From Clostridiales bacterium (GTDB taxonomy: Bacteria > Bacillota > Clostridia > Lachnospirales > Lachnospiraceae), in the NCBI GenBank assembly GCA_020859995.1, contig JAJBVE010000055.1, forward strand, positions 1 through 45,726: DNA of 45,726 nucleotides, written 5' to 3'. Position 1 is the stretch's first letter. The number at the start of each line of letters is the position of its first letter. Position numbers and translations under genes: made by a program. The notes under the pieces are model-generated. The model had not been told where the DNA came from, did no database searches, and saw only the letters and a list, made by a program, of their open reading frames with translations. Below, piece by piece: positions 1-45,726 of this stretch.

Positions 1-980
1 ACATCCTGATTGCTACGGACTGTATTTCAGAGGGCCAGAACCTGCAGGACTGCGATTTTCTGGTAAACTATGATATCCACTGGAATCCAGTGCGGATTAT
101 CCAGCGTTTCGGAAGAATCGACCGAATCGGCAGTAAGAATGATTATATCCAGCTGGTGAATTTCTGGCCGGACATGGATCTGGACGAATACATCAACCTG
201 AAAGCCAGAGTGGAAACTCGCATGAAGATTTCCGTCATGACTTCTACCGGTGATGATGACCTGATTAATGCGGAAGAAAAAGGAGATTTGGAATACCGGC
301 GCAGCCAACTGAAACGCCTGCAGGAGGAAGTGGTCGACATCGAGGATATGTCCGAGGGCATATCCATCATGGATCTTGGATTAAACGAATTCCGGCTGGA
401 CCTGTTGGAATATATGAAAACGCATCCAGACATGGACAAAAAGCCCCGTGGGCTTCACGCTGTGGTTCCGGCAATTGTGGAAACACCCCTTCGCCTTCGC
501 TCGGCGGAAGAATGCACCGGTCAATTAGAAAACGCTTCGCGTTGGACCGGTGCTGAAGAACTCCCGGAGGGAGCAATCTTCGTTCTGCGGAATGTAAATA
601 ACAGTGCGAATGTAGATAACCGGAACCGCATCCATCCATTCTATATGGTTTACATCGGAGCGGATGGTGAGGTGGTCTGCGACTACCTGAACCCGAAAAA
701 GCTTCTGGATGACGTGCGGCTGCTCTGTCGCGGCAAAGATGAACCGATACGGAGCGTTTACACAAAATTCAACGAAGAAACCGATGATGGACGGAACATG
801 GCGGAAATGTCAGAACTGTTAAGCCTTGCGATTGATTCCATCATCGACGCCAAAGAAGAAAGCGATATTGACAGCCTTTTCTCCGCTGGTGGCACTTCAG
901 CCTTGATGTCTAACGTCTCCGGCCTGGATGATTTCGAACTGATTTGCTTCCTTGTCGTAAAACAGGAGGACGCACAATGA
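1..980 (+). CDS. SNF2/DEAD-type helicase, C-terminal part (5' end off window)
   Basis: This is the end of a superfamily 2 helicase. The reading frame is open from the first bases, so the gene starts outside the window. Motif V ([12 protein letters not shown]) and motif VI ([11 protein letters not shown]) with the arginine finger are visible in the first 50 residues, followed by about 270 residues of C-terminal region without a motif I recognise. It overlaps the DUF4391 gene by 4 bases (ATGA), which indicates translational coupling. Helicase, DUF4391 and Mod-type methyltransferase in one operon suggest a type III-like restriction or related defence locus, with the helicase as translocase. The exact system cannot be named because both ends are missing. 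Confidence 0.85.
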
Positions 981-1630
981 TCGGTTTGCCAAAATCAACG
1001 GAATTCAACAAACGGATTCCAAAGCAGAAATTTTATGAAAACCTGACCGTCACTCCGGCACTCAAAACCGCTTTCAAAGAACAGATTAAGGTGATATACT
1101 GGCGGAACAAAATTGCTGCCACCACTATGAATCTAGCACCTGGGGCAACCGTCACAGAATTAGAGGTATTTGAAATCAAGCTGAACTCAGGAAATCTGGA
1201 CGAAACGGTACTGCGTCAGATTGATAAAGAAATCCCTTACCATATCCTCTTCCTGCTAGAGTATGGAGGAAAATACCAAGCATGGATTGGGTATAAAGAA
1301 GCAGCGCAGTCTGGCAACAATGCATTCAAGGTTACCGGGTATTACCACACAGACTGGCTTTCCGAAGATGCACTTGACATAAAGGCAGATGGACTTAATG
1401 TAGATGCTGTATATGAAAGCTTTGTGCGGCAGATTGCCGGAGATCAGCTGCAAACCGCGACTGGAGAATCGTTAGAGGAAACGGTAGCTCGCGCTGAGAA
1501 GAGGAAACGGTTGCAGAAACAGATTGATGCGTTGCAGGCGAAGATTCGTAAAGAAAAGCAGTTGAATAAGCAGATGGAGATGAATGAAAACTTGAAAATA
1601 CTGAGAAAAGAATTGGAGAAATTAACGTGA
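977..1630 (+). CDS. DUF4391 domain protein
   Basis: A 217-aa protein that I recognise as DUF4391-like, a family that travels with defence helicases and type III-like methyltransferases; its biochemical role is not known to me. The start ATG at 977 has a clear AGGAGG site (ACAGGAGGACGCACA) and overlaps the helicase stop. Residues about 1-160 look like an alpha/beta domain; residues about 165-217 are a charged, Lys/Glu-rich coiled coil. The gene ends overlapping the GTG start of the next gene (GTGA). Tight coupling on both sides argues for a stoichiometric partner in one complex. It could be an accessory nuclease or targeting subunit, but no catalytic motif is obvious. Confidence 0.75.
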
Positions 1631-2253
1631 ATATTCCGGATCAGATTATAAGCATAGCGGTTTCGTGTATAATTAGTGCTGGCGGTGTTGGTGCCATTAT
1701 TATATGTGTTGTAAAATTTACAGTTTCGTCAATGGCGGATGCATTAAGCAAAAAATATGAGCTTAAGCTGAATAAAGAATTAGAATGTTATAAGAAAAGT
1801 GTGGAACATAAAATATATATTAGTAGAACTAGATTTGACACAGAATTTGAACTTTATCGGAAATTATCAAAATCGTTTACAAACATGGTCAAAGAAGTAT
1901 CACAGCTTTTTCCAGGATTTACAAAAGATACTCGAGATGATTATGAGAAGTATAAAAACCAATATGATAAAGCGGTAGAAGTGTTTATTGAAGCACAAGA
2001 TGAACTGTATGCTAGTGCGCCTTTTATTTCAGAACAAATGTATACTGCTTTTATGGAAATCAAAGGACTATGTAAACTTCAGCTAAGTGATTTTGAGGAT
2101 TTTAGATTACGTTCGGATGCAGAATCATACAGAAAAGAATGTATAATAGAATTTAAGGATGCGTATAAACGCACACATGAAATAAATAAAAGATTTGATG
2201 AGTTAATTATGTTGATGCGAGATTATATTTCAAGGCTTGATGTTATTGAGTGA
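1627..2253 (+). CDS. One-TM, coiled-coil hypothetical protein in defence operon
   Basis: A 208-aa protein of unknown function. Residues about 5-32 form one hydrophobic segment (IISIAVSCIISAGGVGAIII) consistent with an N-terminal membrane anchor. The rest is helical and charged, rich in Lys, Glu and Tyr, and looks like a long cytoplasmic coiled coil. The GTG start overlaps the DUF4391 stop, and its own stop overlaps a possible GTG start of the methyltransferase frame. Base composition is more AT-rich than the DUF4391 gene, so it may be a later insertion in the operon. A membrane protein inside a methyltransferase operon is unusual; it could be a passenger or a sensor/effector. Confidence 0.7.
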   Translation: MNIPDQIISIAVSCIISAGGVGAIIICVVKFTVSSMADALSKKYELKLNKELECYKKSVEHKIYISRTRFDTEFELYRKLSKSFTNMVKEVSQLFPGFTKDTRDDYEKYKNQYDKAVEVFIEAQDELYASAPFISEQMYTAFMEIKGLCKLQLSDFEDFRLRSDAESYRKECIIEFKDAYKRTHEINKRFDELIMLMRDYISRLDVIE

Positions 2254-2273
2254 CAGAGAAAGGGAAAAAGAAA

Positions 2274-2714
2274 ATGGAAAAAATGAAAATGGAATCCGTT
2301 GATATAGCAGAACAGAATTTGAAAAAGATAGCAGAGATTTTTCCGAATTGTATAACAGAAAAATTTGATGCGGGGGGGGTTATGCGAAAAGTAGTGAATG
2401 TAAAACTGCTTGAGCAAATGTTATCTGATGAAGTGATTGATGGAGACGAAGCGTATGAATTTACATGGGTGGGTAAAAAGGCTTCTATCGTGGAAGCCAA
2501 CAAACCTATTCGTAAGACATTACGCCCATGCCCTGAAGAAAGCGTAAATTGGGATACCACAGAAAATCTTTATATTGAAGGTGATAATTTAGAAGTATTG
2601 AAGCTTTTACAAGAAAGCTATCTCGGCAAGGTTAAAATGATATATATCGATATAAAGACTCCGAAGATAATACAATTACAAGTTTCCTCTGACCGCTTAC
2701 CCCTTGCAGGGTAA
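2274..2714 (+). pseudogene. Type III-like site-specific DNA methyltransferase (Mod), truncated by prophage
   Basis: The first about 125 residues are the N-terminus of a type III-like Mod adenine methyltransferase: the stretch ENLYIEGDNLEVLKLLQES is the usual sequence before the catalytic motif. Homologues continue with KMIYIDPPYNTG; here the text reads KMIYID and then switches to unrelated codons, ending about 20 residues later. The catalytic DPPY, the FxGxG SAM site and the target domain are all lost, so the product must be inactive. The chosen ATG follows an AGAAAGGG site; a GTG at 2250 overlapping the previous stop is an alternative. The remaining half should lie to the right of the prophage. 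Confidence 0.9.
2629..2660. other. Left attachment junction (attL) inside the Mod gene
   Basis: Homology to Mod proteins stops after codon Asp (GAT, 2649-2651), so the recombination point lies at or a few bases before it. The junction contains a perfect 12-bp palindrome, TATATCGATATA (2643-2654). Serine integrases cross over at a central dinucleotide; the exact position cannot be set without the attR copy. Confidence 0.7.
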
Positions 2715-2730
2715 GCCCCGATTTGTGGGG
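2695..2730. repeat. Nested inverted repeats just inside attL
   Basis: GCTTACCC (2695-2702) pairs perfectly with GGGTAAGC (2709-2716), and CCCC (2716-2719) with GGGG (2727-2730); the GGGTAAG word recurs at once as GGGGTAAG. The position 45-80 bases from the junction suits recombinase or recombination-directionality-factor binding. This role is inferred from position only. Confidence 0.45.
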
Positions 2731-2739
2731 TAAGTTGAC

Positions 2740-2769
2740 ACAGCAGGTTCGACCGGCTGTTATTTTTTT
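2740..2769 (+). terminator. Intrinsic terminator facing into the prophage
   Basis: ACAGC and GCTGT flank an inner GGT-TCG-ACC stem, followed by TATTTTTTT. It would stop host defence-operon transcripts that enter the prophage from the left, so they do not run antisense into the recombinase genes. Confidence 0.8.
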
Positions 2770-2774
2770 GCATC

Positions 2775-2807
2775 AAAAAAGCCTCCCAACCGCAATGGCC
2801 GGGAGAC
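2775..2807 (-). terminator. Intrinsic terminator of the recombinase operon
   Basis: On the minus strand a GC-rich stem (GTCTCCCGGCC pairing with GGTTGGGAGGC, including two G-U pairs) is followed by TTTTTT. It lies directly downstream of the left recombinase stop. Confidence 0.85.
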
Positions 2808-2822
2808 CTTTCTTCATGTCGC

Positions 2823-4394
2823 TTACGCTTTGATTTCAGTTCCGTCTTTAAATTTGACTGTGATGTCATCCTTGGCAGCGACAGTCATGTAATCGACCAT
2901 CGAGAACCAATCTTCCTCCCGGAATTCTGTAAGCAAATCCCGTTTCTGCAGCTGCTCCAGATACATCTCGATTTGCTGGCGGCGTGCCTGTCGCTCGGTG
3001 ATGAGGTCGGAAACCTCTGCGTGTCTGGCTTTCGCCTTGTCGAAGCGCTCAACTAGCGAATCGTAGTGCTTCTGGTATTCTGCCTGGTCAAGAGCAACGT
3101 GAGCGTTTTCGCGGATGCAGTCCTCGATAAGCTCTGCCACCACATTAAGCTCCGATTCCAGTTCGGTTTTTTCCTGCTCCAGTTCTTCCGTAGCGAGGAG
3201 CGGCATGACTGCATCTCGATAAGTGGCGAGGATTTCATCTTTTTCGTTGATGGCTTTGTTTGCTGCCCGTAAGAACACCTCTCGGATTTCTTCCTCGGTC
3301 AGGCTTGGCGTGGAGCATTTTTCGCCTTCAAATTTATGGTTGCACTGCCACATGGTGCGGCGGTATTTGTTATTGGAGTGCCACACCTTCGGACCGTACC
3401 AGCCTCCGCAGCAGCCACACTTAATCCTGCTGGAGAAAATGCTTACGCAGCTGACTCTATTTTTTCCCGGAGTGCGAGCAGCCATCTGCGTCTGCACCAT
3501 ATCAAAGGTATCGGGATCGATGATGGCTTCGTGATTCCCATGAACATAATACTGCGGTATCTCGCCCTCATTGACCTTTTTCTTCTTGGTAAGGAAGTCA
3601 ACCGTGTAGGATTTCTGCAGGAGGGCATCGCCTTTGTACTTTTCGTTGGTGAGTATGCTCTTGACACAGCTTGGATTCCAATGGTCGCTGCCGCCAGGTG
3701 ATTTGATACCTTCATCAGTCAGCGTTCTCGCAATCCGCATGGGCGACATCCCGGTGAGGAACATTCCGTAGATGCGCTGTACCAGCTTTGCCTGTTCTTG
3801 ATTGACCACAAGGTTCCCATCCTCACCACGGTCATAACCGAGAAACCTTCTGAATGGGACGGTCACCTTTCCGTCAGCAAATCGTTTTCTCTGTCCCCAG
3901 GTGCAGTTCTCCGAAATTGAACGCGCCTCCTCCTGCGCCAGCGAGGACATTATGGTAATGAGCAGTTCACCCTTGCCGTCAAATGTCCAGATGTTTTCTT
4001 TTTCGAAGTAGCACTCGATATTCTTTTCCTTCAGCTGGCGAATGGTGGTGAGGGAATCGACCGTGTTCCTTGCAAACCTGCTTACCGACTTTGTTATGAT
4101 GAGGTCGATTTTTCCGTCCAGCGCGTCAGCGACCATGCGCTTAAAGCCCTCCCTGTGTTTCGTGTTGGTCCCCGTGATTCCTTCATCTGCATACACGGAA
4201 ACAAACTCCCAATCGTCACGGCTCTGGATGTAGTTGGTGTAATAATCGACCTGTGCCTCGTAGCTGGTCAGCTGTTCCTCCATATCGGTGCTGACACGGG
4301 CATAGGCCGCGACACGGCGCTTCTTTGTGCTGTTAATCGGCGCTGCCGTGAACCTGCTCAGCGTCGCCGGAATTGTTGTTACTGTTTTCGCCAT
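2823..4394 (-). CDS. Large serine recombinase 1
   Basis: A 523-aa large serine recombinase that catalyses site-specific integration or excision through a 5' phosphoserine bond. The resolvase-type catalytic domain begins with YARVSTD (nucleophile Ser35), with the SVSRFARNTVD helix near residue 105. A recombinase domain follows, then a zinc ribbon (CGCCGGWY and CNHKFEGEKC) and a coiled coil near residues 390-475. The ATG start has a strong GGAGGTGG site. Its 5' end overlaps the 3' end of recombinase 2 by 62 bases in another frame, so the two are translated from one mRNA. As the gene next to the attachment junction it is a prime integrase candidate, but it may need its neighbour. Confidence 0.95.
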   Translation of the reverse strand: MAKTVTTIPATLSRFTAAPINSTKKRRVAAYARVSTDMEEQLTSYEAQVDYYTNYIQSRDDWEFVSVYADEGITGTNTKHREGFKRMVADALDGKIDLIITKSVSRFARNTVDSLTTIRQLKEKNIECYFEKENIWTFDGKGELLITIMSSLAQEEARSISENCTWGQRKRFADGKVTVPFRRFLGYDRGEDGNLVVNQEQAKLVQRIYGMFLTGMSPMRIARTLTDEGIKSPGGSDHWNPSCVKSILTNEKYKGDALLQKSYTVDFLTKKKKVNEGEIPQYYVHGNHEAIIDPDTFDMVQTQMAARTPGKNRVSCVSIFSSRIKCGCCGGWYGPKVWHSNNKYRRTMWQCNHKFEGEKCSTPSLTEEEIREVFLRAANKAINEKDEILATYRDAVMPLLATEELEQEKTELESELNVVAELIEDCIRENAHVALDQAEYQKHYDSLVERFDKAKARHAEVSDLITERQARRQQIEMYLEQLQKRDLLTEFREEDWFSMVDYMTVAAKDDITVKFKDGTEIKA

Positions 4395-6111
4395 CCTCTT
4401 TCCACCTCCTTCTTTCGCGGATAGCCTTACTCTGATTTAGCTTGCGTTCTTCTGTCCAGGGAATGCCTGTACGCCTGTCCAGATATTCCTTTGACTCCGT
4501 GTGACCATCACGGAAGTGAAAGGTCACCGTATGATCCAGAATCGTTGCGCGCTCAATGGCAGCGTCCATTTTTGCCTCATCAAATTCCGAAAGCATCAGC
4601 ACCTCGGTCACCAGACGCTTCATGGTCTCGTCCTTGATAGAAGAACGATTGCCGCATTTGGTGCGGGGAGATGTGCAATACCAATGTCGGGACATTACTC
4701 CGTTTGACATCTTCCGATTTAAGCTACGGTAATTTGCCCCACAGCAGCTGCATTTAATGAAGCCCGTGAATTCATAAAAGTGGAGCTGGTTTGGATTGGT
4801 ATCCTTATTCTTATGAAGCTCTCCCCAGCTCTTTCTACGCTCCGGTGTCCAACTGTCTGATTTTGCGGTGGATTTAAATTGCCAGGTGTAGGAAATCTCG
4901 GAACTGTCTGTCATGTGAAAGATAAGAAGATTCTCTGGGCAGACCGTAATGTGCTCAACTCTTTCCAGAAAAATGTCCTCGTCAAATTCGTTCAGCCCCA
5001 GCACCTTGCAGCAGGACTCTATCAGAGCTTCATCCGGCACGTTTCTGGCATTACAAAATTTAACACCTTTATCATCCTTGCCACGGCATGCCCACGTGAC
5101 GGCTGTGTCATTCATCCGTTTATAAGCGTGTCTGCGGTAGCTCATGCCGCAGTGAGAGCATTTTAGCTTGCTGGTAAAGCAGGAAGTCGGGATGTGAGGA
5201 TTGGCGACTGCACCGAGCTTTCTGCGACGGGCGATTTCATCCTGCACCTTCTGATAGGTCTCCATGCTGATGATGGCCTCGTGCGTATCCTGCACCCAGT
5301 ACTGCGGCAGTTCCCCACGATTTTTTCGTTTCTTTTTGCTGATGGGGTCAACTGCGTACTCCTTCTGGAACAGCAGATTCCCGGTGTAGGTAATGTTTGT
5401 AAGAATATTACGGATGGAGGCGTTGCTGAAGTGTATCCCCTTGTAGGACTTTACACCCATCTCATCCAGCTGCTTTTCTGTAGCCTCTGCCGACAGACCG
5501 TTTAAGAAATTGTCGTAAATGAGCCGGACGATTTTTGCCTCATCAGGCTGGGGAACCAGATGGTCGCCCTCCCAGCGGTAGCCGTAAATCTGAAACCGAC
5601 CATTCGGAATGCCCTGCTTGAAGCGCTTGACCGTTCCCCATTTAACATTTTCCGAAATGGAGCGGCTTTCTTCCTGCGCAAAGGATGCCAGGATGGACAT
5701 CATCAGCTCACCGTCACCGCTCATGGAATTGATGTTTTCCTTCTCGAACCGTACCTCCACACCGATGTCTTTTAAGTGCCGGACGGTTTCTAGCAGGTCG
5801 ACCGTGTTCCTCGCAAATCTCTGAATCGATTTTGTGAGAATCATGTCGATTTTTCCTGCCTCGCAGTCGGCAATCATGCGGTTAAACTCGGTACGGTTCT
5901 TTGTGCCGGTACCGGAGATGCCGCTGTCTGCGTAAACGCCAGCGTATTCCCATTCCGGGTTCTTCTGAATGTAACTGCTGTAGTAGCTGATCTGTGCGGA
6001 AAGGGAATGGCGTAAACGCTCGGTCTCCATTGAAACTCTGGCGTATGCCGCAACCCGTTTTCTCCGTTTTAGTACAGGCAGTTTCTTTTCGATTTTTTCT
6101 ACTGATTTCAC
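4333..6111 (-). CDS. Large serine recombinase 2
   Basis: A large serine recombinase of about 592 aa. The catalytic motif YARVSME gives nucleophile Ser27, counting from the GTG at 6111, which is preceded by AAGAAGGTG. A GTG at 6120 would add three residues but sits inside that site. SIQRFARNTVD and ASFAQEESRS follow as in the family. Two zinc ribbons are visible (CSHCGMSY and CSCCGANY), where recombinase 1 has one. The C-terminal tail is rich in charged residues and Asn. It heads the recombinase transcript and has a promoter of the type shared with the SymE-like and amidoligase genes. Paired recombinases may form hetero-oligomers or divide integration and excision; this is inference. Confidence 0.95.
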   Translation of the reverse strand: MKSVEKIEKKLPVLKRRKRVAAYARVSMETERLRHSLSAQISYYSSYIQKNPEWEYAGVYADSGISGTGTKNRTEFNRMIADCEAGKIDMILTKSIQRFARNTVDLLETVRHLKDIGVEVRFEKENINSMSGDGELMMSILASFAQEESRSISENVKWGTVKRFKQGIPNGRFQIYGYRWEGDHLVPQPDEAKIVRLIYDNFLNGLSAEATEKQLDEMGVKSYKGIHFSNASIRNILTNITYTGNLLFQKEYAVDPISKKKRKNRGELPQYWVQDTHEAIISMETYQKVQDEIARRRKLGAVANPHIPTSCFTSKLKCSHCGMSYRRHAYKRMNDTAVTWACRGKDDKGVKFCNARNVPDEALIESCCKVLGLNEFDEDIFLERVEHITVCPENLLIFHMTDSSEISYTWQFKSTAKSDSWTPERRKSWGELHKNKDTNPNQLHFYEFTGFIKCSCCGANYRSLNRKMSNGVMSRHWYCTSPRTKCGNRSSIKDETMKRLVTEVLMLSEFDEAKMDAAIERATILDHTVTFHFRDGHTESKEYLDRRTGIPWTEERKLNQSKAIRERRRWKEDGENSNNNSGDAEQVHGSAD

Positions 6112-6135
6112 GTAAATCACCTTCTTTTCACCGTT

Positions 6136-6167
6136 TATCTATCACTCTAAAGCGGAGATTTATCAAG
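6136..6167 (-). promoter_or_regulatory. Shared promoter signature, copy 4 (recombinase 2)
   Basis: On the minus strand CTTGATA begins exactly 19 bases before AGAGTGATAGATAAAC. The other three copies have CTTGCT 19 bases before AGAGTGATTAATACACTA. This copy keeps the left half (AGAGTGAT) but not the right half (CACT) of the imperfect dyad. The start codon lies about 20-25 bases downstream of the -10-like region. Confidence 0.65.
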
Positions 6168-6333
6168 TGTTTTCCGACAATAATGTGCCCAAATATGGGC
6201 GGTATTTTTTGAGCAGATTTGTATCAATTATGGCATATTCCTCCTCGGTGATGAGGCGCTTTTCCAGCATGGATTTCGCAATGGATACGGTGGCGTGGTA
6301 AAGCATATCGCTGCGGATTTCTTCATCGGTCAT
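6163..6333 (-). CDS. Small SHOCT-like protein upstream of recombinases
   Basis: A 56-aa protein starting MTDEEIRSDMLYHATVSIAK, with LEKRLITEEEYAIIDTNLLK near residues 24-42, the short helical pattern of SHOCT-like proteins that often precede serine recombinases in Firmicute elements. The ATG overlaps the stop of the upstream HTH/zinc protein (ATGA), and AAAGGTGG serves as ribosome site. Its 3' end overlaps the promoter of recombinase 2. Size and position make it a candidate recombination directionality factor, which is inference from context. Confidence 0.75.
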   Translation of the reverse strand: MTDEEIRSDMLYHATVSIAKSMLEKRLITEEEYAIIDTNLLKKYRPYLGTLLSENT

Positions 6334-6749
6334 ACGACATCACCACCTTTGAACCGGTCTGCGATGTAGCAAGGGTGGGAGCAGTATTTTCTGTGGCTGT
6401 TGCCATAGGCAGTGAATTCCTTTCCGCAGGCAGGGCAGACATAGTGATAGACCGCCTTCTGGTGGACCTGACCCTGATGCGAATTCCACCAAGCAGTACA
6501 GCAATCCTTACAGCAGAATTTTCTCTTCTTCACCTTCGGTTGCTGGGTGAGCGGTTTTCCGCAGTTTAAGCATTTATCTGCTGTTATATTTACACGGGCA
6601 TTGCTCTCAGCAAGCACACCGGCAAGGCCGTGGGATCGGCAGTAGGCTTTCACGCTGTCTTTTGATAAACCGACCGCTTTTGCTATCGTCGTGTAACCAT
6701 AGCCGTCATGCCGCAGGTCAGTAATGGATTTTCTCTGTTCATCCGTCAT
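6330..6749 (-). CDS. HTH and double zinc-knuckle regulatory protein
   Basis: A 139-aa putative DNA-binding protein. An N-terminal helix-turn-helix (residues about 8-45, IAKAVGLSKDSVKAYCRSHG) is followed by two cysteine pairs of zinc-finger type: CLNCGKPL with CCKDCC, and CPACGKEF with YCSHPC. The start was set at the ATG after CTGGAGGAATACTC; upstream codons are not supported by a ribosome site. It overlaps the 56-aa protein gene by 4 bases and shares its transcript. A 35-bp sequence copied upstream of a second phage gene lies just before it. It may be a regulator of recombination or of the phage programme; no target is known. Confidence 0.75.
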   Translation of the reverse strand: MTDEQRKSITDLRHDGYGYTTIAKAVGLSKDSVKAYCRSHGLAGVLAESNARVNITADKCLNCGKPLTQQPKVKKRKFCCKDCCTAWWNSHQGQVHQKAVYHYVCPACGKEFTAYGNSHRKYCSHPCYIADRFKGGDVV

Positions 6750-6784
6750 GAGTATTCCTCCAGTCTGAGAGAAGTTCCTCTCAA

Positions 6785-6819
6785 TACCCACTGGAAGAAA
6801 AAGGGCGAAGTGGTCCGCT
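6785..6819. repeat. 35-bp dispersed repeat, copy 1
   Basis: Starts TACCCACTGGAA and ends GTGGTCCGCT, with the same total length as the copy at 39368-39402; 27 of 35 bases match and the ends are identical. Inverted arms CCACT and AGTGG are inside. Both copies precede the ribosome site of a minus-strand gene by about 35-45 bases, which suggests an operator or promoter element. Confidence 0.6.
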
Positions 6820-6825
6820 AAACGC

Positions 6826-6866
6826 AAAAAAATAGACCCGCAGAGAGCAAGTCACTCTCCACGGGT
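6826..6866 (-). terminator. Terminator at the end of the late operon
   Basis: Minus-strand stem ACCCG-tg-GAGAG pairs with CTCTC-tg-CGGGT and is followed by CTATTTTTTT. It closes the lysis module directly after the endolysin stop. Confidence 0.85.
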
Positions 6867-6872
6867 TCACAC

Positions 6873-8477
6873 TTAAACCTTTGTAGCGTAATCCAAACTT
6901 ATCCATCCCTTTCGCGTGCTCTGGTATGCCTTAAGCAAGCCCCAGCCCTTCGCGGAACCCTCACCAGTGGATTCCTCCACGATGGTAAACGTTCCCTTTC
7001 CAGTCTGCTTGCCGGTCTTAGAATAGTTAGTTCCGGGACCTGTGCGGATGTTCAAATCCGTAATCGTCACCTTAACCATGTACGGCACTTCCGATGTGGA
7101 CGATGCCGTGCTATCGCTTACCGTAGAGCCAATCGTACAATAGCTGGTGTTCAGAAGATAAATCCACCCAGCTCCGCTTTTCAGCTTGCCCCAGCCGTTG
7201 CTCACCTCAGTGATAGTAAAGGTTCCAATGCCGGTCTGGCCTTTGACCGCGCCGCCCATGGATGGCTGGTCGCGGTAGTTCAAATCGCTGATGATGACCT
7301 TCACCAAAAACGGCACAGCAGGAAGACTGGACTCTTTGATAATGGTAGCGGTGCTTGTAACCACATCATACTGGGTAAGATTCCACTTTTCGATGATGCT
7401 GCACAGGTTATCTACATAGGTCAGTGAGGTTGCGTAGCCGCCGTCCTTGATAAGCTGAGCAACTTCCTTGTAGTTTGTCATCCCGGCAATGCCATCATAG
7501 CGAAGCTTCTTGCCGTTCTTTGCTCCGAGCAGGTAAGCAGAGTGGTCGGTAATAGAGTCCTCAACACAGCTGTACTTGCGAAAATCCGCTGTAATGGTCG
7601 TATAGCTGCCATCAGAATTCTGTTCCTTCGTCTCCTTGGTATAAATCGACGAACCATCCCATGTAGAGCCGCTCCATGTGTTTCCAGACAGCGACTTTTT
7701 CATGCCAAAGCAGTTGTTTGCGTTCTGCGCCAGCTCGGACTTACCATAGCCGGATTCCAGAATAAACTGTGCCAGGGTGATGGATGCCAGAATACCAGTA
7801 GACTTCATATCCGCCGTGGCAAGTGGACCGACCTTTGCAATCACATCAGCCTCCGACAGACTCTTAAAGGCTGTCGCCTGTGTGCCACTATTTACCGTTC
7901 CCATCGCCGCCTTGACCGCAGCGCGGAAGGTGTCCATCGTATAGCTTAATCCCAGCCCCTTCCAGAGGTGCGCCGGGTCCGCATGGTTTGAAGCCACTCC
8001 ACGGCTGTAACCTTCCGCATGTGAGATAATGACTCCGTCCGCTGTCGGGTCTAAGCTGTATTTCTTACAGAGATAGGCAAACAGCTCAACCGCCGCCTCA
8101 TAGGTTCGCTTTGCCACAGTTTTTGCCGTTTCCGTATCGGAACAGGTGAAGTTTGCGCCGGATGAATACGTGATACATCCTGGCTCACACATCTCGACTC
8201 CGATGTGGGTGTCATTTGCCGATGAGCCAGAAGTCCCCTTGCCGCAGTGCCAGCCGCGATGGTTCCACGGGAGCGTCTGATAGACGGTTCCGTCATTTCC
8301 ATCAATGAAAGCGTGGACACAGGCGGATGAATAGCTTTCCTTATTCCAGTTCTTAATAAACACAGATGCAGAAGGCTGTGCGCACCCAACCGAATGCAGC
8401 ATCAGCCCTTTGACCGTAATAGTTTTGCCTGCTGTGTAGCAGGGATTTTTTGTTAAAATGCTTTCTACCAATTTCAT
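6873..8477 (-). CDS. Endolysin: amidase, glucosaminidase and two SH3-like domains
   Basis: A 534-aa cell-wall hydrolase for host lysis. Residues about 1-190 are an N-acetylmuramoyl-L-alanine amidase of the PGRP/Ami_2 fold: zinc His28 in MLHSVG, NHRGWHCGKG, and the second zinc site in HADPAHLWK. Residues about 205-365 are a glucosaminidase-type domain with the likely catalytic Glu in FILESGYGKSELA and the family motif NNCFGMK. Two SH3-like repeats (about 390-450 and 465-534, each with the pattern ITDLN-R-GP/QP) should bind the wall. There is no signal peptide, so release depends on the holin encoded next to it. The ATG has a GAGGGCAACTGATT leader. Two catalytic domains make it larger than most siphophage lysins. 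Confidence 0.93.
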   Translation of the reverse strand: MKLVESILTKNPCYTAGKTITVKGLMLHSVGCAQPSASVFIKNWNKESYSSACVHAFIDGNDGTVYQTLPWNHRGWHCGKGTSGSSANDTHIGVEMCEPGCITYSSGANFTCSDTETAKTVAKRTYEAAVELFAYLCKKYSLDPTADGVIISHAEGYSRGVASNHADPAHLWKGLGLSYTMDTFRAAVKAAMGTVNSGTQATAFKSLSEADVIAKVGPLATADMKSTGILASITLAQFILESGYGKSELAQNANNCFGMKKSLSGNTWSGSTWDGSSIYTKETKEQNSDGSYTTITADFRKYSCVEDSITDHSAYLLGAKNGKKLRYDGIAGMTNYKEVAQLIKDGGYATSLTYVDNLCSIIEKWNLTQYDVVTSTATIIKESSLPAVPFLVKVIISDLNYRDQPSMGGAVKGQTGIGTFTITEVSNGWGKLKSGAGWIYLLNTSYCTIGSTVSDSTASSTSEVPYMVKVTITDLNIRTGPGTNYSKTGKQTGKGTFTIVEESTGEGSAKGWGLLKAYQSTRKGWISLDYATKV

Positions 8478-8479
8478 AA

Positions 8480-8920
8480 TCAGTTGCCCTCCTCATTATC
8501 GTTTTTTGTTTCTGCTTCATCCTCCGAGCGGTCATGCAGCTGCTCCAGGACGAGCTTCAGCCTGTCCGGCACCGGCAGCCCCAGGTGCGCCGCGTTCTCC
8601 AGAATGGAGATTCCCTCGTTGGAGAGATAAAAGAAAATGACTGCCGTCCGCAGCACACTTCCCGTTCCAATGACCTGTGCGTCCAGAATGCTCCCAATGC
8701 CAACGAGCAGAAAGATTAAGACCTTGCGGCAGATACCCCGAAAGCCCACCTCGCTCGAAAGCTTCTGGTCGTTAATCGCGCACATCACCCCGGTGAGATA
8801 ATCAATCACCACAAAGGCAATCAGGGCAAAGAGCAGCCCGTCGCATCCTCCGAGGAAGTACCCCAGCCACCCGCCGATTGCAGTAAAGACCATCTGAATC
8901 AGGTTCCAAAATTCCTTCAT
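8480..8920 (-). CDS. Phage holin (toxin-secretion/phage lysis holin family)
   Basis: A 146-aa membrane protein that forms the lesion through which the endolysin leaves the cytoplasm. Hydrophobic segments are visible near residues 12-30, 33-55, 75-92 and 100-115, with the family-typical FALIAFVVIDYLTGVM and the charged tail DEAETKNDNEEGN. The start is the ATG after GAAAGGTAGGTAGTGTT; upstream codons are leader. It is two bases from the endolysin start. Two strong hairpins lie in the leader just upstream and may set lysis timing. Confidence 0.9.
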   Translation of the reverse strand: MKEFWNLIQMVFTAIGGWLGYFLGGCDGLLFALIAFVVIDYLTGVMCAINDQKLSSEVGFRGICRKVLIFLLVGIGSILDAQVIGTGSVLRTAVIFFYLSNEGISILENAAHLGLPVPDRLKLVLEQLHDRSEDEAETKNDNEEGN

Positions 8921-8945
8921 AACACTACCTACCTTTCTTTTATTG

Positions 8946-9006
8946 TCCCGAGCTCTGCTCGGGATGTAGGCCTGCCCTGCGCGAAAGCGCACTTTAAATG
9001 GGCAGG
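8946..9006. other. Two strong stem-loops in the holin leader
   Basis: TCCCGAG (8946) pairs perfectly with CTCGGGA (8958). CCTGCCC (8971) pairs with GGGCAGG (9000) and encloses TGCGC-GAAA-GCGCA, a GNRA-capped stem. On the minus strand they would sit in late mRNA just before the holin ribosome site. No U-tract follows, so these are more likely RNA-processing or translational control structures than terminators. Confidence 0.6.
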
Positions 9007-9123
9007 CTCTCCATCTTGTATTAAAAAAAGCAGTCTCTCCCATAAGGACAGCTGCCAGTTTCCAAGCCATAATCAGCACAAATCTCCGCGCTGATATTTG
9101 TACAATTTATGCCTCCGATTGTG

Positions 9124-9160
9124 CTTGCTTTTATTGGCTTTCAGAGTGATTAATACACTA
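9124..9160 (+). promoter_or_regulatory. Shared promoter signature, copy 1 (SymE-like gene)
   Basis: CTTGCT begins exactly 19 bases before AGAGTGATTAATACACTA, whose arms AGTG and CACT form an imperfect dyad. An upstream box with ACAAATCT lies about 45 bases before CTTGCT. A 50-base leader and an AGGAGG site follow. The element points away from the late operon, so the gene has its own control. Confidence 0.7.
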
Positions 9161-9211
9161 CAAAAAAACAACACCGCCGCATGGGCGGCGAAGCCAAAAG
9201 GAGGATTTTTC

Positions 9212-9547
9212 ATGAAGACAAAGAACATCAAAGTGCAGTATTCCAACAAGTACCAGGCAAACGGTGGCCTGCTCCCCAAAATCCAGATGGAAGGCAAGTG
9301 GCTTGAAGCCCTCGGTTTCTCAGTAGGCACCCGCCTCGTGGTCGAGTACGAGGAAGGCTCCATCCGCATCCGGACGCTTTCCGAAGAGGAAGAGAACGTC
9401 ATCCGCGAGAGGGAGCTTCAGCTGGAATTCGAAAAGAAGCTCCGCGAAATCGATGAACTTCGGAGGCAGAGGACGCCTGAGCCGCTCCCGATGGTGGCCG
9501 AGCCGCAGGTCAAATACGGTTCCAACCGCAAATCCCGCAAGAAGTAA
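9212..9547 (+). CDS. SymE-like toxin family protein
   Basis: A 111-aa protein with a SymE-like AbrB-fold region at residues about 6-56: KVQYSNKYQANGGLLPKIQ, GKWLEALGF and GTRLVVEYEEGSIRI are the recognisable pieces. Residues 57-85 form a Glu/Arg-rich helix and the tail is basic. SymE proteins in E. coli are SOS-linked RNA-directed toxins controlled by an antisense RNA. This is the only gene on the + strand inside a run of more than 30 kb of minus-strand phage genes. The ATG follows AAAAGGAGGATTTTTC; a small GC-rich hairpin (CCGCC-GGCGG) sits before the site. Late phage mRNA crossing from tail to holin is antisense over the whole gene. Toxicity here is not shown. Confidence 0.8.
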   Translation: MKTKNIKVQYSNKYQANGGLLPKIQMEGKWLEALGFSVGTRLVVEYEEGSIRIRTLSEEEENVIRERELQLEFEKKLREIDELRRQRTPEPLPMVAEPQVKYGSNRKSRKK

Positions 9548-9589
9548 TCCAGCCGGACATCCCGGCGACCTTTCCCACCAAAATCACCA

Positions 9590-9620
9590 AGCGGCAGAGG
9601 TTCATATCCCTGCCGCTTTT
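9590..9620 (+). terminator. Terminator of the SymE-like gene
   Basis: AGCGGCAG (9590-9597) pairs perfectly with CTGCCGCT (9610-9617), followed by a short TTTT. It lies between the convergent ends of the SymE-like and tail genes. The U-tract is short, so efficiency may be modest. Confidence 0.6.
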
Positions 9621-9624
9621 GACA

Positions 9625-11031
9625 TTACTCACTGTCTGCTTCTGTCAGCGTGTACGTTATCTTCATCGTCTTGCTCGAATCCTTAACCACGGACGAGTCC
9701 AAGTTGTTGATGGTCGCCATGTACGGAGTTAAGAGATATGCCTGCCTGTAGTTCGTGCCGATAGCACAGCCCCAGCCAATAAGGAAGTTCTTGTACTGGA
9801 ACATCTGCGTACACAGAAGCCCAAATTTCGTGCTTCCCACTGTGGCAATAACCGTATCGTCTGCCGTCAGAATGAAATCATAGCCAATAATCAGATCCTG
9901 CACCCGGAGCATATACACACCGCCTGCGCTTCCGGTCTCGCCGACTGATTTCCACGCGGAGGAAAAACCAAGGTCAATCAGCGTCACGTCGGCCGAGTTG
10001 GAGATGTTGATTTTATAAATTCCTGCCGCGTCATATGCCATGACATACAGATATCCGTCACGGACGCAGGCGTACTGGTAGAAATACATATAGTTGCTGG
10101 CCAGATACCGGTATCCCACACCTTTTAGTGTGGCATTGGAGAGCGTCCATGAGCCTTCGGTGTAGGAGTAATCTGTCTTACTTATCTTAATCCACGTCAT
10201 GGACGCGCTGCCGCTTGAATTACCTGAGCCGTTGGCAAAACCATACCAGTAGCCATCCTGACCATCCATGAACGCCCCATACGAGTAATAGCTTGTCGTG
10301 AATTTAAATGTTGACGGCGTGATGACCGTCTCATCAAGTAACGTGATTGTGGTATCATTCAGCAGCTCAACAAGTCCGATGGAAGTGATGGGAATCCGTG
10401 CTTTCTTAATCACTACGGAAGAATCCGACCAGTCAAACGAATACAGCACCTCATTGTCAAAATCAATGCTGACGGTCTCAAACAGCACCGTCTGGTCGGA
10501 GAAATCCGCATCCATCGCCATTTGGTTTACCTGCAGGTAAGCTGTGGTATCGCCTACGTCATTGCCATAGGCAAACTGGCCGCCAAGCGACCCGGTAAGG
10601 GCCGCCGCCGCAATCGTGCCGTTTCCCTGGCTCGCCGTAAACTCCCAGACAAACTTATAACCGTTGTCCAGAGCCTTGCTTTCCGTCTGATTAAGGCTCC
10701 CTCTGGCAAGGTCGGTAGTGCCGTTTACATCATTGGAAGCATACGCCACAGGTAGGTTATCCGACTGCGGATAAATATTATCCACATCCTCATCCAGCGC
10801 AGATGAGAAAAGCAGGATGCCTCCAATCATGTTCGGACAGATGGGGAGCAGATAATCATTCCAGGTCAGCATCGTGTCATAGCCGTCACCCGCGTTATAA
10901 AAAATCCCCAGCGGATTAGCGCCGAGGATGTTATTCACCGCATTGGTGACCATGTTTTCTTCCGTATAGGTTTCCACGTCTCCCGTGTCTACATCGGTCA
11001 GTTCAATGACCATCGTTCCTTTCAGTTTCAT
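9625..11031 (-). CDS. Distal tail protein, possible receptor-binding protein
   Basis: A 468-aa protein, last of the tail genes before lysis. Residues 1-25 (VIELTDVDTGDVETYTEEN) and the following region occur in baseplate/tail proteins of Clostridia prophages. The C-terminal half has repeated short beta-strand segments rich in Tyr, Trp, Gly and Ser, compatible with a beta-propeller or beta-helix, and could contact the cell surface. The ATG follows CGGAGGAATGAT and begins one base after the upstream tail gene ends. I know of no catalytic motif. Receptor binding is inferred from position and composition. Confidence 0.7.
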   Translation of the reverse strand: MKLKGTMVIELTDVDTGDVETYTEENMVTNAVNNILGANPLGIFYNAGDGYDTMLTWNDYLLPICPNMIGGILLFSSALDEDVDNIYPQSDNLPVAYASNDVNGTTDLARGSLNQTESKALDNGYKFVWEFTASQGNGTIAAAALTGSLGGQFAYGNDVGDTTAYLQVNQMAMDADFSDQTVLFETVSIDFDNEVLYSFDWSDSSVVIKKARIPITSIGLVELLNDTTITLLDETVITPSTFKFTTSYYSYGAFMDGQDGYWYGFANGSGNSSGSASMTWIKISKTDYSYTEGSWTLSNATLKGVGYRYLASNYMYFYQYACVRDGYLYVMAYDAAGIYKINISNSADVTLIDLGFSSAWKSVGETGSAGGVYMLRVQDLIIGYDFILTADDTVIATVGSTKFGLLCTQMFQYKNFLIGWGCAIGTNYRQAYLLTPYMATINNLDSSVVKDSSKTMKITYTLTEADSE

Positions 11032-11032
11032 A

Positions 11033-12850
11033 TCATTCCTCCGTTTCTACGGGAGTGGCGAAAGCACCGATACTAATCCTTGCGACGCTCTCCGTGTAAT
11101 CATATTCCTTCTGTTCAATCATTTCGTAGTCCATGCTGTCGCTAAAGGACTTCACGGCAAGACCGCCGCCAATCGTAAACGGCATGTATTCATCCTCAAA
11201 CTCCAGCGTGCCGTCCCACTTGTATGTCGCGCCAAGTGCCTGACCGGTAATAACCGCAAGACAGCCGCCGATTTCCACCGTTCCGGTTCCATTCTCAAGT
11301 CTGAGATAAGCCTTAAAGGTGTTCAGTACATCCGAGGCGATATCGGAAATCGGATAATAAAGCGTTAGGATGTGCTTGCCGCTGTGCCAGGTCTCAACCG
11401 GATAGAATACGGTAATTTCATCGTCATTCAGTTCATAGACCACATAAACAAGCGCCTCGCCGTCCTCCGTCCATGTAACAGGAAGCGAGACTTCAACCTC
11501 CGTCCCGGATGTCTCTGTATCCTCGCTGTCAGAGGATGTGTCTGGAATGGTAATCGTTCCTTCTGCAGTCGCCGTCTTTGTCACCGCATCCGCTGTGATG
11601 TCAATCAGTATCTGCGCGATAAATTCCGCGCTCGTGTCCTGCGAAGCGGCAAACTCAATGCTCACCACCTCGGTTTTTGAACTTCCAATTGTATAAGCAG
11701 AAGCGTTCGTATAGGTGTGTATTGCAATCTCGGCAGCGTCCACCTGGCTTAAAAGCCCTGAGATGTTTTTATCGTTCTTTGATTTCGCCTGAGAGAGCCT
11801 CGGATTTTTGCCCACACACTTCAACGTCATCTTGCCGCCGATGACACAGTTAAAGGACGTGATACAGGTAATCTGTTCCTCATCCGCTGAGCCGCCGGAG
11901 AACCTGAGAACATCTCCTAAATCCAGCGCCGGATTCCCAATCGTGTCCGAGTCAAACGGTACATAATTGACTGCCTGCAGGTCGGAAAGGATATTCATGC
12001 AGATTTCCTGCCTGGTTGCCTCCAGACCAAACTGCAGTAGGGGATTTGTGCCAAGGTTCATGGTCAGCCCGTCATCCGGATCAAGCGAATAATATTCCGC
12101 CGTCTCTGTCCGAAGATTGGTGGAGCTTATCGCCGTGTACCTCGTGATGAAGTCGGAGAAGCTGCTTGAAAACCTGTGCTTGCTCTCAATCTCCATCACA
12201 GGGTCTGTACCATACTTACGAAGCTCCAACTGGCCAGTCCTGTTTATAATAAAGAAGCCGCCGAGGATTTGCGCCACATAGTAAAGTACATCCCGGTAGG
12301 TCTCGATGTCATTCTCCGAGTAGATGGAAAGCGTAATGTTTCCGTTCGCCATCGCTTCAATTTCTTCCTGTGTGTGGGCGCATTCCACATCACAGGCTGT
12401 GCAGCATAAGGAAATAAAGCCCCAAGCCGTACCGGTCGAGTCCGTACTGGAGAAGTCCTTGTCAAAGCGGAGCATATAATCATAGGCTGTGATTTCAAGG
12501 CAGTTTAAAGTTCTGTTTGCCTCAGCCACCTCATAAATGCCCATCGGAACCGTCTCATAAGAACCATCCGCAAGCTTCAAATGGTAGTACAATTCCACCA
12601 CGGCATCTTCCAGAGTGTATCGGTCAACATCCGAGTAGAGCGTGATTCCCATCTCTGCGGAATACACCGTACCCAGTTCAATCTCCGAACTGGAGCAGCA
12701 CTTTGATGTCACGTATCCGCTTCCTTTTACGATGTTCTTGTAATCAAAGTCATACACTTTTCCGGCAGTCGTTGTAATCGTTCCTGACCAGTAGTAAGTA
12801 CGGGTATTTTCCTGCACCGCTGCCAAAAACTCATCACTCACCGCATACAT
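11033..12850 (-). CDS. Phage tail hub/baseplate structural protein
   Basis: A protein of about 605 aa. The N-terminus (about 1-330) has the pattern of tail hub proteins of Clostridia siphophages: a beta-rich start, GIYEVAEANRTLNCLEITAYDYM, then QLELRKYG and a region with LGDVLRFSGG. The C-terminal part (about 380-600) is beta-rich with acidic linkers such as DTSSDSEDTETSG and may be a carbohydrate-binding or upper-fibre part. The ATG at 12850 is favoured over a TTG one codon earlier because the GGGGAGGTG spacing is better. A separately controlled acetyltransferase gene lies upstream. Confidence 0.75.
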   Translation of the reverse strand: MYAVSDEFLAAVQENTRTYYWSGTITTTAGKVYDFDYKNIVKGSGYVTSKCCSSSEIELGTVYSAEMGITLYSDVDRYTLEDAVVELYYHLKLADGSYETVPMGIYEVAEANRTLNCLEITAYDYMLRFDKDFSSTDSTGTAWGFISLCCTACDVECAHTQEEIEAMANGNITLSIYSENDIETYRDVLYYVAQILGGFFIINRTGQLELRKYGTDPVMEIESKHRFSSSFSDFITRYTAISSTNLRTETAEYYSLDPDDGLTMNLGTNPLLQFGLEATRQEICMNILSDLQAVNYVPFDSDTIGNPALDLGDVLRFSGGSADEEQITCITSFNCVIGGKMTLKCVGKNPRLSQAKSKNDKNISGLLSQVDAAEIAIHTYTNASAYTIGSSKTEVVSIEFAASQDTSAEFIAQILIDITADAVTKTATAEGTITIPDTSSDSEDTETSGTEVEVSLPVTWTEDGEALVYVVYELNDDEITVFYPVETWHSGKHILTLYYPISDIASDVLNTFKAYLRLENGTGTVEIGGCLAVITGQALGATYKWDGTLEFEDEYMPFTIGGGLAVKSFSDSMDYEMIEQKEYDYTESVARISIGAFATPVETEE

Positions 12851-12869
12851 CAAAGCACCTCCCCTCAGA

Positions 12870-12905
12870 GCATAATAAAAGCACCAGCCATTTCTGACTG
12901 ATGCT
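12870..12905 (-). terminator. Terminator after the GNAT moron
   Basis: Minus-strand AGCATCAGTCA pairs with TGGCTGGTGCT around a GAAA loop, with two G-U pairs, followed by TTTATTATG. It separates the acetyltransferase from the downstream tail gene. Confidence 0.7.
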
Positions 12906-12956
12906 TCGTAAAAAGCATTCTGTTTAAAAAGTCACCGAAAACCTGAATTTTGTTCA

Positions 12957-13796
12957 CTATACGCGTTTAATATATAGAACATATTCACTGACACAAGAGA
13001 AGCCAATGTCCAGTGCCGCAGACTGACTTTCCTCATCGTCATTAAAAAATATCACGTGTTTATGCCCTGCCGCTTGTAAATCTTTCAATATGACGGTCAC
13101 TAAAGCCTTATAAGCTGATTTATCAAATATATTATCCCGATAGCCTAAGCTGAAAATCTCACCGTCTCGTGCACAGATGTATCCTACAGCGATATTTTCC
13201 TGATATAGCATATATATCAACCATTCATTGAGCGTTGAAAAAATACGTTCCGAACTCCAATATGTCTCTGGGTCGGTCTGATGCAGTTTTCTGAATTCAG
13301 AAAAATTGCTTTCAGTAACCCTTTCAATTCCATCTGTTTCGACTTGTATGGCAGAACCATCAAAAACAAAAATATCGTGATATGATTCCTGAATCAATCT
13401 GCAACCTGTTTTTTGCAGGAAAGAGATTGCACTGGCATTTCTTTTCGGAAATCCTAAATACAAGTCATATCCTGTAAAATGTGTACAGGCGTATTCCAGA
13501 AACTCTGTGAAAGCCTGCTCTGTATTTCGATTAATAAGAAAACCGTTTGTTTGGAGATACCGGTCCTGTTCAATATAGAAAAACTGAATCCAGCCCTCGA
13601 CTGCTCCATCAATAACAAAAAGAAGAACATCCCTATAATCACTGTGGAAACTTTTCCAAACCTGCTCCACAAACTCCTCTTTTGTAGAAACACCGTCTGA
13701 CCAAAGAGGATAGCCGGATTTCGTCTGATCCATCGCCAGCGAGTAGACGAAATCCATATATTGCTCGATATCTTCTTTTGTGGCCTTTACTAACAT
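12957..13796 (-). CDS. GNAT-family acetyltransferase (moron)
   Basis: A 279-aa acetyltransferase-like protein that appears to hold two GNAT-type halves. The first (about 1-145) has GYDLYLGFPKRNASAISFLQ, KTGCRLIQE and FVFDG, the usual acceptor/acetyl-CoA region with an Asn-Ala and Phe-Lys-Gly-like order. The second (about 155-279) has AVGYICARDGEIFSLGY and ends FFNDDEESQSAALDIGFSCV. It is AT-rich compared with the tail genes on both sides, has a leader with a TAGAAT-like -10 and a terminator behind it, and interrupts the tail module. These are signs of a moron expressed in the lysogen. Substrate is unknown; drug, peptide or tRNA/protein acetylation are all possible. Confidence 0.8.
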   Translation of the reverse strand: MLVKATKEDIEQYMDFVYSLAMDQTKSGYPLWSDGVSTKEEFVEQVWKSFHSDYRDVLLFVIDGAVEGWIQFFYIEQDRYLQTNGFLINRNTEQAFTEFLEYACTHFTGYDLYLGFPKRNASAISFLQKTGCRLIQESYHDIFVFDGSAIQVETDGIERVTESNFSEFRKLHQTDPETYWSSERIFSTLNEWLIYMLYQENIAVGYICARDGEIFSLGYRDNIFDKSAYKALVTVILKDLQAAGHKHVIFFNDDEESQSAALDIGFSCVSEYVLYIKRV

Positions 13797-13880
13797 TCCC
13801 CTATACTCCCTTAACTTTCGATTTTATGCCTAAGCACACTCAGCATTCTAGCATAAGTTTTGTCTGATTAAAAGCTGAAT

Positions 13881-14243
13881 CTAAAACTCTTTCAGTGTAA
13901 AAGACACATTCCACAGCCCACCATATGACGAATCAGCCTCCCGCTTTGATTTATAACCAGAGATGTACATCTCCGCAGAAGCAGTCTCTGCTGTTTCCAT
14001 ATCAAAAAACTCCACCACAATTTTTGCCTGCTGCTTGTATGACGTCAGTTTTTTAAGCCATTTCGCCGTAACAGTAAAGGACACAGAGATTGTGTGTACG
14101 CCAAAGCGCACCACATCCCTCTGCGTCGTTCCTGCTTCCGTCTCTCCGGAGGAGTCTGCTTCGACATCCTCCATCGACACCTCATAAGAATCAGGCTCCG
14201 GCAGAGCCTCTCCGTCAAAGGTTAGATATTGAATAAAAGCCAA
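13881..14243 (-). CDS. DUF6711-like tail component
   Basis: A 120-aa structural protein next to the tape measure. The opening (AFIQYLTFDGEALPEPDSYE) and the beta-rich body with ISVSFTVTAKWLKKL and the closing GGLWNVSFTLKEF resemble the small DUF6711/distal-tail-type proteins of Clostridia siphophages. The start is a TTG preceded by AAGGAGGTG; it lies just past the tape-measure stop. No enzymatic motif. The family name is given from memory of the pattern. Confidence 0.65.
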   Translation of the reverse strand: MAFIQYLTFDGEALPEPDSYEVSMEDVEADSSGETEAGTTQRDVVRFGVHTISVSFTVTAKWLKKLTSYKQQAKIVVEFFDMETAETASAEMYISGYKSKREADSSYGGLWNVSFTLKEF

Positions 14244-14256
14244 AGCGTACACCTCC

Positions 14257-17112
14257 TTATCGTCCACCGGAGCGCAGGTTCTGTCTCTGCTGCGCGTCCA
14301 CAATTACCTCATCCAAGAGCGAGTTGCCAAGATATACAGGAATGGAAATAATACCAGCATTCTGGCCACTCAGGGAATCCACCATCTCACGAATACCGGA
14401 GAGGATAGATGAAACCGAATTGTCCGCTCCGCCAGTTCCATTGCTGCCATAACTGCCGCTCATCTGCGCCGCAGACACCTGCGGATTTATTACCATGTCT
14501 GCCGCCACATCCGACATCGCTCCCTGTAATAATCCACGGCTCTTTTCAATACCGTCTGCCAGCCCTTCCATAAAGTCCGGCATCCAGTCCTCGTAATCTG
14601 TTAGTGGTCCTTCATCCGGCACCGAGAAGTGCAGGAAGGATTTGATGGTTTCCGCAACATCGGACACCGCGCTGGTCACTTTGCCGATACAGCTTTTGAT
14701 GCCGTCCACAATTCCATTTATAATATCCGCGCCCCAGCTGAAAGCGGAGGAGGCCAGCCCGGTAATGAAGGTGACCGCATTGTTAAAGCCGTCCTTCACC
14801 GTATTATAAATTCCAGACACTGTATTTTTAATGCCGTTCCAGATGGCCGTGAAGACTTTTGTGACAGTCGACTTGATGGTATTTACCACCGTGGATACCG
14901 TATTTGAGATTGTATTCCACACTATAGAAATCGTGGAAGAAATCCCATTCACGATTGTCGATATCACGGAAGAAATCGCGTTCCATACCGTGGTGATGAC
15001 CGTCTGGATTGCTGTCAGCACCGTAGTGATAATCGTGCAAATCGTATTCCAGGCAGTCGTGATGAATGTCTGGATAGCCGTAACCACCGTCGTAATCACA
15101 GTCTGGATTGCATTCCAAATGGTAGTAAATATCGTCTGGATTGTCGTCAGCACCGTCTGGATAATCGTCTGGATTGTATTCCACGCTGTCTGAAGGAATG
15201 TCTGTATCGAAGTAACCACATTTGAAACCGTGGTGCTTATCGCTTCCCAGACTGTCGCAAAGAACTCCGAAATGGCAGTCCATGCCGTCTGCGCCGCTGT
15301 TTTTATGGTCTCCCATGCTTCCGACAGGAATGTGGAGATTGCTTCAACCGCTACAGTGACAGCCTCTTTGATATTTTCCCAAAGGCGGGTCCAGAACTGC
15401 CTGAATTCCTCGTTTGTATTCCACAGATAAATGAAAGCCGCCACCAGAGCCGCGATCAGCGCAACCACAATCATGATCGGGTTTGCCATCATCACCGCGC
15501 TCAAAGCGGAAAAGGCATTCTTTACCATGTTGAAAGCACTCACCAGTTTCGGAATAACCGTCATGATGGTTCCAACCGCTGAAATAACTTTACCGACCAC
15601 AATCAGCACCGGACCGATGGCCGCAGCCACCAGTGCCACGGTCAAAATTATCTGTCTTGTGCTATCGTCCAGACCATTTAACCAGTCCACGATATTCTGA
15701 ATCACACCAACAACATTTTTGATAACCGGCAGAAGCATCTGGCCAAAGGAAATGGCAAGCTCCTGCAACTGAGATTTTAAGATGGTCAGCTGGCCTTCGA
15801 GGTTATCCTGCATAATCGCAGCCATATCCTCCGCCGTGCCAGAGCACCCTGCCAGACCTTCCTGATATTCCTGAAAGCTGCCAGTCGTTTCACCGAGGAC
15901 AGTCATAAGCTCTGACTGCGCTGTTTTACCAGCCACCACGTAAGCGAGGTTTGCCTTCTCCTCATCCGTCAAATCAGCCCAGATGTCCTGCATCCCGGAA
16001 AGGATGTTGGAGAGCGAGTTTACATTACCTTCAGCGTCATATACTTCTATGCCGTACTCTGCCAGAAGGTCAGTACAGCCGGAGGTATTATTACCGAGTC
16101 TCGTCATGATAGAGGAAAGCGCGGTACCGGCCTCGCCGCCCTTAATACCAGCGTCTGCCATAACCATCAAGGCTGCTGTTGTCTCATCCAGACCATAGCC
16201 GAGCTGGGTAGATGTTGCCGCACAGTTTTTGTATGCCTCGCCCAACTGCTCCGTGCTGGTGTTGGAATTGCTCATGGCATAGGCCATCTTGTCAACAAGC
16301 ATTTCGGAATCAGCCGCCGTTAAACCAAAGGCTGACAAGTAATCCGTAACAATATCAGATGCCGTTGCCAGATCCATCTCGGAGGCCGCCGCAAGGTTCA
16401 GGATACCGGAAAGGCCTTCGCACATTTCATCCGCAGACCAGCCAGCAAGTCCCATGTAAGACATGGCCTCGGCAGCCTCTGTAGCGGAAAACTTCGTGGC
16501 CTCACCGGCAGCCCTTGCCGCCTCCTCCAGCTTCTCCATATCACCTTCGATATCCGAGGAGCTTGAAGAAATCAGAGCCTTGACGCTGGACATGGCTGTT
16601 TCAAAGTTTGCCACTGTAGTAACAGCCGCCGTTCCAAGTGCTATCACGCCTGCAGTCACTGGCATGAGTTTTGTGCCGACCGTGGAAATCGAATCACCAA
16701 CAGACTGCAGCTTCTCACCGGTTGCTGAAATCTTCTGGAGCGCTGTCGCGGACTGCTCCGCCTGCGTCTCCAGCTTCTTTAGCTCTTCCTCGGTCTCGAT
16801 GATTTCACGCTGCAGGGCATCATACTGTTCCTGGCTGATTTCTCCATTTGCCAGAGCTGTGTTCGCCTGTTCCGCAGCTGTCTTTAGTGTCTCCAGCTTT
16901 TCTTTCGTCTCAGAGACAGCCTCAGTGAGGAGCTTTTGTTTCTGTGCCATCAGCTCCGTATTCGTAGGGTCAAGCTTTAAGAGCTTCTCCACATCCTTCA
17001 GCTGGGACTGCGTAGACTTCATCTCTTTATTTACACTGCTCAGTGCTTTTGAAAGACCAGTGGTATCGCCGTCAATCTCGACTGTAATACCCTTAATTCG
17101 ACTTGCCGCCAC
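14257..17112 (-). CDS. Tail tape measure protein
   Basis: About 951 aa, the longest phage gene. It begins RIKGITVEIDGDTTGLSKAL, the usual start of this family, followed by a coiled coil (about 30-130), the phage tail tape measure core (about 170-440, ATKFSATEAAEAMSYMGLAG), and hydrophobic segments (about 500-560). Residues about 590-780 carry a run of imperfect repeats of 22 residues built on W-N-x-I-x-T-x-I-T-T. These lengthen the protein and so probably the tail. The C-terminus (HFSVPDEGPLTDYEDWMPDF) is family-typical. The GTG at 17112 matches homologous starts; a TTG 24 bases upstream is an alternative. Confidence 0.93.
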   Translation of the reverse strand: MAASRIKGITVEIDGDTTGLSKALSSVNKEMKSTQSQLKDVEKLLKLDPTNTELMAQKQKLLTEAVSETKEKLETLKTAAEQANTALANGEISQEQYDALQREIIETEEELKKLETQAEQSATALQKISATGEKLQSVGDSISTVGTKLMPVTAGVIALGTAAVTTVANFETAMSSVKALISSSSSDIEGDMEKLEEAARAAGEATKFSATEAAEAMSYMGLAGWSADEMCEGLSGILNLAAASEMDLATASDIVTDYLSAFGLTAADSEMLVDKMAYAMSNSNTSTEQLGEAYKNCAATSTQLGYGLDETTAALMVMADAGIKGGEAGTALSSIMTRLGNNTSGCTDLLAEYGIEVYDAEGNVNSLSNILSGMQDIWADLTDEEKANLAYVVAGKTAQSELMTVLGETTGSFQEYQEGLAGCSGTAEDMAAIMQDNLEGQLTILKSQLQELAISFGQMLLPVIKNVVGVIQNIVDWLNGLDDSTRQIILTVALVAAAIGPVLIVVGKVISAVGTIMTVIPKLVSAFNMVKNAFSALSAVMMANPIMIVVALIAALVAAFIYLWNTNEEFRQFWTRLWENIKEAVTVAVEAISTFLSEAWETIKTAAQTAWTAISEFFATVWEAISTTVSNVVTSIQTFLQTAWNTIQTIIQTVLTTIQTIFTTIWNAIQTVITTVVTAIQTFITTAWNTICTIITTVLTAIQTVITTVWNAISSVISTIVNGISSTISIVWNTISNTVSTVVNTIKSTVTKVFTAIWNGIKNTVSGIYNTVKDGFNNAVTFITGLASSAFSWGADIINGIVDGIKSCIGKVTSAVSDVAETIKSFLHFSVPDEGPLTDYEDWMPDFMEGLADGIEKSRGLLQGAMSDVAADMVINPQVSAAQMSGSYGSNGTGGADNSVSSILSGIREMVDSLSGQNAGIISIPVYLGNSLLDEVIVDAQQRQNLRSGGR

Positions 17113-17137
17113 AATCCTCACCTCACTTTTAAGCAAA

Positions 17138-17199
17138 CAAAAAGAGCCGATTCCTCGACTCTGTAAAATAACAAAGGCACCGCCTACGCGATGCCCTTT
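17138..17199 (-). terminator. Two tandem terminators behind the HsdR-N moron
   Basis: First on the minus strand, AAAGGGCATCGC pairs with GGCGGTGCCTTT (17173-17199), followed by TTTGTTATTTT. Then AGAGTCGA pairs with TCGGCTCT around GGAA (17143-17162), followed by TTTTT. Both lie between the moron stop and the tape measure start, so late mRNA must read through them. Confidence 0.8.
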
Positions 17200-17208
17200 A
17201 TATTCACC

Positions 17209-18399
17209 TTAATTGTTCTTCACAAATTCTCTGTACTCATCTCTTATGATTGAGTATGAAATTAAATTCGCAATAACTTCTATAACCTCCGGATCATCCA
17301 ATCGCCACAAGCGGTCATTTACAAGACTTCCTAAATAAAACCTGTTCCCACGAATAATTTTAGGGTATCGACTATCAACAAACATCCTCAGCTCATCTAT
17401 CTTTCCGCTGCCTTTATTTCCGATAGCTATCTTGCCGTGATGATAAAAATCAACCCTGTTTCCCATACAGATAAGATTATCATCTACAACAAGCTGCAGA
17501 GCATGATGAGCTTCTTTCTCATCATCATGAGCAACAGATATACAGGTTTTTACATGATCCGGTTTATTGGTTCTGATATAGGTTGACATTCCAATGGAGA
17601 AAAACTCTGTTGTTCCATCAACATCCACCAAGAAGGAACGATATGGTCCAAAAAACTGACCCCCGCCTGCATTGCCATATGTTACCATCCTTATTCCATA
17701 GTCCTCAATCAGCTTAAACAGACCATAGTCCCCTGTGGGCATTTTAACTCTGGTATCAAACAGCCCTTCCATCAAATTAAATGTAGCACACGCTAAGTTC
17801 ATTGGTGTCTGCTTGCTTATATACTCTCCAAAATAGTCTTCTTCGTATGATGCAAATTCTTCCTCCAATTCTTTTTGGATATCCTCAAACTTTATTCTGG
17901 GAGGCAGTTCTTCAAGGGGCATTTCTTTGTACGTATCTGAAAGAATGTCATTGTACGACGGCAGAGACTCGATAACCATATAATTATCAGATTTCGGGTT
18001 ATATCTAATAGATATCTTTTCCTCACCGTTGGTCAACAGTGCATAGTCCACTCCTATCGCATCACAATAACCCATAAGCTGCTCCAAAGCCTTTTCATCA
18101 AGTCTAACATCTGGTGCTTTGCACTCAACAATAGCCACCGGTGCCAGCTTATCATCGGTATCCAGCTTATGTATGATTATATCTGCACGCTTTTTCGACT
18201 TAATCCCATAGTGTGACAGATGTTCTTCAACCAGAAGCATTTGCTTCGGAACATGAACCTCGTTTACAAGATAGCTTATAACCGTCTGCCGAACCGTTTC
18301 CTCTGGTGTAATATAAATTAATTTCTGCCTTATTGGGTCTAAATAGCAGTCGCGTCCATTTCTTTTATATATTGGTGGCAATTCAATGTTATTTTCCAC
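17209..18399 (-). CDS. HsdR N-terminal-type PD-(D/E)XK protein (moron)
   Basis: A 396-aa protein whose first about 150 residues are the nuclease-type N-terminal domain of type I restriction HsdR subunits. The motif set is complete: PEETVRQ with Glu34, RAD with Asp73, ECK with Glu92 and Lys94, and the QLMGYCDA helix with Gln107. There is no helicase domain. The remaining 240 residues are a second, unrecognised domain (GNAGGGQFFGPYRSFLVD, then a stretch with HHGKIAIGNKGSG). The gene is AT-rich, has its own promoter with a dyad and two terminators, and sits between the tail chaperone and tape measure, which are normally adjacent. A role in superinfection immunity is plausible but inferred. Confidence 0.85.
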   Translation of the reverse strand: MENNIELPPIYKRNGRDCYLDPIRQKLIYITPEETVRQTVISYLVNEVHVPKQMLLVEEHLSHYGIKSKKRADIIIHKLDTDDKLAPVAIVECKAPDVRLDEKALEQLMGYCDAIGVDYALLTNGEEKISIRYNPKSDNYMVIESLPSYNDILSDTYKEMPLEELPPRIKFEDIQKELEEEFASYEEDYFGEYISKQTPMNLACATFNLMEGLFDTRVKMPTGDYGLFKLIEDYGIRMVTYGNAGGGQFFGPYRSFLVDVDGTTEFFSIGMSTYIRTNKPDHVKTCISVAHDDEKEAHHALQLVVDDNLICMGNRVDFYHHGKIAIGNKGSGKIDELRMFVDSRYPKIIRGNRFYLGSLVNDRLWRLDDPEVIEVIANLISYSIIRDEYREFVKNN

Positions 18400-18434
18400 A
18401 GTGACATCCTTCTCAGCTAAAGTATTCCGTATCC

Positions 18435-18476
18435 GGTTGCTTTAAAGTATATCCGAAGACAATCCTCAAAGCAACC
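18435..18476 (-). promoter_or_regulatory. Promoter and dyad operator of the HsdR-N moron
   Basis: Minus-strand TTGCTT (18474-18469) and TATACT (18451-18446) are separated by exactly 17 bases. A perfect 9-bp inverted repeat, GGTTGCTTT/AAAGCAACC, frames the promoter: one arm covers the -35, the other lies just downstream of the -10. The arrangement suggests repression by a looped or dimeric regulator. Confidence 0.75.
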
Positions 18477-18502
18477 AGAAAATGACAAATACTTAACAGC
18501 TC

Positions 18503-19053
18503 TTAAAAGACATCCATGTCATGTTGGTCAGCCAGTCTTACGTTCTTCCATCCTGAATATGAGTCATTCCCACTCTCTACATACATATCATTCACAAGCC
18601 CGATGGTCAGCAAATCCAAATCCCTTATGCTGATACCAAGCTGCACACAACGCAAAAGAAAGAGTGGGGTTGTCATTTCCCGCTCACTTTTGCGAAGTTT
18701 TTTTTAGACTCAACATCCGACTGGATGTTTAAGCCCCACAGCTTAATAATTTCCGGCAGCACCTGGTAGATGGAGAAGGTGTTAAACTCATCCAGCCATT
18801 CCTCTGGTGAATCGGGAACCTTGTCCGGCTCCGCGTGCTTTGCCATGATGTAGGCGATGTTCTCAAACATCTCCAGAGAGAACAGGTCAAGATTTGACTG
18901 CCCCTCATCGGAGTTCCCCACAGCCTGCTCCAGGTTGCGCAGGTCTTTATAAATGTCTCTCTGGAACTTCAGACGGTAAATACGGGGAATAGCCGCGCTT
19001 GCCTTGAACACGACATCCTTCCCGTCAATCTGTACTGTTTTCTTTAATCCCAT
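18503..19053 (-). CDS. Tail assembly chaperone, frameshifted G/GT-type pair
   Basis: The zero-frame product is 126 aa (stop at 18673) and begins GLKKTVQIDGKDVVFKASAA, typical of tail assembly chaperones. A -1 shift near its end joins a second frame of about 60 residues (TTPLFLLRCVQLGISIRDLD, then GLVNDMYVESGND) that runs to 18503. That second frame lacks its own ribosome site and matches the usual T-part in this phage family. The short and fused products are both needed, in a set ratio, to load the tape measure for tail assembly. The ATG follows GGGAGATAATCATC. Confidence 0.85.
18697..18703 (-). promoter_or_regulatory. Slippery heptamer for programmed -1 frameshift
   Basis: The minus strand has eight A then C, giving A AAA AAC in the zero frame (codons AAA AAA AAC), a classic X XXY YYZ slip site. 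It lies ten codons before the zero-frame stop. The -1 frame from here is open for about 65 codons. Confidence 0.85.
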
Positions 19054-19088
19054 GATGATTATCTCCCTTCATTCAGGTAAGCGGCACC

Positions 19089-19676
19089 TTAAGCAGTGCC
19101 GCTGTCGTCAGTCGTGGTGGACGGGATGTAAACCGCATCGTACCAGGCATCATAGGCCGTGGTATTTGTGGTGTTGCCGGTCTTGGCCTTGACCATACCA
19201 TCAGAAAGCGGGGTAGCCTTGATGGACAGGGTTTCCGTCTGTACCTCCTTGGTATCCTCGTTCGTCTGGCCCTCAATCTTCGGACGGGAAGCGGAGCAGT
19301 TATACAGGACGTGCCTGATGTGCTTCTGGTCGCCGTCAAACTCAAAGAGCAGGGCAAACGACTCCAGCTCCACCTCGGAATTCTCCACCAGCACGCCGTT
19401 GTCATCCAGCGTCTCCTTTAAGATGTCAGTGCGGAAAGACTCCGGAATCAGCGCAAGCTCCAGGTCCCCTTCGTAGCCCATGTTATTATTGATGACATAG
19501 TAGGCAATGCCGTCAGCATAGAAATTCTCCGGCTCGCCGTTTGCGTCCAGAGAAAGCGAAACCGCACCAGGCAGCGCCACCGGAGTGCCATAGGTCGCGT
19601 TCCCGTCATCATCCAGCGTCAGCTTCGCGTAGTGCGCGTTTTTCAGGTTAAACTTAACCTTGTTATTGTCAGCCAT
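19089..19676 (-). CDS. Major tail protein
   Basis: A 195-aa protein forming the tail tube. It begins with the family-typical NLKNAHYAKLTLDDDGNATY and continues with a beta-rich core, including GEPENFYADGIAYYV, ELALIPESFRTDIL and LLFEFDGDQKHIRHVLYNCS. A Thr/Ser-rich tail ends the protein. It lies between the tail chaperone and the tail-terminator-like gene, as expected for the module. The ATG is just two bases after the upstream gene's stop. Confidence 0.9.
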   Translation of the reverse strand: MADNNKVKFNLKNAHYAKLTLDDDGNATYGTPVALPGAVSLSLDANGEPENFYADGIAYYVINNNMGYEGDLELALIPESFRTDILKETLDDNGVLVENSEVELESFALLFEFDGDQKHIRHVLYNCSASRPKIEGQTNEDTKEVQTETLSIKATPLSDGMVKAKTGNTTNTTAYDAWYDAVYIPSTTTDDSGTA

Positions 19677-19678
19677 TC

Positions 19679-19996
19679 TTATACCTCCATTTCATAGAGC
19701 ACTTCGTACAGACGCTCACTTTCAATCCATACTTCGCTCTTGTTATAATAAATTCCGTACTCCGTGAGTACCGTTTCCACCTGAACCTCCAGGTCGGGGT
19801 CTTTCTTATCCGTATACAACTCGATGTGCAGGACGTTCACGCTAAAATACACGATACCGTCCGCCGCAAAGTTGTCCGCATTCGGATAGAGGAAAACAAT
19901 AAAAGGCGGATCAGGTGACTCGCCCTCTGCGAAATGATGGTAGGCGCTCGGAAGACCGATGGACTCCACCATTTCTTTTACTTCTGCGTGTGTCAT
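19679..19996 (-). CDS. Tail terminator-like/tail completion protein
   Basis: A 105-aa protein between the gp10-like and major tail genes, the usual place of the tail terminator. Its content (DPPFIVFLYPNADNFAADGI, then a beta-rich ELYTDKKDPDLEVQVE) matches the small proteins found there in Clostridia siphophages. The ATG overlaps the stop of the upstream gene by one base. The assignment rests on order and size more than on a motif. Confidence 0.7.
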   Translation of the reverse strand: MTHAEVKEMVESIGLPSAYHHFAEGESPDPPFIVFLYPNADNFAADGIVYFSVNVLHIELYTDKKDPDLEVQVETVLTEYGIYYNKSEVWIESERLYEVLYEMEV

Positions 19997-20376
19997 TATG
20001 ATAATCCCTTCTTTAATTCAGACTCCAGCTTCTCCAGACCTTTCTCCTCTGCAGGAGCGATATGAGGATAAGCTTTCGCCCGTCCGCCATTCCGGAGTGC
20101 GTGGCCATGCTCCAAGAGATGAGCCAGCTGATACTTTGTTTTGGAATACACCACAACCTCCATCGACTGCGATGTCTCCTTGACCTTCTTCACAGCCCAG
20201 CTTTTCGCGTATGCTCCGGTATCCTTGGGAGCAGTAGACTCGATTTCCTTCTTGACCGTCTTCCCGGCAGTCTGTACCGCCTTTTTCATTTCATCGGCGG
20301 CAAGGTCAGCATACTCCGTCAGACTCTCCATGACAGCGGATGCCATCTCATTAATCGTTACTCTGTCTGAAGCCAT
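19996..20376 (-). CDS. HK97 gp10-type head-tail/tail component
   Basis: A 126-aa basic protein with the HK97-gp10-like pattern: an N-terminal helix, the signature APKDTGAYAKSWAVKK near residues 52-67, and the HLLEHGHALRNGG stretch followed by PHIAPAEEKG. It joins the neck to the tail. The start at MASDRV is chosen because GTGAGG is eight bases upstream; an ATG two codons earlier is too close to that site. Confidence 0.85.
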   Translation of the reverse strand: MASDRVTINEMASAVMESLTEYADLAADEMKKAVQTAGKTVKKEIESTAPKDTGAYAKSWAVKKVKETSQSMEVVVYSKTKYQLAHLLEHGHALRNGGRAKAYPHIAPAEEKGLEKLESELKKGLS

Positions 20377-20378
20377 TG

Positions 20379-20720
20379 TCATCGCCTCACTTTCTCGCAT
20401 CTAAATTTCAGCGATTTCCGTTTGAAATTCATGTGGTCAACCGAGAGGATGTTGTAAATATCGTCTCCGAAGATAACCCTGTACTCCGTGCTGTTAATCA
20501 CGGATGCAGCTTTGCAATACCTTATGGAGAAGCTTATACCGGAGTGGTCGGTCGTGGTTGCCGCCGTCTCGCCCTCCGTAGATTTCACGCTGTCCTCGCC
20601 GCTGACTGTGGCAAAGCAGGAGTAGTAGTCTGTCCAGTCATTTGTGTGGTTCCCGATATCATCCGTCACCACTTCATGCTTCTGGAATGTTATCTGAGTA
20701 TTTAACAGTGCCACTTCCAT
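20379..20720 (-). CDS. Phage head closure/head-tail adaptor protein
   Basis: A 113-aa protein of the head-closure (SPP1 gp16-like) type. QITFQKHEVVTDDIGNHTND at the N-terminus and the closing YRVIFGDDIYNILSVDHMNF are the typical start and end of this fold. Its ATG overlaps the stop of the upstream connector by one base. Confidence 0.8.
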   Translation of the reverse strand: MEVALLNTQITFQKHEVVTDDIGNHTNDWTDYYSCFATVSGEDSVKSTEGETAATTTDHSGISFSIRYCKAASVINSTEYRVIFGDDIYNILSVDHMNFKRKSLKFRCEKVRR

Positions 20721-20995
20721 CAGAATCCCTCCTCCCGCTGTCCAAACAGGAGCGCACGGAGCGTCAGCGTCAGAGCATGATGGTCAGCTTCCTCACGATG
20801 CTCATAAAGGTAGGCCACCGTGAACATAACCGCGATTTTGCCGTTTTCCGCTTCTGCCAGAACTGACTCGTCATCCGTGCGGATGATGTCCATGCATGTC
20901 CGGGTGGCAGAGGAAATCAGCGCCTCAATCAACGTATCATCGTCATCAAAGTCCACACGCAAGTAATTCTTCATCTCATCAACTGTCAAATCCAC
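20720..20995 (-). CDS. Head-tail connector (gp6/gp15-like)
   Basis: A 91-aa helical protein. VDEMKNYLRVDFDDDDTLIE at the N-terminus followed by a helical VAYLYEHREEA is the standard pattern of phage DNA-packaging/connector proteins that add a ring below the portal. It follows the capsid gene after an 83-base gap with a strong hairpin. Confidence 0.88.
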   Translation of the reverse strand: MDLTVDEMKNYLRVDFDDDDTLIEALISSATRTCMDIIRTDDESVLAEAENGKIAVMFTVAYLYEHREEADHHALTLTLRALLFGQREEGF

Positions 20996-21020
20996 AGTGT
21001 CACCTCCAAACCAGATCTAG

Positions 21021-21049
21021 CAGGAGCAGAGTGGTAAGCCCTGCTCCTG
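21021..21049. other. Perfect hairpin after the capsid gene
   Basis: CAGGAGCAG (21021) and CTGCTCCTG (21041) form a perfect 9-bp stem with an 11-base loop. No U-tract follows on the minus strand, so it is more likely an mRNA-stability or processing element that favours capsid mRNA than a full terminator. Confidence 0.6.
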
Positions 21050-21078
21050 TGTTAATCAGTTACTGTTCCCGGTCAGCC

Positions 21079-22230
21079 TCACGCACCGATTTTCAGCACC
21101 TGAACCGCCTCCGGCAGCACAAGCTTGCCATCCACGCGCTCCTTTGCCACATAGCCAATCATGCCGTTGCCAGCAAAGAGTTCACGCAGCTCCGCAAACG
21201 AGCGGGTGCCACGGTCGCCGATGTTGTAGTACTTATAATCACCGAACGCGATGCCGTCAGCCGGAGCATATGCGGAAGTGTACACCTTGTAGCCAAGGAT
21301 ACGGTCCGGCTCCCCTGCCTGGTAGCTCGGCTGCCAGATATAGGCTCCGTTGTTGTCCTTCAACTGGCGCACCGCCGCGATGGTAGCGTCGTTCATGATG
21401 AAGGAAGCGTTCTTGCGGTACGGACGCTTCAGACCGTAAATCAGGCTGATCAGGCTGTCGGAATCCACAGCCGCTACAGTGTCAAACACAGTCGCGGAAG
21501 TAAACAAACCTGTCGGCTTGCCGGAGCCGTCACCGTTTAAGAAAGCGTCCTCCTCGGCATTTGCCAGAGCCTTGCCAAACTGGGTGGTGATGTAGTTCTC
21601 CAGACCAAAGGCATTGTCGTAAAGCAGCTCCTCGGTAACCTTTACAGCCACATGGAGCTTGTAAGCATCCAGCGTCACCTGGTCAAAGGTCGCGTCTCCC
21701 CAGGTCAGCTCACCGCCTTCCTCAATCCACGCCGCTGCCGGCTTGTTTGCCGTCAGATTGATACGGTGCAGGCCGCTGGTTGTGATGATAGTGGAAAGGC
21801 CACGCATGATGTTCTCCTCATCGAGAGTGTCAATCAGACGCTTATCCCATTCCTCCGGCACCAGATAACCGCCGTCAGCGTCAACACCCTCGCTGAGGTA
21901 ATTGCTCACGTTCTTAAAGTTCGAACGCAGAGCCGCAAGCGCCGCCTGACGGTACTCATCGCTTGCCCTGCCGGACTTTGCCTTATCCTTGCCTCCCGGC
22001 TGGCCGGTAATCGGGTTGGAAGTCGGCTGGGAGAGTTGCTTCTCAATCTCAGCCGCCCTTTCCAGACGGGAGATTTCCTTGCCCAGGTCATTGATTTCGG
22101 TCTCCATCTTATCGTAAGCAGCTGCGTCCTCTGCGGAAAGCGTGCCGTTCGCGTTACGATGGGAGTCCAGGAATGCCTTTGCGCCATTCCATACAGTGTT
22201 TCTCTTTTCACGTAATTCCTGAATAGTCAT
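21079..22230 (-). CDS. HK97-type major capsid protein
   Basis: A 383-aa capsid protein. Residues about 1-95 are a coiled-coil scaffold (delta) domain (LREKRNTVWNGAKAFLDSHR, then EISRLERAAEIEKQL). The capsid proper follows with GGYLVPEEWDKRLIDTLDEE, AAWIEEGGELTWGD and GLENYITTQFGKALANAEED, all typical of HK97-like shells. The adjacent ClpP-like protease probably cleaves the N-terminal domain near residue 90-100 during maturation. The ATG follows AAGGAGGATTTTTATC. Confidence 0.95.
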   Translation of the reverse strand: MTIQELREKRNTVWNGAKAFLDSHRNANGTLSAEDAAAYDKMETEINDLGKEISRLERAAEIEKQLSQPTSNPITGQPGGKDKAKSGRASDEYRQAALAALRSNFKNVSNYLSEGVDADGGYLVPEEWDKRLIDTLDEENIMRGLSTIITTSGLHRINLTANKPAAAWIEEGGELTWGDATFDQVTLDAYKLHVAVKVTEELLYDNAFGLENYITTQFGKALANAEEDAFLNGDGSGKPTGLFTSATVFDTVAAVDSDSLISLIYGLKRPYRKNASFIMNDATIAAVRQLKDNNGAYIWQPSYQAGEPDRILGYKVYTSAYAPADGIAFGDYKYYNIGDRGTRSFAELRELFAGNGMIGYVAKERVDGKLVLPEAVQVLKIGA

Positions 22231-22244
22231 GATAAAAATCCTCC

Positions 22245-23000
22245 TTAAAAATGATTTTTGATTAAATTGAGCCGCTCAAGCAGGTCATCCGCCTTGCGGC
22301 CAGTGTCAGTAACAGGTTCAGCAGCAGGTTTCTCAATCTTACAGTGCTGCGCCAGCTTCTCCATAAGGGAGTTGGTGACGCTCGCCCTTGAATACACCAT
22401 GCTTACCTGCGGAACATCAATGTCCTCCGCGTCAGAGCGTTTCATAATCTCATCCGCAAAGCCCATCTCCACAGCGCTGTTGGCATCCATCCATGTTTCA
22501 GCATCCATCAGATGAGAAATCTTCGTGCGCGACAGTCCCGTTTTGATTTCATAGGCGTTCATGATGCTTTCCTTCACCTCATCCAGCATGGCGATTGCCT
22601 TCTGCATTTCAGCGGAATTGCCCATCGCGATGGTCGCGGGGTTATGGATCATCATCATTGATACCGGCGATACCAGCACCTTCGTTCCTGCCATCGCAAT
22701 CACGCTGGCAGCGGAAGCAGCAAGGCCGTCAATTTTTACAGTGACGTTGCCCTTGTAATCCATGAGCATGTTGTAAATCTGGGCCGCTGCCACGCAGTCG
22801 CCGCCGGGTGAATTAATCCAGACTGTGATGTCGCCATCACCAGCATTCAACTCATCCTTAAAAAGCTGGGGAGTGACATCATCGTCAAACCAGCTTTCGT
22901 CCGCGATGGTTCCGTTCAGATACAGCGTCCTCTCCTGAGCCGGAGTTTCCGCTGCCTGACCCGTCACCGTCCGGGTCTTCCAGTTCCAAAACTTCTTCAT
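22245..23000 (-). CDS. ClpP-like head maturation protease
   Basis: A 251-aa serine protease of the ClpP/S14 type that processes the capsid precursor. Catalytic Ser96 is in GLAASAASV, His119 in MMIHNPA, and VWINSPGGDC is the oxyanion-side strand. The start chosen is the ATG of MKKFWNWK. It makes the gene overlap the 3' end of the portal gene by 116 bases in another frame, a long overlap even for a phage. Confidence 0.93.
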   Translation of the reverse strand: MKKFWNWKTRTVTGQAAETPAQERTLYLNGTIADESWFDDDVTPQLFKDELNAGDGDITVWINSPGGDCVAAAQIYNMLMDYKGNVTVKIDGLAASAASVIAMAGTKVLVSPVSMMMIHNPATIAMGNSAEMQKAIAMLDEVKESIMNAYEIKTGLSRTKISHLMDAETWMDANSAVEMGFADEIMKRSDAEDIDVPQVSMVYSRASVTNSLMEKLAQHCKIEKPAAEPVTDTGRKADDLLERLNLIKNHF

Positions 23001-24246
23001 CGTCCTCGTTCTCCTTTCCAGCCTCTGCCGCAAAAATGCCCGCGTCAGCCAGCTTAGTCATATTTCCATTTATTAGATACAAATCGCCGCCGTCCTTTTC
23101 AGGAATACGGTCGAGGTTCTCAAGCTCACGGATATCATTGGCGCTCATCCAGCCGTTCTGCCTTGCCGTGGCATAGCCGTTCATCCGGCTCTGGTAATCA
23201 CCGCGAAGCAGGCCGTCCACATTAAACTTTACGAAATAATCCTTACGCTCATTCTCATTTAAGAGCACCCTGTGGATGCCCTGTTCCCAGCGAACCAGCC
23301 ACGGTTGCAGAGAGTAGGTCACAAACTCCAGCGACTGCTGCTCAATGTTGGAAAAGGTCGAATGCTCCAGGTCTCCAATCAGATGCGGCGGCACGCGGAA
23401 AATCCTCGCAATCTCATCTATCTGAAATTTACGGGTATCCAGAAACTGTGCCTCATCCGGGTTGATGGAAATAGGCGTGTATTTCATGCCCTCCTCCAAA
23501 ACTGCTACCTTATTGGAGTTGCTGCTTCCTCCGAAGCCCTTATTCCATGCCTCGCGCACCTTGTCTGGGTCTTTGACCGTTCCCGGATACTCCAGGATGC
23601 CGCCCGGCGTCGCGCCGTTCGCAAAAAATTTCGCGCCGTATTCCTCCGTGGCAATGGTCAGACCCACAGCATTCTTAGCCACCGCGATTGGGCTGTATCC
23701 CACAAGTCCGTCATAGCCAAGACCAGGGATGTGCAAGACTTCCGATGGTTTCAGAATGGTTTTCTTTATCTGAGGGGCATCATCATCGCTGAGTGTGTAT
23801 TCGTAATAGAGCCGCCCATGCTCATCCCTGTCAACCCTCATACGGTTTGGCATAAGCGGATAGAGTGCAACCACCTCGCCCTTGCCGTTCCGGATAATCT
23901 GTGCGTAGGCATTGCCCCACAGCAGGATGTGCGTCATAAGCGTCTCCCGGAAGACGAAAGAACTCATCTCCGGATTCGGCTCATCATGAAGCAGAAAATA
24001 CAGCGGATGATCCGCCGCCTTTTCCTTGCTCCCTTCACCTGTGTATCGGTACAAGTGGAGTGGCAGCTGAGCCACCGCCTCCGCAAGAACTCTTACACAG
24101 GCATACACCGCAGCCACCTGCATCGCCGACCGCTCGGACACCAGCTTGTTTGATGAGGAGTTACCGAAGTAAAACCTCCACGCACTCCCTGCCGTACTGT
24201 CGGTGGGCTTATCCCTTGACCTGAATAATCCTGATAAAATACCCAT
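22885..24246 (-). CDS. Portal protein (HK97 type)
   Basis: A 453-aa portal protein. It opens GILSGLFRSRDKP, then AVYACVRVLAEAVAQLPLHLY and GNAYAQIIRNGKGEVVALYP, and contains IARIFRVPPHLIGDLEHSTF in the stem/clip region, all typical of HK97-type portals. The ATG at 24246 is chosen because AGGAAGGAG is well spaced; a GTG three codons earlier is too close. The acidic C-terminus (DEEVLELEDPDGDGSGSG) lies in the overlap with the protease gene. Confidence 0.95.
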   Translation of the reverse strand: MGILSGLFRSRDKPTDSTAGSAWRFYFGNSSSNKLVSERSAMQVAAVYACVRVLAEAVAQLPLHLYRYTGEGSKEKAADHPLYFLLHDEPNPEMSSFVFRETLMTHILLWGNAYAQIIRNGKGEVVALYPLMPNRMRVDRDEHGRLYYEYTLSDDDAPQIKKTILKPSEVLHIPGLGYDGLVGYSPIAVAKNAVGLTIATEEYGAKFFANGATPGGILEYPGTVKDPDKVREAWNKGFGGSSNSNKVAVLEEGMKYTPISINPDEAQFLDTRKFQIDEIARIFRVPPHLIGDLEHSTFSNIEQQSLEFVTYSLQPWLVRWEQGIHRVLLNENERKDYFVKFNVDGLLRGDYQSRMNGYATARQNGWMSANDIRELENLDRIPEKDGGDLYLINGNMTKLADAGIFAAEAGKENEDDEEVLELEDPDGDGSGSGNSGSGEDAVSERNHRGRKLV

Positions 24247-24280
24247 AATCGTCACGCTCCTTCCTGACGCTCAAAATAAA

Positions 24281-24307
24281 GCAAAAGAAAACACCGCCGT
24301 AGCGATG
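24281..24307 (-). terminator. Weak terminator between large terminase and portal
   Basis: Minus-strand CATCGC pairs with GCGGTG around TACG, with one G-U pair, followed by TTTTCTTTTGC. The stem is short, so it may be only partly efficient. Confidence 0.5.
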
Positions 24308-24338
24308 CGATTTTTGTTTCTGTCTTTATTGTTTTCTC

Positions 24339-25940
24339 TCAAATGAAGAGAATTCCACGATGGTTATACACAGAGTCGGCAGGATTTGCACCACATCGGA
24401 TGGCACGGTCGAGTCCCATGATGGTCGCCACCGCACCGTCAATCTTTTCTGTTGACTTCTCCTTGTCAGCTTTGATGTTCCCGGCAGGGTCTGTACGGAT
24501 GAAGATGTTATCCATCATCCAGCGCAGCACCGGATGACCGCCGTGCGCGATTTTCTGCTCCAGCGTCAACTTCATAAGCTCTTTCGTCGGCGGAGACATA
24601 TCCTTAAAGCCCTGACCAAAGGGGACTACTGTGAAGCCCATGCCCTCAAGGTTCTGCACCATCTGGACGGCTCCCCACCGGTCAAAGGCAATCTCCCGGA
24701 TGTTGTACCGCTCACCGAGGCGCTCGATGAATTTCTCGATGTAGCCGTAATGAACGACATTTCCTTCCGTGGTTTCCAAAAATCCCTGCCGCTCCCATAC
24801 GTCGTATGGCACGTGGTCACGCTTAACTCTCAAGTCGAGTGTGTCCTCCGGTATCCAGAAGTAAGGGAGAACCACATATTTGTCATCCTCGTCCAGCGGA
24901 GGAAACACCAGCACAAAGGCTGTGATATCCGTAGTGGAGGATAAGTCCAGACCACCATAACAGACACGGCCTTCCAATTCCTCCGGGTCTACATTAAACG
25001 CGCAGGCGTCCCATTTCTCCATCGGCATCCATCGCACCGCCTGTTTGACCCACTGGTTTAAGCGGAGCTGCCGGAAAGAGTTCTCTTCGCCAGGGTTCTG
25101 ACGCGCCGACTCGCACGCAGCCTTTACCTTATCCACTCCAACCGTGATACCAAGCGATGGATTTGCTTTCTTCCAGACCTTGGGGTCTGTCCAGTCCTCA
25201 GTTTCATCAGCTCCGTAAATCACAGGGTAAAAGGTCGGGTCTATCTTCCGGCCTTCGAGGATGTCCTTCGCCTTCTGGTGTGTCTCGTAGCAGATCGAGT
25301 TCGTATCTGTCCCCGCTGTCGTGATCAGGAAATAGAGTGGCTGCATTCTGGCATCGCCGGAACCCTTTGTCATGACATCAAACAGCTTCCTGTTTGGCTG
25401 CGTATGAAGCTCATCAAAGACCACGCCGTGGATGTTAAATCCGTGCTTAGAATAGGCCTCGGCGGATAATACCTGATAGAAGCTGTTGGTCGGCTGGTAG
25501 ATAATCCGTTTCTGTGAAGCAAGGATTTTCACTCGCTTTGAAAGGGCCGGACACATCCGCACCATATCCGCCGCCACATCAAAAACAATAGTGGCCTGCT
25601 GCCGGTCAGCGGCACAGCCATACACCTCGGCGCGTTCCTCGCCGTCACCGCAGGTCAAAAGCAGCGCGACCGCTGCCGCAAGCTCCGACTTACCTTGTTT
25701 TTTCGGTATCTCGATGTATGCCGTATTAAACTGCCTGTACCCGTTTGGCTTTAAAATGCCAAACAGGTCTCGGATAATCCGCTCCTGCCAGTCTATCAGT
25801 TCAAACGGCTTGCCTGCCCATGTGCCTTTTGTGTGGCACAGACACTCGATAAAGCTCACCGCATAATCGGCGGCATCCTTATCATATACAGAGTCCTTTG
25901 CCTTGAATTTTGTAGGGCTGTATTTCTTTAACTTCCGCAA
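24339..25940 (-). CDS. Terminase large subunit
   Basis: A 533-aa packaging motor. The ATPase domain has the Walker A-like EIPKKQGKS (residues 77-85) and Walker B GVVFDELH. The nuclease domain has YGGLDLSSTTDI, IREIAFDRWGAVQM and a late acidic site near KSTEKIDGAVA. The start is a TTG after GGAGGCGGTGACAT. It is separated from the small terminase by a 4.8-kb accessory cassette and preceded by a strong terminator. Confidence 0.96.
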   Translation of the reverse strand: MRKLKKYSPTKFKAKDSVYDKDAADYAVSFIECLCHTKGTWAGKPFELIDWQERIIRDLFGILKPNGYRQFNTAYIEIPKKQGKSELAAAVALLLTCGDGEERAEVYGCAADRQQATIVFDVAADMVRMCPALSKRVKILASQKRIIYQPTNSFYQVLSAEAYSKHGFNIHGVVFDELHTQPNRKLFDVMTKGSGDARMQPLYFLITTAGTDTNSICYETHQKAKDILEGRKIDPTFYPVIYGADETEDWTDPKVWKKANPSLGITVGVDKVKAACESARQNPGEENSFRQLRLNQWVKQAVRWMPMEKWDACAFNVDPEELEGRVCYGGLDLSSTTDITAFVLVFPPLDEDDKYVVLPYFWIPEDTLDLRVKRDHVPYDVWERQGFLETTEGNVVHYGYIEKFIERLGERYNIREIAFDRWGAVQMVQNLEGMGFTVVPFGQGFKDMSPPTKELMKLTLEQKIAHGGHPVLRWMMDNIFIRTDPAGNIKADKEKSTEKIDGAVATIMGLDRAIRCGANPADSVYNHRGILFI

Positions 25941-25970
25941 ATGTCACCGCCTCCTATATTTATCCCAACG

Positions 25971-25993
25971 AAAAACAGAGCCGTGTGGCCCTG
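25971..25993 (-). terminator. Terminator closing the accessory cassette
   Basis: Minus-strand CAGGGCC and GGCTCTG (one G-U pair) enclose ACAC and are followed by TTTTT. It lies between the zinc-ribbon gene and the large terminase, so late transcription must read through it. Confidence 0.8.
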
Positions 25994-26014
25994 CTTTCCG
26001 TACTGCCGTGTGTC

Positions 26015-26218
26015 TTATTCTTCGTGGTAGTTCCTGTGGATGATGTCGAGGATTTTCTCCTGTTCCTTCTCATCTACACCGATACTGGCAAGCGCCTCCT
26101 TCGTGCCGCAGTCGGGGCAGATAAGAGTCTCGTTGTCCTCCCGTGAGAGCGCAGGAGCGCAAGCATAGGTTTTGCCGCATCGCGGACATACACGTTCTTT
26201 GAAATCATTGTTCTTCAT
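26015..26218 (-). CDS. Small double zinc-ribbon protein
   Basis: A 67-aa protein with CPRCGKTYAC near residue 12 and CPDCGTKEA near residue 35, a pair of CxxC knuckles that can bind one zinc. The C-terminus is an acidic helix. The ATG of MKNNDFK is preferred because AAAGGATGG overlaps the earlier ATG. Three perfect hairpins lie just upstream. Function is unknown; a nucleic-acid or protein adaptor is likely. Confidence 0.7.
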   Translation of the reverse strand: MKNNDFKERVCPRCGKTYACAPALSREDNETLICPDCGTKEALASIGVDEKEQEKILDIIHRNYHEE

Positions 26219-26245
26219 AATCGGTTCCATCCTTTCAGGTTATTT

Positions 26246-26316
26246 GAAGGGGACACCCTTCTACCACCTTAAGACCGCCGGAGCGGTCAGGGAGGTGGCA
26301 GGAGGCTGGCTCCTGC
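26246..26316. repeat. Array of three perfect stem-loops
   Basis: GAAGGG-gaca-CCCTTC (26246-26261), CCACCT...GACCGC-cgga-GCGGTC...AGGTGG (26264-26298) and GCAGGAG-gctgg-CTCCTGC (26298-26316) follow one another with almost no gaps. They fill the space between the amidoligase stop and the zinc-ribbon ribosome site. No U-tracts, so not ordinary terminators. Confidence 0.65.
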
Positions 26317-26319
26317 AGG

Positions 26320-27267
26320 TTATGCGACTCTGCCGTTTCTGAAGGCTGCGTCTCCGGCAAGCCGTCTGGTCAGCAGGTCTCTTGCGGTTGCGAATTCGTC
26401 TCCGATGAAGCCAAGGCGGAGGAGCCAGGTGCGCATCGCGTATTTGGGGTTTTCCGTCTGCTGCGGCTTTGCGCTGGCCGTCTTTACCGTCTTTGCCATC
26501 TGGCTGAGTGCCAGGCAAAGCTGGATGTAGCTCTTAAGCTGTCCTGCGTGAAGTCCGCCTCTCCGGTCCGCTGTCGGCTCGTCAAACTGGAAAAGTCTGA
26601 ACTCGACCGTGCCTTTGGTGAAGGTCGCGTGGAGGTTGAGCATGTGGTAGCGGCTGTCGTTGTAATGGTGGTCTCTGCCGCAGGTGGCGTTCTGGCTGCC
26701 GTACCAGATGTCCGCAAGCTCCGCCATTGTCTTTGGCTTTCTGCTGTTGACCTGCTCGATGAAGCGAGGATCTACCGTGCGGCAGTAGCGGCTCATGCGG
26801 TAGCGGTTCAGGTTCAGTGCGTCTGCAATCAGGCTTTCGTGGCTTGCCATGATGTTGGCGAGGTTCCTCAAGGTCTGCGCCGTGTGGCCCTGCGCTCCGA
26901 TGTGGATGTGGACTCCGCATCCTCTGAAGGCGTCACTCTTGGCTCCGGCGTGTCTGAGCTGGCGGATGAGCTCCTGCAAAAGCTCCATGTCGCTGTAGTG
27001 AAGTATCGGGGTGACCATCTCGCATTTTTCGCTTTCCGGTCCGCTGATGCTGACGTCGCGCTGGAATTTCCATTCGCGTCCATCCGCGTCCCATGCGCTC
27101 CAGGTGCAGTAGCCGTTGCGTCTGTGGGTATCTTCGAATCTGCCGGTGCCAAAGTATTTAGCGGCAAGCCTTGCGGCCTTTTCCCTTGTGATGTTGTTCA
27201 TCTCGACCTCAACTCCGATGGTCTGCTGCTTCATGGCTTCAATCTGTAATGCTGTTCTGCTGTTCAT
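26320..27267 (-). CDS. Amidoligase family protein
   Basis: A 315-aa protein of the putative amidoligase family (COOH-NH2 ligase, glutamine-synthetase-like fold). Characteristic pieces are GVEVEMNN (residues 18-25), the acidic strand that binds metal/ATP, GCGVHIHIGAQGHT near residue 120, FRLFQFDEPTADRRG, and conserved Arg in between. Such enzymes are predicted to join amino acids or peptides to proteins; the substrate is not known. The last about 75 residues (from SYIQLCLALSQM to the end, with LLRLGFIG) are homologous to the end of the acidic protein encoded at 27783-28565. The ATG follows GGAGGTACATAC, and the gene has its own copy of the shared promoter. Confidence 0.82.
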   Translation of the reverse strand: MNSRTALQIEAMKQQTIGVEVEMNNITREKAARLAAKYFGTGRFEDTHRRNGYCTWSAWDADGREWKFQRDVSISGPESEKCEMVTPILHYSDMELLQELIRQLRHAGAKSDAFRGCGVHIHIGAQGHTAQTLRNLANIMASHESLIADALNLNRYRMSRYCRTVDPRFIEQVNSRKPKTMAELADIWYGSQNATCGRDHHYNDSRYHMLNLHATFTKGTVEFRLFQFDEPTADRRGGLHAGQLKSYIQLCLALSQMAKTVKTASAKPQQTENPKYAMRTWLLRLGFIGDEFATARDLLTRRLAGDAAFRNGRVA

Positions 27268-27303
27268 GTATGTACCTCCGTGTGTGGTTGTTTTCCCTTT
27301 CGG

Positions 27304-27340
27304 TAGTGTATTAATCACTCTAAACGGAAGTAATAGCAAG
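27304..27340 (-). promoter_or_regulatory. Shared promoter signature, copy 2 (amidoligase)
   Basis: Minus-strand CTTGCT starts 19 bases before AGAGTGATTAATACACTA, identical in both sequence and spacing to the SymE copy. The start codon is about 37 bases downstream of the dyad. Confidence 0.75.
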
Positions 27341-27400
27341 TTCTTTCGCGGCATAATCTACACAAAGATTTGCTCCTGAAATTGTGTATTTTACAGCCTT

Positions 27401-27625
27401 TCAGCCGCTGATTTTCTTCACGATATCCTCGCCATAAACAGCCTTCAATCCGCAGCCATTATCCCAATGGATACAGAGATCCCCAGCATCATCAACCGCA
27501 TACACGGTTCCCTTCGTGCCGACGGGAGGTGCCTGGACATCTTCCATCTTCACCAGCTCCACCCGGCATCCAGCAGGGTATTCTTTTCTGACCTTCTCAA
27601 CCAGCTTTCTGTCTGGAAATTTCAT
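27401..27625 (-). CDS. DUF4314 protein
   Basis: A 74-aa protein with the DUF4314 pattern: KVRKEYPAGCRVELVKMEDV, then VGTKGTVYAVDDAGDLCIHW and a terminal YGEDIVKKI. It is probably a small SH3-like beta-barrel. Members are common in conjugative elements and phages of Clostridia; the role is unknown. The ATG follows ATAGGAGGCACAC and the gene is in the same transcript as the membrane protein and the acidic protein. Confidence 0.8.
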   Translation of the reverse strand: MKFPDRKLVEKVRKEYPAGCRVELVKMEDVQAPPVGTKGTVYAVDDAGDLCIHWDNGCGLKAVYGEDIVKKISG

Positions 27626-27634
27626 GTGTGCCTC

Positions 27635-27793
27635 CTATCTGAGCAGCTGCTCAAGCTGCGAATGTGTCTCTGTCATAAACTCCTTCGAGAGCCATGCGGC
27701 AATCTCATCTCCGTAGAGGATGACTGCGGCAGCGATAACCACCGCAGCAATAATCATCACAAGCTGTATCCTACCAGTCCAGTCAGGCTTCAT
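27635..27793 (-). CDS. Small single-pass membrane protein
   Basis: A 52-aa protein. Residues about 8-27 (LVMIIAAVVIAAAVILYGDE) form one membrane segment. The C-terminal 25 residues are an amphipathic helix ending HSQLEQLLR. The start overlaps the last 11 bases of the acidic protein gene and is preceded by GGAGGCGGCAGCTG; the stop is directly before the DUF4314 ribosome site. The tight packing supports real translation. Function unknown. Confidence 0.7.
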   Translation of the reverse strand: MKPDWTGRIQLVMIIAAVVIAAAVILYGDEIAAWLSKEFMTETHSQLEQLLR

Positions 27794-28565
27794 CAGCTGC
27801 CGCCTCCTTCCTCGCGCCGCTCTTAAAAGCGGAGGAGCCGGTCAGGTTCTTTAAGAGAATCTTGCGGTCGGTCTTGTATTCCTCGCCGATAAATCCGAGG
27901 CGGAGCAGGAAGCAGCGGAAGGTGTATTTCTCGTTGGTGACTTCCTTTTCAGTTGCGGTCACCCGTTTCTGTTCCTTGCTCATCTTGCAGAGTGCGGAAA
28001 TGAAGTGAGTGTAGGCTGTTGATGTGTCGGCATCCGGAAGCTCCTGAAACCAGGGGAAAGAAATGGTATCCTCGCCGATTTCAATTGGAAGGCTGTCAAC
28101 TCCGAGAGCCTTTTTGATAAGGTTTCCTTTGGCTTCCAGAATTCTGGTCAGCTTTCCGGCATCGACCTTATCAAGCGGAAGAGAAATCGTAAGCCACGGC
28201 TCTTCAAAGCCGTCGTCCTCTGCAGGAGTTTCTTCAACATCGTCGTTTTCATTCTCATCCACAGCTTCTTCCTCAGTCGCCGCTTCGGTTTCTGACGGCT
28301 CATCTGTCTCAGCCTCTTCCTGTGAGGTTTCTCCGCTTTCCGCGATAAATCCTCTCTTTGCAAGCTGCTCAAGCAGGTTCTCCACTTCCTCGCTGTCAGC
28401 CCGGTCACTGAAAATCACCGTGCCGTCCCTGTCGATGGTGAAGTAATCCACCTCGTAGGATGCGCTCGGCATTCCGAGATACTTTGGAGCAACCTCTAAG
28501 ATTTCTCCCATCGCTGTTACCAGTGCCTTGCGCTCCGCGCCTGTTCTGTTAAAATTAATCCTCAT
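27783..28565 (-). CDS. Acidic virulence-related-type protein sharing the amidoligase C-terminal domain
   Basis: A 260-aa protein. Residues about 1-80 are a compact domain (FNRTGAERKALVTAMGEILE, with DRDGTVIFSD). Residues about 85-125 are an extreme Glu/Asp-rich linker. Residues about 126-185 hold a second domain (PWLTISLPLDKVDAGKL). The last about 75 residues match the C-terminus of the amidoligase: KYTFRCFLLRLGFIGEEYK against KYAMRTWLLRLGFIGDEFA, with the same TGSSAFKSG/AGDAAFRNG ending. Similar proteins are labelled virulence-related in Clostridia mobile elements. The ATG follows a weak AGGAGGCAAATGCC leader. It is the first gene of a transcript with the shared promoter. Confidence 0.75.
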   Translation of the reverse strand: MRINFNRTGAERKALVTAMGEILEVAPKYLGMPSASYEVDYFTIDRDGTVIFSDRADSEEVENLLEQLAKRGFIAESGETSQEEAETDEPSETEAATEEEAVDENENDDVEETPAEDDGFEEPWLTISLPLDKVDAGKLTRILEAKGNLIKKALGVDSLPIEIGEDTISFPWFQELPDADTSTAYTHFISALCKMSKEQKRVTATEKEVTNEKYTFRCFLLRLGFIGEEYKTDRKILLKNLTGSSAFKSGARKEAAADEA

Positions 28566-28590
28566 GGCATTTGCCTCCTTTTTTGTTTGG

Positions 28591-28627
28591 TAGTGTATTA
28601 ATCACTCTAAAGTCCACAGATAGCAAG
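28591..28627 (-). promoter_or_regulatory. Shared promoter signature, copy 3 (acidic protein)
   Basis: Minus-strand CTTGCT starts 19 bases before AGAGTGATTAATACACTA. An upstream box, TAATTGTGACAAATCTGCTC, lies about 54 bases before CTTGCT; it matches 18 of 20 bases at the recombinase-2 copy. Confidence 0.75.
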
Positions 28628-28677
28628 CAGAATCGAGATTAATAACCACCAAAAATGTAGGAGCAGATTTGTCACAA

Positions 28678-29937
28678 TTACCCTTCCGGCACCTCGACTT
28701 CCTTAACGAGAGTGGAGTAGGGGATGCGCTCACCGTTTCGGACGACAAACACATTTTCCGAGTCGCCTGTCATTTCTACATATCTGCGAAGGATGACAGA
28801 AGCGTACTTCTCATCCAGTTCCATCGAATAACAGATACGGTTTAACTGCTCGCAGGCCATCATGGTCGAGCCACTGCCGCCGAAGGTGTCAAGGACGATG
28901 GCGTTCTCCTGTGTGGAGTTGCTGATTGGATATCCCAACAGGTCGAGCGGTTTGGAAGTCGGATGATTCTCGTTTCGCTTTGGCTTGTCATAATTCCAGA
29001 TGGTGGTCTGCTTCCGGTCGGAATACCACGGGTGCTTGCCGTTCTGCAGGAAACCATACAGCACCGGCTCATGCTGCCACTGATAATCGGAGCGACCCAG
29101 CACAAGGGAATTCTTCACCCAGATACAAACTCCTGCGAGATGGAAGCCAGCGTCCACAAATGCCTTGCGGAAATTCAAGCCCTCCGTATCCGCATGGAAC
29201 ACGTAAGCCGCACCGCCATTTTCCATGTGTGCGACCATGTTAGAAAAGGACTTGTACAGAAATGTGTAGAAGTCGTCACCCTTCATGGAGTCGTTCTGGA
29301 TGGTTAATCCGTCCGAAGACTTAAAGGAGACGCCATAAGGCGGGTCCGTCACAATCAGATTTGCCTTTTTGCCATCCATCAGCTTTGCCACATCCTCGGA
29401 AGAAGTGGCGTCGCCGCACATCAGCCTGTGCCGCCCGACCGTCCAGACATCGCCTTTTTCCACAAACGCTGCCTTTTCCAGAGCCTCCGACAAATCAAAA
29501 TCATCATCCTCGACCTCGCTGTCAGAGCTGTTGGAAAACAGGTCGGTCAGCTCCTTCTCATCAAAACCGGTCAGACCGATGTCGAAATCTTCGCCCTGCA
29601 GGGACTCGATTTCGATGCGCAGGAGTTCTTCATCCCATCCGGCATCCAACGCCATTCGGTTGTCGGCAAGGATGTATGCTTTCTTCTGAGCCTCAGTCAG
29701 ATGGTCGGCAAACACACAAGGGACTTCGCTGATCCCCTCAGCTTTTGCCGCCTCGATTCTCCCGTGACCTGCGATTACGCCATAATCACGGTCAACAATG
29801 ACCGGATTGATAAAGCCGAACTCCCGGAGAGAAGAACGGAGCTTTGTAATCTGCTCCGGCGAGTGTGTCCTCGCGTTATTTACATATGGCACCAGCTTCT
29901 CAACCGGCACCAGCTGCATTTCAGATGTAGTTTTCAT
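28678..29937 (-). CDS. DNA methyltransferase with ParB-like N-terminal domain
   Basis: A 419-aa protein. Residues about 1-100 are a ParB/sulfiredoxin-type domain (LVPYVNNARTHSPEQITKLR, with VIAGHGRIEAAKAEG). The rest is an N6-adenine or N4-cytosine methyltransferase with DPPYGVSF before DTFGGSGST, the circularly permuted beta-class order. Between them lies a target domain. Phages use such orphan enzymes to protect their DNA or to mark packaging/replication sites. A SAM-synthetase gene lies 9 bases upstream in the same transcript, so supply and use of SAM are coupled. The ATG follows GAGGTGACGCT. Confidence 0.92.
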   Translation of the reverse strand: MKTTSEMQLVPVEKLVPYVNNARTHSPEQITKLRSSLREFGFINPVIVDRDYGVIAGHGRIEAAKAEGISEVPCVFADHLTEAQKKAYILADNRMALDAGWDEELLRIEIESLQGEDFDIGLTGFDEKELTDLFSNSSDSEVEDDDFDLSEALEKAAFVEKGDVWTVGRHRLMCGDATSSEDVAKLMDGKKANLIVTDPPYGVSFKSSDGLTIQNDSMKGDDFYTFLYKSFSNMVAHMENGGAAYVFHADTEGLNFRKAFVDAGFHLAGVCIWVKNSLVLGRSDYQWQHEPVLYGFLQNGKHPWYSDRKQTTIWNYDKPKRNENHPTSKPLDLLGYPISNSTQENAIVLDTFGGSGSTMMACEQLNRICYSMELDEKYASVILRRYVEMTGDSENVFVVRNGERIPYSTLVKEVEVPEG

Positions 29938-29946
29938 AGCGTCACC

Positions 29947-30729
29947 TCAAAACAATCCCCACTCGGCCAGCTTTTCAAAGCCGCCAATGGAATTTACATA
30001 TTCTTTCGCTGCAGCAACGATATCGGAGAAGGGTACACCGTCAATCTCTGTATCGCCGATGGCACAACAGAAGTGCTGTTCCTCTCCAGTTTCCTGTGCC
30101 TTCAGGAAAGCATAGATATTTACAGACACATCCGCCTTAGACAAGTCCTTGCCGTGCAAACCACCACCAGTAACAGAGTCAGCCATATCAGAGCCGAGCT
30201 TCCTGTTGGTGGCACCCGTGTCAACATCCGTGCCGCCGCTCCAGTCACCGAGCGGATTGATTTCCGCATCCGGATACACACTTCGCAGCTCATCCGTCGG
30301 AGCGTTGCTCTGGCAGATAATCAGCCGGTCGCCGTCTAAGATGTACTTTCCATCAGAAGTGTACTTTTCATAGATGGCATGGGCGATTTCAGAGAGCTGC
30401 TTCTGTTCATCCGTCAGAGGCGCACCTTTAAAAATGCCATTGTCGCCGCAGCGGATTTCATCCGCCTGATTGTCAGCGAGCAGCTTATCCTGCGCCACAA
30501 TCACAATGTCAGGCAATACCGGACCGGCAATCCTGTGGACTGCCTCCTGAACCTCCAGCTCATTTAAATCCGCCGTGGTCTCGATGATGACGTGACATTT
30601 GCCATGCCCAATCAGCACCTCGACAGCAATCTTCGGATTCTCCTCTGAAGCGTATGCCAGGTCGACAATCGCTCCGGCAATCCTGTCCGCACATTTATCC
30701 GGATGGCCCGGATTTACTTTCTCAATCAT
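29947..30729 (-). CDS. metK: Compact phage S-adenosylmethionine synthetase
   Basis: A 260-aa MetK-like protein, much shorter than the usual about 390. Recognisable pieces are NPGHPDKCADRIAGAIVD (GHPDK loop), an RCGDNG segment in place of the usual GDQG, NPLGDWSGGTDVDTGATNRK (equivalent to the GGPxGDxGLTGRK strand) and GGGLHGKDLSKADVS (equivalent to GGAFSGKDPTKVDRS). The central loops of cellular enzymes are missing. It should make SAM from ATP and methionine. Adjacent DNA methyltransferase and small terminase genes suggest it feeds phage DNA methylation during infection. Activity of the reduced form cannot be judged from sequence. Confidence 0.85.
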   Translation of the reverse strand: MIEKVNPGHPDKCADRIAGAIVDLAYASEENPKIAVEVLIGHGKCHVIIETTADLNELEVQEAVHRIAGPVLPDIVIVAQDKLLADNQADEIRCGDNGIFKGAPLTDEQKQLSEIAHAIYEKYTSDGKYILDGDRLIICQSNAPTDELRSVYPDAEINPLGDWSGGTDVDTGATNRKLGSDMADSVTGGGLHGKDLSKADVSVNIYAFLKAQETGEEQHFCCAIGDTEIDGVPFSDIVAAAKEYVNSIGGFEKLAEWGLF

Positions 30730-30731
30730 AA

Positions 30732-31277
30732 TCAGTTCATTCCTTTCCTTGCCCGGAGCAGTCGTTCCATCACATCGTCCTGCGGACTCGCTCCTGTGTA
30801 TTCACCCGTGCAGTTCTCACGGACAATCTGATAAATTTCTGACCACAGCTTATTTGCCTGTGTCATGTATTTGTCCGCAATCGCCACGTAGGGAGACTGG
30901 ATAGCCGCACCCGTGGTAGGGTGCTTTGCCAGAAACCCCAGCTGGCTTGTTATCGTCTCGCACTGAATCCATCTGGCGCTTGCCATAGCAAAGCGTTCAA
31001 TCAGCTGCGGAGAGACAAGCGAAGCACAGGCGCGTTCCGAGAGCCACTGCCATGTGGTCTCATAAATCTCAGCCGCACAAAGCGTGGAACCGTCCTTTTG
31101 TTTGGCGGACAGAAACTCAGCAGGCTTTGGCATTGCCTGACCTTCCAACTCAGCCGCGCTGTCACCGAAGTCGATAACCGTCAGCGGTCTGTGTCCAGTG
31201 TTTCCGTCAGCAATCTTATCTGCAATGGCCTTTTTTGGCCTGCCGCCGGTACCAGGTTTTGGTCCTCTTGTACCCAT
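30732..31277 (-). CDS. Terminase small subunit, P27 family
   Basis: A 181-aa protein with the P27-type opening GTRGPKPGTGGRPKK and a helical body (SERACASLVSPQLIERFAMA, then KHPTTGAAIQSPYV). It recognises the packaging site and presents DNA to the large subunit. The ATG follows GAGAGGAGGTGCTTTAAAA. The 112 bases between it and the HNH gene hold GC-rich sequence that could contain the packaging (cos) site, but no site can be defined by eye. Confidence 0.9.
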   Translation of the reverse strand: MGTRGPKPGTGGRPKKAIADKIADGNTGHRPLTVIDFGDSAAELEGQAMPKPAEFLSAKQKDGSTLCAAEIYETTWQWLSERACASLVSPQLIERFAMASARWIQCETITSQLGFLAKHPTTGAAIQSPYVAIADKYMTQANKLWSEIYQIVRENCTGEYTGASPQDDVMERLLRARKGMN

Positions 31278-31389
31278 TTTTAAAGCACCTCCTCTCCAAA
31301 GGGGCTATTCCCCTAAAAACTTTTGCGATTTTGTGCGCGTGACCCCCGCACCGTTCCCTGGGAGAAGCCAAACAGAGATTTGCACCGCC

Positions 31390-31779
31390 CTACCCCTCGG
31401 CGTTCGGCACCTTTGTTCGGTTATGCCACCTGTCGCCGCGCTCCGCGTGAATCCGCGCATGGCACGGCTTACACAAGGCGATGAGGTTGGAGCGGTCGTG
31501 CGTTCCTCCCTCAGAGAGTGGCAGCTTATGGTGTATCTCCTCAGTCTTTGTATAGATGCCCTTCGCAAGGCAGAGCTCACACAAAGGATGAGCCGCAGCG
31601 TAGCTGTCACGGATACGCTTCCATGCTCGTCCATACCTACGGCGTACAGCCGGGTCCCGGTCGTACTTCTCGTAGCGTTTGTTTTCTTCTTTCAAGTGCT
31701 TCTCGCAGTAGCGTTCCCCATATTCCACAAGCTCCGGACAACCGGGATGGGAGCAGGGGTGTTTCGGTTTTCTTGGCAA
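31390..31779 (-). CDS. HNH endonuclease (packaging-associated)
   Basis: A 129-aa nuclease. A zinc pair (CSHPGCPE with YCEKH) precedes the HNH core: CELCLAKG, EIHHKLPLSEGG, then NLIALCKPCHARIHAERG. The two CxxC knuckles and the HH dyad are complete. HNH proteins next to terminases are required for cohesive-end cleavage in HK97-like phages. The start is a TTG after GGAGGTGGAGATT; it lies 85 bases downstream of the late terminator. Confidence 0.92.
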   Translation of the reverse strand: MPRKPKHPCSHPGCPELVEYGERYCEKHLKEENKRYEKYDRDPAVRRRYGRAWKRIRDSYAAAHPLCELCLAKGIYTKTEEIHHKLPLSEGGTHDRSNLIALCKPCHARIHAERGDRWHNRTKVPNAEG

Positions 31780-31854
31780 AATCTCCACCTCCAAACATAA
31801 GCCGCCTGTCACGGCTGCGCCTCCGCGAAGGCCACAGGTTGAGTTTCACGCCAT

Positions 31855-31917
31855 GAAAAAAGCCCTCGCAGGATTTCTCCCACAAGAGCTTTTGCCCATC
31901 GTGCAGTTTTTCACGAT
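31855..31917 (-). terminator. Leader hairpin and terminator directly after the late promoter
   Basis: In transcript order, ATCGTG-aaaaactg-CACGAT (31917-31898) is followed by a stem of AGCTCT and AGGGCT with inner GGA/TCC (31890-31861) and then TTTTTT. Only about 30 bases separate the start of transcription from the first hairpin. The layout resembles promoter, pause and terminator of Q-controlled late operons. Confidence 0.75.
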
Positions 31918-31920
31918 ACC

Positions 31921-31966
31921 ATTATACAACGAAATCTTTTCTCAAACACTGTCAAACACTGTCAAC
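31921..31966 (-). promoter_or_regulatory. Putative late promoter with 10-bp direct repeats
   Basis: The minus strand has a perfect TATAAT (31926-31921) but no -35 match at 16-18 bases. Upstream, TTGACAGTGT occurs twice in tandem with a 10-bp period, followed by TTTGAG. Helically phased repeats at this distance suggest an activator site. They overlap the 3' end of the DUF1492 gene, whose product is a candidate activator. Confidence 0.65.
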
Positions 31967-32377
31967 TTTCGTGGGAACCACAAAATTTTTCAGCGCGGCG
32001 GAGTGGAGGCGGTAAACGGTGCTTAATGATATATGAAGGATGGATGAAATCTGCTCAAAGGAGCAGTCGTCGAAGTAGCGGTATTTTAAAAGCAACCGTT
32101 CATCCGCATTCTCCATATCCTCAATCGCTGAGAGCATCTCTGCCTTTAAATCCACCAGCCGGTCGATTTCCCTCGTAATCCTGTCCTCCAAAAGCGAGAT
32201 CTTTTCAATCGTCTTCGTGTATGGCGCGTCCGTGTTTCTGCTGGTCTGCACCCGTTCGCCCAAATTGGGGGTACTGATGCTGAAAGCCATCTGCTGCAGC
32301 TCTGCCTTTTCCTTTAAGTGGGAATTGATGAGAGCGTCAAGATTATGCGCCTGTCTTAAATATTCCTTGGATGTCAT
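31952..32377 (-). CDS. DUF1492/ArpU-like late regulator
   Basis: A 141-aa protein with an N-terminal coiled coil (about 5-90, NLDALINSHLKEKAELQQMA) and a C-terminal sigma-70 region 4-type helix-turn-helix (LLLKYRYFDDCSFEQISSIL, then HISLSTVYRLHSAALK). DUF1492 and ArpU-type proteins control late genes in Gram-positive phages. The ATG follows GAGGAGGTGTCCGGCAA. It is the last early gene and its 3' end overlaps the putative late promoter, which places the candidate regulator next to its target. Confidence 0.82.
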   Translation of the reverse strand: MTSKEYLRQAHNLDALINSHLKEKAELQQMAFSISTPNLGERVQTSRNTDAPYTKTIEKISLLEDRITREIDRLVDLKAEMLSAIEDMENADERLLLKYRYFDDCSFEQISSILHISLSTVYRLHSAALKNFVVPTKVDSV

Positions 32378-32595
32378 TTGCCGGACACCTCCTCGTTTAA
32401 TTTCCGGATTAAGAATTCCCCGTCCACATCGGTCAGCATCACGTACCACGGGGAGCGGAAGAACCGCTCAATTTCGCGTCTGGTATCATTTGCCGACATA
32501 CAGTCCGGATTTTTCCTTAGCGTCCTTAGCGCCATACGGTAATCCTTGACTGCCTGTATAATAATCGCGTTGCCAAGTGCCTGTTCAGGAGTCAT
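32374..32595 (-). CDS. Small hypothetical early protein
   Basis: A 73-aa protein of unknown function (TPEQALGNAIIIQAVKDYRM, then RREIERFFRSPWYVMLTDVD). It resembles small uncharacterised proteins next to the late regulator in Clostridia phages. The ATG follows GAGGAGGCGATGCG and overlaps the stop of the upstream gene by 4 bases; its own stop overlaps the next ATG. Likely a helical adaptor. Confidence 0.7.
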   Translation of the reverse strand: MTPEQALGNAIIIQAVKDYRMALRTLRKNPDCMSANDTRREIERFFRSPWYVMLTDVDGEFLIRKLNEEVSGK

Positions 32596-33029
32596 CGCAT
32601 CGCCTCCTCGCTGATGTAGCGGACGGGCTTGTTCAGCCGGTTTGCTTCTGCAATTTCTTTCTCCATGCCGGAGGAGATACGCGAGCCAAACACCCAAACT
32701 TCATTACACAGAGCAAGGAGCGATAATCCAAACATCAATCCCATCTCACGCTCCTCCGGAATGTCATCATCCAGCACCTGCGGATACAAGAGGTGGCTTG
32801 CGACCGGCATCATTCCCTTATTTATGACATAGTGGCAGTAGCGGATGGCGGCAGCCGTGTTTTTTGCTATATCTCCGGAATAGGGAGAAACGACATAAAT
32901 CTTTGTCCTGTTTTTCATCCCGTACTGTCTGCTCCAGACCTTCTTACGCTCGCTTCGATATTCCTTCATTGCCTGACTCATCGCCATTCCGGCGGTTGGA
33001 TCATAATAACCTTCACTGTTTCTATACAT
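32592..33029 (-). CDS. DUF4406 (nucleoside deoxyribosyltransferase-like) protein
   Basis: A 145-aa protein with the Rossmann-like DUF4406 pattern: KIYVVSPYSGDIAKNTAAAI, HYVINKGMMPVASHLLYPQ, LSLLALCNEVWVFGSRISSG and a closing PVRYI. The family is related to nucleoside 2-deoxyribosyltransferases, so nucleotide salvage or NAD-like substrates are possible. Residues 1-35 are an extra N-terminal part. The start is the ATG after TTGGAGGACAAAACTC. Confidence 0.82.
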   Translation of the reverse strand: MYRNSEGYYDPTAGMAMSQAMKEYRSERKKVWSRQYGMKNRTKIYVVSPYSGDIAKNTAAAIRYCHYVINKGMMPVASHLLYPQVLDDDIPEEREMGLMFGLSLLALCNEVWVFGSRISSGMEKEIAEANRLNKPVRYISEEAMR

Positions 33030-33432
33030 GAGTTTTGTCCTCCAATTCTTCAATTTCGATATAAATGCCGCATGGCTCATCCGACCAGCGTTTTTCGACT
33101 GACTCCCTGACAACCTGTGCGTCGTCCTTCCAGAAGCCGACTGCTGTCATGCAGTCTTTTAAGAGTTTTTCGAGATTATCAGTATCAGGCTTCGTTGTCC
33201 GCCACTCGCCGTTTTTGTGGCTTTTACCCTTCGGAAAGAGCCACAGCACGGATAGAGAGACGGCTCCCTCCATCGGCTTGTCCGGCTTATGTAGGAATAA
33301 GTATCCCGACAGCGTCTGTCTGGCCTCCTTTACCTTTGGCGGGTCATAAAATATTGGTTTTCCCTTCACAACACGCACCTGCTTCATCTGAGCGGTTACG
33401 GTCGGCGGGTTCATTGCTATAAAAAATTCCAT
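33022..33432 (-). CDS. RusA-family Holliday junction resolvase
   Basis: A 136-aa endonuclease that cuts four-way DNA junctions before packaging. The family core is present: KPDTDNLEKLLKDCM with the conserved Asp pair, then GFWKDDAQVVRESVEKRW. Length and position in the replication module match the family. The ATG follows CGGAGGTTCCACAA. Confidence 0.92.
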   Translation of the reverse strand: MEFFIAMNPPTVTAQMKQVRVVKGKPIFYDPPKVKEARQTLSGYLFLHKPDKPMEGAVSLSVLWLFPKGKSHKNGEWRTTKPDTDNLEKLLKDCMTAVGFWKDDAQVVRESVEKRWSDEPCGIYIEIEELEDKTHV

Positions 33433-33483
33433 TTGTGGAACCTCCGTTTCTGGAACGGGAATTTTCAGAAATCTTTCGGCTCA

Positions 33484-33574
33484 CCTTCCTCTATGGGGAA
33501 GGGCAGGGCATTCGCCCTTCCCATATAGGGAAGGTATGTATGTATATACATACCGTTTTCCGTGCCGAAAACGG
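33484..33574. repeat. Cluster of perfect inverted repeats downstream of the primase-helicase
   Basis: GGGAAGGGC/GCCCTTCCC (33496-33522), GGTATGTAT/ATACATACC (33533-33554) and CCGTTTTC/GAAAACGG (33553-33574) are three perfect stems in a row, the last two sharing two bases. An alternative CCTTCC/GGAAGG pairing precedes them. No U-tract suits a terminator. They fill the gap between the primase-helicase stop and the RusA start, an expected place for a replication or recombination site. Confidence 0.65.
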
Positions 33575-33587
33575 AAATCTGAAATCC

Positions 33588-35591
33588 TCAGTTTTCCTTC
33601 TTATTCACTTTTCCTACGATGCCGCCCTTGCACCAGTAGTCCTTCTTAAACTCATTTATGCGGTCCCGGACACACCTCGGCGTGACACCGATATATTCAG
33701 CCATCGCGTCAACCGTGACCGGCTGCTCAATGGAACACGCCTCAAAAGCAGAGTCAAGGGATGCCTTACGCTCCTCTGATGTTGTCGTCTTGCGGTTCTT
33801 TGCCCTGACGGCTTCGAAGCTGCCCTCTGTGTTGCACGTATCCAAAACTCCCGCGTTATCCAGCCGGTGTATGGGATACTCAAACCAGAAATTGACCGGC
33901 TCGATGTTTTCAAATTCGCGCAGGGATGACTCCAGCCGCCAGGCCGTCGCATGTCCGTCACGGACGTTGTTTTTCAAATCGTCTGTAAGCTCTAGCTGGA
34001 TCATGTCCAGCTGCGCGTCCGGGTCGCGTGCAAATACACCACTGCCGGAGGCTCTGTCCATAGCCTTTTTCGCGCCCTGCGCACCTTTTGAGTGATGATG
34101 GCAGTAGATGGTCGAGCAGCCGGTCTCGGTACAGATTTTGTCAAACTGGTTACAGAAGGCACCCATCTCCGAAGCGTTGTTTTCGTCGCCGGTGATGACT
34201 TTGTAAATCGGGTCAATGACGATAGCATCGAAGTGCTGGTCACGCACACGGCGGATGAGCTTTGGCACCAGTTCATCTAAGGGAACTGCATGGCCTCGCA
34301 GGTTCCAAATGACGATATCTTCGGTGTGTTTCATTTCCAGCCCAAGAGCCTCGTATATCTTAAAGAAACGGCAGATGGCGCTGGCTGGGTCAATCTCTAA
34401 GTTCACATACAGTACGCGCCCTTTCCTGCAGGGAAATCCGAGCCACGGCCTGCCTTCCGCAATAGCTATGGCAAGCTCCATCAGAAGAAAGCTTTTTCCT
34501 GCTTTTGACGAACCGGAAACCAGCATTTTATGTCCGCGTCGCAGGATGCCTTGTATCAGTTCTTCCGGCAGCTCCGGCGGATTGTCCTTATAATCATTAA
34601 GCGATACCATGCCGGGTAATTCATCTGACACCCCTTCCGCAAAATCCATCCAGTCCACCCACGACTTCCTTCCGATATTTGTTGCCACAAGATACTGCCT
34701 GTTCCCGTTTCTGGTAACACCGGGCATTCTGGAAAGCCTTGACGGGTTGCGATTCTGCTTGTCGATGGTCACGCCGTTTTTCTCCAAGAATTCATAGAGA
34801 AATTCCACACGCTTTCTGTATTCTGAATAGTCCTCCGCATCGATATGAACGATGGCGTGAAGAGACTTGCCTCCGGAATGAACCAGCGCAGCGATGGGCA
34901 ACTCTAATTTACGAAACAGGATATCCTGCTCCGCAATGGGAAGTGTGTCCGACTCAACAAGAGCAAACCTGAACCTGGTTACATTGTCGTTTTTGACGCC
35001 TTCTCCATCTAACGGATTAACACGAATCCAGGCACCAGCCTGTGCCTTCCAGTCGCCCACGGTCGCGCCGACATCGTCCGGATGTTTCTTAAGCGATGCG
35101 ATAAGTTCTCCGGCAGTCCGGTCATACACACCCTTGCTCGGCAGCCATTTCCCGTCGCCGTCCTGCCACACATCCCCGGTGACATAGCCGACCTTATCGT
35201 CTACGTCAAAGAGTGTTTCCAGATAAGCAATCAGGTCGGCAGCAGGATTCCATGCGTCAGGCGGAGCAAAGCCGGTGAAACCGTCATCCCCGTCATACTC
35301 GATGGTGTCGTCCCAGCCCATACAGCCGTCTTCGCCAAAGAGTGTCCAGCCGCGTTCCTTTGCCATCTGCACGATGGTGCCGCCCTTGACCGGTGAGCCG
35401 CTGCCGTGAAAGCTGTTCCATTTCTTCTCACATTCGCCGGGATGGTAACGTTTATCGTTACGGCTCCAGTCATCCCAGATGGAGCAAGGATAGCCTTCCT
35501 CCTTTAAGGCCATGCCGACTGCAATCCAGTCGGCACGTGAAAGAGCTGCCACATCAATGGCCTTTAAGGCCGATAAAATGTTATTGTCCAT
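33588..35591 (-). CDS. Primase-helicase: PriCT-type N-terminus and RepA-like AAA ATPase
   Basis: A 667-aa replication protein. Residues about 1-80 have the PriCT-type pattern (ALSRADWIAVGMALKEEGYP, with WDDWSRNDKRYHPGECEKKW). The middle (about 110-330) resembles a DNA primase-like domain with VRNPLDGEG-type strands and RNPSRLSRMPGVTR. The C-terminal half is a RepA-type hexameric helicase/ATPase: Walker A GSSKAGKSF near residue 360, FDAIVIDPIYKV as Walker B, and YCHHHSKG. It ends with a small HTH (VTVDAMAEYIGVTPRCVRDR). It may both prime and unwind phage DNA. Confidence 0.88.
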   Translation of the reverse strand: MDNNILSALKAIDVAALSRADWIAVGMALKEEGYPCSIWDDWSRNDKRYHPGECEKKWNSFHGSGSPVKGGTIVQMAKERGWTLFGEDGCMGWDDTIEYDGDDGFTGFAPPDAWNPAADLIAYLETLFDVDDKVGYVTGDVWQDGDGKWLPSKGVYDRTAGELIASLKKHPDDVGATVGDWKAQAGAWIRVNPLDGEGVKNDNVTRFRFALVESDTLPIAEQDILFRKLELPIAALVHSGGKSLHAIVHIDAEDYSEYRKRVEFLYEFLEKNGVTIDKQNRNPSRLSRMPGVTRNGNRQYLVATNIGRKSWVDWMDFAEGVSDELPGMVSLNDYKDNPPELPEELIQGILRRGHKMLVSGSSKAGKSFLLMELAIAIAEGRPWLGFPCRKGRVLYVNLEIDPASAICRFFKIYEALGLEMKHTEDIVIWNLRGHAVPLDELVPKLIRRVRDQHFDAIVIDPIYKVITGDENNASEMGAFCNQFDKICTETGCSTIYCHHHSKGAQGAKKAMDRASGSGVFARDPDAQLDMIQLELTDDLKNNVRDGHATAWRLESSLREFENIEPVNFWFEYPIHRLDNAGVLDTCNTEGSFEAVRAKNRKTTTSEERKASLDSAFEACSIEQPVTVDAMAEYIGVTPRCVRDRINEFKKDYWCKGGIVGKVNKKEN

Positions 35592-35600
35592 GTTGTCCTC

Positions 35601-37181
35601 CTATGGTCTGTAGTAGGCCGGGTTGATGTCATAGGGTACACGCCAGTGATTGTTTGCCAGTCTGGAAATCAGCGCATTGGCATCCTCAAAGAGCCATGTT
35701 CCTACATGTCTGAAGCCATAGCGCTCCAGGCATCGTATCTGCTTTGGAGTGGCAAGTCCTGCGTCCTGCCTGCGCTTTAAACGGTCGATGAGCATGGAGG
35801 CAAAACCTGCATTCTCTATGGTCTCAGGGAAGATACCGCGCCGTTCCAAAAACTGCAGCTGTTTCTCTGATGGCGGAGCCATTTCCCACGCAAAGGTCGG
35901 CACGTAATTGGTCAAATCCTCCGCAGCGATGGAAAGGGCATACTGAATCGGGTCCACGAGCTTTCGTTTCTTTCCGCGCATCTCGGCAAGCTGTCTGGCA
36001 AGCGCCGCTTCACGAGCGGCAAGCACATCACGTTCTGCCTGTTCCTCGGCCTCGATTAAGTCCACACCGTCTTCATTTGCCTGCATCTGCTCATCAATCA
36101 TCGCCGCGATTTTCTCGTCCTTGCTGATGAGTGCAGATGGTCTGCACAAATCATGCCTTGTGGTCATCCACAGAAAATCTAAGAGCAGCAGGTTTTCCTT
36201 TCCGGGTGAGAGCCGCATCCCGCGTCCGACCATCTGCTGATAAAGGCTCCTGATTTTGGTGGGACGAAGGATAACGATGCAGTCCACGCTTGGGCAGTCC
36301 CAGCCTTCGGTGAGCAGCATGGAATTACATAAAACATCGTAGCGGCCATTCTCAAAATCGCTGAGCACCTGCTCTCGGTCGTCGCTGTTTCCGTTTACCT
36401 CCGCAGCGGACAGGCCGACATTATTTAACATCTGGCAGAATTTCTGTGAGGTGGCGATGAGGGGCAGAAACACTACGGTCTTTCGCCCTTTGCAGTAATG
36501 AGTCATCTCGATTGCAATCTGCTCCAGATATGGCTCTAAGGCACAGCCCACATCTCCTGCGGAAAAATCACCGCTTGATAAACCGACATCATGGATATCT
36601 AACTCCAGAGGTATCATCTGGGCTTTTACGGGAGCCAGATAACCGTCCTGGATGGCTTTTGTCATGCTGTATTCATAGGCTTTGGAGTCAAAATATTCTC
36701 CGAGGTTCTTCATATCCCCACGGTCGGGAGTAGCTGTAACTCCGAGGACATTCGCATCCGGGAAATGCTCCAGCACACGCTTATAGCTTTCCGAGAGGCA
36801 GTGGTGTGCCTCGTCCACGATGATGTCCTGAAAATAATCCTGTGGGAACCGGGCGAGTCTCTTTTCCTGCGCAAGTGACTGCACAGAGCCGACCGTCACC
36901 GGGATAAAGCTGCCGAGGCTGGAGGATTCTGCCTTTTCCAAAACCGAATCCAGACCTGCAGCCGTCTTTAATTTGTCTGCTGCCTGTGTGAGCAGCTCGC
37001 CACGGTGCGCCATGATTAACACCCTGTGGCCTTTTTCTACCTGATTTTCTGTGACTGATGCGAAGACAACGGTTTTGCCGGTGCCGGTGGGGAGTACCAG
37101 AAGTGTCTTCCGGTACCCCTCATCCCACGCGTTAAGGACGGCCTGCTTCGCCTCAGCCTGATAGGGTCTAAGCTGAAACAT
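35601..37181 (-). CDS. DEAD/DEAH-box helicase
   Basis: A 526-aa superfamily 2 helicase. Motif I PTGTGKT (residues 31-37), motif Ia AHRGELL, motif II VDEAHHC, motif III GVTATP and motif VI QMVGRGMRLSPG are all in place. Residues about 395-430 are a charged helix, and the last 90 residues contain a zinc-free repeat (LERRGIFPETIENAG, LERYGFRHVGTW) seen in phage replication helicases. The ATG follows AAGGAGGTGTCTC. It probably remodels replication forks or recombination intermediates. Confidence 0.93.
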   Translation of the reverse strand: MFQLRPYQAEAKQAVLNAWDEGYRKTLLVLPTGTGKTVVFASVTENQVEKGHRVLIMAHRGELLTQAADKLKTAAGLDSVLEKAESSSLGSFIPVTVGSVQSLAQEKRLARFPQDYFQDIIVDEAHHCLSESYKRVLEHFPDANVLGVTATPDRGDMKNLGEYFDSKAYEYSMTKAIQDGYLAPVKAQMIPLELDIHDVGLSSGDFSAGDVGCALEPYLEQIAIEMTHYCKGRKTVVFLPLIATSQKFCQMLNNVGLSAAEVNGNSDDREQVLSDFENGRYDVLCNSMLLTEGWDCPSVDCIVILRPTKIRSLYQQMVGRGMRLSPGKENLLLLDFLWMTTRHDLCRPSALISKDEKIAAMIDEQMQANEDGVDLIEAEEQAERDVLAAREAALARQLAEMRGKKRKLVDPIQYALSIAAEDLTNYVPTFAWEMAPPSEKQLQFLERRGIFPETIENAGFASMLIDRLKRRQDAGLATPKQIRCLERYGFRHVGTWLFEDANALISRLANNHWRVPYDINPAYYRP

Positions 37182-37192
37182 GAGACACCTCC

Positions 37193-37693
37193 TTATTCAA
37201 ACGGCAGGTCTTCCGCGCCGTCCGGAACCGTCATCCAATCATCCTCGGCAGGAAAGTTCTTCTCGTCATAGTCATAGAAGCGGTCCACATCATTTGCCTG
37301 ACGCTCCTCACCGTCCTTGGTGTACGTACGGGGCTTAAAGTGAGCCCTTCCCTTAGAGCCGACCACTTTGTTCCAGTTCATCACGAGCCTCTCGCCGTGC
37401 TTCTTCTGGCCGATGCAGCGGAAGAATGCGGAGATGCGCCACTCCAAAGTGCGGTATAAAAGCAGGTCGGTACGAACCATTGCGATGCCGTCCTTAGTCT
37501 TTACCTGAAGCGTCAGCGCAGCCTTGTTGCAGGCCGGTACCTTTGGTCCGCCGGGAAAACGCCCGCGCTCAAAGTCCGTGACAGTAAAGTTGTAGTCGCC
37601 CTCCGGCAGGATGATAAACTCCTGACCGTCGTTCTCAATGGCGTCATCCCAGTCCATGCATCCGTCCTGGGGATTCTTGTAATTCTCATTCAT
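37193..37693 (-). CDS. DUF669 single-strand-binding-like protein
   Basis: A 166-aa protein of the DUF669 family: EFIILPEGDYNFTVTDFERG, then VRTDLLLYRTLEWRISAFFR and a final acidic PDGAEDLPFE. The last residues resemble the acidic protein-interaction tip of SSB. The gene lies next to the Sak4-like ATPase, overlapping it by 8 bases, as in many Gram-positive phages. It probably coats single-stranded DNA during replication or annealing. Confidence 0.85.
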   Translation of the reverse strand: MNENYKNPQDGCMDWDDAIENDGQEFIILPEGDYNFTVTDFERGRFPGGPKVPACNKAALTLQVKTKDGIAMVRTDLLLYRTLEWRISAFFRCIGQKKHGERLVMNWNKVVGSKGRAHFKPRTYTKDGEERQANDVDRFYDYDEKNFPAEDDWMTVPDGAEDLPFE

Positions 37694-38642
37694 TTTCGAA
37701 GTCCTCCTTCATCTGATTTGAATTGTTAATAAGCTTTAAAACCTGCGGCCAGTACTTGATGAGCCAGCCGGAGATAAACTTGTCGCTGTAGCTTTCCATC
37801 GGAACATCCGCAGCGTAGTGACCCTTATCGGAAACCACCTTCTGGATGTCTGCAGGCGTCACACCTGCCTTTTCCATCATGGCGCGAAGCGTATCGATGG
37901 GCTTTTCCGCCGGAGCAGCGGGTGCGGCACTGTCCTTAAACAGCTTTGCGATGCCGGAGAAATCCATATCCATCTCCTCCGGCAGTTCGAAGCGGTTCTT
38001 TGCGTCCCATACGGGGCTGTGGCTCGTGTACATTACACGCTTGCCGCCGGTCGCCTTCTTGGTGCTGTTCTCAGATGAAACCACCAGGGTCTTGTAATTT
38101 AAAAACAGCAGCAGATCCGGCCATTCCTTCATAAGCGGAGCGGCCTGCTTGGAGAGCTTCATCTCCCAGCGGTCGAAAGCACCCTGTTCATCGGGCAGCT
38201 CCTGCTTGCGCATCTTCGCGTGGGCGATGATGACCACGTTCATACCGGCGGCAACCACCTTGTCACAAGCTGCTAAGAGACGTGCCATTTCCTCACCGAC
38301 GTAGGTGTAGCCCTTCCCGTAACCGAAGCTTTCCAGACCACTGACCTTGTACTTGGCGCAGATATCCTTAATGCACTGCATCTCCGCCCAGTCGGCAGTG
38401 TCCAAAATCAGTGTCTGACATATCCCAGGCGTCTTTGCCACCTCATCAATGGTGCTAATCAGTTCCTCCCATGAAGAGGGTCTCTGGATACGGCGCACAT
38501 CCATGTGTGCGGTGCCTCCCTCAGTGTCGATGAACAATGCACCGGGTGCATGGGAAGCGAGTGTGCTCTTGCCAATCCCCTCCGGTCCGTAGATGACCGC
38601 CTTTAACGGGGGATTCGTCTTACCTTCAATAATGTTTAACAT
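37686..38642 (-). CDS. Sak4-like RecA-fold recombination ATPase
   Basis: A 318-aa ATP-binding protein with Walker A GPEGIGKST (19-27), TLILDTADWAEMQC as Walker B, and VVIIAHAKMRKQE. This is the AAA_24/Sak4 pattern of phage single-strand annealing or RecA-like proteins. The C-terminal 80 residues are an added helical domain. The ATG follows AAGGAGGACGCA; codons further upstream lack a site. Partner DUF669 and Gp157 genes lie on either side. Confidence 0.88.
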   Translation of the reverse strand: MLNIIEGKTNPPLKAVIYGPEGIGKSTLASHAPGALFIDTEGGTAHMDVRRIQRPSSWEELISTIDEVAKTPGICQTLILDTADWAEMQCIKDICAKYKVSGLESFGYGKGYTYVGEEMARLLAACDKVVAAGMNVVIIAHAKMRKQELPDEQGAFDRWEMKLSKQAAPLMKEWPDLLLFLNYKTLVVSSENSTKKATGGKRVMYTSHSPVWDAKNRFELPEEMDMDFSGIAKLFKDSAAPAAPAEKPIDTLRAMMEKAGVTPADIQKVVSDKGHYAADVPMESYSDKFISGWLIKYWPQVLKLINNSNQMKEDFENE

Positions 38643-38652
38643 TGCGTCCTCC

Positions 38653-39165
38653 TTACTTAAGTGAACAGGAACGGTCTTCGACCACAGCACAGCCGGGTAC
38701 CTTTATTCCTGTGTTAATGAGCTTCTTAACCTCGGTCTTTGCCACCTCCGGCGAAGGAATGCGGTAGCAGTCCGTGTGCTTGTTGCGCTTAAGCCAGCGC
38801 ACCGCCTTTGCCGCATCTGCCACTTCTACACGGGAAGTCTTGCGGTAGCTGACAGTGGCGACGCCGAGGTCGGTCTTTTCACCGCCACATTCCCTGTCAA
38901 GTACAGCCATCAGCTGTTCCTCCTTTTTCGCAAGGCGCTCACGGCGCTTCTTTAAGCGGGTTTCTTCCTCTTTTAGTGCAGCGGCATCTGACCTTGTGTT
39001 TAAGACCAGCTTTGCCAGGTACTCTAAAATCTGCTGCCTCTCCATTAAGAGCGCGTCAAGCTTTGCCGAAAGCTCGTCCGACTCCATGAGGATTTCTCCG
39101 GTGTCGGTATCGACAAGCGCATCAAAGATTTCCTCGATTGCATGATTGACTTCGTACAGCTTCAT
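38653..39165 (-). CDS. Siphovirus Gp157 family protein
   Basis: A 170-aa protein with the Gp157 pattern: a long coiled coil over residues about 30-95 (KLDALLMERQQILEYLAKLV, LKKRRERLAKKEEQLMAVLD) followed by VSYRKTSRVEVAD and a closing GIKVPGCAVVE. Members lie beside Sak4/SSB genes and are associated with phage recombination, or in Streptococcus with resistance to other phages. The ATG follows AGGAGGCAGCACCC. Confidence 0.88.
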   Translation of the reverse strand: MKLYEVNHAIEEIFDALVDTDTGEILMESDELSAKLDALLMERQQILEYLAKLVLNTRSDAAALKEEETRLKKRRERLAKKEEQLMAVLDRECGGEKTDLGVATVSYRKTSRVEVADAAKAVRWLKRNKHTDCYRIPSPEVAKTEVKKLINTGIKVPGCAVVEDRSCSLK

Positions 39166-39322
39166 GGGTGCTGCCTCCTTCCTGTGATAAATTTGCCTGC
39201 GAGAGCCTGATAAGCTTTCTCGCCAGTCGTTTTGATGTAACGCTGATTGCCGTGAGCACGCCGATTAATTCCTCATCGGTGGCATCGGGGCAGCTTTCGC
39301 ATCTTTTCTCGGTATCCATCAT
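39122..39322 (-). CDS. Small hypothetical early protein
   Basis: A 66-aa protein (MDTEKRCESCPDATDEELIG, then VTSKRLARKLIRLSQANLSQ) with one CxxC. It overlaps the start of the Gp157 gene by 44 bases in another frame. The ATG pair at 39322/39319 follows GGGAGGTACCGCAG; a GTG further upstream reads into the 35-bp repeat and is rejected. Function unknown. Confidence 0.68.
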   Translation of the reverse strand: MMDTEKRCESCPDATDEELIGVLTAISVTSKRLARKLIRLSQANLSQEGGSTHEAVRSQSCNRGNL

Positions 39323-39367
39323 CTGCGGTACCTCCCTTCTAAGGACTTTTTCTATTGATGTCCTCAC

Positions 39368-39402
39368 TACCCACTGGAAAGAAAACCTCCGGGTGGTCCG
39401 CT
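39368..39402. repeat. 35-bp dispersed repeat, copy 2
   Basis: Same ends (TACCCACTGGAA and GTGGTCCGCT) and same length as the copy at 6785-6819. It lies before the ribosome site of the 66-aa early gene, downstream of a possible terminator, so it could be a phage promoter or operator recognised by a phage regulator. Confidence 0.6.
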
Positions 39403-39426
39403 GATTTGGAAAATATTTTTTGAAAG

Positions 39427-39456
39427 TTCTCCGACTGCCTGATTGCAGCCGGAGAA
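39427..39456 (-). terminator. Possible terminator after the sigma-like gene
   Basis: TTCTCCGGCTGC and GCAGTCGGAGAA (minus strand) form a 12-bp stem with one G-U pair, followed by CTTTC rather than a clean U-tract. It lies ten bases after the stop codon. It may be a partial terminator or a mRNA end-stabiliser. Confidence 0.5.
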
Positions 39457-39466
39457 TGATGGGTAA

Positions 39467-39976
39467 TTAGATGTAATCCTTTAGCTTCTCATAGAGGTCG
39501 GCCTTCAGCTTGCTCCAGTGGCGCTTGTATGTGGAGCGTGGGATGCCGAGAATCTGCGCACTTTCGCGCTCGGACTTTCCGTCCATGATGAGCTCACATA
39601 TGCGCCTGCTTTCCGGGTCAAGGCGGTTTAATTCCTCGTTAAGCGCGTCGATGGTGTCAATCAGCATGATTGCCTCTTCTATATCCGCCGCTTCATCGGG
39701 GATGGTATCGGAAAGTGTAGTGCTGCCTTCATCTGTCGCCATCTCCGCTTCAAGGGACAACAGGTTCCCGGCTCTTCTAAACTCACACTCTTCACAGTTC
39801 ATATCGCACAGCCACCACTTGCTTCTGGTGCACGTACAGCACCCGTTTCTCTGCTGCTTGTGACGGAACGTGTCGATTTCGCGGAAATAGTTCTTGTGGA
39901 ATTCTTCGGTGACCGGCTCCCAGCGTTTTTCGGATTTGATGTAAATCTGATACTTGTTTTCGTTTTCCTTTGACAT
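39467..39976 (-). CDS. Sigma-70 region 4-like regulator with Cys cluster
   Basis: A 169-aa protein of the sigma-like family found in Clostridia phages and conjugative elements. Residues 1-45 (YIKSEKRWEPVTEEFHKNYF) are the family start. Six cysteines at positions 46-64 (GCCTCTRSKWWLCDMNCEEC) could bind a metal. Residues about 100-169 are a sigma region 4-type HTH (LDPESRRICELIMDGKSERE, then GIPRSTYKRHWSKL). The ATG is set by a GGAGG seven bases upstream; this site is inside a hairpin that ends in T6. Longer frames into the leader are not supported. It may be an early transcription switch. Confidence 0.82.
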   Translation of the reverse strand: MSKENENKYQIYIKSEKRWEPVTEEFHKNYFREIDTFRHKQQRNGCCTCTRSKWWLCDMNCEECEFRRAGNLLSLEAEMATDEGSTTLSDTIPDEAADIEEAIMLIDTIDALNEELNRLDPESRRICELIMDGKSERESAQILGIPRSTYKRHWSKLKADLYEKLKDYI

Positions 39977-39977
39977 G

Positions 39978-40079
39978 AAAAAACCTCCATTCGTTTTGGT
40001 TGGAATGGAGGTAGTCCACGTACTCAGCTGCAAAATGGCATGACAAATAAACTGCAGCCCGATGGTATTTCTCCATTCC
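39978..40079 (-). promoter_or_regulatory. Two-state leader switch: terminator/SD-hairpin versus alternative stem
   Basis: In transcript order: arm a1 GGAATGGAG (40079-40071), arm b CCTCCATTCC (40011-40002), arm a2 GAATGGAGG (39992-39984), then TTTTTT, C and the ATG. b can pair with a2 (9 bp, 10-base loop), which hides the GGAGG ribosome site and, with the T6, forms an intrinsic terminator. Or b can pair with a1 (9 bp), which frees the site. The two states exclude each other. Confidence 0.7.
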
Positions 40080-40200
40080 GGGTGTGCAGCTGTCTTATCC
40101 AGTAGGCAGCTGATGTTATTTAATTGTCCGGCTAGTCCGCACTGGATCATCCGTGGCCTGCGAATGTACGAAAAAGTCGGTTTTGCCTGGGAAGGCAATA

Positions 40201-40275
40201 AAAAAAGCCATCGACAAAACAGCCCAGACCCACTTTTTAGTGAGTACTGAGTCTGCCTCGTCGATGGCACTTTTT
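40201..40275 (-). terminator. Large nested hairpin, likely bidirectional terminator
   Basis: GCCATCGAC (40207-40215) pairs perfectly with GTCGATGGC (40260-40268). Inside are CAGAC/GTCTG and CACT-TTTT-AGTG. The minus strand continues with TTTTTTT, the plus strand with ACTTTTT. It would separate the zinc-ribbon/repressor transcript from the sigma-like gene. Confidence 0.65.
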
Positions 40276-40291
40276 GTGTGGCATCTCTATT

Positions 40292-40421
40292 TGTGACCTG
40301 GCACAGGTCTTACCGTCGTTCTCTGTCGACAGCCTGCCCGTCGTTCAAATATTTCAAGACAAGTACGGTATGTGACCTGGAACAGGAATTATGGTCGTTT
40401 TCAGCCGGCCTGCCCGTCGTT
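40292..40421. repeat. Two imperfect direct repeats, 79-bp period, with dyads
   Basis: Copy A (40292-40345) and copy B (40371-40421) both begin TGTGACCTGG, continue with an ACAGG, and end CCTGCCCGTCGTT. Copy A holds a perfect dyad, GACCTG-gca-CAGGTC; in copy B it is partial. The word GTCGTT occurs twice in each copy. The arrangement suits an operator or iteron set in front of the sigma-like gene. Confidence 0.65.
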
Positions 40422-40438
40422 ATACCAGTACAGCGTAT

Positions 40439-40651
40439 TTATTTGTTCTTTATATAATCTGCGCCCAATAGTTTGGAAGCGTAGATATCAATGCGGTCGC
40501 GCTGCTTGCTTCTAAAATGCCGCACCATTACGGCAGAGCACCTGTCACATTCGCCGCTGATTAATCCGTTGCTCCCTCTGTAACCTGTTACGATAGTTCC
40601 GCAATTGGGACAGTGCCACGAGTACGGAACCCATTCGCCTTTTTCATCCAT
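40439..40651 (-). CDS. Small zinc-ribbon protein
   Basis: A 70-aa protein with CPNCGTIVTG (residue about 14) and CDRCSAVMVR (about 35), one zinc ribbon, then a basic helix RSKQRDRIDIYASKLLG. The ATG follows AAGGAGATAATGGGGTT. It lies 37 bases after the repressor gene in the same direction and can be part of its transcript. Similar small proteins occur beside phage repressors. Function unknown; DNA or RNA contact is likely. Confidence 0.72.
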   Translation of the reverse strand: MDEKGEWVPYSWHCPNCGTIVTGYRGSNGLISGECDRCSAVMVRHFRSKQRDRIDIYASKLLGADYIKNK

Positions 40652-40688
40652 AACCCCATTATCTCCTTCATCAGTAATTACCTTCCGC

Positions 40689-41294
40689 TTAAGTCAAATC
40701 CTTTATCACCTTCACGGCAACTCCCTGGATGGTGCAGCTGTCCGCGTAAATATCCTTCAGCCTGTCATTTTCAGGATGCAGTCTTACCCGTCCCTGTTCC
40801 GGTTCCGGATAGTAGCGCTTTAACGTCGCCTCATCATCCATGAGGGCAACCACAATCTGACCTTCTTCGGCAGAATCCTGCTGTCGGATAAGTACAAGGT
40901 CGCCATCGTTTATGCCCACGCCAATCATGGAATCGCCGTTCGCCCGTAAAATAAAGAAATTTCCTCGTCCGAAGAGCGCAACGGGGAGACGGATGTACTC
41001 CTCAATATTCTCTTCAGCAAACTTCGGCAGTCCACAGGACACCGCTCCGAGGACAGGAACTTTCACCGTCTCTCTTTTTGTTTTTTTCGCTTCCTTCGTC
41101 GTGATGTTGCGGGGACCTGAATAATCTAACATCCCCTGTTCACGCATATAAGCGAGGTAGCGTCCTACCGTTGATTTGGGAATGCCGAGACCAGCTTCGA
41201 TCTCACGGATAGTGGGAGTAGCACCGTTTGCTTCCCGGTAGTCATCAATGAAGTCTTCAATCAGCTTGAAGAACTCCGTATTTTTTACCGACAT
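40689..41294 (-). CDS. LexA-like prophage repressor (S24 self-cleaving)
   Basis: A 201-aa repressor. The N-terminal winged HTH (about 8-58, GATPTIREIEAGLGIPKSTV) is LexA-type. The S24 peptidase part has the cleavage pair Cys87-Gly88 in AVSCGLP, nucleophile Ser122 in ANGDSM, and Lys159 in DDEATLKRYY, so RecA-stimulated self-cleavage is expected and DNA damage should induce the prophage. The ATG follows AAAAAGGAGGACCATT. It could be a host-type LexA captured by the phage. It is co-directional with the early genes, so there is no classical divergent repressor/lytic switch here. Confidence 0.92.
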   Translation of the reverse strand: MSVKNTEFFKLIEDFIDDYREANGATPTIREIEAGLGIPKSTVGRYLAYMREQGMLDYSGPRNITTKEAKKTKRETVKVPVLGAVSCGLPKFAEENIEEYIRLPVALFGRGNFFILRANGDSMIGVGINDGDLVLIRQQDSAEEGQIVVALMDDEATLKRYYPEPEQGRVRLHPENDRLKDIYADSCTIQGVAVKVIKDLT

Positions 41295-41327
41295 AATGGT
41301 CCTCCTTTTTGTGTCGTATCACATACT

Positions 41328-41381
41328 TGGGAAACGTGTCCCATGTGAGAGCATTATAATAGCAAAACAAGTGTTCGTCAA
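41328..41381 (-). promoter_or_regulatory. Promoter and operator of the LexA-like repressor
   Basis: TTGACG (41381-41376) and TATAAT (41358-41353) are separated by 17 bases on the minus strand. A dyad, TGGGA-N6-TCCCA with an ACGT centre (41328-41343), lies just downstream of the -10, near the transcription start, as expected for autoregulation. No second copy of this dyad was found in the window. Confidence 0.8.
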
Positions 41382-41604
41382 TAGAAAAATCGCAACTTTT
41401 TTCCCGAAATCGGCAGAAGTCTCTGAAATGAGACAGGTGCAATGTGTAAGAAGATAAACAACAGGAGTCTCGACATCCGGACAGAAAAAGCCCGAAAAAG
41501 TGACATAAACGTCAAAATTCCGTTGCGTTTTGGTCGGATATTTGGTAAAATATATTGCGATTTTATGTTCCATGTTGATTGGCACCATCGGAGGGATAAA
41601 GCTT
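41382..41604 (+). promoter_or_regulatory. Intergenic region with WYL operon promoter
   Basis: Between the divergent repressor and WYL genes. TTGCGT (41523-41528) and TAAAAT (41546-41551) are 17 bases apart on the plus strand. A dyad TGAC-ataaac-GTCA (41501-41514) lies just upstream of the -35 and could be the WYL operator. The bases 41395-41500 hold nothing I recognise; short frames there lack ribosome sites. Confidence 0.6.
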
Positions 41605-42585
41605 ATGCCAAAACAGAACTGGCAGAAGATAAAGCTGCTAAAACTTGTTGACCTTCTTCGTCAGGAAACGGATGAACAGCATCCTCTTACTACAACGCAG
41701 ATTTGCGAACGCATGAATGATATGGGCATTCCTTGTGACCGACGCATTTTAAGTAAGGACATCGAACTTTTAAATGAAAACGGAATTGAAGTTCTGTGGA
41801 CATGGGTTGGTAAATGTAAGGGATATTACACTGAAGATCGCACTTTCTCTGTTCCAGAATTAAAGATTTTGATTGATGCGGTTCAGGCAGCCGCTTTTGT
41901 TACGGATAAGAAAACAGAGGAACTGGTTGACAAACTTGCTGGCATGGGCGGAACTAACAGAGCAGAGATTCTTAAGAGCAATCTTGCTCACTTTAATACT
42001 CGAAAGCATAGTAATGAAAGTATCTACTATAATGTTGATGCGATTGAGGATGCCCTACAACGCCAAAGGAAAATCATATTCCGGTATTTTGACTTAGATA
42101 TAAAGGGCAAAAAACGCTACCGGCGTGATGGACATCATTATGTTGTGGAACCGGTGGCGCTTGTCTATAACGAAGACAATTATTATATTGTCGTCTACAG
42201 TGAAAGGCATGACGACACAGCAAATTACCGGGTCGACCGCATGGATAGTGTTGAAGTGATTGAAGAAAGTATTTCGGAAAAAGCGGTCACACTGAAGGAT
42301 AGGGTTGGCGAATATACAGAACAGGCAATAAAAATGTATGGCGGAGAGCCGCAAACTGTCGTATTGGAATTTGATAGCAAACTGACAGGCGTTATCTATG
42401 ACCGCTTTGGAGAAGGCGTGAACATGATGCCTTCCAGCGAGGACAAGATGCTGGCAACCGTCAGGGTACAGCTCTCGCCTACCTTTTGGGGATGGCTGTT
42501 TCAATTTGGAGCCAAGATGAGGGTATTGTCGCCGAGTAGTGTTACGGAAGAATATAGGGCAAGAGTGGCAGAACTACAACTGTAA
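41605..42585 (+). CDS. WYL-domain transcriptional regulator
   Basis: A 326-aa regulator: N-terminal winged HTH of the HTH_11 type (residues about 8-75, LTTTQICERMNDMGIPCDRR, then LSKDIELLNENGIEV) and a WYL domain (about 145-245) with NYYIVVYSE in place of the WYL triad and YRVDRMDSVEV. A C-terminal extension (about 250-326, PSSEDKMLATVRVQLSPTFW) is the usual WCX domain. WYL proteins often head defence operons and sense nucleic-acid ligands. The ATG follows ATCGGAGGGATAAAGCTT. The next gene begins 17 bases downstream, so it is probably an autorepressor of the cargo operon. Confidence 0.88.
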   Translation: MPKQNWQKIKLLKLVDLLRQETDEQHPLTTTQICERMNDMGIPCDRRILSKDIELLNENGIEVLWTWVGKCKGYYTEDRTFSVPELKILIDAVQAAAFVTDKKTEELVDKLAGMGGTNRAEILKSNLAHFNTRKHSNESIYYNVDAIEDALQRQRKIIFRYFDLDIKGKKRYRRDGHHYVVEPVALVYNEDNYYIVVYSERHDDTANYRVDRMDSVEVIEESISEKAVTLKDRVGEYTEQAIKMYGGEPQTVVLEFDSKLTGVIYDRFGEGVNMMPSSEDKMLATVRVQLSPTFWGWLFQFGAKMRVLSPSSVTEEYRARVAELQL

Positions 42586-42602
42586 ATTGAAAGGGGATAG
42601 AT

Positions 42603-45086
42603 GTGGCAATGGCTGTTAGAGTTCCATGGGATAAATATGAAGCAGCTATGTTACTTGATGCGTGCTTGCGTGTTGATCAAGGCAAAATGGATCGTGCATC
42701 AGCCATTACATATGTGTCTAAGACCTTAAGAGAGCGAGCTATTAAGCAGGGAAAAGAGATTGATTTTGTTTTTAGAAACGAAAATGGAATTTCAATGCAG
42801 CTTTCAGCAATGATGACATGCGTTCATCATAAATCAGGCGGATTAACCATTTCAAAGGTTTTTCGTGAGGTTGTCGAGTTGTATGAGTCAGACAAGGAGA
42901 ATTTTAACATGTTAGTACAAGAGGCAGCAAACTCAAATTTTCACAAAACAAAAGTAGAAACATTTGCCTCTTGGCTTGAGGAACAAGAAAAGTATATTTC
43001 TTTTGCGAATGAGATTATTCAACAGATTAATATAGTAAGCGTTTTTCTTCTTAAGTCAGGCGTGATAAAGGCACCTATTTTAAAGAGTAATTCTAAGGAG
43101 GAAGTTAATCGGGCGCTTGTTACTTTAAAAGAAAACAGGATTTTACATATCCATTCGGCAAAACAGCTGCGAAAGTATGTTTATGCTGTTAATGCTTTTT
43201 TGGAGTATTTATCACGAGAGAATACATGTGATGAAGCCTTTCTCTCGGCGATGCCCCAAGAAAATGAAGAGTCAAATTTGCAAGTGAATTTTACCAAACC
43301 AACAGGCTTTGCTTATACAAGACCGGATTATTTCAAATTTGAAGGTTTGGATGCTGTGCCTGTAAAAAATTGGACGAAACTGTATGTCAACGTTTTGAAT
43401 GAATTATGCAGAAGAGATTCGGAATTGTTAAAGTCACTAGTTGGGAAGAACATCAGTGGAGCGACACGAATAGACTTTCTTAATTCTGACGAGTCACTGC
43501 AAATGACAGCGCCATGTATTCTCAATAATGGCTTGGCGGTTGAAACCAACTTAAGTGCTTCCGATATAGTAAGGAAAATCAGAGTACTTTTGGATATATA
43601 TGGCATTCCGCATTCTTCGCTTATGATTATATACCACAAACGAGATAAGAAGACTACGGAAAATACGTTGATTGATGGTGAACATCCTTCACATAAGTGG
43701 CTTCCTAAATACACCGAACCAGTAAGGAGGGTTCTGGAAAAACATTATTCCTACGGATTCAGGATGAATTCTCCAATCGAAATGATGCGCTTTCGAAACT
43801 ACGCTGAGAGGGATATGATTTCTCTACCGGTCTCTGATGAGGAATTAAGTAGAGAAATCTCTACTGCAGGGATGTTGATTGATGGAAAAATTTATTCGTT
43901 TGACAAGGACACCCAGTCAGGACTCTTGAGTTTAGTAAGCGCTATTTTTGATGGCGGATCACATGTAATCTTTTTAGAGCCATTTATGGATATTAATTCC
44001 GAGTGGCTAGAGGAACATTATCTTTTATCCCCCGAAATGATAAAAGAGGTTCTTTGCAGAAATTGCTCTGATTTTTATTGTGGGCAAAACATTATAACAT
44101 TTAAAGAAAAGAAAACCGAGCACGAGGCTGTGGTTTCAGAAATTCATCGGGTCAGCAAAACAGAGTCCGTTGTTTGGCTATCTGATTTATGCGAAAAATT
44201 ACCATATATTCCAAATGACAAAATCGCATGGAGTTTATCAGCATGTGATGATTTCGTGTGGATTAGTGAAGGCAAATATTTTGTAATGGAGCATTTTGTA
44301 ATAAGTGAAAATGAGTTGGCAACAATCCGTGCTTATGTCGCTAATGAATGTTGCGAAAATGGATATGTTTCCATTACTGATTTACCTTTTGGAACTATCC
44401 CGGAAGAAAATTATGAACTTTCCATTACAGCTCTTTATTCTGCTGTTTATATTGCTGTTTTAAAGCCAAAATATCAGCTGAACGGAAAGATTCTTACTTG
44501 TAATGATGAAAAAATAGATATCGTTGTTCTCTTAAAAAGGTACTGCCAAAATCGACTGTCATGCACGATGGCAGAAGTTATGAATAAAGCGGTTGAATTA
44601 GTTGGGACTCAAAATCGACAGAATTCATTTATTGCTTTGTATGACACTATGATTCGTACAGATAAAGAGAATTTCGTCTCCGATTCGCAAGTGCAGTTTG
44701 ATGTAGATTTAATAGATGAAGAATTACAAGATATAATTGGAGAGCAATTTATACCAATTAAAGGAGTTACAACATTTGGATTGTTTCCGTCTTGCGGAAA
44801 AACCTGGAATCACTATTTACTGGAAAGCTTTTGCTATCGCTTTAGCAAAAAATATCGCCTGTGTGTGTTGAACTATAATGATAAAAATGCGGGAATTATT
44901 GTTGCTAAATCTTTTAATATGAACTATACAGACATGCTTTGTGATGCAGTAGCGAAATCCGGCATACCATTAACGACAGAAGCAGTTGGCGGTTTTTTGT
45001 TTGAAAATGGTTTTTCTGCAAAGAGAAAACTTTCAAACCTTCCAGAGATTACAGAGAAGGCAGCAAAAATTAGAGAGGAGGAATGA
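42603..45086 (+). CDS. Unrecognised 827-aa multidomain protein
   Basis: I do not recognise this protein as a whole. Residues about 1-110 (RVPWDKYEAAMLLDACLRV, then FVFRNENGISMQLSAMM) resemble a small domain that precedes HNH-type restriction proteins, where an F-R-N-x-N-G-I/V-x-M/Q pattern is common; this is a weak pattern match. Residues about 120-330 are helical. The last 300 residues (for example SKTESVVWLSDLCEKLPYIP, then SENELATIRAYVANECCENG) look like successive winged-helix units. No Walker, HNH or PD-(D/E)XK motif was found. AAAGGGGATAGAT precedes the GTG start. It overlaps the PAPS-reductase frame, so the two are likely partners. Confidence 0.8.
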   Translation: MAMAVRVPWDKYEAAMLLDACLRVDQGKMDRASAITYVSKTLRERAIKQGKEIDFVFRNENGISMQLSAMMTCVHHKSGGLTISKVFREVVELYESDKENFNMLVQEAANSNFHKTKVETFASWLEEQEKYISFANEIIQQINIVSVFLLKSGVIKAPILKSNSKEEVNRALVTLKENRILHIHSAKQLRKYVYAVNAFLEYLSRENTCDEAFLSAMPQENEESNLQVNFTKPTGFAYTRPDYFKFEGLDAVPVKNWTKLYVNVLNELCRRDSELLKSLVGKNISGATRIDFLNSDESLQMTAPCILNNGLAVETNLSASDIVRKIRVLLDIYGIPHSSLMIIYHKRDKKTTENTLIDGEHPSHKWLPKYTEPVRRVLEKHYSYGFRMNSPIEMMRFRNYAERDMISLPVSDEELSREISTAGMLIDGKIYSFDKDTQSGLLSLVSAIFDGGSHVIFLEPFMDINSEWLEEHYLLSPEMIKEVLCRNCSDFYCGQNIITFKEKKTEHEAVVSEIHRVSKTESVVWLSDLCEKLPYIPNDKIAWSLSACDDFVWISEGKYFVMEHFVISENELATIRAYVANECCENGYVSITDLPFGTIPEENYELSITALYSAVYIAVLKPKYQLNGKILTCNDEKIDIVVLLKRYCQNRLSCTMAEVMNKAVELVGTQNRQNSFIALYDTMIRTDKENFVSDSQVQFDVDLIDEELQDIIGEQFIPIKGVTTFGLFPSCGKTWNHYLLESFCYRFSKKYRLCVLNYNDKNAGIIVAKSFNMNYTDMLCDAVAKSGIPLTTEAVGGFLFENGFSAKRKLSNLPEITEKAAKIREEE

Positions 45087-45091
45087 TTCTA

Positions 45092-45688
45092 GTGTACTCA
45101 TATACATATGATACTGAAAGCGGCGGAATTGTCCTGAACTCTACACCCACAAATTTTTCAAAAGAACCAAGACCTGTTTATGCACCCGAAATGGACTTGT
45201 TGGGTTTTGGTAACTATTGGGAATATGATAAACAATCGAATATACCTTATATGTGGGCAGAATCTAATGTTTACTGGTATCGGAATATCCAGATTGCTAA
45301 GACAAAAGGTGGCAATTTGTACACTGCTCCCGAATTGCAGCCACTTTACAAAGATGATGGACATGTTTTCTATGCCAAAGAAGATGGCTATATTCTTCGA
45401 CCAATTGACATATCTGCAATGTGCACCATGAACAAAGACATTATGGAAATTGTCGAAGACACAACAGTCAAGAAAATTGTTAAGGAATACGAAAAGTTCA
45501 AGCACAAGTTAGATATTTTTCATGTTGCATTTTCTGGCGGAAAAGATAGCGCGGTATTGCTTGATTTAGTAAAGAAGGTTCTTCCAATTGGAAGCTTCGT
45601 AGTGATATTTGGCGATACTGGAATGGAATTTCCAGACACATATAATGTGGTGAAACAAACGCAGATACAATGCAGCGCTAAAGAATAA
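45092..45688 (+). pseudogene. PAPS reductase-family (PP-loop) protein, ends prematurely
   Basis: The frame encodes 198 aa: residues 1-140 are the tyrosine-rich N-terminal region of a long PAPS-reductase-family type (RPVYAPEMDLLGFGNYWEYD, then AKTKGGNLYTAPELQPL). The PP-loop SGGKDSAV is at about residue 148, followed by FGDTGMEFPDTYN. Homologues continue for hundreds of residues with Cys-rich motifs. Here a TAA ends the frame after CSAKE and a TGA follows nine codons on, while the intervening codons (KAEVYTNS) still resemble the expected position. So it is decayed, or sequence at the window edge is faulty. The GTG is chosen because homologues begin MYSYT; an ATG three codons earlier overlaps the previous stop. 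Confidence 0.7.
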
Positions 45689-45726
45689 AAAGCTGAAGTC
45701 TATACAAATTCTTGATTTTTTCCAAA

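What the first reader, a model, noticed from the sequence alone, without database searches (positions are those of the whole stretch)
41605..45688. WYL regulator, 827-aa protein and PAPS-reductase operon as candidate defence cargo
Three tightly coupled genes (17-base gap, then overlap) are AT-rich, point away from the phage genes and sit at the prophage edge, where defence cargo is common. WYL proteins head many defence loci. PAPS-reductase-like PP-loop enzymes act in DNA sulfur modification, but the dnd/ssp partners are not seen here. The 827-aa protein carries no motif that I know apart from an N-terminal domain resembling one on HNH restriction proteins and winged-helix units. This set does not match a defence system I can name, and it is the best candidate for something undescribed.
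Basis: partly seen in the sequence, partly recalled or inferred. Interest (0 to 1): 0.76.

Follow-up and report, generated by a model that had tools for sequence, protein, structure and literature searches.

The report
Broken BREX-4 operon with unlisted DNA-binder
Beside a prophage lies the front end of a known anti-phage system (BREX type 4), cut off by an inserted element, and its large 827-residue protein belongs to a conserved, apparently unnamed family that looks like a modular DNA-reading part.

Summary
The three genes are real and lie where described, but they are not a new system. The PAPS-reductase frame is the 5' part of brxP (PADLOC BrxP, E=3.9e-72), so this is the front of a BREX type 4 operon. 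From about 45673 brxP runs into a repeat end that also stands at 14 other contig ends of the genome; BrxC and the rest of BrxP were not found in the assembly, nor type-4 PglZ with an uncontrolled probe. This copy is probably dead.

The 827-aa protein (X) is the interesting part. It lies upstream of brxP in 77 of the 80 BrxP loci most similar to one query; the other three start at a contig edge. In two wider samples it is there in 11 of 22 testable loci. X has a conserved ~470-aa core, without a recognised family, behind 22-946 variable residues. Core relatives also sit beside PbeA-PbeC and PDC-M33 genes. Core identity tracks BrxC and PglZ (r=0.94).

Best reading: X is a DNA-reading front end that directs BrxC-PglZ; binding is untested. 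The texts I could read do not name X; the main BREX-4 paper was not held.

The parts
41605..42585 (+). WYL/WCX-domain protein, 326 aa, probable regulator of the operon
   Evidence: Pfam WYL 1e-12, WCX 2.6e-8; orthologue directly upstream of X in L060, L069, L076 and L077; 88.7% identical to that of L069
42603..43703 (+). X, variable N-terminal part (about 367 aa), with one copy of the repeated ~85-aa unit that I take as SAM-like
   Evidence: N-terminal relatives in other X proteins, best L034 31% over 391 columns; one repeat unit at frame residues 124-207
43704..45086 (+). X, conserved C-terminal core (about 460 aa) and stop codon
   Evidence: matches core profile positions 5-471 of 474, E=1e-135, the window being one of the profile's members; aligned
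45083..45672 (+). 5' part of brxP (PAPS-reductase-like), interrupted; the open frame runs on to the stop at 45686-45688
   Evidence: PADLOC BrxP 3.9e-72 over positions 2-188 of 779; aligned with L013 and L014 BrxP
45673..45726 (+). end of a multi-copy inserted element (54 bases seen before the contig ends)
   Evidence: 15 exact matches to 36 of these bases in the genome, each within 8 bases of a contig end; common sequence starts at the same base after unrelated flanks
40689..41294 (-). prophage S24-type repressor, the nearest phage gene (boundary, not part of the operon)
   Evidence: Pfam Peptidase_S24 1.1e-29, phrog_4 repressor

Best explanation
Identity (about 0.9): the genes are the front of a BREX type 4 operon (WYL regulator, X, brxP) beside a prophage, with brxP cut by an inserted element; this copy is probably not functional. 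Mechanism of X (about 0.45): X is a DNA-reading front end. Its variable N-terminal modules bind a feature of incoming DNA and its conserved core passes that DNA to the BrxC ATPase and the PglZ nuclease, while BrxP with a desulfurase marks host DNA with phosphorothioate. Shown: gene order, conservation and modular build of X, co-variation of its core with BrxC and PglZ, interruption of brxP, no BrxC found in the assembly. Inferred: DNA binding, contact with BrxC or PglZ, sensing.
For: BrxP match. X upstream of BrxP in 77 of 80 ranked loci (two of the 77, L033 and L105, were members of the first profile) and in 11 of 22 testable loci of two wider samples. Complete order WYL-X-BrxP-BrxC-PglZ-BrxL-desulfurase in L077; 57 loci with X, BrxP, BrxC, PglZ and BrxL. 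Core identity tracks BrxC and PglZ: r 0.94 and 0.94 in 57 loci, 0.94 and 0.90 in 13 loci not ranked by BrxP. X length 479-1419, sd 226 (n=67), against BrxC sd 13 (n=66, after dropping 9 frames under 1300 aa). DNA-binding modules at the N-terminus: Phage_int_SAM_1 in 4 of 52; RNA_pol_A_CTD and Sigma70_r4 over their cut-offs in the X relative of L163. Weak internal repeats in the core, offset about 130 residues. Insertion end at 15 contig ends; no BrxC in G000.
Against: X is missing or not recognised in 11 of the 22 testable loci, so BREX-4 can do without it. Comparing the two halves of the core gave only 3% probability of a repeat. Co-variation also follows from common descent in one operon: in the 13 loci BrxP-BrxC reach 0.92. 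Core relatives occur without BrxP in 16 of 22 X-positive Clostridia genomes. PglZ absence rests on a model for which no control genome rang in that search; BrxL was not searched in G000.
Confidence: 0.5

Rival explanations
1. X is a transcription factor of the operon: its sigma-like and alpha-CTD-like modules steer RNA polymerase, with the WYL protein as co-regulator, and it takes no part in restriction.
For: A SigA-like sigma factor stands in the slot upstream of BrxP in L213 (E=1.3e-76 to solved SigA); the X relative of L163 has RNA_pol_A_CTD and Sigma70_r4 domains; WYL genes lie directly upstream of X in 4 of the 56 loci that hold at least 1000 bases there.
Confidence: 0.2
2. X is the specificity subunit of the phosphorothioate modification and tells BrxP where to act.
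For: Its N-terminal part is modular and hypervariable and its gene touches brxP.
Against: In L085 and L053 an inner 1.5-kb part of brxP has been exchanged while X stays 95% and BrxC 98% identical; in L111 and L053 X lost or gained about 230 aa while BrxP stays 95% identical. This suggests that BrxP carries its own variable specificity, as the published BrxP-DUF4007 fusion (PMC12839542, section 34) would allow; Pfam showed only the PAPS domain in the BrxP of L077. Half of the wider sample has no X.
Confidence: 0.15
3. The operon is complete and working in the organism; the contig merely ends at a repeat and the downstream genes were lost from the assembly or lie beyond the element.
For: The contig ends inside the repeat; the genome is in 239 contigs and 97% complete; PglZ absence is weakly controlled.
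Against: The repeat end lies inside brxP in any case. BrxC, a 1400-aa protein, was not found, while the same query finds BrxC by phmmer in 76 of 80 related loci. The BrxP model finds in G000, besides the window, only four short matches at positions 457-515 (E 9e-6 to 2e-4), which I take as ferredoxin-like.
Confidence: 0.1
4. An undescribed system unrelated to BREX.
For: The core of X matched no recognised family.
Against: BrxP match and complete BREX-4 operons around the relatives.
Confidence: 0.02

Closest known systems
BREX type 4 (brxPCZL)
   Same: BrxP-type PAPS reductase start in the window; relatives lie in BrxP-BrxC-PglZ-BrxL operons, often with a desulfurase
   Different: In G000 only regulator, X and a brxP fragment were found; X is not among the components named in the passages that I read (PMC12839542 sections 34 and 38 and passages; PMC12707154 and PMC11931770 passages)
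BrxR, the WYL regulator of BREX (PMC9122589, title and passages seen)
   Same: WYL protein encoded just upstream of BREX genes
   Different: Not compared with BrxR by sequence; the window's WYL protein is known here only next to type 4 genes
Dnd and Ssp phosphorothioation systems
   Same: PAPS-reductase-like enzyme; one X relative stands in an operon with PbeA, PbeC, DndB and DndC (L163)
   Different: The window's frame prefers BrxP (241.6 bits) over SspD (20.2) and DndC (11.5)
PbeA-PbeC and PDC-M33 loci
   Same: A relative of the X core is encoded next to them: L163 and L224 (Pbe), L156, L164, L168, L169 (M33)
   Different: No Pbe or M33 match among the window's three proteins
Multi-winged-helix defence proteins such as DndG, SspB and BrxA (PMC10853773 and PMC12839542, passages)
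   Same: If my reading of the alignment is right, the X core too is a string of winged-helix-like units
   Different: No profile match of the X core to BrxP N- or C-terminal part, BrxC, PglZ or BrxL (best probability 3%); DndG, SspB and BrxA were not compared

Membership tests
BREX type 4 | BrxP-type PAPS reductase | tested here: met
   Only for the start of the protein: PADLOC BrxP positions 2-188 of 779, E=3.9e-72
BREX type 4 | full-length BrxP | tested here: not met
   Frame cut at about 45673; no remainder found in G000 apart from four short weak matches taken as ferredoxin-like. Filed as a remnant of the system, not as a working member
BREX type 4 | BrxC ATPase | tested here: not met
   No match in G000; the same protein finds BrxC in 76 of 80 related loci by phmmer
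BREX type 4 | PglZ | tested here: inconclusive
   None in G000 with PDLC02554, but no control rang in that search; the model does match the PglZ proteins of L077 and L064. PF08665 is uninformative, as it does not match the PglZ of L077
BREX type 4 | BrxL | not tested
   Not searched in G000; present in relatives
BREX type 4 | phosphorothioate in host DNA and phage resistance | not testable with these tools
   needs experiment
BrxR-like WYL regulator | WYL protein next to BREX genes | tested here: met
BrxR-like WYL regulator | sequence relationship to characterised BrxR | not tested
   no BrxR sequence was compared
Dnd or Ssp system | DndC or SspD as best match, with dnd/ssp partners | tested here: not met
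   BrxP scores far higher and no Dnd/Ssp match among the other two proteins
X-core family (named here) | ~470-aa C-terminal core | tested here: met
   the window is one of the profile's members, but homologues were also found with the single window protein

The most novel reading that the evidence does not exclude
The X core is a shared, exchangeable DNA-reading adaptor plugged into at least three otherwise different anti-phage machines (BREX type 4, a Pbe/Dnd phosphorothioation system and PDC-M33). Its N-terminal slot is filled with borrowed DNA-binding parts, some from the transcription machinery (sigma region 4, alpha-CTD; in one BREX-4 locus a SigA-like factor takes the place of X), so that these systems recognise features of phage DNA or of its transcription.
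Probability: 0.3. Interest if true: 0.72.

Novelty: new variant of a known kind. Interest (0 to 1): 0.5.

Why it matters
How BREX recognises invaders is still open, and type 4, which uses sulfur instead of methyl marks, is little studied. A conserved, modular, fast-changing protein that travels with BrxC and PglZ, and that the component lists I could read leave out, is a concrete candidate for a sensor. It can be tested by a single-gene deletion in an intact operon. Its relatives beside PbeA-PbeC and PDC-M33 genes suggest that one part may serve several systems. The window's own copy matters mainly as a broken example.

Tried and rejected
Considered and rejected: a new non-BREX system; a Dnd/Ssp fragment; X as a member of a known family: single-member hits at E<=0.01 (PADLOC Cas12a 3e-4, Csx19, PDC-M49B; Pfam HARE-HTH 4e-4, PIN_4, KaiA_N, XPD_arch; Hydant_A_C in two) were taken as chance or as single modules; their places in the proteins are not shown, except XPD_arch in the window's N-terminal part. 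PDB matches of the core profile at E 0.4-1 and a ferritin at 8e-4 to window X residues 55-145 were taken as chance.

Led nowhere: a pattern scan of genome contigs with the window's X alone (3 stretches, none a relative); PF08665 as PglZ probe; plasmid records (no match); phage records (one unannotated record, 28% identity, not followed); repeats at the prophage edges; promoter/terminator scan (5 promoter-like sites against 3.1 +- 1.8 by chance). Literature searches.

Corrected on the way: one search gave r(X, BrxC)=0.53 in 13 loci. I suspected that the script took wrong X pieces in multi-domain proteins and reran it with domain scores and a length floor (0.94). One search also shows that the contrast between X-BrxC and X-BrxP (0.94 against 0.63; bootstrap difference 0.31, 0.20 to 0.42) is largely absent in the 13 loci not ranked by BrxP (0.94 against 0.87), so I base no claim on it.
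Full report
WHAT IS THERE. Three + strand genes follow the prophage repressor: a WYL regulator at 41605-42585, an 827-aa protein (called X) at 42603-45086 and a PAPS-reductase-like frame at 45083-45688. GC falls from mostly about 0.50 to 0.35-0.43. WYL and WCX domains are clear. X has no family above a cut-off. The third frame matches PADLOC BrxP at E=3.9e-72 over positions 2-188 of 779, far better than SspD or DndC. The locus is the front of a BREX type 4 operon.

WHY IT STOPS. The frame aligns with the start of relatives' BrxP. The last 54 bases of the window begin a sequence of which 36 bases occur 15 times in the genome, each within 8 bases of a contig end and starting at the same base after unrelated flanks. 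That is the mark of one end of a multi-copy inserted element that also broke the assembly; only this end was seen. In G000 (4.4 Mb, 97% complete) the BrxP model finds besides the window only four short matches at positions 457-515, E 9e-6 to 2e-4, which I take as ferredoxin-like. BrxC is not found; the same protein finds BrxC by phmmer in 76 of 80 related loci. Type-4 PglZ is not found, but no control rang in that search; the model does match the PglZ of L077 and L064. BrxL was not searched. I read the local copy as probably dead.

X IN BREX-4. A scan of genome contigs with a BrxP alignment found 225 relatives and kept the best 80. X was found on the same strand upstream of BrxP in 77; the gap between the open frames is at most 252 bases in 76 of them and 685 in L063. 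The other three (L067, L071, L093) have at most 151 bases in front of the BrxP frame. Two of the 77 (L033, L105) are the same contigs as members of the first profile. Besides pieces cut by contig starts, L099 and L104 match only about the first 60% of the core. Named sources include Lachnospiraceae, Oscillospiraceae, Bacteroidales, Spirochaetes, Synergistales, Desulfobulbus, Alphaproteobacteria, planctomycetes and Thermotogae. In L077 the order is WYL, X, BrxP, BrxC, PglZ (Pfam DUF7862-7864), BrxL, desulfurase. 57 loci hold X, BrxP, BrxC, PglZ and BrxL. A WYL orthologue stands directly upstream of X in 4 of the 56 loci with at least 1000 bases there.

LIMITS OF THAT. The 80 were ranked by similarity to one BrxP. 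In 391 genomes of the class, 8 have BrxP at E below 1e-100 (the window's fragment, 1.8e-71, not counted). One (G549) is cut by a contig end. Of the other 7, X lies upstream in 5: G542, G350, G348, G431 and, split by a contig end, G451. G573 has a 265-aa protein that in part resembles an N-terminal module of the window's X (E=3e-10); G314 has transporter genes there. In 398 genomes of the phylum there are 15 BrxP matches in 14 genomes. X is upstream in 6, in L211 with one small gene between. L217 and L220 have 540- and 471-aa proteins that share X N-terminal units (best phmmer to an X 1.5e-53 and 3.7e-25) and a short piece resembling the start of the core (hhalign 89% and 41%). L213 has a SigA-like sigma factor (E=1.3e-76) and L219 a protein that shares its N-terminal part. 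L208, L209, L210, L214 and L216 have nothing that I recognise. Together X stands in 11 of 22 testable loci, something related or sigma-like in 5, nothing recognised in 6. Some of these BrxP genes are themselves shortened or hold stops (G881, G813, G431, G908). X marks a branch of BREX-4, not all of it.

ANATOMY. The core profile has 474 positions; invariant columns include those of an FP..G..WN..LLES-like stretch (40 sequences). Self-comparison of the core profile gives weak internal repeats at an offset of about 130 residues (probabilities 70 and 66), but comparing its two halves gives 3%. I read the alignment as a string of winged-helix-like units; no structure could be predicted. In front lie 22-946 residues (73 proteins with a full core). 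A unit of about 85 aa seeded from the window's X occurs in 50 of 78 X proteins, one to four times; I take it to be the Phage_int_SAM_1-like module that Pfam sees in 4 of 52. X length runs from 479 to 1419 (sd 226, n=67 frames not at a contig edge); BrxC has sd 13 (n=66, after 9 frames under 1300 aa were dropped) and BrxP, some frames cut, sd 76 (n=80).

EVOLUTION. Pairwise identity of the core tracks BrxC and PglZ at r=0.94 and 0.94 (57 loci), 0.94 and 0.93 in 74 loci with some duplicates, and 0.94 and 0.90 in 13 loci not ranked by BrxP. BrxP tracks X less well in the 57 (0.63) but well in the 13 (0.87; BrxP-BrxC 0.92), so I make no general claim that BrxP is exchanged more. Three comparisons stand on their own. 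L085 against L053: DNA about 95% identical on both sides of a 1.5-kb stretch inside brxP that differs (BrxP 58%, X 95%, BrxC 98%). L111 against L053: BrxP 95%, but a block of about 230 aa in the X N-terminus is present in one and absent in the other. In the window the WYL gene is 84% (DNA) and 89% (protein) identical to that of L069, while its X core is only 26% identical to that of L069 and nearest to L106 (39%); L106 is also among the nearest for the BrxP start (62%). The operon is a mosaic with a joint near the WYL-X boundary.

OTHER HOMES OF THE CORE. Of 22 X-positive genomes of the class, 16 have no BrxP at E below 1e-25. I fetched 17 loci from 15 of these 16. Four have PDC-M33A and M33B relatives next to X (L156, L164, L168, L169; X of L169 is the weakest, E=8e-18, and unlabelled). 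One has PbeA, a PbeC/DndD-like protein, DndB and DndC (L163). L224 of the phylum sample has X, PbeA and a PbeC relative. The neighbours of the other 12 were mostly not scanned. The X relative of L163 has RNA_pol_A_CTD and Sigma70_r4 over their cut-offs; that of L157 has HHH and Sigma70_r4 just below. Five IMG/VR contigs hold X followed by BrxP, four of them with BrxC and part of PglZ; whether these are phage cargo or host flanks was not settled.

HOW IT MOST LIKELY WORKS (inference). BrxP and a desulfurase mark host DNA with sulfur. X recognises a feature of incoming DNA through its changing N-terminal modules and passes it through its core to BrxC and PglZ. Rivals: a transcription factor (sigma-like parts, L213), or the specificity subunit of BrxP, against which the L085/L053 pair speaks.

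LITERATURE. PMC12839542 (abstract, sections 34 and 38, capped passages) speaks of five known major type-4 components and adds a desulfurase; X is not among them there. Passages seen of PMC10853773, PMC12707154, PMC11931770, PMC13326643 and PMC9122589 do not name it. Searches. The BREX type 4 paper by Yuan et al. was not held and supplements were not open to me, so I do not claim that X is absent from print. That the window's genome is of the Lachnospiraceae is inferred: its family mates G173 and G148 have the contig lengths of L033 and L105.

Noticed in passing
window 45673-45726 and 14 other contig ends of G000: One end of a multi-copy inserted element, starting CAGCGCTAAAG; in many of the sites the flank shows CAA about 20 bases before the junction, perhaps a target preference. 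The element itself was not identified.
   Followed up: partly
window 2823-4394 and 4333-6120 (-): Two adjacent integrase genes, both matching phrog_95 integrase and phrog_125 DNA invertase, at the left end of the prophage.
   Followed up: no
window 3-2714 (+): Left flank with a helicase-like C-terminal part, two small proteins and a short DNA-methyltransferase-like protein, perhaps another defence or mobile locus cut by the prophage.
   Followed up: no
L085 10521-12059 against L053: An inner 1.5-kb segment of brxP differs while the DNA on both sides is about 95% identical: an allele exchange inside the phosphorothioation gene.
   Followed up: partly
L213 11630-13126 (-): A SigA-like sigma factor with an extra N-terminal part encoded directly upstream of BrxP, where X usually stands.
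   Followed up: partly
L211 6099-6875 (+): A 259-aa protein between X and BrxP with a weak match to an X N-terminal domain and a Cys/His stretch that I read as HNH-like.
   Followed up: no
L173-L177; phage record MT835511.1 14651-15985: X and BrxP genes on five contigs classed as viral, and an X-core relative in an unannotated phage record.
   Followed up: no
window 28678-29937 (-): A phage protein matching both ParB-like and DNA-methyltransferase families.
   Followed up: no
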